Shown: positions 1 to 64,000 of the stretch, one piece after another
Position numbering within the stretch: the first letter of the stretch is position 1
Layout of the letters: each line of letters starts with the position of its first letter
Source: Sphingomonadales bacterium Ga0077557
GTDB lineage: Bacteria > Pseudomonadota > Alphaproteobacteria > Sphingomonadales > Sphingomonadaceae
DNA length: 64,000 bases
Assembly: GCA_001464615.1 (NCBI GenBank)
Contig: LNFI01000032.1
Location: 1-64,000, forward strand
Reading direction: 5' to 3'
Translations under genes and position numbers: made by a program
The notes under the pieces: model-generated
Seen by the model: only the letters and a program-made list of their open reading frames with translations
Told to the model about the DNA's origin: nothing
The model's database searches: none

Positions 1-65
1 AACTCCTCACATTCGCTAACGCCGTCCTCGCCAGAGGCTCACAATGGACACATGCTGATAATGGT

Positions 66-131
66 TGCTGAGCGAAGTCGAAGGGCATGCGAAGCGCGCG
101 GGCTTCGACTTCCCCCGGACCTGATCCGGGG
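66..131. repeat. REP-like inverted repeats in the left intergenic region
   Basis: The first 174 bases contain no convincing gene. Two inverted repeats are visible: AGTCGAAG (76-83) against CTTCGACT (103-110), and CCCCGGA (113-119) against TCCGGGG (125-131) with a 5-nt loop. Both resemble short palindromic elements scattered between genes in sphingomonad genomes; that family assignment is from memory. They lie downstream of the 175-546 gene and could also act as transcript-end hairpins, although no T-run follows. Confidence 0.45.
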
Positions 132-174
132 CCGAACGGGGGGCGAGGTTCAAGCAGCCTAACGTCGCCACGCG

Positions 175-546
175 CTAAAATAACCGCCCGCCATTGGGCA
201 CGGGCGTGGTCGGCCGCACGAGCACCACCTTGCCTTCGGCATCGGGGAAACCCAGCGTCAGCACTTCGGACATCACCGGCCCTATTTGGCGCGGTGGGAA
301 GTTTACCACCGCCGCCACTTGCATGCCCGGCAAATCCGCCAGCGCATAATGGTCGGTAATCTGCGCTGAGGAGCGCTTGATCCCGATCACCGGGCCGAAA
401 TCAATGATGAGCTTATAGGCTGGCTTGCGTGCTTCCGGGAAAGGTAGCGCCTCGATGATCGTGCCGATCCGGACGTCGACCTTCAAAAAATCGCCAAAGC
501 CAATCACTGGCGACGCTTCAGCGGCCAGATCGTGGTTGGCGTGCAT
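175..546 (-). CDS. csaA: CsaA-like tRNA-binding protein
   Basis: This 123-residue protein is a single OB-fold tRNA-binding domain of the CsaA type, the same fold that sits at the N-terminus of PheT and the C-terminus of MetG. CsaA proteins are described as dimeric tRNA-binding proteins with chaperone or export-linked activity. Visible signatures are [11 protein letters not shown] (about residues 19-29), a central segment on substrate-like residues YKLIIDFGP, and the typical ending PNGGRLF. Length fits the family (about 110-125). Its ATG shares one base with the stop of the upstream GST gene (TGATG), so the two are probably co-translated. The physiological role in sphingomonads is not established. 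Confidence 0.88.
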
Positions 547-1223
547 CAGAAATCGAAATCCACATCGTCATAATGGGCGGGCGGGGCGATGCCCTCCATC
601 CGTTCCGACAGCATCGGGCGAAAGCTTGGTCGGCTTTTGAAACCACGATACCAGCGCGCGGTCTGTTCGTGCCCCTTCCAATCGATCCCGCCGAGATAAT
701 CGGCGACTGAAATCTGTGCCGCTGCTGCCAGATCGGCGAGCCCCATCGTCGCGCCGCCCAGCCAGGTGCGATGATCGAGCAGGAAATCAGTATAATCGAG
801 ATGACCGACCGCCGCCTTCATCGCTTCGCGCAGTGCCTTGGCATCGGGGGCGGCGCGGTGGACGATCCGCTTTTCCATCCGCTCCTGAAGCAAGGGCGCG
901 GTGATATCACGGTAAAATTGCGTATCGAACCAGGCGACCAGCCGCCGCGTTTCGGCGCGGTTGGTCGCGGTGCCATTGATCATTGCTGCCTTATCGACGG
1001 TTTCCTCAAGATATTCGCAAATCGCCATCGAATCGATCAGCACCAGCGACCGGTTGGGCTCGACCATGACCGGGGTCTGCCCGGCCGGGTTCATGTCGAG
1101 AAATTCATCGCGGCGGGTCCAGGGCGATTCGCGCACCAGATCATAGCCCACCCCCTTCTCGCCGAGCAGGAGCCGGACCTTGCGCGAAAACGGGCAGAGC
1201 GGGAATTGATAGAGTTGCCACAT
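546..1223 (-). CDS. Glutathione S-transferase family protein
   Basis: This 225-residue cytosolic GST-type protein has an N-terminal thioredoxin-like domain (residues 1-80) with the motif [15 protein letters not shown], which places a Cys at the position of the redox or catalytic residue, and the [10 protein letters not shown] segment that in GSTs binds the gamma-glutamyl part of glutathione. An all-helical C-terminal domain follows. Proteins of this group conjugate glutathione or act as glutathione-dependent reductases or isomerases; the substrate cannot be read from sequence. The gene precedes and overlaps the CsaA-like gene by one base. It is distinct from the second GST at 17504, which belongs to a different operon. 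Confidence 0.85.
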
Positions 1224-1284
1224 AGCCAGCGACTCTTAACGCCCGTGCCCGCCGCGTAAAGCGCTTGCGCGGTGAACCGCGCCG

Positions 1285-4200
1285 CTATTCCGCTGCCACG
1301 GCTTCCATGGTGTCATCAAGCGGATAGCTTAGCCGCATCAGCATTTCCTTCGGCACGACCTGCCAGAAATGGCCGACCACGCGGTCCCAATCGTCAAGCA
1401 AGGCCGCTGACCATTTGCTGTCGGTCTTGTCCTGATGGGCCCGGATCAGCCCCAGCAAAACCGATTCCCAATGCCGTGAGGCAATGGGCTGCCAGACGAT
1501 GCTTTCGGGGTTGGCGCGCGCTGGGAAATGGCGATCGGGATCATAGACAAACGCCATCCCGCCCGACATGCCTGCGCCAAAATTGGTGCCCACCTCACCC
1601 AGCACGACAGCGATGCCGCCGGTCATATATTCGCAGCCATTGGCGCCGCAGCCCTCGACCACGACATTCGCCCCCGAATTGCGCACGGCAAAGCGCTCGC
1701 CGGCCTGGCCCGCTGCGTAGAGCTGGCCCGATGTCGCGCCATAAAGCACGGTATTGCCGATGATGGTGTTATGCTGGCTGATCAGCGTGGAACTCACCAC
1801 CGGGCGCACCGCGATGATCCCGCCCGACAGCCCTTTGCCGACATAATCATTGGCGTCGCCGAACACCTCCAGTGTGATCCCCTTGCACAAAAAGGCGCCA
1901 AGCGATTGCCCCGCTGACCCGCGCAGCCGGACATGGACATGGCCGTCAGCGAGCTTCGACATGCCAAAGGTACGGGTTATCTCGCTCGACAACCTTGTGC
2001 CAACGGCGCGGTGGGTGTTGCGCACCGAATAGGTGAGCTGCATCTTTTCGCCGCGGGAGAATACCGCTGCTGCATCGCGGATCATCTGCGCGTCCAGGCT
2101 GTCGGGCACTTCGTTGCGCCAGGTCTTCAGGCTGAAGCGGCGCTGATCGTCATCGGCATCGACCTTGGCGAGAATCGGGTTCAGGTCGAGATCGTCGAGA
2201 TGCTCGGCACCGCGGCTGACTTGGCGGAGCAATTCGGTGCGACCAATCACTTCATCCAGACTGCGCAGGCCAAGCTTGGCGAGGATGTCGCGCACTTCCT
2301 CCGCAATGAAGGTCATCAGGTTGATGACCTTTTCCGGCGACCCGCCGAACTTTTCGCGCAAGCGTTCGTCTTGCGTGCAAACACCGACCGGACAGGTGTT
2401 TGAATGGCATTGGCGCACCATGATGCAGCCCATCGCGACCAGGCTGAGCGTACCGATGCCGAATTCTTCGGCGCCGAGGATGGCGGCGATCACAATGTCG
2501 CGCCCCGTGCGCAGGCCGCCATCGGTGCGCAGCTTGATGCGGTGGCGCAGGCCATTCAGGGTCAGCACTTGATTGACCTCGGACAAGCCCATTTCCCAGG
2601 GCGTCCCGGCATATTTGATGCTGGTTTGCGGCGACGCTCCCGTGCCGCCGACATTGCCGGAAACCAAAATCACATCGGCATGCGCCTTGGCGACGCCCGC
2701 CGCGACGGTGCCAATGCCTGCCGAGGAGACCAGCTTGACGCACACTCGTGCGCGCGGATTAATCTGCTTCAGATCATAGATGAGCTGCGCCAGATCCTCG
2801 ATCGAATAGATGTCGTGATGTGGTGGCGGGCTGATCAGCGACACGCCTGGTGTGGCGTGGCGCAATTTGGCGATGAATTCAGTGACCTTGAAGCCGGGCA
2901 GTTGCCCGCCCTCGCCAGGCTTTGCCCCTTGCGCCACCTTGATCTCGATCTCGTCGCAGGCGTTCAGATATTCCGCCGTCACGCCGAACCGCCCACTGGC
3001 AATCTGCTTGATCACCGAATTGGCGTTATCTCCATTGTCATAGGGGGTGTAGCGCGACGAATCCTCGCCACCTTCGCCCGACACCGCCTTGGCGCCGATC
3101 CGGTTCATTGCGATGGCGAGCGTTTCATGGGCTTCTGGGCTGAGCGCGCCCAGGGACATGCCGGGCGTGACAAAGCGTTTGCGGATTTCGGTGATCGCTT
3201 CCACCTGGTCGACCGGAATGCCCTCGGTCGGATAGTTGAACTGCAGCAGATCGCGCAGATAAACCGGCGGCAGATCAGCCACACCGCGCGAAAACTGCAG
3301 ATAGGTCGAATAGCTGTCGGTGGCGACCGCAGTTTGCAGCAAATGCATCAGCGGTGCCGAATAAGCGTGCGTCTCGCTGCCCAGCCGCTGGCGGTAAAAG
3401 CCGCCGATCGGCAAGGTGGAAACAGGGCTGTCATAGGCCGCATCATGCCGCAGCATCGCGCTGAGATGCAGCGAGGCATAGCCTTCGCCCGATATCTTGG
3501 CGGGCATGCCGGGGAACAGATCATTGACCAGGCTGCGTGACAGCCCGACCGCTTCAAAATTATAGCCGCCACGATAGCTGGAGATCACCGCGATCCCCAT
3601 TTTCGACATGATCTTCAGAATGCCTTCCTCGATCGCGGTCTGATGCCGCATCAGGCAGTCCTCGATCGTGCGATCGCCGAACAGCCCGCGCGCATGGCGA
3701 TCCGCGATTGCGGCCTCGGCCAGATAGGCGTTCACTGTCGTTGCGCCGACGCCGATCAGCACGGCGTAATAATGCGTGTCGAGGCATTCCGAGGTACGGA
3801 TGTTGACGCTGGCATAAGAGCGCAACCCCCGGCGGACGAGATGCGTATGCACCGCCGCTGCGGCAAGGACGCCAGCGATGGCGACACGGTCCGGCCCGGC
3901 ATTTTCGTCAGACAGAAACAGATCGCTGCGCCCTTCACGCACGGCCTGTTCGGCCTGGGTGCGGATTCGCTGGATCGCCGCGCGCAGCGATTCCGGGCCG
4001 CCATTTGGTTCAAAGGTGCAATCAATCTCGGCGGCCTGCGTGCCAAAATGCGCCTTTAATCGGTCCCAATTGGCGCAGGTCAGCACGGGCGAATCGAGCA
4101 CCAGCACCGGGCTTTTTGCACCGGCCAGATCAAGGATATTGGCAAGATTGCCGAAGCGCGTCTTCAGCGTCATCACCTGGCGTTCGCGCAGGGGATCGAT

Positions 4201-5802
4201 CGGCGGGTTGGTCACCTGGCTGAAATTCTGGCGGAAAAACTGGCTGATCAGGCGCGGCTTGTCCGAAATCACCGCCAGCGGCGTATCGTCGCCCATGGAG
4301 CCGATGGCTTCCTTGGCCCCATCGACCATCGGCGACAGGATCAGTTCCATATCCTCGATCGTCTGCCCCGCGGCGATCTGGCGACGGATCAGCTCGGCGC
4401 GATCATAGCGGCGCACCGGTTCGCCCGGAGGCAGCGGCAAATCGTCAAGCCCGATAAATTCGCCGATCATGCCGGCATAATCGGCCTCGCCGGCAATCCG
4501 ATCCTTGATCTCGCGATCCTTGAATACCGCGCCGGATTCCAAATCGATGGCGATCATCTGGCCGGGGCCAAGCCGACCCTTTTCGATAATCGTCGTCTCC
4601 GGCACCACCACCATGCCGCTTTCCGAACCGACAATCAGCAGCCCGTCATTGGTGCGGGTATAGCGCAGCGGACGCAGCGCGTTGCGGTCCATACCCGCCA
4701 CTGCCCAACGGCCATCGGTCATGGCCAGCGCAGCCGGGCCATCCCAGGGCTCCATCACGCTGGCCAGATATTCATACATGGCGAGGTGGGCGGGCGGCAT
4801 ACCACTATCGGCTTGCCACGCTTCGGGCACCAGCATCAGCTTGGCGGTCGGCGCATCGCGCCCCGATCGGCAGATCGCCTCAAAAGTCGCATCGAGTGCA
4901 GCGGTATCGCTCGCCCCCGCCGGGATCACCGGCTTGATGTCCTCTGAATGCTCGCCGAACGCCAGGCTCGCCATCTTGATCTCGTGGCTCAGCATCCAGT
5001 TCTTGTTGCCACGGATGGTGTTGATTTCGCCATTATGCGCCAGGCAGCGGAACGGTTGCGCCAGCCACCATTGCGGGAAAGTGTTGGTCGAATAGCGTTG
5101 GTGGAAGATCGCCACCCGGCTTTCAAAGCGCAGATCGCGCAGATCGGGATAGAAGACCGACAGGCTCTCTGCCAAGAACAGCCCCTTATAGATGATTGAG
5201 CGGCAGCTGAGCGAGCAGATGTAAAAGCCCTGTATCTGCGCAGCGATCACCCGCTTTTCGATCCGGCGGCGGATCAGATAAAGATTCTTCTCAAATTCCT
5301 CGATGCTGGCCGTGTCGGGCATTGGCCCGGCGATCATGATCTGTTCGATTTCGGGCCGCGTCGCCTGCGCCTTTTGCCCGATAACCGACACATCGACCGG
5401 CACCTGCCGCCAGCCATAAATGGTATAGCCTTCATCGATGATCGCGCTTTCGACGATCGTCCGGCAGGCTTCCTGCGCCGACAAATCGGTGCGTGGCAGA
5501 AAGATCATCCCCACCGCCAGCCGATTGGGCATGGGCCGGTGGCCCGACATCGCGACCGCATCGTCAAAAAATGCGGTTGGCAGGTCGATATGCAGACCCG
5601 CGCCATCGCCGGTCTTGCCATCGGCATCGACAGCGCCACGGTGCCACACCGCCTTCAGCGCATCGATTGCCGATTGCACGACGCGGCGATTAGGCTTGCC
5701 ATCGGTGGCAGCAACCAGACCAACACCGCAGGCATCGGATTCCATATCGGGGCGATACATGCCCTCTGCGGCAAGGCGCGCGCGTTCCTGTTCGGTTGCC
5801 AT
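1285..5802 (-). CDS. gltB: Glutamate synthase (NADPH) large subunit
   Basis: The large subunit of glutamate synthase uses glutamine and 2-oxoglutarate to make two glutamates, and is the main ammonia-assimilation partner of glutamine synthetase. The 1505-residue chain has a 24-residue propeptide followed by the class II amidotransferase nucleophile Cys25 (ACGVGL), a central domain, an FMN-binding synthase domain with SGNVGGTGASP, [3Fe-4S] cysteines in CIMVRQCHSNTC, and the C-terminal beta-helix (GXGXG-type repeats). I chose the ATG at 5802 rather than an upstream start at 5844, because the upstream part lies inside gltD, a GGAAGG Shine-Dalgarno stands just ahead of 5802, and the start overlaps the gltD stop by one base (TGATG). 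Confidence 0.97.
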   Translation of the reverse strand: MATEQERARLAAEGMYRPDMESDACGVGLVAATDGKPNRRVVQSAIDALKAVWHRGAVDADGKTGDGAGLHIDLPTAFFDDAVAMSGHRPMPNRLAVGMIFLPRTDLSAQEACRTIVESAIIDEGYTIYGWRQVPVDVSVIGQKAQATRPEIEQIMIAGPMPDTASIEEFEKNLYLIRRRIEKRVIAAQIQGFYICSLSCRSIIYKGLFLAESLSVFYPDLRDLRFESRVAIFHQRYSTNTFPQWWLAQPFRCLAHNGEINTIRGNKNWMLSHEIKMASLAFGEHSEDIKPVIPAGASDTAALDATFEAICRSGRDAPTAKLMLVPEAWQADSGMPPAHLAMYEYLASVMEPWDGPAALAMTDGRWAVAGMDRNALRPLRYTRTNDGLLIVGSESGMVVVPETTIIEKGRLGPGQMIAIDLESGAVFKDREIKDRIAGEADYAGMIGEFIGLDDLPLPPGEPVRRYDRAELIRRQIAAGQTIEDMELILSPMVDGAKEAIGSMGDDTPLAVISDKPRLISQFFRQNFSQVTNPPIDPLRERQVMTLKTRFGNLANILDLAGAKSPVLVLDSPVLTCANWDRLKAHFGTQAAEIDCTFEPNGGPESLRAAIQRIRTQAEQAVREGRSDLFLSDENAGPDRVAIAGVLAAAAVHTHLVRRGLRSYASVNIRTSECLDTHYYAVLIGVGATTVNAYLAEAAIADRHARGLFGDRTIEDCLMRHQTAIEEGILKIMSKMGIAVISSYRGGYNFEAVGLSRSLVNDLFPGMPAKISGEGYASLHLSAMLRHDAAYDSPVSTLPIGGFYRQRLGSETHAYSAPLMHLLQTAVATDSYSTYLQFSRGVADLPPVYLRDLLQFNYPTEGIPVDQVEAITEIRKRFVTPGMSLGALSPEAHETLAIAMNRIGAKAVSGEGGEDSSRYTPYDNGDNANSVIKQIASGRFGVTAEYLNACDEIEIKVAQGAKPGEGGQLPGFKVTEFIAKLRHATPGVSLISPPPHHDIYSIEDLAQLIYDLKQINPRARVCVKLVSSAGIGTVAAGVAKAHADVILVSGNVGGTGASPQTSIKYAGTPWEMGLSEVNQVLTLNGLRHRIKLRTDGGLRTGRDIVIAAILGAEEFGIGTLSLVAMGCIMVRQCHSNTCPVGVCTQDERLREKFGGSPEKVINLMTFIAEEVRDILAKLGLRSLDEVIGRTELLRQVSRGAEHLDDLDLNPILAKVDADDDQRRFSLKTWRNEVPDSLDAQMIRDAAAVFSRGEKMQLTYSVRNTHRAVGTRLSSEITRTFGMSKLADGHVHVRLRGSAGQSLGAFLCKGITLEVFGDANDYVGKGLSGGIIAVRPVVSSTLISQHNTIIGNTVLYGATSGQLYAAGQAGERFAVRNSGANVVVEGCGANGCEYMTGGIAVVLGEVGTNFGAGMSGGMAFVYDPDRHFPARANPESIVWQPIASRHWESVLLGLIRAHQDKTDSKWSAALLDDWDRVVGHFWQVVPKEMLMRLSYPLDDTMEAVAAE

Positions 5803-7244
5803 CACGCTGCCTTCCTTTCTGCTGCGGCCTTTGCCTTCAGCCATGCATGCATCCGCTCGCTCACGTCGCGGGCATCACGGATCGCCCAGACGACCAGGCT
5901 CGCCCCGCGGACAATGTCGCCGGCGGCGAACACGCCATCCAAATTGGTCATCATCGACTTGGCTTCGGTGCGGACCGTGCCCCAGCGCGTGACGCCAAGC
6001 TGCGGCGCACCGAACAGCATGGGCAGCGCTTCGGGATCAAAGCCCAGCGCCTTGATCACCAGATCAGCCGCCAGCACTAATTCGCTGCCCGGTTCGGGCT
6101 CGGGCGAGCGTCGGCCACCAGCGTCGGGGGCGCCCAGCCGCATCCGGCTCGCCCGGACCTCCGTCACCTCAGCATCGCCTCCAAAGGCCAGAGGCGCGGA
6201 CAGCCAGACAAACTCGACGCCTTCTTCCTCGGCATTGCCGACTTCGCGTTGCGACCCCGGCATATTGGCGCGGTCGCGGCGATAAAGGCATTTGACTGAC
6301 GCAGCACCCTGGCGGACGGCCGTGCGCACGCAATCCATTGCTGTATCGCCACCGCCGATGACGACAACATGCTTGCCCGCAGCGTTGAGTTGGCCATCGT
6401 CAAAGGTCGGAACAGCATCGCCAAAGCCTTTGCGGTTCGACGCGATCAGATAATCAAGTGCTTCGACCACCCCGTCGCGTTCAACGCCCGCCGCCGTGAT
6501 CGCCCGCGCTTTGTAGACGCCGGTCGCGATCAGCACTGCATCATGGCGCGCACGCAGATCGTCGAGGCTGGCATCGCGGCCAACCTCAAAACCCTGATGA
6601 AAGACGATGCCCGCCGCCGCCAGTCGCTCCACCCGGCGCATCACAACGGGCTTTTCCAGTTTGAATCCAGGGATGCCATAGGTCAGCAGCCCGCCGGCGC
6701 GATCATGCCGATCATAGATATGCACGTCATAGCCCAGCACGCGCAGATATTCGGCCGCGCTCAGCCCCGCCGGCCCCGCGCCGATGATCCCCACCGATTG
6801 GCCGCGTGCTTTGCCAATGGCGATCGGCTCGACCCAGCCATTGTCCCACGCCGTATCGGTAATGTATTTTTCGACCGAGCCGATCGTGACCGCGCCGTGG
6901 CCGGAAAATTCGATGACGCAATTGCCCTCGCACAGCCGGTCCTGCGGGCAAATCCGGCCACATATCTCGGGCATGGTCGATGTCGCATTGCTCAGCTCAT
7001 AGGCTTCCCGCAGCCGTCCTTCAGCCGTCAGCCGCAGCCAATCGGGGATGTGATTGTTGAGCGGGCAATGCACCGCGCAATAGGGCACACCGCATTGCGA
7101 GCAACGCCCGGCCTGTTCTTCGCCCTGGCTGGTAGCATAGCGATCAGCGATTTCGGCGAAGTCTTCGGCTCGCAACGCGGCTGCGCGCTTGGCCGGATAG
7201 GCCTGCCCGGTCCCCACAAATTGCAGCATCGTCTCGTCAGCCAT
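5802..7244 (-). CDS. gltD: Glutamate synthase (NADPH) small subunit
   Basis: The small subunit passes electrons from NADPH through FAD to the large subunit. The 480-residue protein has N-terminal cysteine clusters CSQCGVPYC and CGRICPQDRLC for iron-sulfur centres, an FAD-binding Rossmann motif (GIIGAGPAGLSAAEYL) and a second nucleotide-binding motif (VVIGGGDTAMDC). I prefer ATG 7244 over a TTG at 7250, because a GGGGA Shine-Dalgarno lies six bases ahead of the ATG but abuts the TTG. The gene order is gltD-gltB with a one-base overlap, so the two subunits are translationally coupled. The 150 bases upstream (7251-7402) are intergenic and should carry the operon promoter, though I cannot point to firm boxes. 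Confidence 0.96.
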   Translation of the reverse strand: MADETMLQFVGTGQAYPAKRAAALRAEDFAEIADRYATSQGEEQAGRCSQCGVPYCAVHCPLNNHIPDWLRLTAEGRLREAYELSNATSTMPEICGRICPQDRLCEGNCVIEFSGHGAVTIGSVEKYITDTAWDNGWVEPIAIGKARGQSVGIIGAGPAGLSAAEYLRVLGYDVHIYDRHDRAGGLLTYGIPGFKLEKPVVMRRVERLAAAGIVFHQGFEVGRDASLDDLRARHDAVLIATGVYKARAITAAGVERDGVVEALDYLIASNRKGFGDAVPTFDDGQLNAAGKHVVVIGGGDTAMDCVRTAVRQGAASVKCLYRRDRANMPGSQREVGNAEEEGVEFVWLSAPLAFGGDAEVTEVRASRMRLGAPDAGGRRSPEPEPGSELVLAADLVIKALGFDPEALPMLFGAPQLGVTRWGTVRTEAKSMMTNLDGVFAAGDIVRGASLVVWAIRDARDVSERMHAWLKAKAAAERKAA

Positions 7245-7402
7245 CGTCAATCCCCAGTGAGGGCAATCTTTTACGGCAGAAAAACGGACGAGTCACGCAT
7301 CTTTGTAGATTTAGGACAGTTTATGTTACCTAAATGGTCATGAAACAAGGCGGGTTGATATAAGGGCCAGTCGGTCTGAGGCAATATACGCCCGTATCGG
7401 CC

Positions 7403-8212
7403 CTACTTTACCAACAGCCAGATCAGGGCAGCGCTACCCGCCACGATCCGGTACCAGGCGAAGGGCGCAAAGCCATGGGTGCTGACGATGCCGACAAACC
7501 AGCGCACCACCAGCAACGCGACGATAAACGCAACGACAAAGCCGATCGCAATGCCAGTGATGCCGATGCTGTTGGCGGCCGTCAGCTCCTCATGATGCTT
7601 GATCAGCTCCAGCGTGGTCGCCCCCAGCATCGTCGGGATGGCGAGAAAGAAGCTGAACTCAGCGGCCGTGCGCCGATCAACGCCCAGCGCGCGCGCGCCC
7701 ATGATCGTCGCGCCTGATCGGCTGACCCCCGGGATCATCGCCAGGCATTGCACCAGGCCAACGCCAATCGAAGTGCGTATCGGCAGATCAGCGATACCCG
7801 TTACGGCGCCTGCCTTGACGACCCGCTCAATCACCAAAATCGCCACCCCGCCCAGAATCAATGCCACCGCCACGACGATAGGCTGCAATAACAAGGCTTC
7901 GATCTGCTTGAGGAACAGCAGCCCGATCACCACGGCCGGTATGAACGCGATCAGCAAATTGCGGACAAAGCGGATCGATACGGGGTTGAGTTTCACCAGC
8001 CCGAGCATCACCGCCCAGAACGTCCGCCAATACAGCACCACCACCGCCAGAATTGCGCCGAGCTGGATGACGATATTGAACAATTGCCAGCGCTGATCAT
8101 CATAACCCAGCAACGCGCCGGCCAGAATCAGGTGCCCGGTTGAGGATACCGGCAGGAATTCAGTGATCCCTTCGACAATGCCGAGCAGGATGATGGTGAT
8201 GAGATCGGTCAC
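7403..8212 (-). CDS. uppP: Undecaprenyl-diphosphatase
   Basis: UppP (BacA) is an inner-membrane phosphatase that recycles undecaprenyl diphosphate to the monophosphate lipid carrier used in peptidoglycan and other envelope polymers; overexpression gives bacitracin resistance. The 269-residue, multi-helix protein carries both family signatures: GIVEGITEFLPVSSTGH near the N-terminus (catalytic Glu-rich loop) and PGVSRSGATI at about residue 165, which holds the catalytic Arg/Ser. The start is a GTG at 8212 preceded by AAGGGAG at good spacing. It follows the NDUFA9-like gene with a 59-bp gap. Confidence 0.97.
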   Translation of the reverse strand: MTDLITIILLGIVEGITEFLPVSSTGHLILAGALLGYDDQRWQLFNIVIQLGAILAVVVLYWRTFWAVMLGLVKLNPVSIRFVRNLLIAFIPAVVIGLLFLKQIEALLLQPIVVAVALILGGVAILVIERVVKAGAVTGIADLPIRTSIGVGLVQCLAMIPGVSRSGATIMGARALGVDRRTAAEFSFFLAIPTMLGATTLELIKHHEELTAANSIGITGIAIGFVVAFIVALLVVRWFVGIVSTHGFAPFAWYRIVAGSAALIWLLVK

Positions 8213-8271
8213 GAGGCTCCCTTGCGCTGATGTCGGCTTGGCCTGGCGGCCAATTCACCTCTTTGCCCGGA

Positions 8272-9207
8272 TCAGGCGGCGGCGTCGCTTGAAAAGCGGC
8301 CATTGCGGCGATAGCGGACCAGCCAACTCGGCGCGACGCTGGCCAGCGGCGTCGGCACAATCCCAAAGCCGCTGAACTGCTCAGCGTCCGGTGCGACGAC
8401 ATTGTCGCTCTGCAGCATCCGCCATTGGTCCTGGGTGATCGGCGCGCCAGGCAGAAACCCCAACATCGCGATTAGCCCACCAATCGAATCGGGCAGCTCG
8501 ATGATCGCCGGATGCCGGCCGATCGCGTCGGCAATCCAGCGGATCAGCGCGCCCATCGAGAGGACGTCCGGGCCGCCCAGTTCGATCATCTTGCCGCCAA
8601 AGCGCGCTGGATCGGCCAGGCTCGCGGCAATCGCGCGCGCCACATCATCGACATAGACCGGCTGAAATCGGGTGGCGGCGCGCAGCACCGGCACAACAGG
8701 CGCGCTGGCAATCATCCCGGCAAAGCGATTGACGAACTGGTCTTCGCGCCCGAACACAATCGAAGGGCGCAGGATCGTCGCCGTCGGAAACGCCGCCCGA
8801 ACGGCATCATCGCCTTCGCCCTTGGTGCGACCATATTGCGATGCCGATCGGGAATCAGCGCCAATGGCAGAAACATGCACCAAGGAAGTGGCGCCCACCG
8901 TGGCGGCGGCGACGGCGACATTGCGCGCGCCCTCAGCCTGAATGGCCTGGAAATCGCCCTTCAGGATGCCGACTAGATTGACGACGGCATCGCTGCCCTG
9001 CAGCGCGCGCGCCAGCGATTCAGGTTTGCGGATATCCGTCGCGACGAACTGCGTCTGGCCAAGGCCACCAAGCGGCCGCAGAAATTCAGCGCCGCGTGGA
9101 TCGCGCTGGGCAATCCGCACCCGCGCGCCCTGCTGAAGCAAATGCTGTGCGGCATATCGGCCAAGAAAGCCGCCGCCGCCAATCAGCGTGACAAGTTTAT
9201 CCTGCAT
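8272..9207 (-). CDS. NDUFA9-like NAD(P)-binding protein (atypical SDR)
   Basis: This 311-residue atypical short-chain dehydrogenase resembles the accessory subunit NDUFA9 of respiratory complex I, which is common in alphaproteobacteria as a stand-alone gene. The N-terminus has the dinucleotide-binding motif TLIGGGGFLGRY, followed by a Rossmann core, and a YGRTKGEGD segment with the Tyr-x-x-x-Lys arrangement. The C-terminal half is family-typical. I chose ATG 9207 because the longer reading from 9273 adds 22 residues (MPFRCPGGMEQ...) that precede the Rossmann motif and look non-conserved. Function may be in complex I assembly, quinone handling or nucleotide binding; the sequence does not decide. 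Confidence 0.85.
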   Translation of the reverse strand: MQDKLVTLIGGGGFLGRYAAQHLLQQGARVRIAQRDPRGAEFLRPLGGLGQTQFVATDIRKPESLARALQGSDAVVNLVGILKGDFQAIQAEGARNVAVAAATVGATSLVHVSAIGADSRSASQYGRTKGEGDDAVRAAFPTATILRPSIVFGREDQFVNRFAGMIASAPVVPVLRAATRFQPVYVDDVARAIAASLADPARFGGKMIELGGPDVLSMGALIRWIADAIGRHPAIIELPDSIGGLIAMLGFLPGAPITQDQWRMLQSDNVVAPDAEQFSGFGIVPTPLASVAPSWLVRYRRNGRFSSDAAA

Positions 9208-9300
9208 TGCCGTTTCATTCCTTGCCTGGCTTGGGCGCGCTTGCTCCATGCCGCCCGGACACCGAAACGGCAAGACCGTCCGAAAGTCTGTACCGCATGA

Positions 9301-9329
9301 TTGACAAGCTCCTCCCCCCTCCCTAGAGC
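9301..9329 (+). promoter_or_regulatory. Promoter of tRNA-Leu
   Basis: TTGACA (9301-9306) and TAGAGC (9324-9329) are separated by exactly 17 bases. The -35 box is a perfect match and the -10 is a fair one. Transcription would start near 9336, about 25 bases before the mature tRNA. Confidence 0.65.
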
Positions 9330-9360
9330 CCCGCCCCTACCTGATAGATAAGTCTCTGGG

Positions 9361-9447
9361 GCCCAGATGGCGGAATTGGTAGACGCACCAGCTTCAGGTG
9401 CTGGCGCTCGCAAGGGCGTGGAGGTTCGAGTCCTCTTCTGGGCACCA
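9361..9447 (+). tRNA. tRNA-Leu (anticodon CAG)
   Basis: An 87-nt class II tRNA with an encoded 3' CCA (9445-9447). The acceptor stem pairs GCCCAGA (9361-9367) with TCTGGGC; the anticodon arm is CCAGC-TTCAGGT-GCTGG, giving anticodon CAG at 9395-9397; a long variable arm follows (CTCGCAAGGGCG region); and the T arm contains GGTTCGAGTCC. The D-loop reads GGCGGAATTGGTAGACGC, as usual for leucine tRNAs. It decodes CUG, the dominant leucine codon in this high-GC genome. Confidence 0.97.
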
Positions 9448-9607
9448 ACATTTCTGAAATCGTTGTAAATGCAGAGAAATCGTCACCTCGACGGTCTCTT
9501 TATCGCGTCTCGCCTGGTGACCCTGTGCTGCCGTCAATTACCTCCAAGGTCGTTGATCCATGCCGCAAGGCATGGAACGATATGGGTTCAGCTGGGAAGC
9601 CTGTGCC

Positions 9608-10432
9608 ATGACGAAAATAGTGACGGATACCCGCGCCGATATCGGCTTCCCGCGGCTGCTGCGTGAATGGCGACAGAAATGTCGGCTGTCACAGCTCGAT
9701 CTGGCGCTGACGGCGGGGGTCTCGCAGCGCCATGTCAGCTTTCTGGAATCAGGGCGCGCCAATCCCAGCCGGACGATGATTCTGCAGCTCAGCGAGACGC
9801 TGCAGGTGCCGCTGCGAGATCGCAACACCTGGCTGACGGCGGCCGGCTTTGCGCCGCTGTTTCGCACTCGGGCGCTCGATGATCCGCAGATGGGGCAGGT
9901 GATGAGCGCGATCCGGATGATGTTGACGGCGCACGAACCCTTCCCGGCCGCCGCCATTGACCGGGCTTGGAATGTCCGCATGTCGAATGCGCCCTTTGAT
10001 CTGCTCGGGCGCATGCTGGGTGAGGATATTTGGGCGCGGGTTGGCGGCGAGGCGCATAATTTGATGCGGCTTTTCTTTCACCCGAACGGCATCCGGCGCT
10101 TCGTCACCAATTGGGCGTCGGTTGGGCCGCTAATCTGGCAACGGGCACAGCGTGAGGCCGAAACATTGGGCGGCGCCGATATGAAGGCCGTGCTGGATGA
10201 TCTGGGGCCGTTACAGGATGACGATATCCTGTGGTCAGCCGCTGAGACGGCGCTGCTGCCCGTTTTGCCGATCAACCTGGCGATTGGCGATCTCCGCCTG
10301 TCGATGTTCACCGTGATTGCGACCTTTGGCACGGCCCAGGATGTCACCGCGGATGAACTGCGGATTGAAACCATGTTTCCGGCCGATCCGGCAACCGAGG
10401 CGCTTTTCCGGCAGGCAGCGACAAGCCAGTAA
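9608..10432 (+). CDS. XRE-family regulator with MmyB-like ligand-binding domain
   Basis: This 274-residue regulator has an N-terminal helix-turn-helix (about residues 12-70: WRQKCRLSQLDLALTAGVSQ and HVSFLESGRANPSR) and a C-terminal MmyB-type domain (about 100-265), a PAS-like fold thought to bind a small ligand, possibly a fatty acid. I chose ATG 9608, which has GGGAAG eight bases ahead, over an upstream in-frame start at 9560 whose extra residues look non-conserved. The gene follows tRNA-Leu and precedes the epoxide-hydrolase-like gene at 10527 with a 94-bp gap. MmyB regulators often control adjacent oxidoreductase or detoxification genes, so it may regulate 10527 and 10928. Confidence 0.87.
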   Translation: MTKIVTDTRADIGFPRLLREWRQKCRLSQLDLALTAGVSQRHVSFLESGRANPSRTMILQLSETLQVPLRDRNTWLTAAGFAPLFRTRALDDPQMGQVMSAIRMMLTAHEPFPAAAIDRAWNVRMSNAPFDLLGRMLGEDIWARVGGEAHNLMRLFFHPNGIRRFVTNWASVGPLIWQRAQREAETLGGADMKAVLDDLGPLQDDDILWSAAETALLPVLPINLAIGDLRLSMFTVIATFGTAQDVTADELRIETMFPADPATEALFRQAATSQ

Positions 10433-10526
10433 TCGCTCGCCCAGGCCGCACGGATAACCTGCCAGGTAATTGCCGAACGCCCGCGCTGCCCCGACAAGCA
10501 ACATCGAACGCCCGAAGGAGACGACC

Positions 10527-10916
10527 ATGACCATAGCAGCGCCTTCGCCGACCGACATCGTCAAGCAGTTCCTGAAGGCGATGGAACCGCTCGATTATGA
10601 TACCGCGCTCACCTGTGTTGCTGCCAATTGCATTTACACCAACCCGCCGCCGATCGGCACGGTGCATGGACCCGCCGGCATCCGGGCCGTGCTGGAACCC
10701 TTTTTCGCGCCGACGCTGGAGAATGAGTTCCGCATCCTCCGGGAATCGGCGACTGGCCCGATCGTCATTCTCGAACGGCTCGATCGCCACCGTCTGGCCG
10801 ACAAATGGGTCGAACTGCCGGTCACTGGTGTGTTCGAGGTGCATGACGGCCTGATCAGCTATTGGCGCGACTATTTCGATGCGGCCACGATCATGTCGCA
10901 ATGGCCAACCGGCTAA
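10527..10916 (+). CDS. Limonene-1,2-epoxide hydrolase-like (NTF2-fold) protein
   Basis: This 129-residue NTF2-like cone-fold protein belongs to the limonene-1,2-epoxide hydrolase group. The signature pieces are TGPIVILERLDR (Arg and Asp of the proposed catalytic triad), ELPVTGVFEVHDG and the closing WRDYFD, which supplies a second acidic residue. Known members open epoxides by direct water attack without a covalent intermediate. The real substrate is unknown, and many members are uncharacterised SnoaL-like proteins. ATG 10527 is chosen because AAGGAGACGACC precedes it; the longer reading from 10470 has no ribosome-binding site. It ends within a few bases of the next small membrane-protein gene. 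Confidence 0.78.
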   Translation: MTIAAPSPTDIVKQFLKAMEPLDYDTALTCVAANCIYTNPPPIGTVHGPAGIRAVLEPFFAPTLENEFRILRESATGPIVILERLDRHRLADKWVELPVTGVFEVHDGLISYWRDYFDAATIMSQWPTG

Positions 10917-10927
10917 GGGAGCAGGCC

Positions 10928-11362
10928 GTGCGATCCCAGGCGTTTCACAAATTCTGGCTGAAGATTACGGCAATCGTCGTTGGATCGTTCGGACCGATAT
11001 TCTTCCTCGGCACGATGGCGGCAACGCTGGAGCCCGCGCGGCTGACGCTGGATATCCTCAGCTGGCCGATTGATGGCGGGACGCGCTGGGATTCGCCCGA
11101 CACGCGGTTTTTGTCTGCGCTGACGGGCGGCTTTCTGCTCGGCTGGGGCGTTTTGATCTGGTGCCTTTCGTCCTGGGTCCATGACCTGGCACCAGAGCCG
11201 GTGCGCCGCTCAGTCCTGACCGGCACCCTGGCCTGGTTCTGCCTGGATAGCGCCGGATCAATCGCGTCGGGCAATGCGTCGAACGCCGTGTTCAATGTGA
11301 TCGTGTTGCTGATCGCGGTCGGCCCGCTTTGGCGGCCGGCGATCGATGCTGGCCGATCATGA
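10928..11362 (+). CDS. Small polytopic membrane protein, unknown function
   Basis: This 144-residue protein has about four hydrophobic segments (around residues 13-34, 60-82, 97-115 and 119-136), so it is an integral membrane protein. I do not recognise a named family. The start is a GTG at 10928, because AAGGGAGCAGGCC sits directly ahead at ideal spacing; upstream ATGs at 10862 and 10901 lie inside the previous gene. It follows the epoxide-hydrolase-like gene by 11 bp and is likely co-transcribed with it. Its 3' end overlaps the convergent LysR gene by 6 bp. Confidence 0.65.
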   Translation: MRSQAFHKFWLKITAIVVGSFGPIFFLGTMAATLEPARLTLDILSWPIDGGTRWDSPDTRFLSALTGGFLLGWGVLIWCLSSWVHDLAPEPVRRSVLTGTLAWFCLDSAGSIASGNASNAVFNVIVLLIAVGPLWRPAIDAGRS

Positions 11363-12268
11363 CCCGCCCAAAGCAGGATCGTCGGCCGCCCCCATCGCCA
11401 TGACGAGATGGTCGATGAACAGGCGCACCTTGGCCGGCGGCTTGCGGCCAAGCGGCGAGATGGCGTGGACGTCGATGGTCGGCAGGGTAAAATCGGGCAG
11501 AACCTGCACCAGCTCGCCGCGCGCCACTTCCATGCGGCAGGCAAAGGCCGACGTCATCGCCAGCCCAAAGCCGGCGACAGCGGCAGCCAATACGCCTTCG
11601 GTAGACGTGGCGACCAGTCGCGCTTCAAGCTTCACGGAGGTTTCGCCACCTGCCGCGTCGCGCAACGTCCAGATATCGATGCCGGGTGACCGCCCGCTGA
11701 TGATGGCATGCGCCTGGAGATCGGCAATCGACTTTGGCGCGGATCGCGCGGTGAGATAGGCTGGGCTGGCCACGATGTAGCGCGGCGCGGAGGCGATGCG
11801 GCGACTGATAAAGCTCGAATCCGCTAATGCGCCAAGCCGGATGGCGAGATCGACCCCTTCGTCGAGCAAATCGACGCGGCGGTCGGCCATTAACAGCTCG
11901 ACCCGCAACGCCGGATGTGCCTCAAGAAACGGGCCAAGCCGGGGAGCGATTTCGCGCGCGCCAAAGGTCACCGGGGTCGCGACCTTGAGGACGCCGTTCA
12001 GCCCCTCCGTGCCGCGTACAGCGTTTTCCATCTCCTCGACATCGCTGAGCACGCTGCGCGCCCGTTCAAGCAGCAGCGCGCCGGCTTCGGTCGGCACGAC
12101 TTGGCGCGTTGTTCGCATGAACAGCTTGACGCCCAGCCGCGCCTCGAGTCCGCCGATCATCCGTGACACGGTGGGTTGCGCATAGCCGAGCTCGCGCCCG
12201 GCGCGGGAGAAGCTGCCCGTGTCCGCCACGCGGACGAAAAGCGCAAGATCGTGAAAACGGTCACTCAT
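11357..12268 (-). CDS. LysR-family transcriptional regulator
   Basis: This 303-residue LysR-type regulator has an N-terminal winged helix-turn-helix (DLALFVRVADTGSFSRAG, then YAQPTVSRMIGGLEARLG, residues about 5-60) and a C-terminal co-inducer domain of the periplasmic-binding-protein fold (about 90-300). Such regulators usually control the divergently transcribed neighbour, here the seven-gene run starting at 12383. ATG 12268 (MSDRFHDL) is chosen over a TTG at 12295. A T-N11-A motif lies directly upstream. Its inducer is unknown; the operon content suggests a reactive carbonyl, quinone or peroxide. Confidence 0.92.
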   Translation of the reverse strand: MSDRFHDLALFVRVADTGSFSRAGRELGYAQPTVSRMIGGLEARLGVKLFMRTTRQVVPTEAGALLLERARSVLSDVEEMENAVRGTEGLNGVLKVATPVTFGAREIAPRLGPFLEAHPALRVELLMADRRVDLLDEGVDLAIRLGALADSSFISRRIASAPRYIVASPAYLTARSAPKSIADLQAHAIISGRSPGIDIWTLRDAAGGETSVKLEARLVATSTEGVLAAAVAGFGLAMTSAFACRMEVARGELVQVLPDFTLPTIDVHAISPLGRKPPAKVRLFIDHLVMAMGAADDPALGGS

Positions 12269-12273
12269 AGCAA

Positions 12274-12288
12274 ATGCGTATAAGTCAT
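12274..12288. promoter_or_regulatory. Possible LysR box in the divergent promoter region
   Basis: The 15 bases ATGCGTATAAGTCAT form an ATG/CAT dyad with an A+T-rich centre and contain the T-N11-A arrangement (T12275 to A12287) that LysR regulators recognise. The site lies between the regulator start (12268) and the divergent AhpD-like gene (12383), six bases from the regulator, which fits autorepression. The motif is short and could be chance. Confidence 0.35.
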
Positions 12289-12382
12289 AGAGCAATTCAA
12301 GGGATACAAGAGAATCGCTGCATGAGCCATTTCCTGGTCACCGGCAACGAGCGTGTTGCTGGACACCATCAGGAGACCCGCA

Positions 12383-12958
12383 ATGACCATCGCATTCCAG
12401 AGCTACACCGCCGATACCGCCCCAGAAGCTTCCAAGCCTTTGCTCGCTGGCGTCAAGAGCCAGTTCGGCTTCGTCCCCAACCTGCAGAGCATCATGGCCG
12501 AAAGCCCCGAGCTGCTTGCCGCGCACGGCGCCCTGTGGGCCGAATTTTCGAAAACCACGCTCAGCCAGCATGAGCAGCAGATCGTGTTCATGACGGCAAT
12601 TTATGAAAATGACTGCCATTATTGCATGGCTGGCCACACCACGATGGCCAAGATGCAGAAGCTGGGCGATGACGTAATCCAGGCACTGCGCGGCGGCAAC
12701 GCAATTGCCGATGCCAAGTTCGAAGCGCTGCACCGTTTCACCACGCTCGTCGTTCGTGACCGCGGCTTTGTTGCAGATGCTGATGTCCAGGCGTTCCTCG
12801 ACGCGGGCTATACCCGTCGCAACGTGCTCGAAGTCGTGCTCGGCGTCTCGATCAAGATCCAGAGCAACTACACCAACCACCTGGTCGGCACACCGTATGA
12901 CGCCTTCATGGCTGGCAACGAGTGGACCAAGCCCGGCACGATGCGCGCTGCCGCTTAA
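12383..12958 (+). CDS. Carboxymuconolactone decarboxylase / AhpD-like peroxidase
   Basis: This 191-residue, all-helical AhpD-fold protein carries the catalytic motif CHYCMAGH (about residues 78-85), matching the Cys-x-x-Cys with trailing His of alkylhydroperoxidase AhpD. A resolving Cys pair suggests thiol-dependent peroxidase or disulfide activity rather than true muconolactone decarboxylation, which lacks the pair. ATG 12383 has AGGAGA seven to ten bases ahead and gives the typical family start. It is the first gene of the run divergent from LysR and is followed by a peroxiredoxin-like gene, a pairing that points to peroxide or electrophile defence. Confidence 0.88.
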   Translation: MTIAFQSYTADTAPEASKPLLAGVKSQFGFVPNLQSIMAESPELLAAHGALWAEFSKTTLSQHEQQIVFMTAIYENDCHYCMAGHTTMAKMQKLGDDVIQALRGGNAIADAKFEALHRFTTLVVRDRGFVADADVQAFLDAGYTRRNVLEVVLGVSIKIQSNYTNHLVGTPYDAFMAGNEWTKPGTMRAAA

Positions 12959-13026
12959 GCCCTAACCCTGTCCCCCTCGGCCGGCGCGCGTTCCTCCCCT
13001 TTCTCGCGCCGGCCACCTTTTTCGAA

Positions 13027-13716
13027 ATGACTGTTCCGATGTCCCAGCACGCAGCTCTTACCCAGGAACTTGACGCGCTCCGCGCCCATTATGCCGTGCA
13101 TATGCCGGCCGATATCGCCGCCGCCATGACGCGCGCCGATACCGCGCTTGCGACCTCTGGCATCGTCAATCGCGCGCTGAAGGCCGGGCACTATGCGCCT
13201 GATTTCGCCGCACCCGATGCCAACGGGACCCCCGTTCGCCTGAGCCGCGCGCTGCGTGACGGCGCGGTGATCCTCAGCTTTTATCGCGGCGATTGGTGCC
13301 CTTATTGCAACCTGGAGTTGCGTGCCTATGCAGCGCTTGCCGATGAGATGCGCGATGCCGGGATCCAGTTGATCGCAATCTCGCCGCAAGAATCTGATAA
13401 AACGGTACAGGCCGCAAACGCCGATCCATATCCTTTTGCGGTGCTGAGCGATTCAGGGTCGAAGATTGCCCGGAATTTCGGTGTCGCCTTTGACCTGCAC
13501 GAGGAACTTCGACCGCTTTACGCCCGGCTCGGCCATGCGTTGCCCGACATGAACGGCGGTGACTGGATCCTGCCGATCCCCGCCACCTATGTGATCGCGC
13601 CCAATGGCGAGATCGTGCTCGCTTTCATCGACACTGATTATCGTCGCCGCCTCGATCCCGTCGACGCGATTGCCGCCGCAATCCGCGCTAACACCCCGCG
13701 CCGCAAGGCCGCGTGA
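13027..13716 (+). CDS. Peroxiredoxin-like (AhpC/TSA) protein
   Basis: This 229-residue thioredoxin-fold protein of the AhpC/TSA group has the active-site segment FYRGDWCPYCNLELRAY, so it carries a CPYC redox pair rather than the single Cys of classical 2-Cys peroxiredoxins. Lengths and layout match the peroxiredoxin-like family with an N-terminal helical extension of about 60 residues. Two starts are possible, ATG 13027 and ATG 13039; neither has a strong Shine-Dalgarno, so the N-terminus is uncertain by four residues. It lies 68 bp after the AhpD-like gene and one base before the EamA transporter gene. Confidence 0.85.
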   Translation: MTVPMSQHAALTQELDALRAHYAVHMPADIAAAMTRADTALATSGIVNRALKAGHYAPDFAAPDANGTPVRLSRALRDGAVILSFYRGDWCPYCNLELRAYAALADEMRDAGIQLIAISPQESDKTVQAANADPYPFAVLSDSGSKIARNFGVAFDLHEELRPLYARLGHALPDMNGGDWILPIPATYVIAPNGEIVLAFIDTDYRRRLDPVDAIAAAIRANTPRRKAA

Positions 13717-13717
13717 G

Positions 13718-14662
13718 ATGACCAGCATCGCCCTTTCACCTGCCGCGCCAAAGCAAATGGCGTCGCCCGTCCTGCAGGGCGTGATGTGGGGCGGTGCCGC
13801 CGTCACCATCTGGGGCGTGTACCTGGCCTTTGCCCGCGCCAATGTCAGCACGGGTATCCTGCCCGTTGATCTCGCCGTTGTGCGCTATCTGACGGCTGGC
13901 CTGATCATGCTGCCCTGGCTGCTGCGACATTCGCCCGCCACGATGGCGGGGATGGGGTGGCGCAAGGCGGCGGTGCTGACGCTGTTAGCCGGGCCGTTGT
14001 TCATCCTGGTCAGCGCGACCGGGTTCAACTTCGCGCCGCTGTCGCACGGTGCCGTCGTCCAGCCTGCCGCCATCACGATTGCCGGGATGTTGCTGGGCGC
14101 GGCGTTGCTTGGCGACCGGCTGACCAAGCCGCGTGTTATCGGCGCCGGGATCATTCTGGCCGGGCTTGCACTGGTGGCTGGCCCGAGCGCGCTCAGCGGC
14201 GGGGCGATTGCCCTGCTGGGTGATGCGCTGTTCGCTGGCGCTGGCGTGATGTGGGCGGTGTTCGCCGTCCTGTCGCGGCGCTGGGCGATTTCCCCCGTCG
14301 CGGCCACGGCCGTGGTGTCGGTTCTGTCGGCGGTCGTCTATGTCCCGCTTTACCTGGGCACCAATGGTATTGGCGCGCTGCTCACCCAGTCAGCGACAAC
14401 CATCGTGCTGCTGATCATTGTCCACGGCGTTTTGTCCGGTGTGGTCGCGGTGTTTGCTTTTGGCCGCGCCGCTGAACTGCTCGGTGCGCCCCGCGCCGCT
14501 GCCTTCCCCGCCCTTGTGCCCGTCGTTGCCACGCTCGCTGGCATCCCGGTCGCCGGAGAATTTCCCGCTGCCTGGCAGATTGCCGGGTTGCTGATCGTCA
14601 CCCTCGGCCTGCTCGTCACCCAGCGGACCGCCAAGCCCCAACTATCGACCAAGACCGCCTGA
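13718..14662 (+). CDS. EamA/DMT-family transporter
   Basis: This 314-residue inner-membrane protein of the drug/metabolite transporter superfamily has about ten hydrophobic helices arranged as two EamA repeats (roughly residues 20-150 and 165-300). Members export amino acids, metabolites or toxic compounds; no substrate can be inferred from sequence. ATG 13718 stands one base after the previous stop (TGAGATG), so translation is coupled to the peroxiredoxin-like gene; the longer reading from 13604 overlaps that gene and is rejected. In this operon it may export the compound that LysR senses, or a conjugate of it. Confidence 0.88.
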   Translation: MTSIALSPAAPKQMASPVLQGVMWGGAAVTIWGVYLAFARANVSTGILPVDLAVVRYLTAGLIMLPWLLRHSPATMAGMGWRKAAVLTLLAGPLFILVSATGFNFAPLSHGAVVQPAAITIAGMLLGAALLGDRLTKPRVIGAGIILAGLALVAGPSALSGGAIALLGDALFAGAGVMWAVFAVLSRRWAISPVAATAVVSVLSAVVYVPLYLGTNGIGALLTQSATTIVLLIIVHGVLSGVVAVFAFGRAAELLGAPRAAAFPALVPVVATLAGIPVAGEFPAAWQIAGLLIVTLGLLVTQRTAKPQLSTKTA

Positions 14663-14694
14663 AACCATCAAGCCCAACGGAAAGGAACACCCCC

Positions 14695-15573
14695 ATGACC
14701 CGCACCCGTTTTCTCACCAGCGTTGCCGCTTCCCTGCTCGCATCGGTTATCGTTGCCGTCACAGAGCCAGCGCCCGCCGCCGCGCAAACCGCCGCAACAC
14801 CGGCAAACCCGGCCTATTTCACCCAGCACCCCTCGCTGCGGATGACGCGCGGTGCCGATGGCGTGCTGGTGGTCGAATTCAACACCCGTGGTGGCCCGAT
14901 CAAGTTTACTGCCCAGGACCACGAGGATTTCGTCGATGCCTTTTACCAGATCGGTCGCGATCGCGGGAACAAGGTCGTCATCCTGACCGGGGCTGGTGGC
15001 CAATGGATTGGCGATATCGATTTCCCCAGCTTTGGTGACGTCAGCGACCCCGATGGCTGGAGCAAGGTGCATGACGAAGGCACGCAGGTGCTGGAAAACA
15101 TCGCCAATATCCGCGTGCCCGTGATCTGCGCGGTTGAGGGCAAGGCCTGGATTCACTCCGAATATTGCCTGCTTGCCAATGTCGTCATCGCCGGCAAGGG
15201 CGCGACCTTCAATGATGCGCCGCATTTTGCAGGCGGCATCGTGCCCGCCGACGGCATCTTTACCGCCTGGTCCTATTGGGCCGGACCCGGCCGCGCCCAG
15301 GCCTGGCTGCTCGATCCCAAGCCGATTTCGGCGGAGACCGCGCAAAGCTGGGGCGTTGTGTCCGAAATCACGCCAACCGGCGGGGCAGTTGCCCGCGCCC
15401 GGGTGCTGGCGGCAGGGTATCTGACCAAAACCGAAGTCACCCGCCGAAACACCCGCATCCACTTCATCCAGCCCTTGAAGGAGCGGATCATCAAGGAAAC
15501 GGGCTATGGCCTGCAACTCGAAGGCGCGAGCGCATCGGCGCTGGTCAAGGCGTCGAAGGCAGGTGCCAAGTGA
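14695..15573 (+). CDS. Crotonase-fold hydrolase resembling 6-oxocamphor hydrolase, with signal peptide
   Basis: This 292-residue member of the crotonase (enoyl-CoA hydratase) superfamily best recalls 6-oxocamphor hydrolase of Rhodococcus, which cleaves a C-C bond in beta-diketones by a retro-Claisen reaction without CoA. Matching landmarks are NKVVILTGAG (93-101), DIDFPSF, H154 in AWIHSEY, H177 in DAPHF, D186 in VPADG and H76 in the TAQDHED region; these align with the His/Asp residues I recall as catalytic in that enzyme. Unlike typical crotonases, it begins with a signal peptide (hydrophobic core about residues 8-22, AxA site near 28-30, PAAAQT). It is co-translated with the following SDR gene (GTGA overlap). 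Confidence 0.8.
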   Translation: MTRTRFLTSVAASLLASVIVAVTEPAPAAAQTAATPANPAYFTQHPSLRMTRGADGVLVVEFNTRGGPIKFTAQDHEDFVDAFYQIGRDRGNKVVILTGAGGQWIGDIDFPSFGDVSDPDGWSKVHDEGTQVLENIANIRVPVICAVEGKAWIHSEYCLLANVVIAGKGATFNDAPHFAGGIVPADGIFTAWSYWAGPGRAQAWLLDPKPISAETAQSWGVVSEITPTGGAVARARVLAAGYLTKTEVTRRNTRIHFIQPLKERIIKETGYGLQLEGASASALVKASKAGAK

Positions 15574-16376
15574 TCCTGCTTGCCAAGCGCGCGGTCATCA
15601 CCGGCGGGTCGAGCGGCATCGGCTATGAAATTGCCGCGCAAATGGCAGCAAAGGGCGCTCGGCTGGTGTTGACCGGTCGGCGAGCCGAGCCGCTCGCCGC
15701 CGCGGTCGAACGGCTCAAGGCGACAGGTGCCGAAGTGTACGGCGTCGCCGGGGACATCACCGATGGCGCGGCGCGGGCGGTCCTGCTCGACCAAGCCGTG
15801 GCGCTGCTCGGCGGTGTCGATATCCTGGTCAACAATGCTGGCGGCGTGCGCGCCGGGCGGCTGGAAGACATCACCGAAGATGAGCTGCGCGCGATGATCG
15901 ACGTCGATCTGCTCAGCCCCATGCTGCTCACCCGGCTGTTCTTGTCCGAACTGCGCCGGTCGGGCGACGGCCTGATCGTCAACATCGCGTCGGGCATCGC
16001 CCAGATGGGGGTGCCGTTTTACACCGGCTATGCCGCCGCCAAGGGCGGTCTGGCCCGCTTTGGCGAGGCACTGCGTCGCGAGCTGAAGGGGGAGGGCGTT
16101 CACGTCATCACCGTGTTTCCAGGCGCGACCGACACGCCAATGATGGCGACCAACAAGGCCGATGCCGGGATGGGCTTCGCGCTTCAGCCCGTCGCCGATG
16201 TCGTCGGATCGATCATTGAGGGCATTGAGGCGAACGCGTTTGAGGTCGTGCGCGGTGGCGACGCGCGCAAGGCAACGCTTGATCTCAACCGCACTGATCC
16301 CGCCGCGATCGACCAGCGATTCCTCGACATGAAACCAGCCCTAGAAGCCGCCGTCAGCGGTCACAGCGCCCTTTGA
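15570..16376 (+). CDS. SDR-family NAD(P)-dependent oxidoreductase
   Basis: This 268-residue classical short-chain dehydrogenase has the cofactor motif TGGSSGIG near the N-terminus, NNAGG, a catalytic Ser in NIASG, and the YxxxK pair in GYAAAKGG. It would interconvert an alcohol and a ketone using NAD(P)H. The start is a GTG at 15570 that overlaps the stop of the crotonase-like gene by four bases (GTGA), preceded by AAGGCAGG; an apparent longer open frame from 15276 lies inside that gene. Position suggests that it acts on the substrate or product of its neighbour. The stop is 13 bp before the OYE gene. Confidence 0.92.
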   Translation: MILLAKRAVITGGSSGIGYEIAAQMAAKGARLVLTGRRAEPLAAAVERLKATGAEVYGVAGDITDGAARAVLLDQAVALLGGVDILVNNAGGVRAGRLEDITEDELRAMIDVDLLSPMLLTRLFLSELRRSGDGLIVNIASGIAQMGVPFYTGYAAAKGGLARFGEALRRELKGEGVHVITVFPGATDTPMMATNKADAGMGFALQPVADVVGSIIEGIEANAFEVVRGGDARKATLDLNRTDPAAIDQRFLDMKPALEAAVSGHSAL

Positions 16377-16389
16377 ACTGGAGCCGATA

Positions 16390-17478
16390 ATGTCTGCGCT
16401 TTTTTCTCCCTTCACCCTTGGTCCCGTTCCTCTCATCAACCGCATCGTCGTGTCGCCGATGTGCCAATATTCCGCCAATGATGGCTCGGCGAGCGACTGG
16501 CATCTGCAGCATCTGCCCAATTATGGCATGAGCGGCGCTGGGCTGGTGATGACCGAGGCAACGCATGTCGAGCGGCGTGGACGGATCACGCATGGCTGCC
16601 TTGGGCTGTATTCGGACGCTAATGAGGCGGCGCTATCACAGGCGCTGACCGTCGCACGCCGCTATGCGCCTGTCGGCACAAAGTTCGGCATCCAGCTGGC
16701 GCATTCGGGCCGCAAGGGCGCGGTTACCCGGCCCTGGGAGGGTGGCAATCCGCTCCCTGACGATAAAGACCCGTGGGTAACGGTCGCGCCGTCGGCGATT
16801 CCCTTCAAGCCTGACTGGAAGACGCCAGAGGCATTGGACGAGGCGGGGATTGAGCGCACCATCGCGGCGTTCGTCCAGGCCGCCGTTCGTGCGGTGTGGA
16901 TCGGCTTTGACGTGATCGAGCTCCATGCCGGGCACGGCTATTTGCTCCACCAGTTCCTGTCGCCGCTGGCCAATCACCGTACTGACCAATGGGGCGGGTC
17001 GCCTGAAAACCGTGCGCGCCTGCTGCTGACGATTGCCGAGCGAGTTCGCGCGGTGGTGCCATCGTCGATCGCGCTGGGCGTGCGGCTGACCACGACTGAC
17101 TGGGCCGATGGCGGCGTCGATACCGGCGATGCCGTGGTCGTCGCGCAGCAACTGAAGGCGCTCGGTTATGATTATGTCTGCGCGACTGGCGGCTTCGTCG
17201 TGCCGCCTGTCGGCATTCCGTTCGGTCCCGGCTATCAGGTGCATCTGGCAGAGCGCGTTCGCCGCGAAGCCGGAATCGCCACCCGCGCCGTGGGCGGCAT
17301 CAGCGATCCGCATCAGGCAGAGGCGATCATCGCTGAGGGCAAGGCCGATCTCGTCGCGCTGGCCACCGCCTTCCTCGCCGATCCACGCTGGGCCTGGCGC
17401 GCCGCTGATACGCTCGGCGCACCCATCGCCTATCCCCCGCAATATGCCCGCGCCAAGGGCGTTCGCAAAACCGCCTGA
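16390..17478 (+). CDS. NADH:flavin oxidoreductase (Old Yellow Enzyme, YqjM-like)
   Basis: This 362-residue FMN-dependent TIM-barrel ene-reductase of the YqjM class reduces the C=C bond of alpha,beta-unsaturated aldehydes, ketones or nitro compounds with NAD(P)H. Visible elements are VSPMCQYSANDG (N-terminal FMN contact and the YqjM-class Cys), QLAHSGRKG, HAGHGYLLHQFLSP with the substrate-binding His-x-x-His region, and RLTTTDW. It begins 13 bp after the SDR gene and is followed 25 bp later by a GST. An ene-reductase, an SDR and a GST together fit detoxification or breakdown of enones. Confidence 0.94.
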   Translation: MSALFSPFTLGPVPLINRIVVSPMCQYSANDGSASDWHLQHLPNYGMSGAGLVMTEATHVERRGRITHGCLGLYSDANEAALSQALTVARRYAPVGTKFGIQLAHSGRKGAVTRPWEGGNPLPDDKDPWVTVAPSAIPFKPDWKTPEALDEAGIERTIAAFVQAAVRAVWIGFDVIELHAGHGYLLHQFLSPLANHRTDQWGGSPENRARLLLTIAERVRAVVPSSIALGVRLTTTDWADGGVDTGDAVVVAQQLKALGYDYVCATGGFVVPPVGIPFGPGYQVHLAERVRREAGIATRAVGGISDPHQAEAIIAEGKADLVALATAFLADPRWAWRAADTLGAPIAYPPQYARAKGVRKTA

Positions 17479-17503
17479 ACCAATCCCAAACTACAGGAGA
17501 CCC

Positions 17504-18130
17504 ATGATGATCGATCTTTACGCTTTCGCCACGCCCAACAGCATCAAGGTACCGATCCTGCTCGAAGAGCTGGGGGCGGACTACACCTATCACGCCGTCA
17601 ACATCCGCGCGGGCGAACAGAAGACACCCGAATTTCTGGCGCGCAACCCCAATGCCAAGGTGCCGCTGATCGTCGATCAGGACGGCCCCGGCGGCGTGGC
17701 CATTACCGTCGTCGAATCAGCGGCGATCCTGCTGTATCTCGCGGAAAAGTTCGGGCGCTTCATCCCGACCGATCCCATCGCCCGCATACGCTGCTATGAA
17801 TGGCTGATGTTTCAGGCCGCCGGGCTGGGGCCGATGTTTGGCCAGTCGGGCTATTTCCTGAAGCTCGCGCCCGAACCCGTCCCTGCCGCGATTGACCGCT
17901 TCCACACTGAAGCCAAGCGCAACATGCGCGTCCTCGACGGTCGGCTCGCCGAGGCGCAGTGGCTGGCGGGCGATGACTATTCGATTGCTGATGTTGCGAC
18001 GTTTGGCTGGATCTGGCGGCGCGCCTTTGCCGCAGTGGATTTCAGCGAAGCCCCCAATGTCGAACGCTGGTTTGCCGCAATGGAAGCCCGCCCCGCCATC
18101 GGCCGCGCGATCGCCAAGCTGGGCGGGTGA
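17504..18130 (+). CDS. Glutathione S-transferase
   Basis: This 208-residue GST has an N-terminal thioredoxin-like domain (DLYAFATPNSIKVPILLEEL, KVPLIVD and ESAAILLYLAEK, the glutathione-binding parts) and a C-terminal helical domain with ADVATFGW. The motif TPNSIKV resembles the YfcG/YghU-like disulfide-bond-oxidoreductase GSTs. The start is ATG 17504 (a second ATG follows at once) with AGGAGA ahead; the longer open frame from 17168 overlaps the OYE gene. It is the last gene of the LysR-adjacent run, with an 89-bp gap to the halogenase-like gene. Confidence 0.9.
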   Translation: MMIDLYAFATPNSIKVPILLEELGADYTYHAVNIRAGEQKTPEFLARNPNAKVPLIVDQDGPGGVAITVVESAAILLYLAEKFGRFIPTDPIARIRCYEWLMFQAAGLGPMFGQSGYFLKLAPEPVPAAIDRFHTEAKRNMRVLDGRLAEAQWLAGDDYSIADVATFGWIWRRAFAAVDFSEAPNVERWFAAMEARPAIGRAIAKLGG

Positions 18131-18219
18131 CCGCACCCGCTCAGTCTGCGGGGCAATGGTTGCCTTGACCTGCAAAGGATTGCATTGTCGCGCCAATCAG
18201 GCTTCCGGAGGGGCAAGCA

Positions 18220-19746
18220 ATGGCGCGGATCGAACGGTTAGTGATCCTGGGGGGCGGCACGGCGGGGTGGATGACCGCTGCCGCCCTGGCCAAAACCCTT
18301 GGCCGGACGGTTCAGATCGATCTGCTCGAATCCGATGCGATCGGCACGATCGGGGTGGGCGAAGCGACGATCCCGACGATCCACTGGTTCAATGAATTGA
18401 TTGGCTTGGACGAAGCCGACTTCGTCCGCGCGACCAAGGCCAGCTTCAAGCTGGGCATTGAATTTGTCGACTGGGCGCGGCCTGGCCACCGCTATTTCCA
18501 CCCCTTTGGCCGCTATGGGGTCGATCTTGGCCCGGTGCCGTTCCACCAATGCTGGTTGAAAGCCGGGCGCGACGGCGCGACCACGCCGCTGGCCGATTAT
18601 TCGCTGGCCACCGCGCTGGCCGCATCAAACCGCTTTGCCAGGCCAGTTGATGATCCCCGCTCGATCCTGTCGACGCTTGGCTATGCCTATCATTTCGATG
18701 CCTCGCTTTATGCTGCCTATCTGCGCAAACTTGCCGAAGCGCAGGGGGTGACCCGGCATGAGGGCAGGCTGGTGTCGGTTGAGCGCGATCCCGAAACCGG
18801 GTTCGTTACCGCGCTGACCAGTGATCGCGGTGATCGGCTGGCGGGCGATTTGTTCGTCGATTGCTCGGGCTTTCGGGCGCTGCTGATTGGTGACGAGCTG
18901 GGGGCCTCGTTTGAGGATTGGTCGCACTGGCTGCCCTGTGATCGTGCCATCGCCGTGCCGTGCGCGCGCGTCGCCGAAACCACGCCCTATACCCGGTCGA
19001 CGCTGCGCGATGCTGGATGGCAGTGGCGCATCCCGCTGCAGCATCGCACGGGCAATGGCTATGTCTATGCCAGCGGCTTTCTTTCCGACGATGAAGCAAC
19101 GGCGACATTGCTCGCCAATCTTGACGGTGAACCCCTGGCCGACCCGCGCCTGATCCGCTTCACGGCCGGGTTCAGGCGGGAAAGCTGGACAAAGAATATT
19201 GTTGCGATCGGGCTGTCATCGGGTTTTCTTGAGCCGCTCGAATCGACCAGCATTCATCTGATCCAGAGCGGCATCGCCAAGCTGATCGCGCTGTTCCCCA
19301 ATCGCGATTGCGACCCTGCGCTGGCGCGCCAGTTCAATGCATTGTTCGGGCGTGACATGGACGCGATCAAGGATTTTCTGATCCTCCATTATCATGCGAC
19401 CCAGGGGCATCAGGCGCCGCTATGGCAGCACACCCGTCACATGACGCTGCCCGACAGCCTGATCGAAAAGGAAGAGCAGTATCGCCGCACGGGCCGGCTG
19501 ATGCTGGCCAGCGATGAGCTGTTCCGCGAGGCAAGCTGGCTGGCGGTGCTGAATGGCCAGGGCATTGTCGCCACGGACCATAGCCCAATTGCTGACACGC
19601 TTGATGCGGTGACCAATCGCCACCAGCTTGACCAGATCGCTGCCCTTATTGCGCGCGCCGCGCCGACATTGCCGCGACATGACGATGCGATTGCGACACT
19701 GATCGGCCAGGCCGCGCCACGCGCAGCGGTCGCCGCCGTGCCGTGA
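18220..19746 (+). CDS. Tryptophan-halogenase-family flavoprotein
   Basis: This 508-residue protein is of the PrnA/RebH flavin-dependent halogenase family. It has the FAD motif GGGTAGW at 11-17, the family's conserved Lys (K77 in ATKASFKLG) and the WxWxIP motif (GWQWRIP, about 267-272) that separates halogenases from monooxygenases. True halogenases use FADH2 from a flavin reductase to chlorinate or brominate an aromatic ring. Many sphingomonad and Caulobacter copies sit in TonB-receptor sugar loci, have no known substrate and may not be tryptophan halogenases. GGAGGGG precedes the ATG. It overlaps the DUF6445 gene by four bases. Confidence 0.9.
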   Translation: MARIERLVILGGGTAGWMTAAALAKTLGRTVQIDLLESDAIGTIGVGEATIPTIHWFNELIGLDEADFVRATKASFKLGIEFVDWARPGHRYFHPFGRYGVDLGPVPFHQCWLKAGRDGATTPLADYSLATALAASNRFARPVDDPRSILSTLGYAYHFDASLYAAYLRKLAEAQGVTRHEGRLVSVERDPETGFVTALTSDRGDRLAGDLFVDCSGFRALLIGDELGASFEDWSHWLPCDRAIAVPCARVAETTPYTRSTLRDAGWQWRIPLQHRTGNGYVYASGFLSDDEATATLLANLDGEPLADPRLIRFTAGFRRESWTKNIVAIGLSSGFLEPLESTSIHLIQSGIAKLIALFPNRDCDPALARQFNALFGRDMDAIKDFLILHYHATQGHQAPLWQHTRHMTLPDSLIEKEEQYRRTGRLMLASDELFREASWLAVLNGQGIVATDHSPIADTLDAVTNRHQLDQIAALIARAAPTLPRHDDAIATLIGQAAPRAAVAAVP

Positions 19747-20420
19747 TCCTCCCGAACGTCACGCTGCACCATATTGGCCACGAACAGGAACCAGTCATCG
19801 TCATTGACGATCTTGTGCCTGATCCAGCCGGTTTGCGTGCGGCAGCGATGATCGCCGATTTTGATGCGGCGGGCATGCATTATCCCGGCATCAGCGCTGC
19901 CGTACCGCCCGGCTATCTGGCGATCCTGCGACCGATATTGGGCAAGGTTTTTCGGGATGTTTTTGGCGTGACTGAAGCGGTATCGATCCTGGATATCCGG
20001 TTCGCGATCGTGACCACGCCGCCCGACCAGCTGACACTGGAACAACGGTTGCCGCATGTCGACGCGCTGGAGCCGGGTCGGCTTGCGCTGGTTCATTTCC
20101 TTGGGTCGGCAATAGAGGACGGCACCGCGTTTTATCGCCACCGTTCGACCGGATTCGAAACCATCGATGCCGATCGCAGCAGCGCCTATTTTGCCGCGCT
20201 GAACGCTGATCTGGGCCGCCACGGTAGGCCGCCACCGGGCTATCTGAACGGCGATACTGCCCTGTTCGAACGCATTGCGCAGTTTCCCGGCCGCCCCAAT
20301 CGGGCGCTGGTCTATCGCGGCCGCTTGCTCCACTGCGGTGATATTGCCGCTGGTCGGGCGCTGTCGGCCGACCCGGCAACCGGCCGTTTGACCGTTACTG
20401 GCTTCTTTGCCGGGCGTTAG
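19743..20420 (+). CDS. DUF6445 protein, 2OG/Fe(II)-dioxygenase-like
   Basis: This 225-residue protein of a family found beside halogenase-like genes in sphingomonads (DUF6445, from memory) has a layout that matches the 2-oxoglutarate/Fe(II) oxygenase fold: H105-x-D107 in LPHVDAL, a distal H197 in LLHCG, and R215 in GRLTVTGFF at the position that binds 2-oxoglutarate. If real, this would be a non-heme iron oxygenase or halogenase partner acting with the flavoprotein encoded just upstream. The GTG start at 19743 overlaps the halogenase stop (GTGA). The 3' end overlaps the convergent glycosidase gene by four bases. Assignment of catalysis is inference. Confidence 0.7.
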   Translation: MILPNVTLHHIGHEQEPVIVIDDLVPDPAGLRAAAMIADFDAAGMHYPGISAAVPPGYLAILRPILGKVFRDVFGVTEAVSILDIRFAIVTTPPDQLTLEQRLPHVDALEPGRLALVHFLGSAIEDGTAFYRHRSTGFETIDADRSSAYFAALNADLGRHGRPPPGYLNGDTALFERIAQFPGRPNRALVYRGRLLHCGDIAAGRALSADPATGRLTVTGFFAGR

Positions 20421-22441
20421 CGCCGCCTGGGCGGGCGGACTGCCAGATAGACGGTGCTCCATAATTGCGCAGCGTTTGATTCATCGACATCCGCTTTGCC
20501 CGCACCAAAAGCGATGGGCTGATAGCGTCCGTTGCGATACTGCCACGACCAGAGTTCAGAGCTTTGCAGCCCACGCGTGGTGCCGATTACCCGCCATAAG
20601 GCGGCTTGGGCGCCAATCAGGCGCTTGCGTATTCGTGGGGGCAGATCCTGACGGCGCAGCTGACGTTCCAGCCCCGCCGCAAGCAAGGCCTGTTGCCATG
20701 ACCAGATCACCGCGCCGTGATAGGCACCTGGCGTGAAGCGCGCCTGCACCGCTTCACCGGCAAAGGCGGCATTGGCGACCACCAGTCCGGCATCGGTCAT
20801 CAACCCCGCCGGAAAAGGGCGCATCACGGCGGCGATATCGCGATCGAGATCGGCGGGCGGGGGATTGCCAAACAACAGCGCAAAGCCCTCATCTGAATTG
20901 ACGATCGGCACCGGCTGACCGGCCGCGTCAATCGACAGCGCATGAAAGCGCAGTGGCGCATTGTCCAGCGCTGCGAGGGCAGGGCCGGCAGCCACATGGA
21001 GCGTGGCGGCATAGGCCTTGATCGCGGCGGATGCCGTCGTGGCGGCCATCTCGACACGGAATAGCGGTGGCGCCTTGGTCTGCCATGTTTTCGCCATTGC
21101 GCCTGCCTCCGCAAAAATGGCGCGATCACTCGGCTGCAGATAGGCATCAAGCCGCCCCGATCGGTACAGCCGGTCTGCGGCGGCGAGCGCGGCAGGGACC
21201 AAGGCGGCGTTGACATCATAGGGATAGATTCCGCGCCCGAGCCCTTCGTCGCTGTCGCGCCATTCGCCCGACATGCGATTGGGCTTGATCGCGATCAGCG
21301 TGGCGATCGAGGGTGTCTTGGCAAAGGGCCTGGCCTGATCGATGACGAAGCGCAGGTTGCGCACCAGCAACTTGCCGGTCGTGTCCGACTCTCCCGGTCG
21401 CGCCGCGCTTTCGACCTTTGTCGCGAGGAAAGCAGCGCCACGATCCTTTCCGGGTCCCTCCAGATAATCGGCGGCGACCGGCGCGAGCATATAATCATCG
21501 TCGATCATGCCATAATCGAGTTCGGCACCATCGCCGCTGCGACCAGCCTTGCGGTTCTGCAGTACCGCGAATTCGCCGATCCCCTCTTCATGCGCGACTT
21601 CGCCGCCGGGCGAGAGCCGCGCAAAGACTGAGCCAAGCCCCGCTTCAATGGCGGCGGGCTGAAGCGCTGGCATGAGCAGCCGCACCGACATCAGCGTATC
21701 GCGCCCGAAATAGGTGTTGAAGCGCCAGGACCCGGCCAGGAACTTCTCGCGGTAGCTGAGGAACGCCAGCGCATTGCGGGCGGCGGGATCGGGCGCCGCT
21801 TGAGCGTTGAGCAACTGCCTGATCGGCAACGGCGTCAACGGCGGATCGCCGGTGAGCGCGGTGATCTCCAGCCGGATGCGCCCGTTACGGCCAGCGATGA
21901 TCGATCCGGCTTCAATCCGGCCATCAAGCACGCGCAACGCCAGATCATATCCCGGCGCACCGTCAAGCCGCGGTCGACGGTACTGGATAGTGTCGGAACC
22001 GATCTGGGCGTCGGCCCCGACCTCGGGCGGGAAGCGGCTGACCGCCTGATAGTCCCGCAAATAGCGCACATTGGAGAGCACTGCCTGTTTCGGCGTCAAG
22101 CGCGCGGCGTTGATTGTCGCCACGGCTTTAATGCCCTGCATCGTTCCGTTGCCGCTGGTGAACGGGGTTGGCGCGCGCTCCAGCGTCCAGCGGGCAGGGC
22201 GGTCAAGCGGCGCGAACCACAGGCCCACGCCGCTATTGCCCGCCGAGAAAGCCACCAGGATGCGCGGATCGCGTCCTGAACGGAGCAGCAGATGCGCCGC
22301 CACCTTGCCATCGCGGACAAAGGCGTTGAGGTTTAGCCCCTCAATCAGCTGATAGCGGCGTTCCGGCGCATGGTCCGCCGCTGCGCCGATCGATAGCGTG
22401 CCTGCCACCAACGCGGAGGCGAGTCTCAGCGCGCGCGCCAT
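20417..22441 (-). CDS. Secreted six-hairpin-type glycoside hydrolase (family uncertain)
   Basis: This 674-residue protein has an N-terminal signal peptide (MARALRLASALVAGTLSIGA then AADHA). The C-terminal 450 residues look like an (alpha/alpha)6 toroid typical of glucoamylase, trehalase or debranching enzymes: FNTYFGRDTLMSVRLLMPAL, HEEGIGEF, YGMIDDDYML and EWRDSDEGLGRGIYPYD carry Asp/Glu residues that could be the catalytic pair. I cannot fix the GH family. ATG 22441 is chosen because GGGAGGAGA lies just ahead, within the five extra residues of the longer frame. It follows the TonB receptor by 35 bp, so it probably acts in the periplasm on an oligosaccharide brought in by that receptor. Confidence 0.75.
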   Translation of the reverse strand: MARALRLASALVAGTLSIGAAADHAPERRYQLIEGLNLNAFVRDGKVAAHLLLRSGRDPRILVAFSAGNSGVGLWFAPLDRPARWTLERAPTPFTSGNGTMQGIKAVATINAARLTPKQAVLSNVRYLRDYQAVSRFPPEVGADAQIGSDTIQYRRPRLDGAPGYDLALRVLDGRIEAGSIIAGRNGRIRLEITALTGDPPLTPLPIRQLLNAQAAPDPAARNALAFLSYREKFLAGSWRFNTYFGRDTLMSVRLLMPALQPAAIEAGLGSVFARLSPGGEVAHEEGIGEFAVLQNRKAGRSGDGAELDYGMIDDDYMLAPVAADYLEGPGKDRGAAFLATKVESAARPGESDTTGKLLVRNLRFVIDQARPFAKTPSIATLIAIKPNRMSGEWRDSDEGLGRGIYPYDVNAALVPAALAAADRLYRSGRLDAYLQPSDRAIFAEAGAMAKTWQTKAPPLFRVEMAATTASAAIKAYAATLHVAAGPALAALDNAPLRFHALSIDAAGQPVPIVNSDEGFALLFGNPPPADLDRDIAAVMRPFPAGLMTDAGLVVANAAFAGEAVQARFTPGAYHGAVIWSWQQALLAAGLERQLRRQDLPPRIRKRLIGAQAALWRVIGTTRGLQSSELWSWQYRNGRYQPIAFGAGKADVDESNAAQLWSTVYLAVRPPRRR

Positions 22442-22476
22442 CTTCTCTCCTCCCATCAGCCGCGACCAGCGGTCCT

Positions 22477-25014
22477 TCAGAACCGCAATGTCACCGACCC
22501 GCCATAGGTAGGCCCGACAATGCCGCGGGCATAGAAGAATCCCGACGCGGCATTCTGGGTTTGGCCCTGGCGCGGATTGCCCTCGGTCAGGCCAATGACG
22601 TTGAAGACATTGTCGGCATTGAAACCAAGCTGCAGCCGGTCGGTCAGGTTCAGATTCACGCCAAAGCTGGTGACGCCATAGGCAGGGAGCGAGATGCCGT
22701 TGCCTGAATCGGCGAAGATGTCGCCGATATATTTATACCGCCCGTAAAATTCGCCAAGCTTGTTGGGCAGCGTAATCGTCGGGGTAATCGTGAACAGGGT
22801 TGATGGCGTGCGTTCAGGGCGATTGCCGTCAAAGCTTGGCTGGGGAACGCCGTTGAGCCGCAAATTGTTGAGTGTTGGTTGCTGGAACACGCCGAAAAAG
22901 TCGATCGTGAACCAATTAATCGGCCGGATCTGCGCGTCAACTTCAACGCCCGTGGTGCCCAGATCGGCAAGGAACGTCGTCTGGATCGTGGGGTTCAATG
23001 GATCGATGAAGTTATAGAATTGATCGCGGAAATTGGTGCGGAACACGGTCACTGAGGCGTTGAGCAAGCGACGATATTTGTACCGCACCCCGGCTTCATA
23101 GAGCTCGATTCCGGTGGTCGGGTTGACCCCATTGGTCTGAAACGCATCGGCATAGCGCGCATAAACGGATAGGTTGTCGGTGATGAGATAATTGACCCCG
23201 ACCGTCCATGCCAGCCGTTGCTGCGTGGCGCGGGTGATGCGGAAGGTGCCGTCAAAGGTTGAGCCCACGGTTGGCACCACGGCCGCATTGATCAGGCCCG
23301 GCTGGACCGGCTGGTTGACCACCGCGCTGTTGCCGTCGCGGAATTCGGCGCTGTCGCTTTCCCAGCGGAGCCCGGCGTCGATATGGATATTGTCGCCGAT
23401 CGCGAATTCGTCATTGGCATAGAGCGAGACAGAGCTGTCCTTGCTCTGGCGAATGCCCGCCCCCCAATTGCCATAGGAAATCTGGCCATTGTCGGTCAGC
23501 GTGCCGATCACGCCATTGGCAGCGTTCAGCGCAACGATGTCGTAAATGTCGCTGTTGTTCCGAACATCGTTGACGACGGCGGCGGTCGCTGACTGATTCT
23601 GGAAGCGGCTGACATCATAATAAAGCACACCGGCCGTCAGCGAGTTGGTGAAGCCATCGCTCTTATATTCCCAACGCCCACCGAAGTTGGAGCCGAAATC
23701 ATGGCCCGACTGGAAATCATGGTTGAGCGTGGTCTGCTGCAGGAAACCATTGCCGTTGAGGGCATTGAGCGTCGCGGTGTTGTTTGATCCCGTGACGATA
23801 CCCGTGCGCAGGTTGCGAATGCCGAACCGCACCGTCGTCGGGAAGGCCGTCTGTCCTGCGGCCAGCAGCCCGCTGATCGGCGAAGCGGCACCAGGCGTCA
23901 GATAGGTAACGGCACTCGCGAGCCCGGCATTGCCGGTGCCCGATCCGGCGAAGAGCCCGTTGAAATCATCGGTCAGCCCCAGATAGCGGGCATGGGCAAA
24001 CAGATCGATCGAGTCCGACACCGGCTTTTCAACGTCGATCCGCAACTGCTTGGTTTTGACGCGAACGCCCTGATCATAGCGGAAATCGCGAAACCCATCG
24101 GCCTCGACAAAGGTCGATACCGGCACCGAGATTCGGGAGAATGCCGTTCCACCGACATTGCCGAACTGCGTGTCGAGCCCGGGAATGCCGCTTGGTCGGC
24201 CATTGTTAAAGGCATAGGGCTGGGTGGCATAAAACGCCGCCTTGATATCGCCGATCTTGCCGGTCAGCCGGATATAGCCGCCACCGTCGAGCTGATATTC
24301 CAGCATCGCCTTCAGCCGATAGCCGTCATAGCTGAACGGGTTGCTGCGGACACCGGGGTTGGTCTGGATATAGCCGCCAATGTTGAAGGCGAGCTTGTCA
24401 GTGATCGGCTGCGAATAATAGAAATCGCCGCGCCGCTGGCCGTAACTATAGGCGGTGAAGCGGGCGATCCCCTCCGCTTTCTCATGATTGGGCGTGCGCG
24501 ACAGGAAATTGATCGTGGCACCCGCGCCGTTGACGGTCAGCACACCCGACGAGCCGCCCTTAACCGCTTCAAGCCGGTCGATCGTGATATCGTTTGAGAA
24601 GAAAAAATCGGCGCCCCCGCCGCCATAGATGATCGGCAGCCCATCTTCTTCGAGCTGAATGAAGCGCTGTCCGCCACCCTGCAGACCACGCACCGAATAG
24701 TTGTTTGACAGCTCGCCGGCGGTACCCTCGACAAAGATGCCCGGCACCAGCTCAAGCAAGTCAGCGGTTGATCGCGGCGCCTTGCGCTCGATATCGGCGG
24801 CGGTTGCATAGGTGATGTCGGCAGAGGCGGTGATCAGCGCGCGGTTGCGAGTCGTCTGACCGGTCACCACGATATCGGGGGACTGATCCTCATCCAGCGG
24901 GGAGGCGGCACTGGTCGCCGGGTCGGCAGGATCGGCGCTCTGCGCAAAGGCCGGCATGGCGAGGCATGCTGAGCCAGCAAGAAGAACGGCCCGAATGGTG
25001 ATCCGCGAGTTCAT
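22477..25014 (-). CDS. TonB-dependent outer-membrane receptor (sugar locus)
   Basis: This 845-residue outer-membrane active transporter has a signal peptide (cleavage after AFA, about residue 24), a TonB-box-like DIVVTG at 47-52, and a plug domain (about 60-180: STADLLELVPGIFVEG, YSVRGLQGGG, GGSSGVLTVNGAGATINFLS). A 22-strand barrel ends with the terminal aromatic residue in SVTLRF. GGGAGGGATT precedes ATG 25014. Its neighbours (LacI regulator upstream, periplasmic glycosidase downstream, GH68 enzyme and MFS transporter nearby) argue for uptake of a sucrose- or fructan-type oligosaccharide rather than iron. Confidence 0.93.
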   Translation of the reverse strand: MNSRITIRAVLLAGSACLAMPAFAQSADPADPATSAASPLDEDQSPDIVVTGQTTRNRALITASADITYATAADIERKAPRSTADLLELVPGIFVEGTAGELSNNYSVRGLQGGGQRFIQLEEDGLPIIYGGGGADFFFSNDITIDRLEAVKGGSSGVLTVNGAGATINFLSRTPNHEKAEGIARFTAYSYGQRRGDFYYSQPITDKLAFNIGGYIQTNPGVRSNPFSYDGYRLKAMLEYQLDGGGYIRLTGKIGDIKAAFYATQPYAFNNGRPSGIPGLDTQFGNVGGTAFSRISVPVSTFVEADGFRDFRYDQGVRVKTKQLRIDVEKPVSDSIDLFAHARYLGLTDDFNGLFAGSGTGNAGLASAVTYLTPGAASPISGLLAAGQTAFPTTVRFGIRNLRTGIVTGSNNTATLNALNGNGFLQQTTLNHDFQSGHDFGSNFGGRWEYKSDGFTNSLTAGVLYYDVSRFQNQSATAAVVNDVRNNSDIYDIVALNAANGVIGTLTDNGQISYGNWGAGIRQSKDSSVSLYANDEFAIGDNIHIDAGLRWESDSAEFRDGNSAVVNQPVQPGLINAAVVPTVGSTFDGTFRITRATQQRLAWTVGVNYLITDNLSVYARYADAFQTNGVNPTTGIELYEAGVRYKYRRLLNASVTVFRTNFRDQFYNFIDPLNPTIQTTFLADLGTTGVEVDAQIRPINWFTIDFFGVFQQPTLNNLRLNGVPQPSFDGNRPERTPSTLFTITPTITLPNKLGEFYGRYKYIGDIFADSGNGISLPAYGVTSFGVNLNLTDRLQLGFNADNVFNVIGLTEGNPRQGQTQNAASGFFYARGIVGPTYGGSVTLRF

Positions 25015-25086
25015 AATCCCTCCCAATTTGTTTTCTTTTTGTCGGCCCGCCTTGAACTGGCGATGGGAGTTGGGAGCGTATTAAAT

Positions 25087-25109
25087 CGATTGCATCAATC
25101 TTGCAATCG
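25087..25109. promoter_or_regulatory. Predicted operator palindrome upstream of the TonB receptor
   Basis: CGATTGCA (25087-25094) and TGCAATCG (25102-25109) form a perfect inverted repeat with a 7-base spacer, 72 bases upstream of the receptor start and just after the LacI-family gene stop. The TTGCA-type half-site resembles the site at 27412, so the same regulator may bind both, although the spacer here is longer than usual for a LacI dimer. Confidence 0.5.
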
Positions 25110-25138
25110 TTTGTTTCGGTGGCGTGTACAGCCCCGAT

Positions 25139-26182
25139 TCACGCGGAATCGCGAACGATCAGTGTAGGTTGCATGATGGTCGACGGGGTCTCTGCGCCAG
25201 CCATCCGTTTGAACAGGGTTTGGACCATGGTCGCGGCCCCTGGCGCGATATCCTGCCGTACCGTTGTCAGCCGTGGCACGGTCTGGCTGGCAAGCGGCAG
25301 ATCGTCGAAACCGATGATCGCGACGCGCGCGGGGACCGCAATGGCGCGATCAGCAAGCGCTCGCAATGTCCGCATCGCGATCATGTCCGATGCCGCAAAA
25401 ACACCGTCATATTGCCCGTCAATCAATCCGGCATGATGGGTGATGTCAGCTTCCATTTCGTCAGCGGCCAAATGCGTCGGCAGCAGCTCTACCGTCAGCC
25501 CGGCGGTTGCCGCTGTCGCAGCAAAGCCGGCATGGCGCGCGGCAATTTCTGGCGCACGGACGTCTCCCAAAAAGGCGAGTCGCCGGGCGCCGCGCGCGAT
25601 CAGATGCGTTGCCGCCCGTTGCCCACCGGCGACGTTATCCATGCCAACAACGCAATGAATTTGGCCGGGGCGGTAATGCCCCCAGGCAACCAGCGGAGGA
25701 TAGCGCGCCGCTGTCTGTTCGATAATGTCGAACTGGTCCGACTGACCAATCAACAACACCCCATCGAGCATCCCTGAATCGACAATCCGCGCCAACCAAT
25801 CAGGCGATTCAGGGATGACGCGCGACAGCAGGATGTCATACCCATTTTCGGTAATGAGATCGGCCAATTGGCCAAGCATTGTCATGAAGAACGGATCTGA
25901 CACATGCTGACGCCGCTCATGCCCCAACGGGATGACGACACCGATCAGCCCGGTCCGCTTGGTCCGTAACCGGCTGGCCATCTGGTTGGGGCGGAAATCA
26001 TGCGCGCGGGCAATCGCTTCAATCTTTTCGCGAGTCTGCACGTTGACCAGCGGATTGCCGGCCAGCGCGCGCGACACGGTGCCCGGCGACACGCCGGCCA
26101 GCCGGGCGAGATCCACCAGGTTGCGCACCCGCGCCACTGGCGCCGGTCCATCGTTACCAATGCGGTCGTCAAAATCCCCCAT
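25139..26182 (-). CDS. LacI-family transcriptional regulator
   Basis: This 347-residue repressor has an N-terminal LacI helix-turn-helix and hinge (NLVDLARLAGVSPGTVSRAL, residues about 20-75) and a periplasmic-binding-protein-like sugar domain (about 80-345; DGVFAASDMIAM and IIGFDDLP are typical). It would repress the surrounding sugar genes until its ligand binds. It lies between the GH68 gene (upstream, 54-bp gap) and the TonB receptor (downstream, 124-bp gap), all on the minus strand. Palindromes at 25087 and 27412 are the likely operators. Confidence 0.95.
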   Translation of the reverse strand: MGDFDDRIGNDGPAPVARVRNLVDLARLAGVSPGTVSRALAGNPLVNVQTREKIEAIARAHDFRPNQMASRLRTKRTGLIGVVIPLGHERRQHVSDPFFMTMLGQLADLITENGYDILLSRVIPESPDWLARIVDSGMLDGVLLIGQSDQFDIIEQTAARYPPLVAWGHYRPGQIHCVVGMDNVAGGQRAATHLIARGARRLAFLGDVRAPEIAARHAGFAATAATAGLTVELLPTHLAADEMEADITHHAGLIDGQYDGVFAASDMIAMRTLRALADRAIAVPARVAIIGFDDLPLASQTVPRLTTVRQDIAPGAATMVQTLFKRMAGAETPSTIMQPTLIVRDSA

Positions 26183-26236
26183 GAGTGCCTAGGATAGACT
26201 TACCATTGAGGATCGCAACCAGATCGGTGCAATCAG

Positions 26237-27355
26237 TCATTGCGGCACCAGCTTGGCAACATCGCCTTCCAGCGCGAGCTGGAGCACGGGGGCCGGTCCG
26301 CCGACAAAGGCCGCGCGGCGCGCGGCAGCATCAGGCGGCGTGTCGCCCGTTTCCGGCAGATCAGCGAAACTCCAGACCGAAAGATCCGGCAGGACCTGAA
26401 AGCTATAGGCCTGGGCCGGGGCAGACGCCGGATTGGCAAATACCAGCCCGGTGCCGTTGATCGGTCGCCAGGCGCCACCCCAGTGATCCGCCACCACGCC
26501 ATAAAGCCCCGTCGGGCCACGCGGCCCGGCGGGGGCAAAAACCTTGGCCTGGGTTGACCAGAATAAATAGACCGCGCCGCGATTGATGATCGTATGCGGG
26601 CGTTCCAGTTCGTTGTTGAGCCCTATCGCTGATATGATCGGCGGTTGCAGCGCCCAGCCGTCGCCGATCCAGCGCGCCGCCCCAACCACCCCGTTCCAGG
26701 ATGATTGCGCGCCGGCAGCAGAAGCAGTGAACAGCAGCCAATCCTGGCCGTCGGTATGCCGAAAGAAAAACGGATCGCGAAACGCCTTGATCGTGCCGAT
26801 CCCGCCGCCGCCAGCCATCTCAGTTTCATACTCGACGCCGTCGGGACGGACGCATTCCGTTCCGGTGTGCCAGGGGCCGATCTGCGGCAAACCATGCATG
26901 ATGCACAGCGCAGCCGTCGCTTCGAACAAGCGCTGTGACATGCTGATCGACCCTTCATGCCGTTCCCCGACGGCGGTAAAGAATAGCCGCAGTGAATCGC
27001 CGCTATCGGCCAGAACGGCGGAGCCAGACCATTGACGGCTCCCCGGCGCGTCGTCCGCCGGGAAGAGCGGGCCCAGATCGCGCCAGCCTGCGTCCGTTCG
27101 GTGGAACAGTCGTAACCGCGCGACGGCGTGGCGATCTTCGGGATCATCGGACCGCGCTGCGGTCAGCGCGATGACCAGCTGGCCACCCGCGATGCTGGCG
27201 ATCGCGCCCGTCGGGGTCAGCACCGGCCAATGATCCCACACATCATGTCCAGGCAGAATATCTGGCACTACCGTACGCCCAAAAGCCGGCGCGACCGACA
27301 GTGTGCGCGGACAAATGGAGGCAATATGATCAGGCTGCCAGAGGAACGGGGTCAT
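26237..27355 (-). CDS. Glycoside hydrolase family 68 (levansucrase/invertase-type)
   Basis: This 372-residue five-bladed beta-propeller enzyme of GH68 splits sucrose and either hydrolyses it or builds fructan. Catalytic residues are in place: nucleophile D41 in DVWDHWPV, transition-state stabiliser D194 in FRDPF, and acid/base E251 in NNELERPH; QWSGSA is also typical. It is short and has no signal peptide, as in Zymomonas GH68 enzymes. With an MFS transporter next door, intracellular sucrose cleavage is plausible. ATG 27355 is preferred over the frame start at 27433, because the latter would place the coding region over the operator palindrome; no strong ribosome-binding site is seen. Confidence 0.9.
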   Translation of the reverse strand: MTPFLWQPDHIASICPRTLSVAPAFGRTVVPDILPGHDVWDHWPVLTPTGAIASIAGGQLVIALTAARSDDPEDRHAVARLRLFHRTDAGWRDLGPLFPADDAPGSRQWSGSAVLADSGDSLRLFFTAVGERHEGSISMSQRLFEATAALCIMHGLPQIGPWHTGTECVRPDGVEYETEMAGGGGIGTIKAFRDPFFFRHTDGQDWLLFTASAAGAQSSWNGVVGAARWIGDGWALQPPIISAIGLNNELERPHTIINRGAVYLFWSTQAKVFAPAGPRGPTGLYGVVADHWGGAWRPINGTGLVFANPASAPAQAYSFQVLPDLSVWSFADLPETGDTPPDAAARRAAFVGGPAPVLQLALEGDVAKLVPQ

Positions 27356-27411
27356 TGTCGCTAGGGCCTGCTCGCGGTAAAGGGCGCATCGAAGCGCCAC
27401 GAATAGGCGCG

Positions 27412-27427
27412 TTGCAAACCTTTGCAA
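27412..27427. promoter_or_regulatory. LacI-type operator between GH68 and MFS genes
   Basis: TTGCAAA-CC-TTTGCAA is a near-perfect 16-bp palindrome (only the central CC breaks symmetry) of the classic LacI-family form TTGCAAACGTTTGCAA. It lies in the divergent promoter region, 57 bases upstream of the GH68 start and 65 upstream of the MFS start, so it can control both genes. Confidence 0.75.
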
Positions 27428-27492
27428 TGGCAAAAGCCCTTGTGCTACCGCTGGCCTGTAGGCAGGCTCAAGCCCTGCCGCGAGGAGAGACG

Positions 27493-28848
27493 ATGACTGC
27501 AGATGGTGCGCTCGAGCCTCGAATCGAAACCCAGCCCAAACCTCGGTTAAGTCTGGGACGTATCGTCCAGATGAACCTCGGTTTCTTGGGGTTGCAGTTC
27601 AGTTTTGGCCTGCAACAGGCCAATATGGGGCCGATCTATAGCTATCTCGGCGCCAGCGAAGCGAGCATGCCGTTTTTGTGGCTGGCGGGCCCGATCACCG
27701 GTTTGCTCGTGCAGCCCATTGTCGGTGCGCTCAGCGACCGAACGGTGACGCGGATCGGGCGACGCACCCCCTATTTCCTGATCGGCGCCGTGCTGTGCAG
27801 CATCGCGTTATTCGCCATGCCGTACAGCCCGGCATTATGGGTTGCGGCCAGCTTGTTGTGGCTGCTCGACGCCGCCAATAACATCACCATGGAGCCCTAT
27901 CGGGCCTATGTCGGCGATCGCCTGGACGAGACGCAGCGCCCAATTGGTTTCCTCACGCAGAGCGCATTTACGGGGCTGGCCCAGACGCTTGCCTATCTCG
28001 CCCCGTCGATTTTTGTGTGGTTTGGCATGAACGCCGATGCGGTCGATGCGCACGGTATCCCCGATGTCACCAAGCTGGCCTTTGCGATCGGCGCGGTGCT
28101 GTCGCTCAGCACGATCCTATGGTCGGTGTGGCGCGTCCCCGAATTGCCACTGACGCCGCCGCAACTGGCGCAGATGCGTGATCGGCCGATGTCGATCGCG
28201 ACCACCTGGCGCGACTTTGCAGAGGCGGTGCGCGACATGCCGCAGCCGATGCGTCGGCTGGCAGTGGCGATGTTTTGCCAGTGGTTCGGGATGTTTTGCT
28301 ATTGGCAATATGCCGTGCTGTCCCTCGCCCGCGCCTTTTTCGAAAGTGGGACAGCAGAGGCGGTGCGCGATGCCACGCTGATCAACAGCCGGCTTGGCGG
28401 CTTTTACAACGCGATCGCCTTTGCGGCTGCCCTGATGCTGGTGCCGCTCACGCGTAAGCTTGGCGCAGGTCCGGTCCACGCCGCCTGCATGACGGCGGCA
28501 GGCTTTGCGATGCTGGTCCTGCCAACGATCACCAACGAAGCCTGGTGCTATCTGCCCATGCTGGGCATCGGCCTGGGTTGGGCCAGCCTGATGGGGACAC
28601 CCTATGTGATGCTGGCCGATTGCATTCCGCCAGAACGGACGGGCATTTACATGGGCATTTTCAACATGTTCATCGTCATACCGATGCTGGTCGAAAGCCT
28701 GACCTTGCCGTTTTTCTACACACCCGTGCTTGGCGGCGATCCGCGCCATGTCATCATGTTGGGTGGGGCGATGATGCTGATAGCGGCGCTGGCGACGTTG
28801 CGCGTCGGGCGGTCAGCGCCAGCCGTAGCGGTGGCGGCTGCAGGATAG
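27493..28848 (+). CDS. MFS sugar transporter (SuxC/SUT-like)
   Basis: This 451-residue inner-membrane transporter of the major facilitator superfamily has 12 hydrophobic segments. Features of the sucrose/maltose-type branch are [20 protein letters not shown] in helix 1 and [18 protein letters not shown], the loop-2/3 signature. It probably carries disaccharide from periplasm to cytoplasm. ATG 27493 has GAGGAGA just ahead; the longer frame from 27301 crosses the operator and is rejected. It is divergent from GH68, with a LacI-type operator between them. Confidence 0.92.
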
Positions 28849-28901
28849 CGCTTGGGGATAGCGCTGGCGAAATCGCGGCTCCTTCTTTCGCTGTATCCGG
28901 C

Positions 28902-29534
28902 TCAGCGCAGGGCAATGCCATGGGCGAGCAGACCGGCGATCACATCGGCGACGGATTCCGCACTGCGTTCATTGCCCCAAACGCCGAAACGCAGGCCCAG
29001 GAACACATTCATGCCCATGATTGCCCAGGCAAGCACTTCGGGCGCGTCGCCACGCACTTCGCCGCGTGCTGCCGCCGCCTCCAGCCGCTGGCTGATTCGA
29101 TCGGCCGTGATCTGGTAATGGTCCCGAAAACTGGCGGGATCGACGAATTCTGCTTCGTCGATGATGCGATAAATTTCCTTATGGCCACGCACGAAATCGA
29201 TAAAGCTCAGCAACCCGGCGCGTTCGGCGGCGATCTGATTGGGCGCAGCGCGGATATGGGGCGTGACATAATCACGGACCTGATCCGACATATCGCGCAC
29301 CAGCGCGCGAAACACCGCGTCCTTGCTGTCGAAATAGGTGTAGAAGCTGCCCAGCGCGACGCCGGCTCGGCGGGTGATTCCGCTGATTGACGTGTCGTGA
29401 AATCCGCGCTCGCCAAACTCGATTGCAGCAGCGTCCAGAATCGCGCGGAGCGTCCGGCGGCCACGGTCGGTGCGCGGTGCCTTGCCTGCGCTGGCGGCGG
29501 ATAGTGTTGCAGATGCGGCACGCTCACCGGCCAT
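28902..29534 (-). CDS. TetR-family transcriptional regulator
   Basis: This 210-residue TetR-type repressor has its helix-turn-helix at about residues 25-70 (ILDAAAIEFGERGFHDTSIS, ITRRAGVALGSFYTYFDSKD) and a ligand domain after that. FYTYFDSKDAVFRALV is the hallmark end of the DNA-binding domain. It is divergent from the TonB receptor at 29650, with a palindrome in the 115-bp gap, and so is likely its regulator. The ligand is not evident; TetR regulators in this context often respond to acyl-CoA or aromatic compounds. Confidence 0.93.
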   Translation of the reverse strand: MAGERAASATLSAASAGKAPRTDRGRRTLRAILDAAAIEFGERGFHDTSISGITRRAGVALGSFYTYFDSKDAVFRALVRDMSDQVRDYVTPHIRAAPNQIAAERAGLLSFIDFVRGHKEIYRIIDEAEFVDPASFRDHYQITADRISQRLEAAAARGEVRGDAPEVLAWAIMGMNVFLGLRFGVWGNERSAESVADVIAGLLAHGIALR

Positions 29535-29560
29535 TCATTTGCTCCCCTCAAGTCCCAAGT

Positions 29561-29574
29561 TGAATCATGGTTCA
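29561..29574. promoter_or_regulatory. Predicted TetR operator
   Basis: TGAATCATGGTTCA is a 14-bp palindrome with 12 of 14 symmetric positions, centred between the TetR start (29534) and the TonB receptor start (29650). Size and placement fit a TetR dimer site controlling both genes. Confidence 0.5.
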
Positions 29575-29649
29575 GGTTTCAGTATAGCGTCTACCAACGG
29601 CGTTCAACCCATCAGAGGTGCACGCCACTTTGGAGGGGAGAATATCAAC

Positions 29650-31995
29650 ATGTCACGTCATCCTTTATCCGTCCGCAGCCTGTTGCAGCTTGGCGTTGCC
29701 CTTGGCGCGCTGAGTGCGACGCCGGTTCTTGCCCAAAGCGCCCCGAGCGCAACCCAGGCCGATCGCCCAGCGGAGGACGATGGTGAAATCCTCGTCACTG
29801 CCCGCCGCCGCGAAGAAAGCGCAATCGACGTACCGATCGCGATCACCGCGTTTTCCGGGGCACAGCTCGACCAGTCGGGCGCTGCCGACATTACCGATAT
29901 TGGCAACTACACCCCCAACGTGACGCTTGAAGTGTCGCGTGGCACCAGCTCGACGCTCACGGCCTTTATCCGTGGTGTTGGCCAGCAGGATCCGGTCGCC
30001 GGGTTCGAAGCTGGCGTTGGCATCTATCTTGACGATGTCTATCTCAATCGCCCGCAGGCAGCTGTGCTCGACATTTATGACGTCGAGCGGATCGAAGTGC
30101 TGCGCGGGCCGCAGGGCACGCTCTATGGCCGCAACACGATTGGCGGCGCGATCAAATATGTCACCAAGCGCCTGGCCGATGTGCCCAGCCTGACGCTGCG
30201 CGGCTCCTATGGCAGCTATAATCAGGCGGACGGCATTGCCAGCGGCAGCGTGCCGCTTTGGGATGGCAAGGTGAAGCTTGGCGGTGCGATCGCGCGCCTG
30301 AGCCGCGATGGCTTTGGCACGAACCTGACGACCGGCGAAGAGAATTACAACAAGGACATCTGGGCCGGTCGCGGCACGCTCGAGATCGAGCCAAGCAGCG
30401 ATGCCTTTTTCCGGGTGACGGGCGATTACACGCATGATCGCACCAATGCGCGCGGTGGCCACCGGCTGATTCCCGGTCTTGTGTCGCGTATTCCAGTGCT
30501 TGCCAATGTGTTTGACACTCGGGGCGGGCTCAACAGCCCCCGCCAGGATGTCGTCGCCTGGGGCATTACTGGCTTTGGTGAGGTGCATCCTGCGGATTGG
30601 CTGACCTTCCGCAGCATCACCTCCTATCGCCAGGATGATAGCGCAACGCCGATCGATTTCGATGCGCTGCCCGCCGTCGACGTTGATGTGCCCGCTTTTT
30701 ACAACAACAATCAGTTCAGCCAGGAAATCCAGTTCCTGGTCGAAACCGGCGGGTTCAACGGCCTGATCGGCGCTTATTATCTCGATGCCGGATCGCGGAC
30801 GGTCTTTGATGTCCGCCTTCCCGGCACCGTCACCGCGCTCACCTTTGGCAATGTCCGCACCGATACTGTGGCGGTCTTCGGCGACTTTACCTATGATCTG
30901 AACGACATGTTCAGCGTCTCGGCGGGCGGTCGGTATACCTGGGACAATCGCCGGTCGCAGATTCAGCGCAACGTCTTTCTTGGCGCGTCGCCCTTTTTCG
31001 GCGGCACCACCAACCCGATCGTGCGGCAGACGGATTTCCGGGGTACGCTGAACTTCAAACAGTTCACGCCGCGCGTCTCGGTGACCTTCAAGCCCAATGC
31101 CAATAACACGCTCTATGCGAGCTATGCCGAGGGCTTTAAGGGCGGTGGCTTCGATCCGCGCGGTGTTGGCACGGCGGCGCCCGATCTCAATGGCAATGGC
31201 CGGGGTGGTGCATTGGGTGACCAGGACGACATCTTCAACTTCCTGTCGTTCGATCCCGAAGACGTGCGTACCTATGAAATCGGGTATAAGGCGTCGCTGT
31301 TCGATCGTCGGCTGAACATCGCTTTTTCGGCCTTCCATTCCGATTATCGCAATGTGCAGATTCCGGGTTCGGTTGGTATTGTCGTTGGGGGGATCCAGAC
31401 CTTTGCCGGGATCACCACCAATGCCGGCTTGGCGCAGATTCGCGGCATTGAATTTGAAGGCAACGCCCTGCTTGCCAAGAATTTTGGCACGCCTGGCGGC
31501 CGAGTGAACCTGGCCTGGACGGTCGGCTATCTCGACGCCAAATATAAATCCTATATCGATTCGCGCGGTCTTCAGGTTGCCAATCGGCGCGCGGTGCAGA
31601 ACACGCCGGATTGGACGGCCAGCGCCACGCTTGGCTATGACGTGCCGATCAACGATGGGTCGCTCAATCTCGGCGCGACCGTTTCTTATCGCGGCGATTC
31701 GCAGCAGTTCGAAATTCCCACCGCGATGCTTGATCAGCCCGGCTTCGCGCTGTTCGATGCCAATGCGGTATGGACGATCAACAAGACCTTCTCGGTCGGG
31801 CTGCATGGTCGCAATCTGTTCGACAAACGCTACATCGTCGCTGGCTATAACTTCCTGAGCCAGAATGCCGATACCGGCGTGTTTAACCGCAATGCTGCGG
31901 GCAACTTCATCTCGACCTTGGGCGCAGATGGCGTGCTGACGGCCTATTATGGCAACCCGCGTCAGGTGACGCTGACCGCGCAAGTGAAGTTCTGA
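29650..31995 (+). CDS. TonB-dependent outer-membrane receptor
   Basis: This 781-residue receptor has a signal peptide (cleavage after VLA, about residue 28), a TonB box EILVTARRRE at 46-55, a plug domain (RGVGQQDPVAGFEAGVGIYL, VLRGPQGTLYGRNTIGGAI) and a barrel ending in TLTAQVKF. The plug wording belongs to the large sphingomonad group of receptors often linked to uptake of hydrophobic or plant-derived compounds. ATG 29650 is preceded by GGAGGGGAG. A long antisense open frame across it (29665-31983) is a coding shadow. Substrate is unknown; the TetR neighbour suggests a regulated, non-iron ligand. Confidence 0.93.
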   Translation: MSRHPLSVRSLLQLGVALGALSATPVLAQSAPSATQADRPAEDDGEILVTARRREESAIDVPIAITAFSGAQLDQSGAADITDIGNYTPNVTLEVSRGTSSTLTAFIRGVGQQDPVAGFEAGVGIYLDDVYLNRPQAAVLDIYDVERIEVLRGPQGTLYGRNTIGGAIKYVTKRLADVPSLTLRGSYGSYNQADGIASGSVPLWDGKVKLGGAIARLSRDGFGTNLTTGEENYNKDIWAGRGTLEIEPSSDAFFRVTGDYTHDRTNARGGHRLIPGLVSRIPVLANVFDTRGGLNSPRQDVVAWGITGFGEVHPADWLTFRSITSYRQDDSATPIDFDALPAVDVDVPAFYNNNQFSQEIQFLVETGGFNGLIGAYYLDAGSRTVFDVRLPGTVTALTFGNVRTDTVAVFGDFTYDLNDMFSVSAGGRYTWDNRRSQIQRNVFLGASPFFGGTTNPIVRQTDFRGTLNFKQFTPRVSVTFKPNANNTLYASYAEGFKGGGFDPRGVGTAAPDLNGNGRGGALGDQDDIFNFLSFDPEDVRTYEIGYKASLFDRRLNIAFSAFHSDYRNVQIPGSVGIVVGGIQTFAGITTNAGLAQIRGIEFEGNALLAKNFGTPGGRVNLAWTVGYLDAKYKSYIDSRGLQVANRRAVQNTPDWTASATLGYDVPINDGSLNLGATVSYRGDSQQFEIPTAMLDQPGFALFDANAVWTINKTFSVGLHGRNLFDKRYIVAGYNFLSQNADTGVFNRNAAGNFISTLGADGVLTAYYGNPRQVTLTAQVKF

Positions 31996-32000
31996 TCGAT

Positions 32001-32034
32001 TGATCGCGGTGCGGCCGATGCCGCACCGCGATCA
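32001..32034. terminator. Bidirectional hairpin between TonB receptor and prfC
   Basis: A perfect 15-bp stem (32001-32015 with 32020-32034) and 4-base loop CGAT lies between two convergent genes, 5 bases after the receptor stop. No T-run follows on either strand, so termination may be Rho-assisted or the hairpin may protect 3' ends. The prfC stop codon (32032-32034) is inside the stem. Confidence 0.6.
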
Positions 32035-33603
32035 CCGCTCGCGCGTGGCGGCGAATTTCACTTTGGGATAGCGATCGACGATATAGCCGACCTCCCAATT
32101 GCTCTTGGCCATGAATACGGGATTGCCGTCGCGATCCTTGGCCATTGCGCCGCGATTCAGGTCGATGAAGTGCTTCAGATCGGCTGGCTCCTCGGCTGAA
32201 ATCCAGCGCGCGGTTTCGAACGGCGCCATTTCCAGCCCGGCATCGACTTTATACTCCGCCTCCAGCCGCGACAGCAGCACTTCGAGTTGCAGCTGGCCAA
32301 CCACGCCGATGATCCAGTTGCTGCCAATGTCGGGGTAGAAAACCTGGGTCACCCCTTCCTCGGCCATGTCGTCGAGCGCCTTGCGCAGCTGCTTGGTCTT
32401 GGTCGGGTCCTTCAGCGCCACGCGGCGCAGGATTTCGGGCGCGAAATTGGGCAGGCCCGTAAAGCGCACATCGGCACGTTCACTCAGCGTATCGCCCACC
32501 CGCAGCGTCCCGTGATTGGGGATGCCGATGATGTCGCCGGGAAACGCTTCATCCGCCAGTTCACGGTTCTGCGCGAAGAACAATATCGGCGAATGGATGG
32601 CGATCGGCTTGCCATGCCCCGTTGGGGTCAGCTTCATGCCGCGTTTGAAGGTGCCCGAGCAGAGCCGCATGAAGGCGATACGGTCACGGTGTTGCGGGTC
32701 CATGTTCGCCTGCACCTTGAAGACGAAGCCGGTGACATCGGCGCGGTCGGGTGAGACGGGGGCGGGCTCAGCGGGTTGCGGGCGCGGGCCGGGCGCGTGG
32801 CGCGCAAGCGCATTGATCAGCTCGCCGACGCCGAAATCCTTCAGCGCTGATCCGAAATAGACCGGCGTCTGGTCACCGGCGCGGTAAGCCTCGGCATCGA
32901 AACTGCCATAGCCGCCCAGCGCCAGCTCGGCATCGTCGCGCAATTTGGCCAGGCCGACCGGCGACAGCACAGCCGCCAGCGCGGGATCATCCAGCCCAGT
33001 AAAGTCTGCCGCCTTGCCCAGAAATTCGCGGCTGCCGCCCTCTGGTTGCATAAGCCGGTTGGCCTGGAGATCATAAATCCCCTCAAACTCACCGCCCATC
33101 CCGACTGGCCAGCTCATCGGCGTGACATCAAGCGCCAGCATTTCGGCAATCTCGTCGAGCAGGTCAAAGGCATCGCGTCCCTCGCGATCGACCTTGTTGA
33201 CGAAGGTGATGATCGGCACCGATCGCAACCGGCACACTTCGAACAATTTGCGCGTCTGCGCCTCGATCCCGCGCGCGGCATCGATCACCATCACCGCCGA
33301 ATCGACCGCTGTCAGCGTGCGATAGGTATCTTCGGAGAAATCCTCATGCCCCGGCGTGTCGAGCAGGTTGAAAGTGATCCCGTCCTTCTCAAACGTCATC
33401 ACCGACGAGGTGACGGAAATGCCGCGCTGCTGTTCGATCTTCATCCAGTCGGATCGGGCACGCCGGTTCGCCCCACGCGCCTTCACTTCGCCCGCCAGAT
33501 GGATCGCGCCGCCGAAATAAAGCAGCTTCTCGGTCAGCGTGGTCTTGCCGGCATCAGGGTGGGAAATGATCGCGAAGGTGCGGCGGTCGTTCAACTGGGT
33601 CAT
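32032..33603 (-). CDS. prfC: Peptide chain release factor 3
   Basis: RF3 is a translation GTPase that ejects RF1/RF2 from the ribosome after termination. The 523-residue protein starts with the GTP-binding domain (HPDAGKTTLTEKLLYFGG for the P-loop, DTPGHEDF, NKVDREGRDAFDLLDEI), then a beta-barrel domain II (about 290-390) and a C-terminal domain III. Length matches E. coli RF3 (529). It stands alone, convergent with the TonB receptor and sharing its 3' hairpin. Confidence 0.97.
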   Translation of the reverse strand: MTQLNDRRTFAIISHPDAGKTTLTEKLLYFGGAIHLAGEVKARGANRRARSDWMKIEQQRGISVTSSVMTFEKDGITFNLLDTPGHEDFSEDTYRTLTAVDSAVMVIDAARGIEAQTRKLFEVCRLRSVPIITFVNKVDREGRDAFDLLDEIAEMLALDVTPMSWPVGMGGEFEGIYDLQANRLMQPEGGSREFLGKAADFTGLDDPALAAVLSPVGLAKLRDDAELALGGYGSFDAEAYRAGDQTPVYFGSALKDFGVGELINALARHAPGPRPQPAEPAPVSPDRADVTGFVFKVQANMDPQHRDRIAFMRLCSGTFKRGMKLTPTGHGKPIAIHSPILFFAQNRELADEAFPGDIIGIPNHGTLRVGDTLSERADVRFTGLPNFAPEILRRVALKDPTKTKQLRKALDDMAEEGVTQVFYPDIGSNWIIGVVGQLQLEVLLSRLEAEYKVDAGLEMAPFETARWISAEEPADLKHFIDLNRGAMAKDRDGNPVFMAKSNWEVGYIVDRYPKVKFAATRER

Positions 33604-33693
33604 CGCGCGCGACTACGCGGGCGACGCGTGCAAGTCGAGAGCATCGCCCACGTCAGCGCTGATTCGCCGTGCGCCGCATCGGGCGGCGGCGCG

Positions 33694-34509
33694 TTATCGC
33701 CTCTTCTTGTTCTTTTGCTTGCGCCGCTCGCGCTCTAGATCAACGACCCGCGCGAAACAGGCTAGGATCTCCTTTGGCGTGTGGTCACTGGAAAGCTGAC
33801 GCAGGCGGAAATTCACATGCGCCATGCGTTGATAATAGCCCATGAACGCGCTGTTGATTGCTGCCCCGGCCACCGCCCCCACCAATGGCGCGGCCCGCGT
33901 CAACAGGCCTTCGCTCAGCGTCTTGCCGAGTTGGGGGACGACCGCGCGAATCGTTGCCGATACCGATTGGTGGCTCAGCGCGATTCGGCCGGCCCATAAC
34001 GCTGTATCGAGGCTGTCGTCATCGACCAGCGGCCCGCCCGTCCCGAAGACGGCGATACAATGGGCGCGCACATCCGGATCATCGAGATCCTCGCCATAGC
34101 TGATGGCGATTTCCTGAATCGATCGCAGCACGAGCGTGGTGGTGAAGGCCAGATCAGCGAGCGTCGTGGCAATACCCCCGGCACCGCCAATCGCCCCGGC
34201 GACGCCCGCCAGAAAACGATGAAACCCCTCCCGATTCAGTATTTTCCGGCCACGTTTGTGGCGGCGGCCATGGGTTGAAAAGGCAATGGCATAGGACTGG
34301 CGCAGCGCCAGATCGACCACGCCCTGCAGCTTGTCCTCAAAATTATCCGGCAGCCAATCGATCAGCTTGTCCGCGCCTTCACCCGCCTTGGCGGCAAGCA
34401 ACAGCAGACCACCGCCGGCATCCTCATGGATTTCGGCGATCTTCATCAGCTCTGCGAGTTCGGACTCGGTAAAGGCCGCGCAGGCATTTCCCGATTCGCT
34501 ATCGGCCAT
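33694..34509 (-). CDS. EcsC family protein
   Basis: This 271-residue protein of the EcsC family was named after the third gene of the Bacillus ecs ABC-transporter locus; its biochemical role is unknown. The Gly/Ala-rich helices around residues 95-125 (FLAGVAGAIGGAGGIATTLA) and 195-215 are typical and may associate with membranes. The C-terminus is highly basic (RRKQKNKKRR). ATG 34509 is chosen because AAGGGAAG precedes it; the reading from 34557 adds 16 unlikely residues. There is no transporter gene beside it here, so it does not form an ecs operon. Confidence 0.85.
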   Translation of the reverse strand: MADSESGNACAAFTESELAELMKIAEIHEDAGGGLLLLAAKAGEGADKLIDWLPDNFEDKLQGVVDLALRQSYAIAFSTHGRRHKRGRKILNREGFHRFLAGVAGAIGGAGGIATTLADLAFTTTLVLRSIQEIAISYGEDLDDPDVRAHCIAVFGTGGPLVDDDSLDTALWAGRIALSHQSVSATIRAVVPQLGKTLSEGLLTRAAPLVGAVAGAAINSAFMGYYQRMAHVNFRLRQLSSDHTPKEILACFARVVDLERERRKQKNKKRR

Positions 34510-34585
34510 ACGCGCTTCCCTTCGCGCGGAACCTATCGCGCTTGGGGGGGATGGCAAGCATTCTCGTTAACCATATCGGGAATCG

Positions 34586-35479
34586 CTATCCCGAAACGGT
34601 CACGCGCATTTCGATCCGATGCTGCGCTGCGGGGGCAAGCATCATCACCCCGGGCTTGTCACAGAAATCGCCCTGATAGCCGACCGGATCCGCGATGCCT
34701 TGCCAGGGTTCAATGCAAATATAGTGCGCGCCGGGCTTGGTCCAGAGTCCCAGCCGGGGGGTATCGGGAAAGCTAATGTCGAGCTGCGGGCCCGTGTTTG
34801 CGCCATAGCAGAGCTGGCGCGAATGAATCGGGTTCCAAATCAGCGCGTCACGTTCGAACAGCGCATCGGCGAGGCGGAGTATTTTGCCGTCGACCGGGGT
34901 CGGGCGATCTTCGGCGATCAATCCCTCTGGGGTCAGGCCTTTCAGCATATCGGGCTCTTGGGTTTCAAAGACGATGCGGTGATCGTCCCGCGGGTGGCCA
35001 TAGGGCAGCGGCCAGGCAAAGGCCGGATGCCAGCCAAAGCTGAACGGCATGGGCGTATCGCCGCTATTGCCGATCGTCGCGGTCATCACCAGCGTCGCAT
35101 CCGCGATCGCAAAGCTGATCTCCAGCAGAAAATGAAACGGAAACTGGGCGTAAGTCTCGACATTATCCGTCATCCTAAAGGAGGCGGTAGTGCCGGTCAC
35201 ATCGACGGGATCGAACATTGATCGCCGGGCAAAACCATGTTTCTCCATCCGATAGGAGTCGCCGTCCAGCCACAGCACATCGTCATTCAGTCGCCCAACG
35301 ATGGGAAACAGGATCGGCGCGCGCCCCCGCCAAAAAGCCGGGTCGGCATCGGTCATCAACTCGCGGCCATCGGCATCGCGCAGCGAAGAAAGTTCTGCGC
35401 CAAAGGGGTTGATCGATGCCGACAGGGTGCCGTTCGAAAGCTGCACGAAAGGTGCTTTGTCTCTGGTCTCAGTCATCAT
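34586..35479 (-). CDS. Aldose 1-epimerase family protein
   Basis: This 297-residue galactose-mutarotase-like beta-sandwich protein (LacX / YeaD-like branch) would interconvert alpha and beta anomers of a free or phosphorylated sugar. Conserved residues are visible: Arg in FPIVGRLN, His in MEKHGFAR, His in FGWHPAF, and the catalytic Glu in CIEPWQG. The N-terminus shows two adjacent ATGs (35479 and 35476). The start overlaps the 3' end of the unknown gene at 35469 by about 11 bp, so the two are probably co-transcribed. Confidence 0.92.
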   Translation of the reverse strand: MMTETRDKAPFVQLSNGTLSASINPFGAELSSLRDADGRELMTDADPAFWRGRAPILFPIVGRLNDDVLWLDGDSYRMEKHGFARRSMFDPVDVTGTTASFRMTDNVETYAQFPFHFLLEISFAIADATLVMTATIGNSGDTPMPFSFGWHPAFAWPLPYGHPRDDHRIVFETQEPDMLKGLTPEGLIAEDRPTPVDGKILRLADALFERDALIWNPIHSRQLCYGANTGPQLDISFPDTPRLGLWTKPGAHYICIEPWQGIADPVGYQGDFCDKPGVMMLAPAAQHRIEMRVTVSG

Positions 35480-35894
35480 CGCGCTGATCCACCACCGTTA
35501 CCGGCAGATCAAGTGCCCAGTGGCTGCCGTCGAACAGGTCGTGCCGGTGGACCCCGTCCATCTGAAACTGAAGCTCGGTGCCAATCGGACATCCCAGGCT
35601 TGGCAGATGCTGGCGCAGCAGCGTCCGCGCGCCGTTCAGATCATGGGTGTCGACATCGACCCCGCATCCATAGATTTTTTCGATGCCATCCGCATCTTCT
35701 GGCCCGGTCGCTGTCCCCCCGCCCGACACGCACCCCAACCCAGTGAGCTGGAGTTCGGCGTCGATCGGATCGCCATATTGATCATAGCGCTCTGTTGGTC
35801 CGATGGCCTCGGGCAGCATGATGTAGATGGAATGCGGCAGGTCCTTCGGCGCTGGCGGACGCTTTTTTTCGAACATCCGTCGCAACATATCCAT
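35469..35894 (-). CDS. Hypothetical protein
   Basis: This soluble protein of about 141 residues is not one I recognise. It contains LPHSIYIMLPEAIGPTERYD near the N-terminus, several Asp/Gly turns and HRHDLFDGSHWALDLPV near the end; no signal peptide or membrane segment is seen. Three starts are possible (GTG 35912, ATG 35894, ATG 35888); I use 35894, which has GGAG at seven bases. It lies between pheT (24 bp upstream) and the aldose epimerase, which it overlaps by about 11 bp, so it may be read through from pheST. Confidence 0.6.
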   Translation of the reverse strand: MDMLRRMFEKKRPPAPKDLPHSIYIMLPEAIGPTERYDQYGDPIDAELQLTGLGCVSGGGTATGPEDADGIEKIYGCGVDVDTHDLNGARTLLRQHLPSLGCPIGTELQFQMDGVHRHDLFDGSHWALDLPVTVVDQRDDD

Positions 35895-35918
35895 CCCGCA
35901 TCTCCGCTTCACCGTTGG

Positions 35919-38321
35919 TCAGCCGCGCAACATCGCTCCCAGCTTGGCTGCGGCCGCCACCACCTTGTCAGTGATGATTTTCAGGTCCGCATCGGTGAAG
36001 CTCTTGTCGCCCGGTTGCAGCGTGATTTCAATGGCTAGGCTTTTCATGCCGGGCTCAACGCCGGTGCCGGTGAACACGTCGAACAGCCGCGCCGCCGTAA
36101 TTGCTGCCTTGTCCGCACCCTTGACCGCGCGCACCAGGGCATCGGCGGCAAGTGTGTCGGACACCAGGAACGCGAAGTCGCGCGTGACCGATTGCAGTAC
36201 GGGCGGGGCATAGGCCGGGCGCATAAAGCCGCCCTCGCCCTTGGCCGATCGCTTGGCCGGGATGGCATCAAGGTAGAGCTCAACGGCGGCGACTGGGCCA
36301 TCAAGGTCGAACGCTTTGAGGGTCAGCGGGTGCAGCATGCCAAAGCTGGCCAGCACCGTTTTTGGCCCCAGCCGTAACGTGCCCGATTGCCCCGGATGCC
36401 ATGTCTCGCCCGCTTCCCCGAACACCTGGAGGTTGTCGACGGGCGCGCCCGCTTCGGCGAGCAGCGCGAGCGCTTCGGCCTTGGCATCGAACGCATCGAA
36501 CGCCACCGCCTTGCCGCTTTGCCAGCCACGCGCGCGCTTGTCGCCCGCCAGTACGACGCCAAGCGTAGCGCGTTCGGCATCGGCCAGATAGCGGCGACCG
36601 ACTTCAAACAGCCGCACGCTGGCGGCCCCGCGCTTCAGGTTGCGCTCGGTCGCGGCGAGCAGGCCGGGCAGGAGCGAGGGCCGCATGACCTTCAAATCCT
36701 CGCTGATCGGGTTGGCAACCCGCCATTCGAAATTGCCAGCGCTGCGGAACGGGGCCACTTGCGCGTCGGACAAAAAGCTCCAGGTGATCGCCTCGTTCAG
36801 CCCCCGTGCGGCGGCGGCGCGACGGACGCGGCGCTCGAGCTTTTGCTCGGGCGTAGCGGTTGGCCTGGCAACGCCCGCCGCACGCGGCAGCGGGGTTGAT
36901 GGCACCTTGTCGATGCCTTCGATGCGGATGACTTCCTCGACCAGATCGGCCGATCCATCGACATCGCGGCGCCAACTCGGCGGCGTCACCTGCCAGCTGT
37001 CGGTCACACCAAAGCCCAGGCTTTCCAGGATCGTGCGCTGCCGGAGCGGATCAATCGCCAGCCCGCCCAGCGTTTCGGCGCGGCCGGGATCATAGCTGAT
37101 CGTGCGTTCACCCAATGGGGGCGTGCCTGCGCGCGTCACGCCGCTCGCGGTGCCGCCGCAATGTTCCAGCACTAGCCAGGTTGCGATTGCCAGCCCTTCA
37201 TCAAGGAACGCCGGATCGACGCCGCGCTCGAAGCGGGTGCGCGCGTCGCTGGTCAGCAGCAATTTCTGCCCCGTCCGGGCGATGCTCTCGGGGTCGAAAT
37301 AGGCGCATTCGATCAGCACGTCGGTCGTCGTCTCGGCAACGCCGGTTTCTTCGCCGCCCATGATGCCGCCAATGTCATGGACCTTCTCGTCATCGGCGAT
37401 GACGGTCATGCCCTCGTCGAGCGCATAGGTCTTGCCGTTGAGCGCGACCACGCTCTCGCCGCTGCGTGCTTTCCGCGCGACCAGCCCGCCGACCAGCTTG
37501 GCCTGGTCATAGACGTGCAGCGGACGCCCGAGATCGAACATCACGAAATTGGTGATGTCGACCAGCACCGAAATCGGCTTTTGCCCGATTGCCTTCAGCT
37601 TTTGCTGCATCCAGGGCGGCGATGCGCCATTGGTGACGCCCGCCACCGTCTGCGCATAAAAGGCTGGGCAGCCATCGGCGTCCTCAGTCCGCACATCGGG
37701 GCCGGGGCCTTCGCCCGCGACCGAGGCCGCCGCCATGCGATAGACATCGGCAAGCGAGCGTAGCGTGCCCATCCCGCCCGCCGCCAGATCGCGCGCAATC
37801 CCGCGCACGCCCATGCAATCCTGCTTGTTGGGGGTGACCGAGACGTCAATGACGGGATCGGTCAGCCCGGCATAATCGGGATAGGCGGTGCCGACCGGTG
37901 CGTCGTCGGGCAGCTCGATGATGCCGTCATGGTCATCGCCCAGCTCCAGCTCTCGGGTTGAGCACATCATGCCATTCGACACGACGCCCCTGATCTCGGC
38001 GACCTTCAGCACCATGCCGTTAGCAGGCACAGTGGCACCGGGCGCACCGAACACACCGACCAGCCCAGCGCGGGCATTGGGCGCGCCGCACACCACCTGC
38101 ATCGGTCCGTCACCGGCATCGATCGACAGCACCTGCAGCTTGTCCGCCTGCGGGTGGCGTTCGGCAGAAAGCACCTTGGCGACGCGGAACGCGGCGAGCT
38201 TTTCGCCGGGATTCTCGACGCCCTCGACCTCAAGCCCAATGCGGGTGAGCGCCAGGACGATCTCGTCGAGGCTTGCGGTCGTCTCCAAATGCTCTTTGAG
38301 CCAGCTCAGCGTGAACTTCAT
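35919..38321 (-). CDS. pheT: Phenylalanine-tRNA ligase beta subunit
   Basis: The beta subunit of phenylalanyl-tRNA synthetase provides tRNA binding and editing of mischarged Tyr-tRNA. The 800-residue chain has the starting motif [12 protein letters not shown], an OB-fold tRNA-binding domain (about 40-150), B3/B4 editing domain (about 210-385), B5 domain, and a C-terminal anticodon-binding ferredoxin-like domain (about 705-800). ATG 38321 overlaps the pheS stop in an ATGA arrangement, giving coupled translation; a reading from 38480 lies inside pheS and is rejected. Confidence 0.97.
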
Positions 38322-39409
38322 GCGCCGACTCCCGCGGACAAAGTGGGCACGTCGAGGCAGGAGAAGCCATAATGCTTCATCCAGCGCAGATCGCCGTCGA
38401 AGAACGGGCGCAGATCGTCCATGCCATATTTCAGCATCGCCAGCCGATCGATCCCACAGCCGAATGCAAAGCCCTGCCATTCGTCGGGATCAAGCCCGCA
38501 GGCGGCGATCACCTTGGGGTGGACCATGCCGCTGCCGAGCACTTCCATCCAGCCGCCATTCTCCGTATCGCCGCCGCCCCCGATCACGCGCTTGCCGTTT
38601 TGCACGGTGAAGCCGACATCGACCTCCGCCGATGGCTCGGTGAAGGGGAAATAGCTCGGGCGCAGCCGCAGCACGACATCGTCGCGCTCGAAAAACGCCT
38701 TGAGGAAGGTCTCGAGCGTCCATTTCAAATGGCCAAGCGTGATGCCCTTGTCGATCACCAGCCCTTCGACCTGATGGAACATTGGCGTGTGCGTGGCATC
38801 ACTGTCCGATCGATAGGTGCGACCCGGCGCGATGATGCGAATCGGCGGCGCTTGCGTCATCATCGTGCGGATTTGAACGGGGGAGGTGTGCGTGCGCAGC
38901 ACCATTGGCCGTTCATGCTCGCCCGCGAGGTAGAAAGTATCGTGCATCGCCCGCGCTGGGTGCGTCTCGGGAATGTTGAGCGCGGAGAAATTATGCCAAT
39001 CGTCCTCTATCTCCGGCCCCGTTGCGACCGCGAAACCCAGATCGGCGAAGATTTCGGCGAGTTCGTCCATCACCTGCGAAACGGGGTGGATACTGCCGAC
39101 CAGTGCCGGTTCAGCAGGCAGCGTCATGTCGATCGTCTCGCGCGCCAGCCGCGCATCGAGGTCGGCGCGTTCCAGTGCAGCCTTTCGGGTCGCGATCGCC
39201 ACGGTGACCGCCTCGCGCAGGCCGTGAATTGCCGGCCCCTTCGCCTGACGCTCCTCAGGTGTCATCGCGCCAAGCGACTTGAGTAGGGTGGTGATCACCC
39301 CCGTTTTGCCCAGGGCCTGAACCCGCACCGCATCAAGTGCGTCGAGCCCGCTCGCGGCATCGATCGCGGCAAGCATGTCGGTCTGCATCTGGTCTAGGTC
39401 GGTGGTCAT
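38318..39409 (-). CDS. pheS: Phenylalanine-tRNA ligase alpha subunit
   Basis: The catalytic alpha subunit (363 residues) has an N-terminal coiled-coil arm (about 1-95) and a class II synthetase core: [25 protein letters not shown] (motif 2 region), and [16 protein letters not shown] (motif 3). ATG 39409 (MTTDLDQMQ) is taken as start; an ATG at 39427 is possible. It is followed by pheT with a 4-base overlap. An intrinsic terminator at 39441 separates it from rplT. Confidence 0.96.
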
Positions 39410-39440
39410 TGCATTCCCGTCCGTCATTCGCCTGCGTCCG

Positions 39441-39480
39441 ATAACGAAAAGGGCGCGGGTGGCAATCCACCCGCGCCCCT
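39441..39480 (-). terminator. Intrinsic terminator after rplT
   Basis: On the minus strand a perfect 12-bp G+C-rich stem (39467-39478 with 39451-39462) and a 4-base loop are followed by TTTTCGTTAT. This fits a Rho-independent terminator for the rpmI-rplT transcript, placed between rplT (ends 39504) and pheS (starts 39409), so pheST needs its own promoter. Confidence 0.8.
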
Positions 39481-39503
39481 TATTGGCGTGCTGCTCAGTC
39501 CGC

Positions 39504-39869
39504 TCAGGCGGCCTGGGGCAGGGCCGCCTTCGCCTGAGCGATGATGCCGCTAAACGCTGCGCCTTCGTGCATGGCGATATCGGCCAGGACCTTCCGGTCG
39601 AGTTCGACGCCAGCCAGCTTCAGGCCGTGCATGAACTGGCCATAAGTGAGGCCTTCCATGCGGACGGCGGCGTTGATACGCTGGATCCAGAGCGCCCGGA
39701 ACGAGCGCTTCTTTACCTTGCGATCGCGATAGGCATATTGCCCGGCCTTTTCGACGGCCTGGCGGGCGATGCGGATCGTGTTCTTGCGACGGCCATAATA
39801 GCCCTTCGCTGATTCCAAAATCCGCTTATGTTTGGCGCGGGTGGTTACACCCCGTTTGACGCGTGCCAT
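39504..39869 (-). CDS. rplT: 50S ribosomal protein L20
   Basis: L20 is a 121-residue primary assembly protein of the large ribosomal subunit. Sequence is the standard one: [19 protein letters not shown] start, [20 protein letters not shown] and [14 protein letters not shown]. In many bacteria L20 represses its own operon by binding a leader or intergenic RNA. It lies 17 bp after rpmI and ends in an intrinsic terminator. Confidence 0.98.
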
Positions 39870-39886
39870 TTCCTAAATCTCCTAGC

Positions 39887-40090
39887 TCAACCGAGGCCGT
39901 AAGGCGCCCAGGCCTTCACGGTTGCGGTGTCGGCCTTTGACAGGACCTTGGTGCCGCGGTTCTGGCGAATATATTTGCCGTTATGGCTGATCAGCCGGTG
40001 GCGCTTGCCTGCGACACCATGTTTCAGCTTCCCGGTCGCCGTGAGCTTGAAGCGTTTCTTGACGCCGCTCTTGGTCTTGAGTTTGGGCAT
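39887..40090 (-). CDS. rpmI: 50S ribosomal protein L35
   Basis: L35 is a 67-residue basic protein of the large ribosomal subunit, starting MPKLKTKSGVKKRFKLT and containing KLKHGVAGKRHRLISHN. It forms an operon with rplT. infC, which precedes rpmI in many bacteria, is not here; the upstream gene is a HAD hydrolase 154 bp away, and a promoter is visible in the gap. Confidence 0.98.
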   Translation of the reverse strand: MPKLKTKSGVKKRFKLTATGKLKHGVAGKRHRLISHNGKYIRQNRGTKVLSKADTATVKAWAPYGLG

Positions 40091-40179
40091 TTTCGTCTCC
40101 TTGTTTGCGCGACGATTTATGAACGGCCACGGCAGCCCATACCGGCCGGGCAGTTCCTCTTACTCGCGGAAAGGCGGGC

Positions 40180-40207
40180 GCATAGACGAAGCCTTTGGCC
40201 TTTGCAA
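40180..40207 (-). promoter_or_regulatory. Promoter of rpmI-rplT
   Basis: On the minus strand TTGCAA (40207-40202) and CTATGC (40185-40180) are 16 bases apart, in the AAAGGCCAAAGGC-rich context I recall for ribosomal-protein promoters in sphingomonads. Transcription would leave a leader of roughly 80 bases before rpmI, room for L20 autoregulation. Confidence 0.5.
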
Positions 40208-40244
40208 CCAGCGGCAGCGATATCGCCGCCGCCGTGGCGCGCGG

Positions 40245-40895
40245 TTAGGCCTGATTGAGCCGGGCAATAAGCCCGGGCAGCGCCGCAAGGTCCGCGATCG
40301 TTGCGGTCGCGCATGCCCTGTCGGGATGACTTGCATGGGCCATCGCCCAGAGGCCGCGATCTAGCCAGATTGCGGCCATGCCCGCCGCACGCGCGGGGAG
40401 GATGTCATTATCAAGACGATCCCCAACATAGGCGATCGCTGCTGGCGCAAGCCCGGTTATCCCAGCGATTCGCTCGAAAAAGCGCGGCGACGGTTTTTCA
40501 ATGCCCCAACCCGCCGATGATGCGATAAAATCGGCCGTAACGCCGCACGCCAGCAGCGCCGATTCGGCGGCTTCGGGCTGGTTGCCCGCGATGCCAACTA
40601 CCAGCCCCTGCGACCGCAGCGCCGCCAGACAGGGAAGGGCGTCGGGGTAAAAATCCTGCGGCTCGATTACATAACCTTGCCCAGCGGCCTCCCGGTCCCG
40701 GGTTGCGGCATCAACATCAAATCCGGGCGCGAATCGATCAAACACCCGCCGGTGGTGCGCGCCGCTGGCAATATTTTCCTGGAATGCCGCGAGAAACGTG
40801 GCGCGTGGGACGCCGATCCAATCGGCCCAGAGCGACCATTGCCGTGTCTCGTCCACCAGGGTTTCGCCGACATCCAGGAACACCGCGCGAATCAC
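40245..40895 (-). CDS. HAD-superfamily hydrolase
   Basis: This 216-residue haloacid-dehalogenase-type hydrolase has motif I as LDVGETLVD (first Asp kept, the usual second Asp replaced by Gly), motif II in GIAGN, and the C-terminal YVGDRLDNDILPARAAGM with the metal-binding Asp residues. The DxGET variant occurs in REG-2-like HADs; loss of the second Asp may mean altered phosphatase activity. A cap domain sits between motifs I and II. It ends up 6 bp downstream of the hisN-like gene and is likely co-transcribed with it. Confidence 0.85.
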   Translation of the reverse strand: MIRAVFLDVGETLVDETRQWSLWADWIGVPRATFLAAFQENIASGAHHRRVFDRFAPGFDVDAATRDREAAGQGYVIEPQDFYPDALPCLAALRSQGLVVGIAGNQPEAAESALLACGVTADFIASSAGWGIEKPSPRFFERIAGITGLAPAAIAYVGDRLDNDILPARAAGMAAIWLDRGLWAMAHASHPDRACATATIADLAALPGLIARLNQA

Positions 40896-40901
40896 GGCAA
40901 C

Positions 40902-41702
40902 TCAATGCCCGTGACAGCCGAGCGTCTCGACGATTTCCTCGATTCGCGCTGGATCGCCAGCGGCGATGACCTCGCCCGTGCTGTCGGCGGTCAGCGGATC
41001 GCCCGCCCAATCGCACATCCGCCCGCCCGCGCCCTCGACAACGGGGACCAGCGCGACGAAGTCGTGGATTTTCAGGCCCGCTTCGACAACAATATCGAGC
41101 TGTCCCGAGGCAAGGCAGCCATAATTATAGCAATCACCGCCATAGATCGGGCCCTGCCGCATCTTGCCCCCGGCGGCGGCACGGGCAAGCGCCACAAAAT
41201 GATCTGCCTGATGATCGTCAAAAGCGTGCGGGCTGGTGGTGGCAAGCGCAGCACCTTCAAGCGCCGGGCAAAGGCGGGTTCGAGTCGGCGTGCCGTTGAA
41301 CAAGCTCGGCTGCCCGATGACGCCAAGCCAGCGTTCCTTCAGGATTGGCTGATCGATGATGCCCAGCATCGGCCAGCCTTCGATCATCAGGCCAATAAGG
41401 GTCCCAAAAATCGGCCTGCCGGAAACAAAGGCGCGGGTGCCGTCGACCGGGTCGAGCACCCAGGCGCGGCCGCTGCTGCCGTCTTTGGTGCCATATTCCT
41501 CGCCGATAATCGCGTCATCGGGAAAGGCCTGTTCAATCAGCGTACGCATCGCGGCTTCCGCTTCGCGATCGGCCAAAGTGACGGGCGAATGATCCGCCTT
41601 GGTCTCCAGCCCGTGCGGGCGACGGAAATAGGGGCGGATCGCTGCCCCGGCTGCATCGGCGAGGCGTTCGGCGAGGGCGATATCGGCTGGGGTGACGCGC
41701 AT
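40902..41702 (-). CDS. hisN: Histidinol-phosphatase (inositol monophosphatase family)
   Basis: This 266-residue, Mg-dependent phosphatase of the inositol-monophosphatase fold resembles HisN, which converts L-histidinol phosphate to histidinol in many actinobacteria and alphaproteobacteria. Metal-binding motifs are clear: IIGEEYG, WVLDPVDGTRAF and, near the end, IHDFVALVPVVEGAGG; YGGDCYNYG also fits HisN. It could instead act on other sugar or inositol phosphates. It starts the two-gene unit with the HAD hydrolase. Confidence 0.88.
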   Translation of the reverse strand: MRVTPADIALAERLADAAGAAIRPYFRRPHGLETKADHSPVTLADREAEAAMRTLIEQAFPDDAIIGEEYGTKDGSSGRAWVLDPVDGTRAFVSGRPIFGTLIGLMIEGWPMLGIIDQPILKERWLGVIGQPSLFNGTPTRTRLCPALEGAALATTSPHAFDDHQADHFVALARAAAGGKMRQGPIYGGDCYNYGCLASGQLDIVVEAGLKIHDFVALVPVVEGAGGRMCDWAGDPLTADSTGEVIAAGDPARIEEIVETLGCHGH

Positions 41703-41788
41703 CCTCTGCTAGTATCGCGCTGGCTGGGCGGGGACCAGCGCGAATAGCGACTCCATTTTGTCACAATCGACTGACAGGAAAGGTGCTG

Positions 41789-42859
41789 ATGCGATATTCC
41801 TTCCTTGCGCTGCCGCTGATCGCGGCCAGCAGCCCCGCCTTTGCGCAACTGCGCCCGTTGATCGAACCCCCTGCCTCAGCCGCGAGCGCGCTGAGTGGCG
41901 TTGATGTGTTTCTGATCAATGAGGGCACGCAGCCTGCTGAAGTCGAGGCTCCGGCGACCATTCAGACCATGGCGCGCGATGGCACGACGCTGACGATCGA
42001 ACTGATCCGGTCGACCGCCGATACCGCACCGGTTGCGCCGGGCGGATTTGCTCGGCTCCGCTATCGGCTGGCACCGGTTGCGCGGCCAGCCGCCCCCCGG
42101 CGTGTCATCGCCCAGGCATCAACCCCCAGTTCGACCCAGGGGGAGGATGTCACGACCAGCGCGCGGGGGACGGCAAGCGGCTTTCTGGCGCGGTTCAGCC
42201 CGTTCGAACCGGTCTATGGCGTTATCGGCACGGGCGATGCCGGTGCCAAGGTGCAACTGAGCTTTGCGCTCCAGCCTTTCGCCAGCACCGGGCCGGCATC
42301 TTACATCAAGGTTGCCTATACCCAGACGATCTTCTGGGCGCTCAACCAGCCATCCGGGCCAATTCGGGCGACCACTTATAGTCCTGAAGCCTTTATCGAC
42401 GTGCCGGTTGGCGACAGCACGCGGCTGGCGATTGGCTATCGGCACGATTCCAACGGTGGCGGGGTGGCCAACTCGGTTGACATTAACCGCTTCTATTTGC
42501 GCGCCAATCAGAGCGTCGCGCTGGGGCGCGATTGGCGGCTCGATATCACGCCGCAGGGCTGGTTCTATGTGGGCAACCAGGGCCAGGCCGATATGATTGA
42601 ACGCTTTTACGGCTATGGCGCGCTTGGGGTGTCGGTTGAGCAGCGCGACGGGATCAAGCTGGCGGTGTTGGCGCGCGGTAACCCGGTGACGCGGCTTGGA
42701 TCGGCTGAGTTGTTCGCTTCCTATCCGATCAAGCGGTTCGGCGTCGGCGATGTCGGGATCTATCTCTTTGGCCAGGCTTTTCATGGCTATGGCGAGGCGC
42801 TCACTGATTTTAACCGCGTCGATACGCATGCCCGGATCGGCCTGGCGTTCACCCGGTAG
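41789..42859 (+). CDS. pldA: Outer-membrane phospholipase A with extra N-terminal domain
   Basis: This 356-residue OMPLA-type enzyme hydrolyses acyl chains of phospholipids that reach the outer leaflet. A signal peptide (AFA cleavage about residue 19) is followed by about 110 residues of extra, probably beta-rich periplasmic sequence not found in E. coli PldA, and then the 12-strand barrel. Catalytic residues match: H219 and S221 in GYRHDSNGG and the Asn of DINRFYLR; HGYGEALTDFN is the Ca-site region. AGGAAAGG precedes ATG 41789. It stands alone, 86 bp from the divergent hisN-like gene. Confidence 0.88.
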   Translation: MRYSFLALPLIAASSPAFAQLRPLIEPPASAASALSGVDVFLINEGTQPAEVEAPATIQTMARDGTTLTIELIRSTADTAPVAPGGFARLRYRLAPVARPAAPRRVIAQASTPSSTQGEDVTTSARGTASGFLARFSPFEPVYGVIGTGDAGAKVQLSFALQPFASTGPASYIKVAYTQTIFWALNQPSGPIRATTYSPEAFIDVPVGDSTRLAIGYRHDSNGGGVANSVDINRFYLRANQSVALGRDWRLDITPQGWFYVGNQGQADMIERFYGYGALGVSVEQRDGIKLAVLARGNPVTRLGSAELFASYPIKRFGVGDVGIYLFGQAFHGYGEALTDFNRVDTHARIGLAFTR

Positions 42860-42938
42860 AATGCCGCTATTGTGCTGCAGCGCTGGTTACGCCTAGCCTG
42901 CTCCCATGAACACTGATTTTTTCGATTTGGAGATCACG

Positions 42939-43514
42939 ATGAAGCGCTCGCCCACCCTGTTCGCCTGTGCTGTGGTTGCTGGCCTGGCCATCGCGATTGC
43001 TACCCCTGCCATGGCGGCGCTGGCCCCAGGGGCAAAGGCACCCGATTTCACCACCCGCGGCGCGACGGCGGGCAAGATTTCGACCGTCAATCTCAAGGCA
43101 GCGCTGAAAAAGGGACCGGTCGTCCTTTATTTTTTCCCGGCGGCATTCACGCCGGGATGCAGCGCCGAAGCGCGCGCCTTTGCCGAAGCGATCCCTGCCT
43201 TTACCAAGGCCGGGGCAACGGTGATTGGCATGTCGGCAGATCAGGTTGATGTGCTTGCAGATTTTTCAGCCAAGGATTGCGCCGGCAAATTTCAGGTTGC
43301 TAGCGCCGGGCCTCAAGTGATTGCAGGATATGATGTTGCCCTGGGGCGGACGATGACCGGACGCGATGGTCAACCGCGCGCCATCACGACCAGGACCAGC
43401 TATGTGATTACACCAGAAGGCATAATTTACTATGCCCATAACGATATGAGCTATGCTGATCACGTTCGTAATACGCTGGATGCCGTCAAACGCTATCGTG
43501 CCACCGCCCCTTGA
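42939..43514 (+). CDS. Exported peroxiredoxin (BCP type)
   Basis: This 191-residue peroxiredoxin has a signal peptide (ATPAMA cleavage about residues 20-26) and the peroxidatic segment YFFPAAFTPGCSAEA, with Thr and Cys in place (TPGC). It resembles bacterioferritin-comigratory proteins but is predicted periplasmic, where it would reduce peroxide using an unknown electron donor. A second Cys appears in AKDCAGKF and may resolve the sulfenate. ATG 42939 has GGAG at proper spacing, whereas the upstream ATG 42906 would bury the signal peptide. It lies between pldA and the diguanylate cyclase. Confidence 0.88.
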   Translation: MKRSPTLFACAVVAGLAIAIATPAMAALAPGAKAPDFTTRGATAGKISTVNLKAALKKGPVVLYFFPAAFTPGCSAEARAFAEAIPAFTKAGATVIGMSADQVDVLADFSAKDCAGKFQVASAGPQVIAGYDVALGRTMTGRDGQPRAITTRTSYVITPEGIIYYAHNDMSYADHVRNTLDAVKRYRATAP

Positions 43515-43615
43515 TCCCGAAAATGCTTGGCTGACGGTCACCTTATTTTAGGTGTTGTTGGCTATGAAAACGGCTCCAGAGGGTATCCGGGCGTTTGATC
43601 AAACACTTGGCGGAA

Positions 43616-44671
43616 ATGGGGACGATGGTCGACAGGGCGTTAAAGAGCATTGATGGTGGACAGCCGATTGATCGTGAGGAAGCGACTCGGACGATTTTTC
43701 AACGAATCGGCGTTTTTCTAAGCGATAATCGGCTGGGCCCTGATCCGGTGAACTATGCCTTTGCCTATCGGGTGATGATTGATCCCGTTGGCCCGCTTGC
43801 CAAGGCGGTTGCAGCGCTCACCGATGGCGGTGTGCGGCTGACCAAGCGCGATATTATGGCGCTGGGTGGCGATGTCGGCAACGCGCCGGTCACGCCGGTC
43901 GCCGAGGCTGATCGCAAAGCCGGCGAAGGGCTGGTTGCGCAAACCCAGATGCAGGTCGAAGGCTTTCAGGATCTGGTGATGGCAATGCGCTCCGAAACGC
44001 GCGATTTCGGGCGTGATCTTGCCGCAAAGGCTGATGCCATTCGCGAATCATCTGGCGCAGGTGCGTCAGAAGCAGTGATGCGCATTACGACCGCGATGCT
44101 GGATCGAGTCCAGTCCGCCGAAAGTCAGCTCGAAGCCGCGACGCGCGAAGCGACGGATCTGCGCGCCAAGCTCGAAGAGGCGCGCGACAATGCCAGGCGC
44201 GATCCCCTGACCGACCTCCCCAATCGGCGCGCCTTTGAGGAATGCTATGCCGAGCATCTTGCCAAGGGCGACGCGATGTGTCTGGCCGTGTGCGATATTG
44301 ATCGGTTCAAGCTCGTCAATGACAGTTTTGGCCATGCCGTTGGCGATCGCGTGCTGAAGGCGATTGCTGATGTTTTGGCATCGGAGTGTGACGGGCATAT
44401 GGTCGCGCGCTATGGCGGCGAGGAATTTGTCGTGCTGTTTTCAGGCGTTGACATGGCAGCGGCGAGCGATCTGCTTGAAGGCGCGCGCGCGCTCGTCGCC
44501 AAGAAGCGCTATCGCCTGCGCGAATCGGATGAGCCGCTGGGTGAGGTCACCTTCTCTGCCGGGCTGACGGCCGCTGGGCCCGGGGAAGAGGTTGGCGAGG
44601 CGTTCGTTCGCGCCGATCGCTTGCTTTATACGGCCAAGGCCGATGGGCGGAACCAGCTGAAAATGGGCTAA
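43616..44671 (+). CDS. GGDEF-domain diguanylate cyclase
   Basis: This protein of about 351 residues makes the second messenger cyclic di-GMP. A long helical N-terminal region (about 1-180, with a likely coiled coil QSAESQLEAATREATDLRAK) precedes the GGDEF domain (DPLTDLPNRRAFEE, DIDRFKLVND, ARYGGEEFVVLF). The residues five before GGEEF do not form RxxD, so product feedback at the I-site is probably absent. No membrane segment is seen. Start is uncertain among TTG 43595, ATG 43616 and ATG 43625; GCGGA lies before 43616. Confidence 0.9.
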   Translation: MGTMVDRALKSIDGGQPIDREEATRTIFQRIGVFLSDNRLGPDPVNYAFAYRVMIDPVGPLAKAVAALTDGGVRLTKRDIMALGGDVGNAPVTPVAEADRKAGEGLVAQTQMQVEGFQDLVMAMRSETRDFGRDLAAKADAIRESSGAGASEAVMRITTAMLDRVQSAESQLEAATREATDLRAKLEEARDNARRDPLTDLPNRRAFEECYAEHLAKGDAMCLAVCDIDRFKLVNDSFGHAVGDRVLKAIADVLASECDGHMVARYGGEEFVVLFSGVDMAAASDLLEGARALVAKKRYRLRESDEPLGEVTFSAGLTAAGPGEEVGEAFVRADRLLYTAKADGRNQLKMG

Positions 44672-44793
44672 GGCCCGCTCTCCTGAAAAATTTTCCCAAA
44701 TAATGGTGACCTAAACCAAAAAATCTGGCGTATTTTACTACGGCGCGGCCATCCTTTGGTGAATAACCGCTGAATACCGCCAAATTTTCAGTT

Positions 44794-44809
44794 TGGCACG
44801 CTCCCTGCA
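44794..44809 (+). promoter_or_regulatory. Sigma-54 (RpoN) promoter
   Basis: TGGCACG-CTCC-CTGCA matches the -24/-12 consensus TGGCACG-N4-TTGCA at all but one position, with GG and GC separated by exactly ten bases. The predicted start of transcription is near 44820, 44 bases ahead of a tiny ORF with a strong ribosome-binding site. A CCAAA/TTTGG inverted repeat (about 44780-44796) overlaps the -24 box. Sigma-54 promoters need an activator ATPase; I cannot identify its site. Confidence 0.75.
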
Positions 44810-44821
44810 AAGGCTTTGGCA

Positions 44822-44850
44822 TCGCCGGTTGGATGGTCCAACCGAGGCGA
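44822..44850 (+). other. 5'-UTR hairpin at the predicted transcript start
   Basis: TCGCC-GGTTGGA (44822-44833) pairs with TCCAACC-(GA bulge)-GGCGA (44837-44850) around a TGG loop, giving 12 bp. It begins two bases after the predicted sigma-54 start and ends five bases before the AAAGGGAG ribosome-binding site, so it could stabilise the mRNA or gate translation. Confidence 0.6.
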
Positions 44851-44863
44851 TAAAGGGAGAAAA

Positions 44864-44974
44864 ATGATGTTCCGTTTTGAAAATCTGTCGCGGGTCGTAA
44901 TGTCGGCTGCCGCTGCTTTTGTTTTCGCGACCGTGATGGTCAGCGCCGCTGTGCCCATGGTGCCGATCGCCTGA
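44864..44974 (+). CDS. Small hydrophobic peptide, sigma-54-associated
   Basis: A 36-residue ORF (two adjacent ATGs, 44864 and 44867) is preceded by AAAGGGAG at good spacing. The first ten residues are charged (MFRFENLSR), and the rest is hydrophobic (VVMSAAAAFVFATVMV, then SAAVPMVPIA), so it is either a single membrane helix or a signal-peptide-like product. I do not recognise a named family, though similar tiny sphingomonad proteins come to mind. The stop codon sits inside a strong hairpin (44959-44982). It is not a shadow of any larger frame. Confidence 0.6.
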   Translation: MMFRFENLSRVVMSAAAAFVFATVMVSAAVPMVPIA

Positions 44975-44982
44975 TCGGCACC
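44959..44982 (+). other. Hairpin over the stop codon of the small peptide
   Basis: GGTGCCGATC (44959-44968) and GATCGGCACC (44973-44982) make a perfect 10-bp stem with the 4-base loop GCCT. The TGA (44972-44974) is in the loop and stem. No T-run follows, so it is more likely a processing, stabilising or attenuating structure than a plain terminator. Confidence 0.6.
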
Positions 44983-45008
44983 AAACCACCCTCTGCCTGA
45001 ATTCGAGA

Positions 45009-45119
45009 ATGATGATGACACCCCTGCGGACGATGATCGTCGCCGTCCTCGCCTTTTTGATGACGACAGTCTTGATCCTGGCGCAACATGCGCTGACGAC
45101 CCTCGCGGTGATAAGTTGA
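45009..45119 (+). CDS. Second small hydrophobic peptide
   Basis: A 36-residue ORF with three adjacent ATGs (45009, 45012, 45015) follows the first peptide by 34 bases. The product reads MMMTPLRTMIVAVLAFLM then a second hydrophobic stretch TTVLILAQHALTTLAVIS, i.e. one membrane helix. Ribosome-binding sequence is weak (CGAGA). It has the same length as the first peptide, so the two may form a pair from one sigma-54 transcript. Coding status is less sure than for the first. Confidence 0.4.
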   Translation: MMMTPLRTMIVAVLAFLMTTVLILAQHALTTLAVIS

Positions 45120-45208
45120 TGCTGAGCAGAATACCCATCAATCGACGCCGGGATTGGCGACTATTGCCGATTTTGCGGGCTAAAGCGTTGCCACTGGCCT
45201 AGGTTGAT

Positions 45209-45234
45209 CGTGCCGCTGGCATCAGGCCGGCACG
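45209..45234 (+). other. Hairpin upstream of the small basic ORF
   Basis: CGTGCCG (45209-45215) and CGGCACG (45228-45234) form a 7-bp stem with a 12-base loop, immediately before the AAGGGA ribosome-binding site of the 45250 ORF. It may close the preceding transcript or affect translation of the next gene. Between 45120 and 45208 I see nothing else. Confidence 0.4.
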
Positions 45235-45249
45235 AAGGGACCCATATCC

Positions 45250-45372
45250 ATGGCCAAGTCTCAAAAGAAATCGTCCAAGGAAGTCCGCAAACCCAAGGCG
45301 GAAAAACCCAAAAAGACGAACGCTTCCAACCCGTCGACCAAGGGCGCGCTGTCGATGGCGCCTAAGGGCTGA
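45250..45372 (+). CDS. Small Lys-rich basic protein
   Basis: A 40-residue, strongly basic ORF (MAKSQKKSSKEVRKPKAEKP, then KKTNASNPSTKG) ends with ALSMAPKG. AAGGGA precedes the ATG. Composition suggests nucleic-acid binding or an unstructured tail-like protein. I do not know a named family, though tiny proteins of this wording seem familiar in sphingomonads. It ends 8 bases before the PhnA-like gene and may be read with it. Confidence 0.6.
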   Translation: MAKSQKKSSKEVRKPKAEKPKKTNASNPSTKGALSMAPKG

Positions 45373-45380
45373 CCGGTACG

Positions 45381-45695
45381 ATGAGCAGCACTGATGAGGA
45401 CAGCTATGTCTTTGACGAAGCCAGCGGCGAATGGATCAACGCCGCTGCGGCCGCCGCGATCAACGCTGCGGCCGAAGGCCCGATGGAGGTGCGCGACGCG
45501 GTCGGCAATCTGCTCGCCGATGGTGATCAGGTAACGCTGATCAAGGACCTGACGGTGAAGGGCGCTGGCCAGACGTTGAAGCGCGGCACCCTGATCAAAT
45601 CGATTCGGCTAACCGGCGATGCTCAGGAAATTGATTGCCGATTTGATGGCATCAAGGGCCTGGTTCTGCGCGCTGAGTTCGTCAAGAAACGCTAG
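45381..45695 (+). CDS. PhnA/YjdM-like protein lacking the zinc ribbon
   Basis: This 104-residue protein's C-terminal 70 residues match PhnA (YjdM): VRDAVGNLLADGDQVTLIKD, LTVKGAG, LKRGT, DCRFDGIKG and the ending EFVKKR. Typical PhnA starts with a two-CxxC zinc ribbon, but here the N-terminus has no such cysteines, only YVFDEASGEWI and an Ala-rich helix. PhnA proteins are not the phosphonoacetate hydrolase, despite the symbol; their role is unclear. It lies 3 bp before the phosphoesterase gene. Confidence 0.8.
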   Translation: MSSTDEDSYVFDEASGEWINAAAAAAINAAAEGPMEVRDAVGNLLADGDQVTLIKDLTVKGAGQTLKRGTLIKSIRLTGDAQEIDCRFDGIKGLVLRAEFVKKR

Positions 45696-45698
45696 CCA

Positions 45699-46571
45699 GT
45701 GTCTGCGGCGCTTCGCATCGTGATCCGGCTTTGGCTGGTTGGGGTGCTGATCGCCGGGGCCGTGCTGCTTTATGCCTATGGCGAAGCCCGACGGCTGCCG
45801 GTCGTGCGCCAGGCAGCGATTACGCTTACCGATTGGCCCGCCGACGTCGCGCCGCTGCGTGTGGTGCTGATCGGCGATATCCATATCGGCAACCAGACGA
45901 TGAATGAACGCCGACTGACGGCGATTGTTGATCAGATCAACGCGCTCGCACCCGATATCGTGCTGATTGCCGGTGATTTTATTGCTGGCCATGCCGAGGA
46001 TCCCCTCGGCACCAAGGCCGCGCGACTGATAGACCCGCTCAGCCAGTTGCGCCCGCGAATCGCGACGGTGGCGGTGCTGGGCAATCATGATCATTGGACC
46101 AATGCACCGGCCGTCATCCAGGCGCTGGAGCGGGCAGGGATCATCCTATTGTCGAACCGCGCGGCGCGGGTCGGTCCGCTGGTGATTGGCGGGCTCGATG
46201 ATGATTTCACCGGTCGCGCGCAGCCTGCCCGGATGCTCGGTCAGATGGCGAAGCTGGCCGGGCCAAGGCTGGTGCTGTCGCACAGCCCCGACCCAGCCGT
46301 GCGGATCAAGCCGCCGCTCTTGATGCTGGCGGCACATACGCATTGCAACCAGATCGTGCTGCCGATCATCGGCCCGCTGGTCAGCGTCTCACGACTGGGT
46401 GATCGCTATGGTTGCGGCTTGATCCGCGAACCTGGCCGGACCGTGATCGTTACCGCCGGGCTCGGCACCAGCCGGGTGCCATTCCGGCTGGGCGCGGTGC
46501 CTGATCTTTGGTTGATCAGCTTGGGGCCGCCGAGCCGGCGCGCGGATCGCCCGCCTACACCGGCTCCGTGA
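45699..46571 (+). CDS. Membrane-anchored metallophosphoesterase
   Basis: This 290-residue protein has one N-terminal membrane helix (about residues 5-27) and a calcineurin-like phosphoesterase domain. Metal-binding motifs are all visible: GDIHIGN, AGDF, GNHDHW, LSHSPD and AHTHCNQ. The group includes YaeI-like phosphodiesterases. The start is a GTG at 45699, three bases after the PhnA-like stop. The 3' end is four bases from the convergent dps gene. The substrate is unknown. Confidence 0.88.
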   Translation: MSAALRIVIRLWLVGVLIAGAVLLYAYGEARRLPVVRQAAITLTDWPADVAPLRVVLIGDIHIGNQTMNERRLTAIVDQINALAPDIVLIAGDFIAGHAEDPLGTKAARLIDPLSQLRPRIATVAVLGNHDHWTNAPAVIQALERAGIILLSNRAARVGPLVIGGLDDDFTGRAQPARMLGQMAKLAGPRLVLSHSPDPAVRIKPPLLMLAAHTHCNQIVLPIIGPLVSVSRLGDRYGCGLIREPGRTVIVTAGLGTSRVPFRLGAVPDLWLISLGPPSRRADRPPTPAP

Positions 46572-46575
46572 CCGC

Positions 46576-47070
46576 TTACCCCTTGCGGCTGGCCTCAAAC
46601 AGAAACCAGGCGCGCTCCTCGGCCTGATCGGTCCAGTCGTCCAGCATGCCGCTGGTTGCGTTGTCTTTGGCCGCATCGACGATGTCCTTGGCGTCGCGCA
46701 AGGCGGCGACGAGCTGCAGATTATCCTCGCGCAGTTCCGCGAGCATCGCTTCGGGGGCGACGAAATCGGCATCATTGTCCTTGATCGACTGATGGCGCGC
46801 AATGTCGCCAATCGAGCGCAGCGTGGTGTTGCCGGTTTTGCGGACGCGCTCGGCAATGGCGTCGGTCGTGCCCAAAATCTGCGTTGCCTGATCGTCGAGC
46901 ATCAAATGATAGTCGCGAAAATGCGGGCCGGAGACATGCCAATGGAAATTCTTGGTCTTGAGATAGAGCGCAAAACTATCGGCCAGAATGCCGTTCAGCG
47001 CTTCGGCGACCGTCTTGGCGGCATTTGATTTGAGATCAGTTGGGGTTTTCAGCGCAGAATCTGTCGTCAT
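46576..47070 (-). CDS. dps: Dps-family DNA-protecting ferritin-like protein
   Basis: This 164-residue Dps protein assembles into a 12-mer that stores iron using peroxide and binds DNA in starvation or oxidative stress. Ferroxidase residues appear in KTKNFHWHVSGPHF and YHLMLDDQATQI with DAIAERV. The N-terminal Lys residues (TPTDLKSNAAK) may help DNA binding. ATG 47070 is chosen because AGGAGG precedes it; a longer frame from 47148 is rejected. It is convergent with the phosphoesterase. Confidence 0.94.
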   Translation of the reverse strand: MTTDSALKTPTDLKSNAAKTVAEALNGILADSFALYLKTKNFHWHVSGPHFRDYHLMLDDQATQILGTTDAIAERVRKTGNTTLRSIGDIARHQSIKDNDADFVAPEAMLAELREDNLQLVAALRDAKDIVDAAKDNATSGMLDDWTDQAEERAWFLFEASRKG

Positions 47071-47184
47071 GGGCGGGCCTCCTGAAGGTGATGCCAAGTC
47101 AACGGCTGACGCAAAGATTGGGTCCCGACAGCGACGCTGCAATATCATCCTTCAAGCAATATGCTGATCACCGTGATTGCCTGG

Positions 47185-47748
47185 CTAGATCAGCCGCATC
47201 GCGCCCAGCGCAAAGATCAGCCCCGTGACCATCAGCACCAAGCCAATAGTGATCCGAACCGGGCGATGCGGCAGCGATCGATAGCGTGATTCGCCGGCGA
47301 GAATGGCGGGGATGATCACGACCAGGCTCCCCAGCGTCGCGCCAATCGCGGCCAGGGCGGGAATCGGCGCGCGCGCCGCAAGCGCGGCCGTCAGGAATTG
47401 CGTCTTGTCCCCCATGCTGATCGCCAACAAGCAGATCAGTGCCGTCAGGAAAGCTCCGGCGCCAGCGCGTAAGGGGGTCGGCCGCTTCGCCCGAACCAAG
47501 GCCGCGACGCCTGCCGACACCAGCGCAAGGCCCAGCAGCAGCGCGCGGGCATTGGGGGTCATGATTGGGGCAATCAGCATGCCGCCCACCGCGCCAACGC
47601 CATTGCCGATGGCAAGCGCGAGTGCGGCGGCGATGATCACTTGCCCATGTTTTGGGTAGCGATCGCCCAGCATGGCCGCGAGCCAGGCGCTGCGATCGCT
47701 CGCCTGACAGAGAATCGCGCCGACAAAAGCGGCCATCAGCGCGTCCAT
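47185..47748 (-). CDS. TMEM165/GDT1-family membrane protein
   Basis: This 187-residue protein has about six hydrophobic helices in two halves, like the UPF0016/GDT1 family that moves Mn2+ or Ca2+. The defining motif E-x-G-D-(K/R)-(T/S) is degenerate in both repeats: QASDRSA in the first (Glu to Gln, Gly to Ser) and SMGDKTQ in the second (Glu to Ser). Either this branch carries a different ion or it has lost transport. It lies 10 bp after the unknown 48085-47759 gene, on the same strand. Confidence 0.8.
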   Translation of the reverse strand: MDALMAAFVGAILCQASDRSAWLAAMLGDRYPKHGQVIIAAALALAIGNGVGAVGGMLIAPIMTPNARALLLGLALVSAGVAALVRAKRPTPLRAGAGAFLTALICLLAISMGDKTQFLTAALAARAPIPALAAIGATLGSLVVIIPAILAGESRYRSLPHRPVRITIGLVLMVTGLIFALGAMRLI

Positions 47749-47758
47749 GGTTCAGGGA

Positions 47759-48085
47759 TCAGCCGGTCAGCCGAACCGAACAGGCCGCCACATAGCTGTC
47801 GCCAGCGAATCGGTCCTGGCGCTCGCTGTTGATGGCCTCACGCAGCAGCGCGATCCAGCCCGTGATCAGCGGACCCATGTCGCCCCGCGCCAGCGCTGAT
47901 TCGAGTATCTGGGCGACGCTGGCGACCGGCATCATGCCATTTTGCCGGGCGATCCGGCGAATCATGTCGATCTCGGCAGCGAGCGCGGCCCGACCCGGGC
48001 GCACGCCGAGCAACGCGGCGCGTCGGAACAGTTCGGCTTGAACATACGGGTCGATCGTCGCGGATTGGGTCATGTGCTGGGCCAT
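47759..48085 (-). CDS. Hypothetical protein
   Basis: This 108-residue soluble protein, mostly helical, has no motif I recognise. Distinct segments are DPYVQAELFRRAALLGVRPG and AAEIDMIRRIARQNGM. ATG 48085 has AAGGGGA ahead at good spacing; ATG 48073 is a weaker choice. It precedes the GDT1-like gene by 10 bp and is probably in its operon. Codon use looks like that of its neighbours. Confidence 0.65.
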   Translation of the reverse strand: MAQHMTQSATIDPYVQAELFRRAALLGVRPGRAALAAEIDMIRRIARQNGMMPVASVAQILESALARGDMGPLITGWIALLREAINSERQDRFAGDSYVAACSVRLTG

Positions 48086-48182
48086 GCGGCGTCCCCTTCG
48101 GCCTTGATGATTTCAGGCTGCACCTTTTACGGTAAAGATGGCGTTAACGGTGGTGCATGGGTGCAGCGCGGACGGCATTGGC

Positions 48183-48188
48183 TTGACT
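48183..48188 (+). promoter_or_regulatory. Likely -35 box of rpmG
   Basis: TTGACT followed by a G+C-rich spacer lies 95 bases upstream of rpmG in the otherwise empty 48086-48282 gap. A clear -10 is not seen, so only the -35 is proposed. Confidence 0.3.
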
Positions 48189-48282
48189 TTGCGGCCCGGC
48201 TGGGCCAACGGCTGCGGCTTACCAAGCGGCGGGCACGCGTTCGTCGCTTTTTGCTTTTTTCAAACTCGCAGGATTTCAGGTC

Positions 48283-48450
48283 ATGGCAAAGCCGACCACC
48301 GTCAAGATCAAGCTCGTCAGCTCGGCCGATACCGGCTTCTTCTATGTCACGAAGAAGAACCCGCGTACCCAGACCGACAAGCTCAGCTTCCGCAAATATG
48401 ATCCCGTCGTGCGCAAGCATGTCGATTTCAAGGAAGCCAAGATCAAGTGA
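48283..48450 (+). CDS. rpmG: 50S ribosomal protein L33
   Basis: L33 is a 55-residue large-subunit ribosomal protein: [40 protein letters not shown] and the ending FKEAKIK. It is the type without the zinc-binding cysteine quartet, as is usual in alphaproteobacteria. It stands alone. The ORF is short but unmistakable. Confidence 0.97.
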
Positions 48451-48477
48451 CATGGCGGGCGGCCTAAGCCGCCGCTG

Positions 48478-48544
48478 TGTCATCCCGGCGAAGGCCGGGA
48501 TCCAGAGCCGCACCAGAGCCGCAGGGGATATCCTTTGCGGCTCT
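48478..48544. repeat. REP-like hairpin and second stem after rpmG
   Basis: ATCCCGGC-GAAG-GCCGGGAT (48482-48501) is an 8-bp stem with a 4-base loop within the common intergenic repeat GTCATCCCGGCGAAGGCCGG-type family. Right after it, AGAGCCGCA (48515-48523) pairs with TGCGGCTCT (48536-48544). Together they probably mark the 3' end of rpmG transcription. Confidence 0.55.
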
Positions 48545-48571
48545 TGTCATGCCTGCCCTTCAAGCCCCGAA

Positions 48572-48613
48572 TCTAAAGCCCTGCACCTAAAGCCCAACAC
48601 CTAAAGCAGCGCC
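48572..48613. repeat. Three imperfect 14-bp tandem repeats
   Basis: The unit CCTAAAGCCC-x-x-CA occurs three times in a row (48572-48585, 48586-48599, 48600-48613), the last degenerate and running into the divK stop codon. Likely replication slippage; no function is evident. Confidence 0.5.
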
Positions 48614-48969
48614 TTCACCTGCGCGATAAACGCGGCCAACGCGATCGGTTTGGAAACATAGGCATTGGCCCCGGCCGCCCGGATGCGTTCTTCATCCTCG
48701 CGCCCGGCATAAGCAGTCACCGCCATGATCGGGATGCTGCGCAGCGCGAGATCGCCCTTTAGCTGCGCGATCAGCTCATAGCCGGTGACATGCGGCAGCT
48801 GGATATCAGTGATGATCAGATCGGGCTGAAAAGCGCGCGCGCGCGCCACGGCCTCGCGACCGTCGCGGACGCCTTCGGCCACAAATTCATGCGCGCGCAA
48901 CAGATCGCAGAAAAGTTTGAGGTTCAGTTCGTTGTCCTCGACAACCAGCACCCTTTTTGCCACGTCCAC
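48601..48969 (-). CDS. divK: DivK-like single-domain response regulator
   Basis: This 122-residue receiver domain has no output module: VLVVEDNELNLKLFCDLL start with acidic pocket, phosphorylated Asp in IITDIQLPHVTGYELI, Thr in VTAYA and Lys in YVSKPI. In Caulobacter DivK links PleC/DivJ kinases to CtrA control of the cell cycle. The start is a GTG at 48969 with GGAAGG before it; a GTG at 48963 is possible. It is divergent from the DUF3572 gene, with 34 bp between. Confidence 0.9.
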   Translation of the reverse strand: MDVAKRVLVVEDNELNLKLFCDLLRAHEFVAEGVRDGREAVARARAFQPDLIITDIQLPHVTGYELIAQLKGDLALRSIPIMAVTAYAGREDEERIRAAGANAYVSKPIALAAFIAQVKALL

Positions 48970-49003
48970 ATGATCCTTCCCTCAAGCCCGAAGCGAATAG
49001 GCA

Positions 49004-49276
49004 ATGCGTGGCCCTGTGACAAATGAAGACGCAGCGGTGCTGGCGTTGGGGGCGCTCGGCTGGGCACTGGCGGTGCCTGATCGGGCCGAACGGCTGCTGG
49101 CGCTGACCGGGCTTGATCCACAGCGATTGCGGGCCAGCGCAGGCGATCCCGCGACGCAAGCGGCGGTTCTTGGGTTTCTTGAGGGGCATGAGCCTGATCT
49201 GATCGCCTGCGCCACCGCACTCGCCACCACCCCCGCCGCGCTGATTCGCGCGCGCCAAACCCTGGACGACCAATGA
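49004..49276 (+). CDS. DUF3572 family protein
   Basis: This 90-residue, mainly helical protein of DUF3572 is a small alphaproteobacterial family often next to divK. Segments AAVLALGALGWALAVPDRAE and FLEGHEPDLIACA are typical. No function is known; genomic pairing suggests cell-cycle relevance, which is inference. It overlaps the following HAD gene by four bases (ATGA). Confidence 0.8.
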   Translation: MRGPVTNEDAAVLALGALGWALAVPDRAERLLALTGLDPQRLRASAGDPATQAAVLGFLEGHEPDLIACATALATTPAALIRARQTLDDQ

Positions 49277-49896
49277 AGCCCTTGCTGATCACTGATTGCG
49301 ACGAAGTCCTCCTCCACATGGCGCGCCATTTCGGCACCTGGCTGGGGGAGGAGCATGCGATCGATTTCAAACTTGCGCATGGCGACATGGCCACCAGCAT
49401 GACCAGGCGCGATGGCACGCCGCTCGCGCGCGAGGAGATGTGGACCTATCTCGCCGGTTTCTTTCCGGCAGAAATGGGCCGGCAGACCCTGGTGCCGCAT
49501 GCGGCTGAATCGATCGCGGCGCTGGCGGAAATTGCCGATATCGTCATCCTGACCAATCTGCAGGACCATTGCCGCCCCGCGCGCACCGCTCAGCTCGAAT
49601 CGTTCGGCATCGTCCACCGGGTCGAGACCAATCAGGGCGGCAAGGGCACACGGGTGGCCTCACTGGTCGCTGAATTCGGCAATCCGGTGACCGTTTTTGT
49701 CGACGATCTGGCGGTTCACCTCGATTCATGTGCGACGCACGCCCCCCACGTCCACCGGCTCCACATGGTTTCCGAGCCCGATCTTGCGCCGCATGTACCG
49801 CCCGCCCCCGCCGCGCACGCCCGGATTGATGACTGGCGGCTGGCAAAGGACTGGATTGCCGCGCGCTTTGCCGCTGCCGTGCCAGCCAGCGCTTGA
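49273..49896 (+). CDS. HAD-like hydrolase
   Basis: This 207-residue HAD-fold protein has motif I as ITDCDEVLLH (DxDEV), then a cap region, IVILTNLQD for motif II, and VTVFVDDLAVHLDS for the metal site. DxDEV with two Asp residues supports phosphatase activity, but the substrate is unknown. It is translationally coupled to DUF3572. The RidA gene follows 34 bp later. Confidence 0.82.
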   Translation: MKPLLITDCDEVLLHMARHFGTWLGEEHAIDFKLAHGDMATSMTRRDGTPLAREEMWTYLAGFFPAEMGRQTLVPHAAESIAALAEIADIVILTNLQDHCRPARTAQLESFGIVHRVETNQGGKGTRVASLVAEFGNPVTVFVDDLAVHLDSCATHAPHVHRLHMVSEPDLAPHVPPAPAAHARIDDWRLAKDWIAARFAAAVPASA

Positions 49897-49930
49897 CCCG
49901 CCCCGCTTTGGCGTGGTTGAGCCTGACAGC

Positions 49931-50395
49931 ATGACCGATCGAATCGACACCAAACTCGCCGAGCTTGGGCTCGCCCTTCCCGCTGCTGCTGCGCCTGTGG
50001 CTGCCTATGTGCCGACGGTCGAGGTGGGCGGGTTGCTGCATATTTCCGGCCAGCTGCCCTTTGATAATGGGGCGCTGATGACCGGCCGGGTTGGTGAAGA
50101 CCGCGATCTGGCCTTTGCGCAGAAAGCGGCCGAACGCTGTGCCCTGATGCTGGTTGCACAGATCAAGCAGGCGCTGGGTGGCCTGCACCGCGTCGAACGG
50201 ATCGTGAAGCTGGGCGTGTTCGTCAACAGCGCAACCGATTTCACTGATCAGGCAAAGGTTGCCAATGGCGCGTCTGAATTGATGGTCGCCTTGTTCGGGG
50301 AGGCAGGCAAGCATGCGCGCAGCGCCGTGGGCGTCGCGGTTTTGCCGCTGGGTGCCGTGGTGGAAATCGACGCGATCATCCAGGTCGCCAGCTGA
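49931..50395 (+). CDS. RidA/YjgF-family protein
   Basis: This 154-residue protein of the RidA (YER057c/UK114) superfamily, of which the best-known members deaminate reactive enamine/imine intermediates, has the longer subgroup layout (YVPTVEVGGLLHISGQLPFD, RIVKLGVFVNSATDF, ARSAVGVAVLPLGAVVEIDA). The catalytic Arg of true RidA, usually in an R-x-x-V near the end, appears as ARSAVGV, so deaminase activity is plausible. ATG 49931 is used; no strong ribosome-binding site is seen. Confidence 0.88.
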   Translation: MTDRIDTKLAELGLALPAAAAPVAAYVPTVEVGGLLHISGQLPFDNGALMTGRVGEDRDLAFAQKAAERCALMLVAQIKQALGGLHRVERIVKLGVFVNSATDFTDQAKVANGASELMVALFGEAGKHARSAVGVAVLPLGAVVEIDAIIQVAS

Positions 50396-50405
50396 TCCCG
50401 GCGGC

Positions 50406-51551
50406 ATGACCGAGCGCGACGTCATCGCGCGGATCGCCCCCGGTGTCGCCAGCATTGCGCCCGCCGATTGGGATGCCTGTTCTGGCGCGGACAACCCGTT
50501 TCTTGCCCATGCCTTTCTCTCCATCCTCGAAGAATCGGGGAGTGTTTCCCCGCGCGCTGGCTGGCAATCAATCCCCATCGTCATTGACGGCGCTGACGGC
50601 AAACCGGCGGCGATCGCGCCCGCTTATGCCAAGGGTCACAGCCAAGGCGAATATGTCTTCGACCATGCTTGGGCGGATGCCTGGCAGCGCGCGGGCGGGC
50701 GCTATTATCCGAAGCTGCAGGTCGCAGTGCCGTTCACGCCGGTGCCCGGTCCGCGACTGTTATTGCGCGATTCCACGCTTGGCCCGGCATTGATCGGCGC
50801 GCTGGAGGCAGTGACGGTGCAGCAGGGGCTGTCGAGCGCCCACGCCACTTTTGTCAATCCTGACCAACTGCCCATGTTTGAGGATGCCGGCTGGCTGATC
50901 CGCGCCGGTACCCAGTTTCATTGGCGTAATGACGGCTATGGCAGCTTTGACGATTTTCTGGGTGCGCTTGCCAGCCGCAAGCGCAAGGCAATCCGCAAAG
51001 AACGCAGCGCCGCGGTGGAGGGGCTGACGATCCGCCATGTCAGCGGTGCTGACCTGACCGAAGCCGATTGGGATGCGTTCTGGGTTTTCTATCAGGATAC
51101 CGGCGCGCGCAAATGGGGCACGCCCTATCTGACGCGGCGTTTCTTCTCGCTGCTCGGCGAGCGGATGGCGGACCGGGTGCTGCTGATTCTGGCCGAGCGC
51201 GATGGCCGACCGATTGCCGGGGCGCTCAACCTGATCGGCACCGATACGCTATATGGCCGCTATTGGGGCGCGACCGAAGACGTGCCCTTTCTCCATTTCG
51301 AGCTGTGTTATTATCAGGCGATTGATGCAGCGATTGCGCGCGGGCTGCAATCCGTGGAAGCGGGCGCGCAAGGCGAGCACAAGCTCGCGCGCGGTTATGC
51401 GCCCGTTGCGACCTGGTCGGCGCATTTCATCCCGGATGTCAATTTCAGGCGGGCAGTTGCCGATTTCCTGGTCCATGAACGCGAAGCTGTCGCCAGCGAC
51501 CGGGAATTTCTGGGCAGCATGACGCCGTTCAAGAAGGCGGCGGCGGGGTAA
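50406..51551 (+). CDS. FemAB-like/GNAT N-acyltransferase family protein
   Basis: This 381-residue protein of the COG3146-type family resembles peptidoglycan-bridge or FemAB-like transferases with two GNAT-like folds. Typical segments are NPFLAHAFLSILEESGS, GEYVFDHAWADAW, KLQVAVPFTPVPGPRLL, GRYWGATEDVPFLHFELCYY and QGEHKLARGY. The acyl donor and acceptor are unknown. It begins 10 bp after RidA and closes this plus-strand run. The last 23 bases overlap the convergent gene at 51529. Confidence 0.88.
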   Translation: MTERDVIARIAPGVASIAPADWDACSGADNPFLAHAFLSILEESGSVSPRAGWQSIPIVIDGADGKPAAIAPAYAKGHSQGEYVFDHAWADAWQRAGGRYYPKLQVAVPFTPVPGPRLLLRDSTLGPALIGALEAVTVQQGLSSAHATFVNPDQLPMFEDAGWLIRAGTQFHWRNDGYGSFDDFLGALASRKRKAIRKERSAAVEGLTIRHVSGADLTEADWDAFWVFYQDTGARKWGTPYLTRRFFSLLGERMADRVLLILAERDGRPIAGALNLIGTDTLYGRYWGATEDVPFLHFELCYYQAIDAAIARGLQSVEAGAQGEHKLARGYAPVATWSAHFIPDVNFRRAVADFLVHEREAVASDREFLGSMTPFKKAAAG

Positions 51552-53118
51552 GTTCTTCGGTCGTCAGCGTGACGGCGGGCTTGGCATGATCGACCCGGAA
51601 TACCGCGCTGCGACCGTCGCGCCACAGCGGGATTAGCCCAGCCTCAAGCTTTTTATCATAAGCGGGTGGCTGGATCAGCCAGACATAATCAAACGCCTCG
51701 CGCGGGAACAGGGCGAGCGAGCGGGTCACCGGGCGCCACCATTCGCGCGGGCACTGCACATGGGTGACGATTTGTGACGGATCATGCGCGAAGCGGCGCG
51801 CTGCCCTGTAGCGCGTCGTCATCAACTGCGCGCCCGCCATCGACCATTGATCATTGGTATAGGCCAGCCGCCGTTCAAGCGCGATTGCCGGCAAGTGCTG
51901 AAGCCTGCTCAAAAACCATTCGTTATTGCAGGTTTCACCGACGAAACTGACGAGCCGCGCGCCCTTGGGCACATGATCAAGCGCCTTGAGCTGGCGATCA
52001 TAGCTTTGGTCATACAACCAAAAGCTCACCGTGCCTGCGCCGATTCGCACCAGAAAGAAGCTCAGCCCCACTGCCGCGACTGTGGCCGCGCCGCGAATCG
52101 ACAGGCCCTTTTTGGGGCGCAGCGCGATCAGCGCGATCGCGACCATGAACGGGGCCAGCCGCATATCGGCATAGGCGGAGCCGAAAACGATCCGGGGCAG
52201 CAGGATGAAAACGGCCAGCAGGAACGCAGCCGACAGCGTCAGATTGCGCGAATATTCGATATTCGGATCGCGAATGCCCTTGAACAGGATGAAATAGATT
52301 ACCGCTGTTGAGGCAATGTCGAACGCTTGCCAGCGATCGCGCAGCACCATCGTCACCCAGCCGACCTTGGCGCGCCAATTGAACCAGTCGCCGGTCTGGC
52401 CACTAACTCCGCCGCCGGAGCGCCACAGCACCATTAGCCCCATTGGCAGCGCAAGCGGTAAGCAACCGATGCAGGTTCTGAGCCACGCATTGAACCAGCG
52501 ATGGCCAAGATCATGCTGGCGGATCAGTTCGGCGGAAAAGGCGAGCACGCCCAGCACGCCCCAACCAAATGTATGGCACAGCCACAACAGGCAGGAGAGC
52601 GGCACGAAGATGATCGCGCGCAATCGCAAATGGCCAAGCCGGGCAAGCCGCAGCCACAGCCCAAAAGCGTTAAGCGCAAGCGCCATCGACAGCGCGAAAT
52701 TGACGAAGCCGAAATGGAAGGGGAAGCTATAGGCCAGCGGCAGCGCGAACAGCGCCGTCGCCGGGATGCGGCCATGCACCTCGCGTGCGATCCACAACAG
52801 CCCGGTGACCACCATCGGCGGGATGGTCAGCACGATCAGCTTGACGGCAAGCTCTAGCCCGAAAATCTTGGCGAGCGGGATGACCAGCAGATCAACGCCG
52901 AGATTGCCGATCAGCGACCAGTTAAAGTCATACCAGTCACGCAGCCATTGATGCTGCTGGAGTTCTAGCTGAACCCGGTATCGCCCCATATGGCCCGGCA
53001 AATCGAGCAACGGCGGAATGTCCGGCCACAGCAACGGGATTGCCGCCACCAATGCCGCTGCCACCACAAACCAGCGGGTTTGCCACCAATGAAGCCTGTC
53101 GGCCGTATCTCCCTGCAT
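51529..53118 (-). CDS. Polytopic membrane protein, GT-C-like
   Basis: This 529-residue integral membrane protein has about 10-11 hydrophobic helices up to residue 370, then a soluble C-terminal domain of about 150 residues (DQSYDRQLKALDHVPKGARL, REWWRPVTRSL, EAFDYVWLIQPPAYD). An acidic segment early (PPLLDLPGHMGR) faces the outside. This layout (many helices, extracytoplasmic tail) fits GT-C glycosyltransferase-like proteins, but no named family is recognised. It starts 9 bp after the DHH protein gene. The 16-bp palindrome GCCGCTCTAGAGCGGC (53122-53137) lies between them. Confidence 0.65.
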   Translation of the reverse strand: MQGDTADRLHWWQTRWFVVAAALVAAIPLLWPDIPPLLDLPGHMGRYRVQLELQQHQWLRDWYDFNWSLIGNLGVDLLVIPLAKIFGLELAVKLIVLTIPPMVVTGLLWIAREVHGRIPATALFALPLAYSFPFHFGFVNFALSMALALNAFGLWLRLARLGHLRLRAIIFVPLSCLLWLCHTFGWGVLGVLAFSAELIRQHDLGHRWFNAWLRTCIGCLPLALPMGLMVLWRSGGGVSGQTGDWFNWRAKVGWVTMVLRDRWQAFDIASTAVIYFILFKGIRDPNIEYSRNLTLSAAFLLAVFILLPRIVFGSAYADMRLAPFMVAIALIALRPKKGLSIRGAATVAAVGLSFFLVRIGAGTVSFWLYDQSYDRQLKALDHVPKGARLVSFVGETCNNEWFLSRLQHLPAIALERRLAYTNDQWSMAGAQLMTTRYRAARRFAHDPSQIVTHVQCPREWWRPVTRSLALFPREAFDYVWLIQPPAYDKKLEAGLIPLWRDGRSAVFRVDHAKPAVTLTTEELTPPPPS

Positions 53119-53127
53119 CCCGCCGCT

Positions 53128-54906
53128 CTAGAGCGGCTTGGGGGGCGACGACAAGTCGCGTTCGATCCTGAAGAGCTGGGCTGGCCTGTTGGCGGCGTCG
53201 GCAGCGGGGCTAATCGGGTGCAGCCAGGCGGGATGGTGGCCCTGCCCCAATTGCCCGATCAGCCGATTGGGGTCGCTGCGCCATGCCGGATCAAGCGCGG
53301 CGAAGCCGGCCGAGCAGAATACGACATAATCGGCACCCAGACCGGCGGCGATGCTCTGGGCCGCCGCCGCGGGGCTGAGGAAAAAACGATACATGGCGGC
53401 GTTGCCGGCATTGTTGCGATGATAAGGGGCCGCGATTAGCCGGTGCTGCGTGGCGGCGATCGCATAGGCCCCCAGATCTATCGGCGCGATAATGGTACCG
53501 GTTGGCAGCCGGGCGAGCGCCGCCATCATTGCTGGGCTGGTGCAATTGCCGTCCGCACCGCCAAAATTGGCAGCCATCGTCGGGGGGGTAGGCGCTGGCC
53601 CCGTAGCAAAGGCCTGCGCGGCGATCGGATACAGCATCCCCGCTGAACCGATCCACGCCCCGGCCAGCCAAAGAGTGCCCCGGGCCCGGGCGATACCAAT
53701 CATCGCCGCCAGCGATGGGGCGGCCAGAATTGCCCCCAAATAGGCACCGCGCAGTTGCGCGAAACACAGCGCCAGCGACACAAGCTGCAAGCTGATCACC
53801 ACTGCCCAGCTGAAACTCGGTCGACGATAGGCGCAGGCCAGGCTTGCCAGCAGTCCGGCACCGAGCAACCCGACATAGCCGAGCGCTATCCGCGCCGGTG
53901 CTGCCAGCATTGGCTGCGCTTCACCGACATTCTCCAGCCACAGCCGTGCCAGCAGCGGATCGACCCCGGCATAGGGGCTCACACAGGCTCGGGCGACCGG
54001 AAACAGGATCGCCGCCCCGGCCAAGCCAATCAGCCCGCTCGCGGCAATCCGGTGGCGCGCCGACGGAATTAATGGCCCGGTCATGGCCAGGATTACTGGG
54101 GCAAAGCTGACATATTGCGCACCCTGCCAGGCGATCCGGGTGAAACCGTCACAGGCCGGATAGGCCCAGCCATCAGGCGCGAAGATGATTTTGGCGAAGC
54201 CAAGCCCCAGCCCGCAAGCCAGCCCAAAGCCCAGCAGTTGCGCCCCCCCCCGCCCGGTTGCCCAGGGGAGCCAGACCAGCGCTGCAGCGACGAGCAAGAA
54301 GGGCGCGGTCTCCAGCCCGATCACCAGGCTGGCACAGGCGGCCAGGCCAATAATCGCGCCGCTGACATGACCAGCCCGGGCAAGCAGCGCGCGGACGATG
54401 ACGAGCAACAGCACGATCTGAAAACCGTGATGATCGATCCGGCCGGGCATGAACAAGGTCGTGGCCGGATAGCTGATCGCAGCGACGATGATGGCGGTGC
54501 GGGCAATCGCTGGATCAATCGCGCGGGCGATTCGCCCAATCAGCAACAGGGCGGCGGCAAAAAGCAGGCCGGGCCACACAATCACAGCGGCCAGCTCAGC
54601 GCGGGCCTGACCGACCATCGGCGTCAACTGGGCAATAATGGCACCGGGCACCAGATCGGGCAGGCGCGACCAGTGCATCAGCAACCCATTTGGTCCCAAG
54701 CGGTGCTGGCTCAGATCGCGAAAATCTTGGCCCGCGAGCCAGTTCCTGATCTGCTGCAGGCGCATGACATCATCGGTATCGGGCAAATGCAGTTGCGACA
54801 GCAGCGGCCAGTCGCGCCAACACCAGCCGATCGTCAGAATCGCGGCAATAGCAATCGCCAGCGCGGCATCGCCAGCGATCGATCGCCAATATCTCTGCCG
54901 CACCAT
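53128..54906 (-). CDS. Membrane protein with DxD and DHH motifs (STT3-like GT-C)
   Basis: This 592-residue polytopic membrane protein has a first periplasmic loop with LPDTDDVMRL (D43/D45/D46) and GRIDHHGFQ at 156-163 (D158-H159-H160). These two acidic motifs, a DxD-like site and a DHH site in a later loop, are arranged as in STT3/AglB oligosaccharyltransferases of the GT-C class. The soluble C-terminal part has NCTSP, GLGADYVVFC and other Rossmann-like segments. It may transfer sugar from a polyprenyl carrier. ATG 54906 is chosen (MVRQRYW); the frame from 55002 overlaps argG. It follows argG by 52 bp. Confidence 0.68.
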   Translation of the reverse strand: MVRQRYWRSIAGDAALAIAIAAILTIGWCWRDWPLLSQLHLPDTDDVMRLQQIRNWLAGQDFRDLSQHRLGPNGLLMHWSRLPDLVPGAIIAQLTPMVGQARAELAAVIVWPGLLFAAALLLIGRIARAIDPAIARTAIIVAAISYPATTLFMPGRIDHHGFQIVLLLVIVRALLARAGHVSGAIIGLAACASLVIGLETAPFLLVAAALVWLPWATGRGGAQLLGFGLACGLGLGFAKIIFAPDGWAYPACDGFTRIAWQGAQYVSFAPVILAMTGPLIPSARHRIAASGLIGLAGAAILFPVARACVSPYAGVDPLLARLWLENVGEAQPMLAAPARIALGYVGLLGAGLLASLACAYRRPSFSWAVVISLQLVSLALCFAQLRGAYLGAILAAPSLAAMIGIARARGTLWLAGAWIGSAGMLYPIAAQAFATGPAPTPPTMAANFGGADGNCTSPAMMAALARLPTGTIIAPIDLGAYAIAATQHRLIAAPYHRNNAGNAAMYRFFLSPAAAAQSIAAGLGADYVVFCSAGFAALDPAWRSDPNRLIGQLGQGHHPAWLHPISPAADAANRPAQLFRIERDLSSPPKPL

Positions 54907-54958
54907 GGCCCAGCGATAACGCGACGGCGTTAAAGCCTGCTTAGCGCGCCTTGGCCAA

Positions 54959-56179
54959 TTATCCCTGGTCGCGGCGGCCGAGCAGACGCAGGCGCAGGGC
55001 ATTCAGCTTGATGAAGCCAGCCGCATCGCGCTGATCATAGGCGCCCTGATCGTCTTCGAAGGTCACAACCTTTTCCGAATAGAGCGAATAGGGTGATTTG
55101 CGGCCGATCACATAGACGCCGCCCTTGTACAGCTTCAGTCGTACCGTGCCCGTCACCTTGGCCTGGCTATGGTCGATCGCGGCCTGCAGCATTTCACGCT
55201 CGGGGCTGAACCAGAAGCCGTTATAGACCAGCTCGGCATAACGCGGCGCGAGTTCGTCTTTCAGATGCGCAGCCCCCCGGTCGAGCGTCAGCTGCTCGAT
55301 GCCGCGATGCGCGAGGTGATAGATCGTGCCGCCCGGCGTTTCATACATGCCGCGCGATTTCATGCCGACAAAGCGGTTTTCGACCAGATCGAGCCGCCCG
55401 ATCCCGTGCGTGCGCCCGAGATCGTTGAGTTTGGCGAGCAAAGTGGCGGGCGACATGCCCTCACCGTTCAGCGCGACGCCGTCGCCGGCTTCGAAATCGA
55501 TCGTGATGATCTCCGGCGTGTTGGGCGCGTCTTCGGGGTTTGCGGTCCGCGAATAGACATAATCGGGCACTTCCTCCCATGGATCCTCAAGCACCTTGCC
55601 TTCGGATGAGGTGTGGAGAATGTTGGCGTCGGTTGAAAACGGCGCTTCGCCGCGCTTGTCCTTGGCGACCTCGATCTGGTGCTTTTCCGCAAATTCGATC
55701 AGCCGGGTGCGGCTCGTCAAATCCCATTCGCGCCACGGCGCGATCACCTTGATATCAGGCGCCAGCGCATAATAGCCCAGTTCGAAGCGGACCTGATCAT
55801 TGCCCTTGCCGGTCGCGCCGTGGCTGACGGCATCAGCGTTCACCTGGCGCGCAATCTCGATTTGCCGCTTGGCGATCAGCGGCCGGGCAATGCTGGTGCC
55901 GAGCAGATACAGCCCCTCATAGAGCGCATTGGCGCGCATCATCGGGAAGACATAATCCTTGACGAAGGTCTCGCGCAGATCATCGATGAAGATATGTTCG
56001 GGGCGGACGCCCGCGCGCTCGGCCTTGCGCCGCGCGGGTTCCAGCTCCTCGCCCTGGCCCAGATCGGCGGTGAAGGTGACGACCTCGCATCCATAGGTCT
56101 GCTGCAGCCATTTCAGGATCACGCTCGTGTCCAGCCCGCCTGAATAGGCAAGAACGACTCGGTTGATTTTGTCAGTCAT
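54959..56179 (-). CDS. argG: Argininosuccinate synthase
   Basis: The enzyme joins citrulline and aspartate with ATP to form argininosuccinate in arginine biosynthesis. This 406-residue protein has the PP-loop motif [18 protein letters not shown] (residues 6-23), [29 protein letters not shown] and [21 protein letters not shown] 56179 (MTDKINR) has AAGGA eight bases ahead; the in-frame ATG 56185 is too close to it, and the frame from 56290 is non-conserved. It is divergent from the DUF1801 gene. Confidence 0.98.
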
Positions 56180-56253
56180 TGGCATGATCCTTCGGCGGGT
56201 AACGCTGCGCGCCCTAAGCGAGCCACATCGCGCGCGCAACCGGGGAGGGGTTG

Positions 56254-56658
56254 ATGGCAGACAACAAGACAAAGCCGACCGATGTTCCAATCGATGCCTA
56301 TCTCGCCAGCGTCGAACCCCCGGTGCGGCGGCAGGATGCCCAGGTGGTAATGGCCATGATGAAGCGTATTTCGGGCGAGGAAGCCCGGATGTGGGGCCCG
56401 TCGATCATCGGCTTTGGCTGCCACAGCTATGTTTATGAAAGCGGCCGGTCTGGAGAGACGCCGCGCATTGCCTTTTCACCGCGCAAACCGCAGCTGGTGC
56501 TCTATGTGGGGGCAAGCGCCCCCGAAACAGTTGCGTTGCTGCCTGCGCTCGGCAAGCACACAACCGGCAAGGGCTGCCTTTATATCAAGAAGCTGGCCGA
56601 TGTGGACATGGCTGTGCTCGAACAGATCGTCCAGCTGGCCTTTGATCGCCGCGTTTGA
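56254..56658 (+). CDS. DUF1801 family protein
   Basis: This 134-residue protein of DUF1801 (YdhG-like) is small and soluble and of unknown function; some relatives are described as iron-chaperone-like. Characteristic pieces are [35 protein letters not shown], and [17 protein letters not shown] 56254 has GGAGGGG ahead. It converges with the cyclopropane-synthase gene, with 3 bp between stops. Confidence 0.87.
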
Positions 56659-56661
56659 CGC

Positions 56662-57921
56662 TTATTCCGCCGCCTGCAACCGTGTCGGTGGCTGTTCAGC
56701 GCGATAAGCCTGTTCGCGTTCATACATATAATCGCGCGTGATCGGCAGGGCGTGGCGGTTCTTGGCAAACTGCACCTGGTAGTTGACCAGCCCACCATAT
56801 TTGAACGCGCATAAGGCGCCCGCCAGATAGAATTGCCACATCCGGAAGAAACGTTCGTCATACAGCGCGATGATCGCGTCGCGTGCAGCGGTCGTCCGGT
56901 CATACCAATGCTGCAGCGTATAGGCATAATGTAGCCGCAGCACTTCGACATCGGTCAGGTAAAAGCGCAGCCCTTCATTGGCCTTCACAATCTCTGACAG
57001 CGCCGGGTTATAGCCGCCCGGAAAGATATATTTGACGGTCCATTTATCGGTGACCGACGGTGGTCCTGCGCGGCCGATGGTGTGGAGCAGCATCACCCCG
57101 TCATCGTTCAGCAGATCGCGGCACTGGCGCATGAAGATGGTGTAATTGGGCGTGCCGACATGTTCGAACATGCCGACTGAAACGATCCGGTCGAAGCTGC
57201 CCGTCACGTGGCGATAATCGATCAGTTCGAAGCGCACCTTGTCGGCGACGCCGGCTTCCTCAGCGCGGCGACGCGCGACCTTCAGCTGTTCTTCGGAAAG
57301 GGTAACCCCCAGCACCTCGGCACCGGTTTTCTGGTGGAGATACAGTGCCAGCCCGCCCCAGCCGCAGCCAATGTCGAGCACCGTCATGCCCGGTTCGAGC
57401 GCGAGCTTGGCGGCGATATGCGCTCTCTTGTCGTCCTGCGCCTGTTCCAGGCTGTTGGCGGGATCAGTGAAATAAGCGCAACTATATTGCCGATCGGCAT
57501 CCAGGAAGAGATCGTAGAGCCGATCGGACAGATCATAATGATGCGCCACGTTGCGCTTCGATGCGCGGGCACGATTGATCCGGCCAATGCGGTGGGTAAT
57601 CGCTTCGATTGCCCGCGTTGCAGGCGATGCTTGCAACGCGCCTGCGCCGTCCTCCCACAGATCATTGGCGGTCATCAAGGTGACCAGGCCGAGCACATCG
57701 CCATTATCGACCGTCAGCCGCCCGTCCATATAAGCTTCACCGGCACCGAGGCCGGGATCGCGAATAATCGCGCCCGCAGCCCCCTTGTCAGTGAACCGGA
57801 TTGTTACATCGGGCATCGCCGGATCAGCGGTACCAAAGGTGCGAAGTTGGCCATCATGATGAACTACGGTCAATCTTCCGCGCCGAACCCGGCGGGACAA
57901 GAACAAATCAATAATGGCCAT
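56662..57921 (-). CDS. cfa: Cyclopropane-fatty-acyl-phospholipid synthase family
   Basis: This 419-residue SAM-dependent methyltransferase adds a methylene across the double bond of membrane lipid acyl chains, or a close relative. Key motifs are NVAHHYDLSDRLYDLFLD (substrate-domain hinge), VLDIGCGWGGLAL (SAM binding), SVGMFEHVG (catalytic Glu) and HTIGRAG. Length fits (E. coli Cfa 382). The N-terminal 100 residues form the lipid-binding domain. It is upstream of nothing in its strand and convergent with DUF1801. Confidence 0.94.
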   Translation of the reverse strand: MAIIDLFLSRRVRRGRLTVVHHDGQLRTFGTADPAMPDVTIRFTDKGAAGAIIRDPGLGAGEAYMDGRLTVDNGDVLGLVTLMTANDLWEDGAGALQASPATRAIEAITHRIGRINRARASKRNVAHHYDLSDRLYDLFLDADRQYSCAYFTDPANSLEQAQDDKRAHIAAKLALEPGMTVLDIGCGWGGLALYLHQKTGAEVLGVTLSEEQLKVARRRAEEAGVADKVRFELIDYRHVTGSFDRIVSVGMFEHVGTPNYTIFMRQCRDLLNDDGVMLLHTIGRAGPPSVTDKWTVKYIFPGGYNPALSEIVKANEGLRFYLTDVEVLRLHYAYTLQHWYDRTTAARDAIIALYDERFFRMWQFYLAGALCAFKYGGLVNYQVQFAKNRHALPITRDYMYEREQAYRAEQPPTRLQAAE

Positions 57922-57949
57922 ATGCGTGTATCATTGCCCTTAAATTGGC

Positions 57950-58711
57950 CTAGATGCCAGCATAGGAGTCATATTCGACATTGTCTTCCCAATAACCGCC
58001 CTGGCCTGATCCGAAGCCCTCAAGCGATTCCACTGCCTCGATGCCCATCACATATTTGGCCTGCTTATAACCCAGAAGACGTTCAGCCCGTAGCCTGATG
58101 GGCGCGCCATGGGGGATGGTGATCGGTGCATCGTTCATCATCCAGGCAAGAATGGTTTGCGGATGGAACGCATCAAACATGTCGACCGATTCATAGCAAT
58201 TCTTGCCATGAAACAGATCGGCGCAATGGAAGACGATATAGCGCGCACTTGGCTTTACATCGGCGCGTTTCAGGATGTCTCCCAGCATCGGGCCATGCCA
58301 TTTGCCGATCGCTGACCATCCCTCCACACAATCGTGGCGGGTGATCTGGGTGCGGGCCGGCATCGATTTGAGCTGCGCCAGCGACAGCGCCATCGGGCGA
58401 TTGAAGAGGCCCGTTACCTGCAGCTTCCAATTGGCGAACTTCTCTGCCGCCATGGCGGTATATTCGGGCGTACCCGGGTTAAGCGTGCCATTGGCGCGGA
58501 AGACGGGGGACATCTGGTCCGGCCGGAATTCCTTGGCCAACGAATGCCGGTTGGAAAGCGCGCGCTGCAGGCCGCGATGGACATCATCGGCCGAAAAGAG
58601 GCTTTTGCGGAAGCCCTCATTCTGCGCCAGCTTGTCGCAGCCGGACAGCAGCAGTCCGGCGCCTGCAGCGGCACCGCCAACCAGAGCGCGGCGAGTGATC
58701 AAGTTAGACAT
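57950..58711 (-). CDS. Tat-exported lipoprotein molybdopterin oxidoreductase (YedY-like)
   Basis: This 253-residue protein of the sulfite-oxidase-fold molybdopterin family has a twin-arginine signal (ITRRALVGGAAAGAGLL) that runs into a lipobox LLSGC (C25), so the mature enzyme is probably a lipid-anchored periplasmic protein. The Mo-ligand Cys is C128 in ITRHDCVEGWSAIGKW. MsrP (YedY) repairs oxidised Met in periplasmic proteins, but here the partner is a four-helix cytochrome b rather than YedZ, so a different substrate is possible. Start and stop of the neighbour share one base (TGATG). Confidence 0.88.
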   Translation of the reverse strand: MSNLITRRALVGGAAAGAGLLLSGCDKLAQNEGFRKSLFSADDVHRGLQRALSNRHSLAKEFRPDQMSPVFRANGTLNPGTPEYTAMAAEKFANWKLQVTGLFNRPMALSLAQLKSMPARTQITRHDCVEGWSAIGKWHGPMLGDILKRADVKPSARYIVFHCADLFHGKNCYESVDMFDAFHPQTILAWMMNDAPITIPHGAPIRLRAERLLGYKQAKYVMGIEAVESLEGFGSGQGGYWEDNVEYDSYAGI

Positions 58712-59481
58712 CAGTGATTATCCTCAGGAACGCGCCAATAGCCGGTAATCATCGAGCGTATTTCGCCGATCGGGCCAGCCAGAATGACCAAAGCCAGATG
58801 GACGATGATGAAGCCGATGAGCGCAACCATCGCAATGAAGTGGATCGAGCGCGCCGATGAGCGCCCACCGAACAGGTCGATCAGCCACGGCCAAGCGGCG
58901 TCCATACCCGGCGACATGGCGAGGCCGGTGAAGATGATTGCGGGGATCATGATGAAGATCGCGCTGGCATAGGCGATCTTCTGCAGCACATTGAACGCAC
59001 CCGGATCCTTTGGATCATGGAAACGCAGCGCCAGATGTTCCTTGATGTCATACCAAAGATGGCTTGGCGTAATCTCGTGCGCCTTGATCGTCAGCTGCTT
59101 TTGGAAATGCCGGTTGATCAAGCTGGACAGCATGAAGCCGAGCAGCGCAAAGCCGAGCACCAGCGCAAAGAACAAATGCCAGCGCCGCGACAGTGCGAGG
59201 TTATAATTGCCCGGAATCGTCATCCAGCCCGGCCAACGCGGCAAGTGAATCCAGGCAGGGTCGGGATTCGCGCCGAACTGGCCCCAATAAAGGTGCGGAT
59301 GGGCGTTCAGGATCCCCAGCCCACTGCCGATCATGATGAACACGGCAACGACGTTGATCCAATGCCAGATCCGGGTCGAGATGTTATGCTTATAAATCCA
59401 GCGCATTGCCTGGCCGCCTTTCGGCGCCATCGCTGGCGGCGGTGGAGGCGCGGTTGCGTTCGGGTCGGTCGTTACGTCCAT
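58711..59481 (-). CDS. Cytochrome b/b6-domain membrane protein
   Basis: This 256-residue membrane protein has four core helices of the diheme cytochrome b561-type domain. Candidate heme ligands are His in STRIWHWIN, RRWHLFFAL, RSIHFIAMV and FIIVHLALV. The N-terminal 25 residues are Pro-rich and cytoplasmic. It precedes the molybdoenzyme gene with a one-base overlap, so the pair forms a periplasmic redox complex that passes electrons between the quinone pool and the molybdenum centre; the direction cannot be told. Confidence 0.9.
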   Translation of the reverse strand: MDVTTDPNATAPPPPPAMAPKGGQAMRWIYKHNISTRIWHWINVVAVFIMIGSGLGILNAHPHLYWGQFGANPDPAWIHLPRWPGWMTIPGNYNLALSRRWHLFFALVLGFALLGFMLSSLINRHFQKQLTIKAHEITPSHLWYDIKEHLALRFHDPKDPGAFNVLQKIAYASAIFIMIPAIIFTGLAMSPGMDAAWPWLIDLFGGRSSARSIHFIAMVALIGFIIVHLALVILAGPIGEIRSMITGYWRVPEDNH

Positions 59482-59584
59482 GTCGGCCCCTTCGTCGCGG
59501 CGATAATCCGTCGTTATCGCCTGTTACCCTAACCGCCAATACAGTGCCATAGAACCTTCGGTGACAATCGAAGCGGGGCGTTGG

Positions 59585-60209
59585 ATGATAGAGCACCATT
59601 TCTACGAACCAGAGCACGGAGGCGCGCAGGCCATTGGCCTGGCGCATGATCCCCTCAATGCCATTATTGCCCCCCCGTCCTATCGGGTGGATCAGCACCT
59701 TAAGTGTTGATCAACAGCGCAATCTGGCGCCGTACAGCTTCTTCAATCTGTTCAATTACACTCCGCCGATCATCGGCTTTGCCTCGATCGGCTGGAAGGA
59801 CAGCGCAGAAAACATCGCCAAAACCGGCGAATTTGTTTGGAATCTGGTCACCACTGACCTTGCTGAAGCCATGAACGCTTCATCGGCAGCGGCCGCGCCG
59901 GGGATCGACGAATTCGATCTGGCCGGGATCGAGCCGGCCCCGTGTCGCCGCGTCAAACCGCCACGCGTCGCGGCCAGCCCGGTCAGCTTCGAATGCCGCC
60001 ACAGCCAGACTCTGCGGCTGACAAGTGCTGCCGGTGCCGCCACCGAGACTTGGCTGATCCTGGGTGAGGTGGTTGGTATTCATATCGCTCCGTCGATGAT
60101 CGAGGGGGGCGTTTACCAGACCGCGCGTGCGCATCCTGTTTTACGGGGTGGGGGATGGGGCGATTATTTTCAGCTGGGCGATATGTTCCGGATGACGCGT
60201 CCGGGGTGA
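59585..60209 (+). pseudogene. Flavin reductase family protein, frameshifted
   Basis: Two overlapping frames together encode an intact flavin-reductase-like protein (FMN-binding, about 207 residues). Frame 1 starts at ATG 59585 (MIEHHFYEPEHGGAQA, HDPLNAIIAP) and stops at 59710. Frame 2 continues with RPIGWISTLSVDQQ, NLAPYSFFN, TPPIIGFASIGWKDS and the ending YFQLGDMFRMTRPG. The switch falls at a run of seven Cs (59670-59676), where six would restore one frame. It is either a true one-base mutation, a sequencing artefact, or slippage. Such enzymes supply reduced flavin or act on FMN. Ends 125 bp before the SulP gene. Confidence 0.8.
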
Positions 60210-60242
60210 AATTGGGACGGCATGGTACAAATCGGCGATTGG

Positions 60243-60260
60243 GCTTCATAAAACTGTCAT
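60243..60260 (+). promoter_or_regulatory. Pho-box-like sequence upstream of the SulP transporter
   Basis: GCTTCAT-AAAA-CTGTCAT resembles a PhoB box: two 7-base direct repeats of CTGTCAT type 11 bases apart, the second perfect and the first 4 of 7, with an A-rich spacer. The stretch TCATAAAACTGTCAT is what I recall at E. coli pstS. It lies 75 bases before the ATG at 60335. Confidence 0.5.
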
Positions 60261-60334
60261 GATATGGAAGATCGCTAGTGCTGCTTCGGGGGGCTGGGGC
60301 TGTGTTGCGATTGGCCAAATGGTGACGGGGGTAA

Positions 60335-62614
60335 ATGGAGCAACAAAGATCACTCACTGCAACCGGCTTGGACGACGCCGTCTGGGGCCAGGATATGGCC
60401 GATCCCCGTCGAGCTGCTTCGCCGGCGGCTAGGCTGGCCGCATTTTTGTCCAAGTCCGCCAAGGATGTTTTTGCCGGTTCAATCTGCGGCATGCTGTCGA
60501 TCCTGTTCGGCATCTCCTATGCGGCGTTGATCTTTGCCGGGCCGCTGGCCCCTGGCTTGCCTTATGGCATTGCCGCGACTTTTCTGACGACCGCGGTTGC
60601 CGCGACGGTTGTTGCGCTGCGCAGTTCGCTGCCGTTCATGATCGCCGGCCCTGATTCTTCGACCTCAGCGGTTACGGCTGCGCTGTCGGCAGCGCTCGCC
60701 CATAATATGATCATGAACGGTGCCAGCGGCCCCGCGATGATCGGACCGGCGCTGATGATTATCGCGATGGGCAGCGGGCTCGCTGGTTTGTTCCTTTGCC
60801 TGCTGGGCCTCGCTCGGGCCGGTCGGGCGATCCGCTTCATCCCCTATCCGGTTATTGGCGGCTTTTTGGGGGCGACCGGTGTCTTGATTCTGACAGGATC
60901 GGTGCAGGTGATGACCGATCACAAATTCGCAACGGCCAATCTGGCAGCGCTGACGACGCCAGACAGCCTTGCCAAGCTGGTCGTCGGCGTGGCGATTGCC
61001 GCTGCGATTATTGCCGCACGAGCGCGATACAAAAGCGCCTTTACGCTCCCCGCGGTTTTGATTGCGGGTGGACTCCTTTTTTATGTCGTGCTGGCCGCCT
61101 GTCGCATTCCGATTGCGGATGCGCAGGCGGCAGGCTGGACGTTCTCGCGCCAGTCAGCCGTCGGGTTCAAATCGCCATGGTCGTTCGATTCCCTGGCGCA
61201 GTTTCCCTGGAAAGCCCTTCCTTCGCTCGCCGGCGATTTGTTTGCGGTGATGTTCGTGACCACGATCAGCGCATTGCTGAACACCGCCGGCATCGAGCTC
61301 GCCACCAAGCGGGAAGCTAATCTCAACCGCGAATTGAACGCCCTGGGGGCGGCTAATCTGCTGTCGGCGGTGTTCGGCGGCTATGTCAGCTGTATTTCGC
61401 TGAGCCGGTCTACGCTTGGCTTTGTGGCAGGCGCAACGGGGCGGGTTACCGGGTTGACGGTTGCCGTCGCTGGCGCAGCGATGCTGGTGATTGATCCGGG
61501 ATTTCTCGCCTATGTGCCAAAAAGCGTGCTTGGCGGCTTGCTCCTGCACATGGGTATTGATCTCATCTATCGCTGGGTTGTGCAGTCTGCGAAGCGATTG
61601 ATGCTGATTGATTACCTGTCGTTGCTCGCGATCGTCATCATCATTTTCTTTTGGGGTTTTGTTTTCGGCGTGATGTTCGGCATCGCCACCGGTTGCGCGA
61701 CCTTTGCGCTGAGCGCCAGCCGGGTGAACGCGATCAAGTTCAGCTTTGACGGTGCCCGGTATCGATCGTCGCTTGACCGCGGCGGTCGGGATCTTGATCT
61801 GCTCAACAAGCACGGCCACGAATTGCAGGGCCTCAGCCTGCAAAGTTACCTGTTTTTCGGTTCAGCCAATGGGCTTTATCAACACACAAAACAGTTGATC
61901 GCCGCAAACCGCGATTGCCGGCTTCTGCTGTTCGATTTTCGGCTGGTGACGGGCATTGATTCATCTGCCACCCATAGTTTCAATCAGATCAAGCTGTTCG
62001 CTGGGCAAAATGGCGTTTCGCTGGTGCTGGTCAATCTTTCCACGCCGATCCAGCAAGCCTTTCGCATCGCTGGCTTTCTGGGCGACGATATCATCCTGGG
62101 CGATGATCTCGATCATGCGCTGGAGCATTGTGAAAACGTCATCATCGCGCGGCATCGGCAGTCTGCGCGCGAATTTCAAAGCTTTGTCGACTGGCTGGCG
62201 GGTGCGCTTGGCAACCGTGAAGATGCCGAATTGCTTGCGCGTCAGTGCCGGCGGGTCGAAGTGACTATGGACACCGTCATCGCACGGCAAAACGCGCCTT
62301 CAGATACGATGCATTTCATTCTCGATGGACGAATCGGTGTGGTCGTCGATATCGGCGAGGCACGTTCAGTACGCGTGCGTAGCCTGGGCGAGCATACGAC
62401 AATCGGCGAAATGGGCTTGCTCACCGGCAAGCCGCGCAGTGCCAATCTGGTCGCTGAATCGAACACTATTCTGTATGAACTCAGCGATGAAAGCTACCGG
62501 CGGATCGGCGCCGAACATCCGGCACTGGCGCAAGCCTTATTGACCTATGTCATTACGATCATGGGAGAAAGGCTCCGTTTTGCCAGCCAGGCGATTGGTA
62601 TTCTACAAAACTAG
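60335..62614 (+). CDS. SulP anion transporter with STAS and cyclic-nucleotide-binding domains
   Basis: This 759-residue membrane protein combines three domains: a SulP/SLC26 transporter core of about 10-12 helices (40-460; FMIAGPDSSTSAV and AFGG-type loops), a STAS domain (about 500-600; LLLFDFRLVTGIDSSATHSF), and a C-terminal cyclic-nucleotide-binding domain (about 640-750; ILDGRIGVVV, GEMGLLTGKPRSANLV). SulP proteins carry sulfate, bicarbonate or dicarboxylates. The extra sensor domain suggests gating by cAMP or a related nucleotide. A weak start context (GGGGGTAA) precedes the ATG. Pho-box-like site upstream. Confidence 0.92.
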   Translation: MEQQRSLTATGLDDAVWGQDMADPRRAASPAARLAAFLSKSAKDVFAGSICGMLSILFGISYAALIFAGPLAPGLPYGIAATFLTTAVAATVVALRSSLPFMIAGPDSSTSAVTAALSAALAHNMIMNGASGPAMIGPALMIIAMGSGLAGLFLCLLGLARAGRAIRFIPYPVIGGFLGATGVLILTGSVQVMTDHKFATANLAALTTPDSLAKLVVGVAIAAAIIAARARYKSAFTLPAVLIAGGLLFYVVLAACRIPIADAQAAGWTFSRQSAVGFKSPWSFDSLAQFPWKALPSLAGDLFAVMFVTTISALLNTAGIELATKREANLNRELNALGAANLLSAVFGGYVSCISLSRSTLGFVAGATGRVTGLTVAVAGAAMLVIDPGFLAYVPKSVLGGLLLHMGIDLIYRWVVQSAKRLMLIDYLSLLAIVIIIFFWGFVFGVMFGIATGCATFALSASRVNAIKFSFDGARYRSSLDRGGRDLDLLNKHGHELQGLSLQSYLFFGSANGLYQHTKQLIAANRDCRLLLFDFRLVTGIDSSATHSFNQIKLFAGQNGVSLVLVNLSTPIQQAFRIAGFLGDDIILGDDLDHALEHCENVIIARHRQSAREFQSFVDWLAGALGNREDAELLARQCRRVEVTMDTVIARQNAPSDTMHFILDGRIGVVVDIGEARSVRVRSLGEHTTIGEMGLLTGKPRSANLVAESNTILYELSDESYRRIGAEHPALAQALLTYVITIMGERLRFASQAIGILQN

Positions 62615-62637
62615 GCCCCTGCTGCCGGTGACCGCGT

Positions 62638-63834
62638 TTACCCCAGCGCCGCCTGCTTTTCGTCCGCCAGCGCATCCAATTCCGCCCGGCTCTTTTTCTC
62701 GCTTGCCGTCTTCAGCTGCCCGCAAGCCGCATCGATATCGCGCCCGCGCGGGGTACGCACGGGTGCGGAAATCCCGGCGCCGAACACGATGCTCGAAAAG
62801 GATTTGATCCGTTCGGGCGTAGAGCATTCATAATTGGCACCCGGCCAGGGGTTGAACGGGATCAGGTTTACCTTGGCAGGCAGCTGATATTTCTTGATCA
62901 GCCGCACCAGCTCGCGCGCTTCGGCATCGCTGTCATTCTTGTCCTTCAGCATCACATATTCAAAAGTGATCCGCCGGGCATTGTTGGCGCCAGGATAATC
63001 GGCGCAGGCCTGGAGCAGTTCCTCGATGCCATATTTCCGGTTCAGCGGCACGATTTCGTCGCGTACTTCCTTGGTCACGCCGTGCAGCGATACGGCCAGG
63101 TTGACGCCAATTTCTTCGCCCGCGCGCGCCATCATTGGCACCACGCCTGAGGTGGAGAGCGTGATCCGCCGTTTGCTGAGCGACAGGCCGTCGCCGTCCA
63201 TGATCAGCTTCAGCGCATCGCGCACCGCATCGAAATTATAGAGCGGCTCGCCCATGCCCATCATTACGATGTTGGTCAGCAACCGCCCCTCGGGCTGGCT
63301 CGGCCATTCGCCCAGCCCATCGCGCGCGAGCATCACTTGCCCGACAATCTCACCTGCGGTGAGGTTGCGCACCAGCCGCATCGTGCCGGTGTGGCAGAAT
63401 CGGCAATTCAGTGTGCAGCCAACCTGCGATGATACGCACAGCGTGCCCCGGTCTGCATCGGGGATGAAGACCATCTCGTAATCCTGGCCGTCATCACTCC
63501 GCAGCAGCCATTTGCGCGTGCCGTCGGTCGAGACTTGCGCCTCGATGACTTGCGGACGGCTGATCACGAAGCGCTGCTCGAGCCATGGCTGCATCGTCTT
63601 TGAAATGTCGGTCATCACCGCAAATTCGGTCGCACCGCGATTATACATCCAGTGCCAAAGCTGCTTGGCGCGCAATTTAGCCTGTTTGGGCTCCAGCTGC
63701 GCGGTCTCCAGCGCCAAGCGGAGGTCGGCCTTGCTCAGCCCGATCAGGTCGATCCGGCCATCAGCGCGCGGGGTGAAGGCGCGCGGCACTGGCACGGCAT
63801 CGATGTGCCCGGGGATGGACATGTCGGGGGTCAT
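62638..63834 (-). CDS. rlmN: Dual-specificity RNA methyltransferase RlmN
   Basis: This radical-SAM enzyme methylates C2 of A2503 in 23S rRNA and A37 in some tRNAs. The 398-residue protein has the [4Fe-4S] motif [21 protein letters not shown], and the catalytic Cys near the end (DIDAACGQL). ATG 63834 is used; AAAAGG lies about ten bases ahead. The ATG shares one base with the TAA of the upstream NYN gene (TAATG), so the two are co-translated. Confidence 0.97.
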
Positions 63835-64000
63835 TATTTTGTGCCTTTTCCGATGTTTCGGATGCCATCGACATGGGCAATCAGATCCTTTGCCGGTGTT
63901 CCACCCATTGGGTCCAGAACGACATCGATGCCTTCCCGTCGCGCCAGCTTCACCGCAGGAACAAAGTCTGCGTCGCCGGCGACCAAGATCAACTGGCTGA
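63834..64000 (-). CDS. NYN-domain (LabA-like) protein, 3' part only
   Basis: Only the last 55 codons lie in the window; the gene begins beyond 64000. The visible end reads [20 protein letters not shown], then [10 protein letters not shown], and finishes with [20 protein letters not shown] is the core of the NYN (PIN-like nuclease) fold, with the acidic residues of the metal site; GDADF is the DUF88/LabA signature. It probably cleaves RNA. The stop overlaps the rlmN start by one base. Confidence 0.85.

Follow-up and report, generated by a model that had tools for sequence, protein, structure and literature searches.

A conserved sigma-54 site and two predicted membrane micropeptides form a probable second PspF operon in Sphingomonas

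A short operon that encodes two predicted membrane peptides is found behind a conserved sigma-54 promoter in Sphingomonas and is best explained as a second operon of the phage-shock (Psp) activator PspF, with translation that may be gated by the transcription start. A probability of roughly 0.7 is assigned to this reading. The conservation, the shared upstream motif, the operon partners and the covariation are observed directly in comparative sequence, whereas binding by PspF, the position of the start, read-through transcription and a role in the membrane are inferences. In the proposed mechanism, membrane stress would free PspF, which would bind upstream palindromes (TTGGCG-nAATTn-CGCCAA) and activate sigma-54 polymerase at the promoter. 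A short mRNA starting near position 44820 would then encode two single-pass inner-membrane peptides. Peptide 1 would represent a Psp-linked micropeptide family, likely relatives of which open the pspA operon and precede a PspC gene elsewhere, and both peptides would most likely act in the membrane beside PspA and PspC, like PspG in E. coli. RNA reading through from the upstream GGDEF gene would fold bases upstream of +1 onto the Shine-Dalgarno (SD) sequence and stay silent; sigma-54 RNA, without these bases, would leave the SD less hidden than in the read-through RNA. If transcription began near -10, the SD structure would be part of every transcript.

The operon has no Pfam, NCBIfam or Rfam match, and, as judged from sequence, a new micropeptide family and start-site-gated translation control are probable. 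Among the matches listed for open-access literature on sphingomonad or alphaproteobacterial Psp, PspF and sigma-54, nothing concerns this operon, and the main text of a 2024 mSystems survey of Psp systems (PMC11237479) contains neither "sphingo" nor "small peptide". The features of the locus within the window, that is, the whole 64,000-nucleotide stretch analysed here, are collected in Table 1.

Table 1. Positions of the observed and proposed elements of the operon in the window
Feature	Position	Strand	Remarks
GGDEF (diguanylate cyclase) gene	43595-44671	+	directly upstream, co-directional; PF00990, 118.6 bits
Degenerate PspF-type site, TCTGGCGTATTTTACTAC	44724-44741	+	6.6 bits at -70, near the usual -68; weak alone
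PspF-type site, ACCGCTGAATACCGCCAA	44766-44783	+	9.9 bits at -28, just below the listing cut
Sigma-54 -24/-12 promoter TGGCACG-CTCC-CTGCA, TGGCACGCTCCCTGCA	44794-44809	+	one mismatch to TGGCACG-N4-TTGCW
Segment -10 to -1	44810-44819	+	covaries with the SD in relatives; proposed 5' arm of the lock
5'-terminal hairpin	44821-44851	+	ATCGCC to GGCGAT around GGTTGG-ATGG-TCCAACC
SD of peptide 1, AAGGGAG	44853-44859	+
Peptide 1, MMFRFENLSRVVMSAAAAFVFATVMVSAAVPMVPIA	44864-44974	+	36 codons, one hydrophobic segment, signal-peptide-like, ends ...AAVPMVPIA
Peptide 2, MMMTPLRTMIVAVLAFLMTTVLILAQHALTTLAVIS	45009-45119	+	36 codons, one hydrophobic segment

The original prediction described a TGGCACG-N4-CTGCA site one mismatch from the RpoN consensus, followed by two 36-residue ORFs with a hydrophobic stretch each and a ribosome-binding site before the first, and all of these elements are present at the locus. 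The promoter has the -24 GG and -12 GC at standard spacing, and RpoN is encoded in the genome. Sigma-54 transcription starts about 12 bases past the C of the -12 element. With this C at 44808, the +1 position, which is unmapped, is presumably 44820 on the forward strand by standard sigma-54 numbering. The motif by itself is no evidence, because it is no commoner than chance either in the window (14 matches at up to two mismatches, 16.5 expected) or genome-wide (TGGCACGNNNNNTGCW, 173 matches at up to one mismatch, 189 for the reversed-pattern control). Conservation across related sequences, not motif count, sets this site apart from chance.

Searched with peptide 1 at a threshold of E≤1, 77 of the 101 same-genus genomes gave a match. 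The 30 best same-genus loci, window included, all contain a sigma-54 site upstream of the match at a distance of 66-86 bases (28 at 11/12 and two at 10/12). A site of at least 10/12 also lies 51-61 bases before the ATG in all 40 weaker same-genus loci selected (E 3e-4 to 0.76), which brings the count at this threshold to 70 of the 70 same-genus loci examined. The search yielded 88 rows, from which 30 were returned as loci and 40 of the remaining 58 were chosen; the 40/40 count refers to this selected set, since 18 rows were left out, among them second hits and several weak rows inside long frames. The rows left out are G020:C11, G016:C1:16149, G010, three pspA-adjacent rows in G081, G089 and G021, and 12 weak rows in G056, G045:C1:1347462, G077:C10, G038:C1, G083:C1:701841, G040, G036:C4, G097, G029:C23, G080, G065 and G064. 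The G010 locus, seen separately as L043, contains a sigma-54 site at 11/12.

A second sample was gathered through the upstream gene. The GGDEF protein, which is 94% identical to its counterpart in a Sphingomonas metagenome-assembled genome, retrieved 28 loci, 27 of them in Sphingomonas or Sphingomonadaceae records, which makes Sphingomonas very likely as the genus of the source organism; one Rhizobium locus (L238) was removed. Picked solely by the GGDEF gene, 26 of the 27 named relatives exhibit an 11/12 site downstream with peptide 1, and control windows of 500 bases from the same loci reach 11/12 in 0 of 289 cases and 10/12 in 7 of 289. The 27th relative (Sphingomonas sp. 7/4-4, L224) contains the peptide behind a promoter that lacks one base between -24 and -12; with normal spacing in the other 26, this shortened promoter is a natural candidate for a dead one. 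A hydrophobic ORF of 25-45 residues follows peptide 1 in 57 of the 70 same-genus loci, and a hydrophobic peptide 2-like ORF follows it in 25 of the 26 named relatives. On this comparative evidence, the sigma-54 site is conserved jointly with peptide 1 in Sphingomonas (70/70 same-genus loci and 26/27 named relatives), as the original prediction had proposed to check; the lack of conservation of ORF and promoter that it named as a ground for refutation is not observed.

The GGDEF gene is a possible source of read-through RNA. In a frame-aware count over 30 long same-genus loci, 27 have a co-oriented frame with a GG[DE][DE][FL] motif that ends less than 400 bases before the promoter; lower counts obtained with a strict C-terminus pattern (38/70) or with longest ORFs (17/30) were discarded as undercounts. 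The scan of the window lists no terminator-like site between 44671 and 44794. On the other side of the operon, a small lysine-rich ORF (MAKSQKKSSKEVRKPKAEK..., 45250-45372) without a Pfam or NCBIfam match is kept downstream in two relatives (L005 and L014).

Peptide 1 (hydropathy 2.14) could alternatively start at a second ATG at 44867, and the start candidates of peptide 2 (hydropathy 2.33) are 45009, 45012, 45015 or an internal ATG. The equal length of the two ORFs is a coincidence of this genome, since peptide 1 spans 35-41 residues across the 70 same-genus loci and peptide 2 is mostly about 27-36 residues in relatives, varying with the chosen start. Peptide 1 combines an N-terminal RF..QR consensus with a single hydrophobic stretch and a tail of the form A..P..P; A29, P31 and P34 are invariant in 19 aligned sequences and do not occur in every weaker relative. 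Substitutions in peptide 1 avoid codon position 2 (416, 117 and 570 at positions 1, 2 and 3). Of the codon changes, 434 are synonymous and 469 are not; all these counts come from 78 close pairs that are not independent. Neither peptide matched a Pfam or NCBIfam family, including PspG, PspB, PspC and PspD.

In other genera, the N-terminus of peptide 1 leads into signal-peptidase-like A-x-A motifs (by eye), and in two loci (L063 and L064) it is joined to a domain like the TonB C-terminus behind a similar sigma-54 promoter. The A-x-A motifs and the TonB-type domain make the relatives of peptide 1 look exported. The 36-residue peptide 1 itself looks like a signal peptide retained as the entire product, and it is inferred, without experimental data on a membrane role, to act in the Psp response as a small effector in the inner membrane. 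A tandem second copy of the family sits beside the first in L040, L041, L044, L013 and L059.

The link to phage shock is drawn from the neighbours of this peptide family. In the same genome as the window, a second exact sigma-54 site precedes pspA, with pspF divergent and pspB- and pspC-like ORFs recognised by eye; the PspF protein scores 476.9 bits with TIGR02974 (cut-off 443.55). Co-occurrence of the operon with pspA was dropped as evidence because PspA is found in 100 of 101 genomes and is uninformative. At least 29 of the 101 same-genus genomes also encode a second, distinct PspA/IM30 gene that scores higher in the family. Among 40 pspA upstream regions fetched from the 100 genomes with PspA, 36 have a small hydrophobic ORF as the first of the operon, 35-68 bases past the sigma-54 site, and three of these leader ORFs are matched by peptide 1 itself. 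The small ORF is missing from the pspA operons of L106, L107, L108 and L116, and L107 has a 162-residue ORF. Many of the pspA-operon leaders (L099-L138) have, by eye, a short GC hairpin (for example CCCCG-N5-CGGGG) soon after the predicted start.

Beyond the genus, a peptide-1 profile matches 69 of 249 wider-family genomes at E≤0.1, with some chance hits among them. A sigma-54 site lies within 250 bases in 28 of 29 fetched loci, and a PspC-like ORF is next to the peptide in 16 of 29 (by eye); all four of the PspC-like ORFs scanned belong to PF04024. These 29 loci include one false hit (L067) and two same-genus loci (L043 and L052), and in L059 the site sits at -240 because the peptide match is the second copy. 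Profile comparison connects same-genus peptide 1 with other-genera peptide 1 (Prob 98.2) and the latter with the pspA-leader peptides (Prob 96.3); the direct comparison of the genus peptide 1 with the pspA-leader set reaches Prob 48.0 only. With short hydrophobic peptides, scores of this kind are only soft evidence, and peptide 2, used as a control, is unrelated (Prob 4.1). The profile of the other-genera peptides matched 32 of 147 genomes at the order level, all from the same family; the promoters of these matches are unchecked. From this sequence context, the activator of the operon is most likely PspF, whose binding is inferred.

A palindrome, gTTGGcg-nAATTn-cgCCAAc, was learned by expectation maximisation from 65 peptide promoters and recurs upstream of pspA. 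The upstream sets were de-duplicated before motif work to 65 peptide and 34 pspA sequences. In 85% of the 34 pspA sequences, the palindrome scores above the 99th percentile of shuffles (3% for reversed sequence), mostly near -91 and sometimes near -27 too. No site above the listing cut was observed in 20 of the 60 listed peptide promoters and in 5 of the 34 pspA upstream regions. In the window, ACCGCTGAATACCGCCAA occupies the place of the -27 site in the pspA promoter of the same genome; its score is reached by 2.7% of 516 own-genome windows of 150 bases. The two pspA sites of this genome score 14.8 and 13.1 bits, against 9.9 and 6.6 in the window. Since the window sites are weak, the regulon assignment leans more on relatives and operon partners than on them. 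At a further locus of the same genome (L032, C6:95030, minus strand), an exact sigma-54 site and, at -92, a PspF-type motif of 10.0 bits precede a probable secreted protein (about 96 residues read, motif TGSRIP, no Pfam match); this locus is a possible third PspF target. Scores of at least 12 bits are found in two of ten pspF loci outside the genus (L191 and L192, class-level sample). Three others of the ten (L183, L185 and L186) exhibit differing ORFs of 47-54 residues after the psp sigma-54 site, each with a hydrophobic segment at its C-terminus (for example ...SWLFFLAGIVVGAILG) and with pspA next in L183 and L186; Pfam has no match for the L183 ORF. Taken from sequence and in the absence of expression or binding data, the operon is very likely controlled by sigma-54 and probably by PspF.

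When taken from the end of the promoter, the leaders of 70 loci form good folds (mean z -2.57), hide the SD (mean pairing 0.75, above 0.5 in 65/70) and outdo the mean of their own chimeras in 69 of 70 cases. A hairpin that sequesters the SD inside the sigma-54 RNA was the first reading of the leader; it was re-tested by segment and dropped because its 5' arm (-10 to -1) lies upstream of the canonical start. Covariation between the SD and the -10 to -1 segment has a z of -8.1 (n=70), and of -5.7, -4.5 and -2.6 when the loci are thinned to 40, 26 and 12 (p 0.0055 at n=12). Segments at -20, -40, -60, -80 and +1 gave no significant SD covariation after thinning (p 0.03 unthinned for -40 to -31), and the coding-region control, a measure of relatedness alone, gave a z of -2.3. 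The named relatives repeat the covariation (z -4.2; p 0.0016 when thinned to 10), and the combined 96 loci give a z of -9.2.

The computed cost of opening the SD is 7.1 kcal/mol with RNA from -60 versus 2.9 kcal/mol with RNA from +1 (70 loci). The RNA from -60 is costlier in 68 of the 70 loci, with a difference above 2 kcal/mol in 50 of the 70; it is likewise costlier in all 26 named relatives. In the window, the costs are 4.55 and 2.35 kcal/mol; this gap of 2.2 kcal/mol stems from the promoter-containing RNA, and the -10 to -1 arm alone shifts SD opening by 0.1 kcal/mol. With RNA from +1, the SD is still partly paired (mean 0.56), and the fold is only slightly better than that of shuffled sequences (z -0.9). 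In the pspA leaders, which have the divergent pspF as their upstream neighbour, the SD does not covary (z -0.8) and the -10 arm makes no difference (3.07 versus 2.95), though their RNA from -60 costs on average 1.75 kcal/mol more (higher in 24/36). SD covariation is weaker in other genera (z -2.1, n=25; L067, L043, L052 and L059 were excluded, and the start of L047 is possibly mis-set). RNAalifold on a MAFFT alignment found three pairs only. Predicted pairing of the SD with bases upstream of the proximal start has support at the genus level and is weak in the window itself, where the lock, like the activator sites, falls below the average.

The same folds could be read as a thermometer or another stress-opened sensor present in all transcripts, with a start at or before -10. 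The strong SD sequestration in RNA from the promoter end and the covarying arms speak for such a sensor, but a start about 12 bases past the -12 C leaves the covarying arm outside the RNA, the pspA leaders lack covariation behind the same promoter type, and Rfam returned three leader hits at chance level only, all far below the gathering score; this reading is considered unlikely. The activator could also be of another sigma-54 type, flagellar or NtrC. The PspF model has eight matches in the genome, with one listed above the cut-off, two of its sigma-54 sites precede flagellar-looking genes (by eye), and a PspF-type motif at one flagellar-type site scores 9.3 bits, close to the 9.9 of the window. 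This score, together with the direct profile comparison (Prob 48.0), keeps the probability of the PspF operon from being set higher. The second flagellar-type site scores only 3.2 bits, however, and a 100% complete genome (G018) has the operon (L030) without an FlgH match; with the PspC partners and the pspA-linked peptide also pointing to Psp, control by such an activator seems quite improbable.

The main functional rival to an effector role is that peptide 1 is a cis-acting leader, for example a translation-arrest peptide or secretion monitor. It opens operons with differing second genes (pspA, pspC or peptide 2), looks like a signal peptide and has C-terminal prolines conserved across the 19 aligned sequences, all of which speak for a leader. 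The second gene in Sphingomonas, however, is itself a tiny peptide recognisable in only 57 of 70 loci, tandem copies occur in two genera (g71 and g85), and the TonB-type fusion fits an exported product, so that a leader role is given only a small chance. A non-coding regulatory RNA with incidental ORFs, to which the structured leader would lend itself, is scarcely credible given the codon-position bias of the substitutions (416/117/570) and the conserved residues. The PspF-controlled pair of membrane peptides remains the preferred reading. The sigma-54-driven, stress-inducible membrane-peptide pair of the original prediction is supported in this form, with stress induction and the membrane role inferred from sequence. 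Beyond that prediction, phage shock is probably the stress system involved, the pspA operon likewise begins with a peptide of similar kind, and the longer RNA can, in computed folds, cover the ribosome-binding site.

The available parts of PMC2763126 and PMC3709507 describe E. coli PspF and sigma-54 as controlling pspA and a second, separate promoter, that of pspG. The proposed Sphingomonas regulon resembles this system (pspABCDE plus separate pspG) in its second separate promoter and in the layout of the E. coli pspF-pspA gap, where the palindrome GTTAGTGTAATTCGCTAAC lies at -82, but the Sphingomonas motif gives this palindrome no more than 3.3 bits. The Sphingomonas peptides differ in matching no Pfam or NCBIfam family and in being shorter than PspG, which has about 80 residues, and in Sphingomonas the pspA operon, too, starts with a similar peptide. 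PspC-domain proteins (PF04024) follow peptide 1 in other genera, whereas the second gene in Sphingomonas is a different, shorter peptide. For phage T4 gene e (lysozyme), soc and I-TevI, the portions available of PMC3014915 and PMC2988022 report that longer, upstream-initiated RNA hides the ribosome-binding site and that proximal-promoter RNA is without the 5' arm. The putative Sphingomonas lock would operate alike, with a longer RNA hiding the SD and a proximal-start RNA lacking the arm; unlike the T4 case, it is proposed from sequence alone and concerns a bacterial chromosome, a sigma-54 promoter and a GGDEF neighbour. A bolder statement, held only tentatively and at somewhat below even odds, is that in sphingomonads a family of free-standing signal-peptide-like micropeptides serve as phage-shock effectors or export sensors made only from the PspF/sigma-54 start RNA, with read-through RNA locking itself, as a chromosomal counterpart of the T4 lysozyme switch.

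If the PspF reading is true, a micropeptide branch outside Pfam and NCBIfam would join the phage-shock response of a bacterial family, and a role would be explained for a second PspF operon in Sphingomonas. The operon would also provide a case of start-site-gated translation control that is testable with few reporter constructs. Such tight double control would also suggest, by inference, that making the peptides in the absence of stress is costly or harmful.
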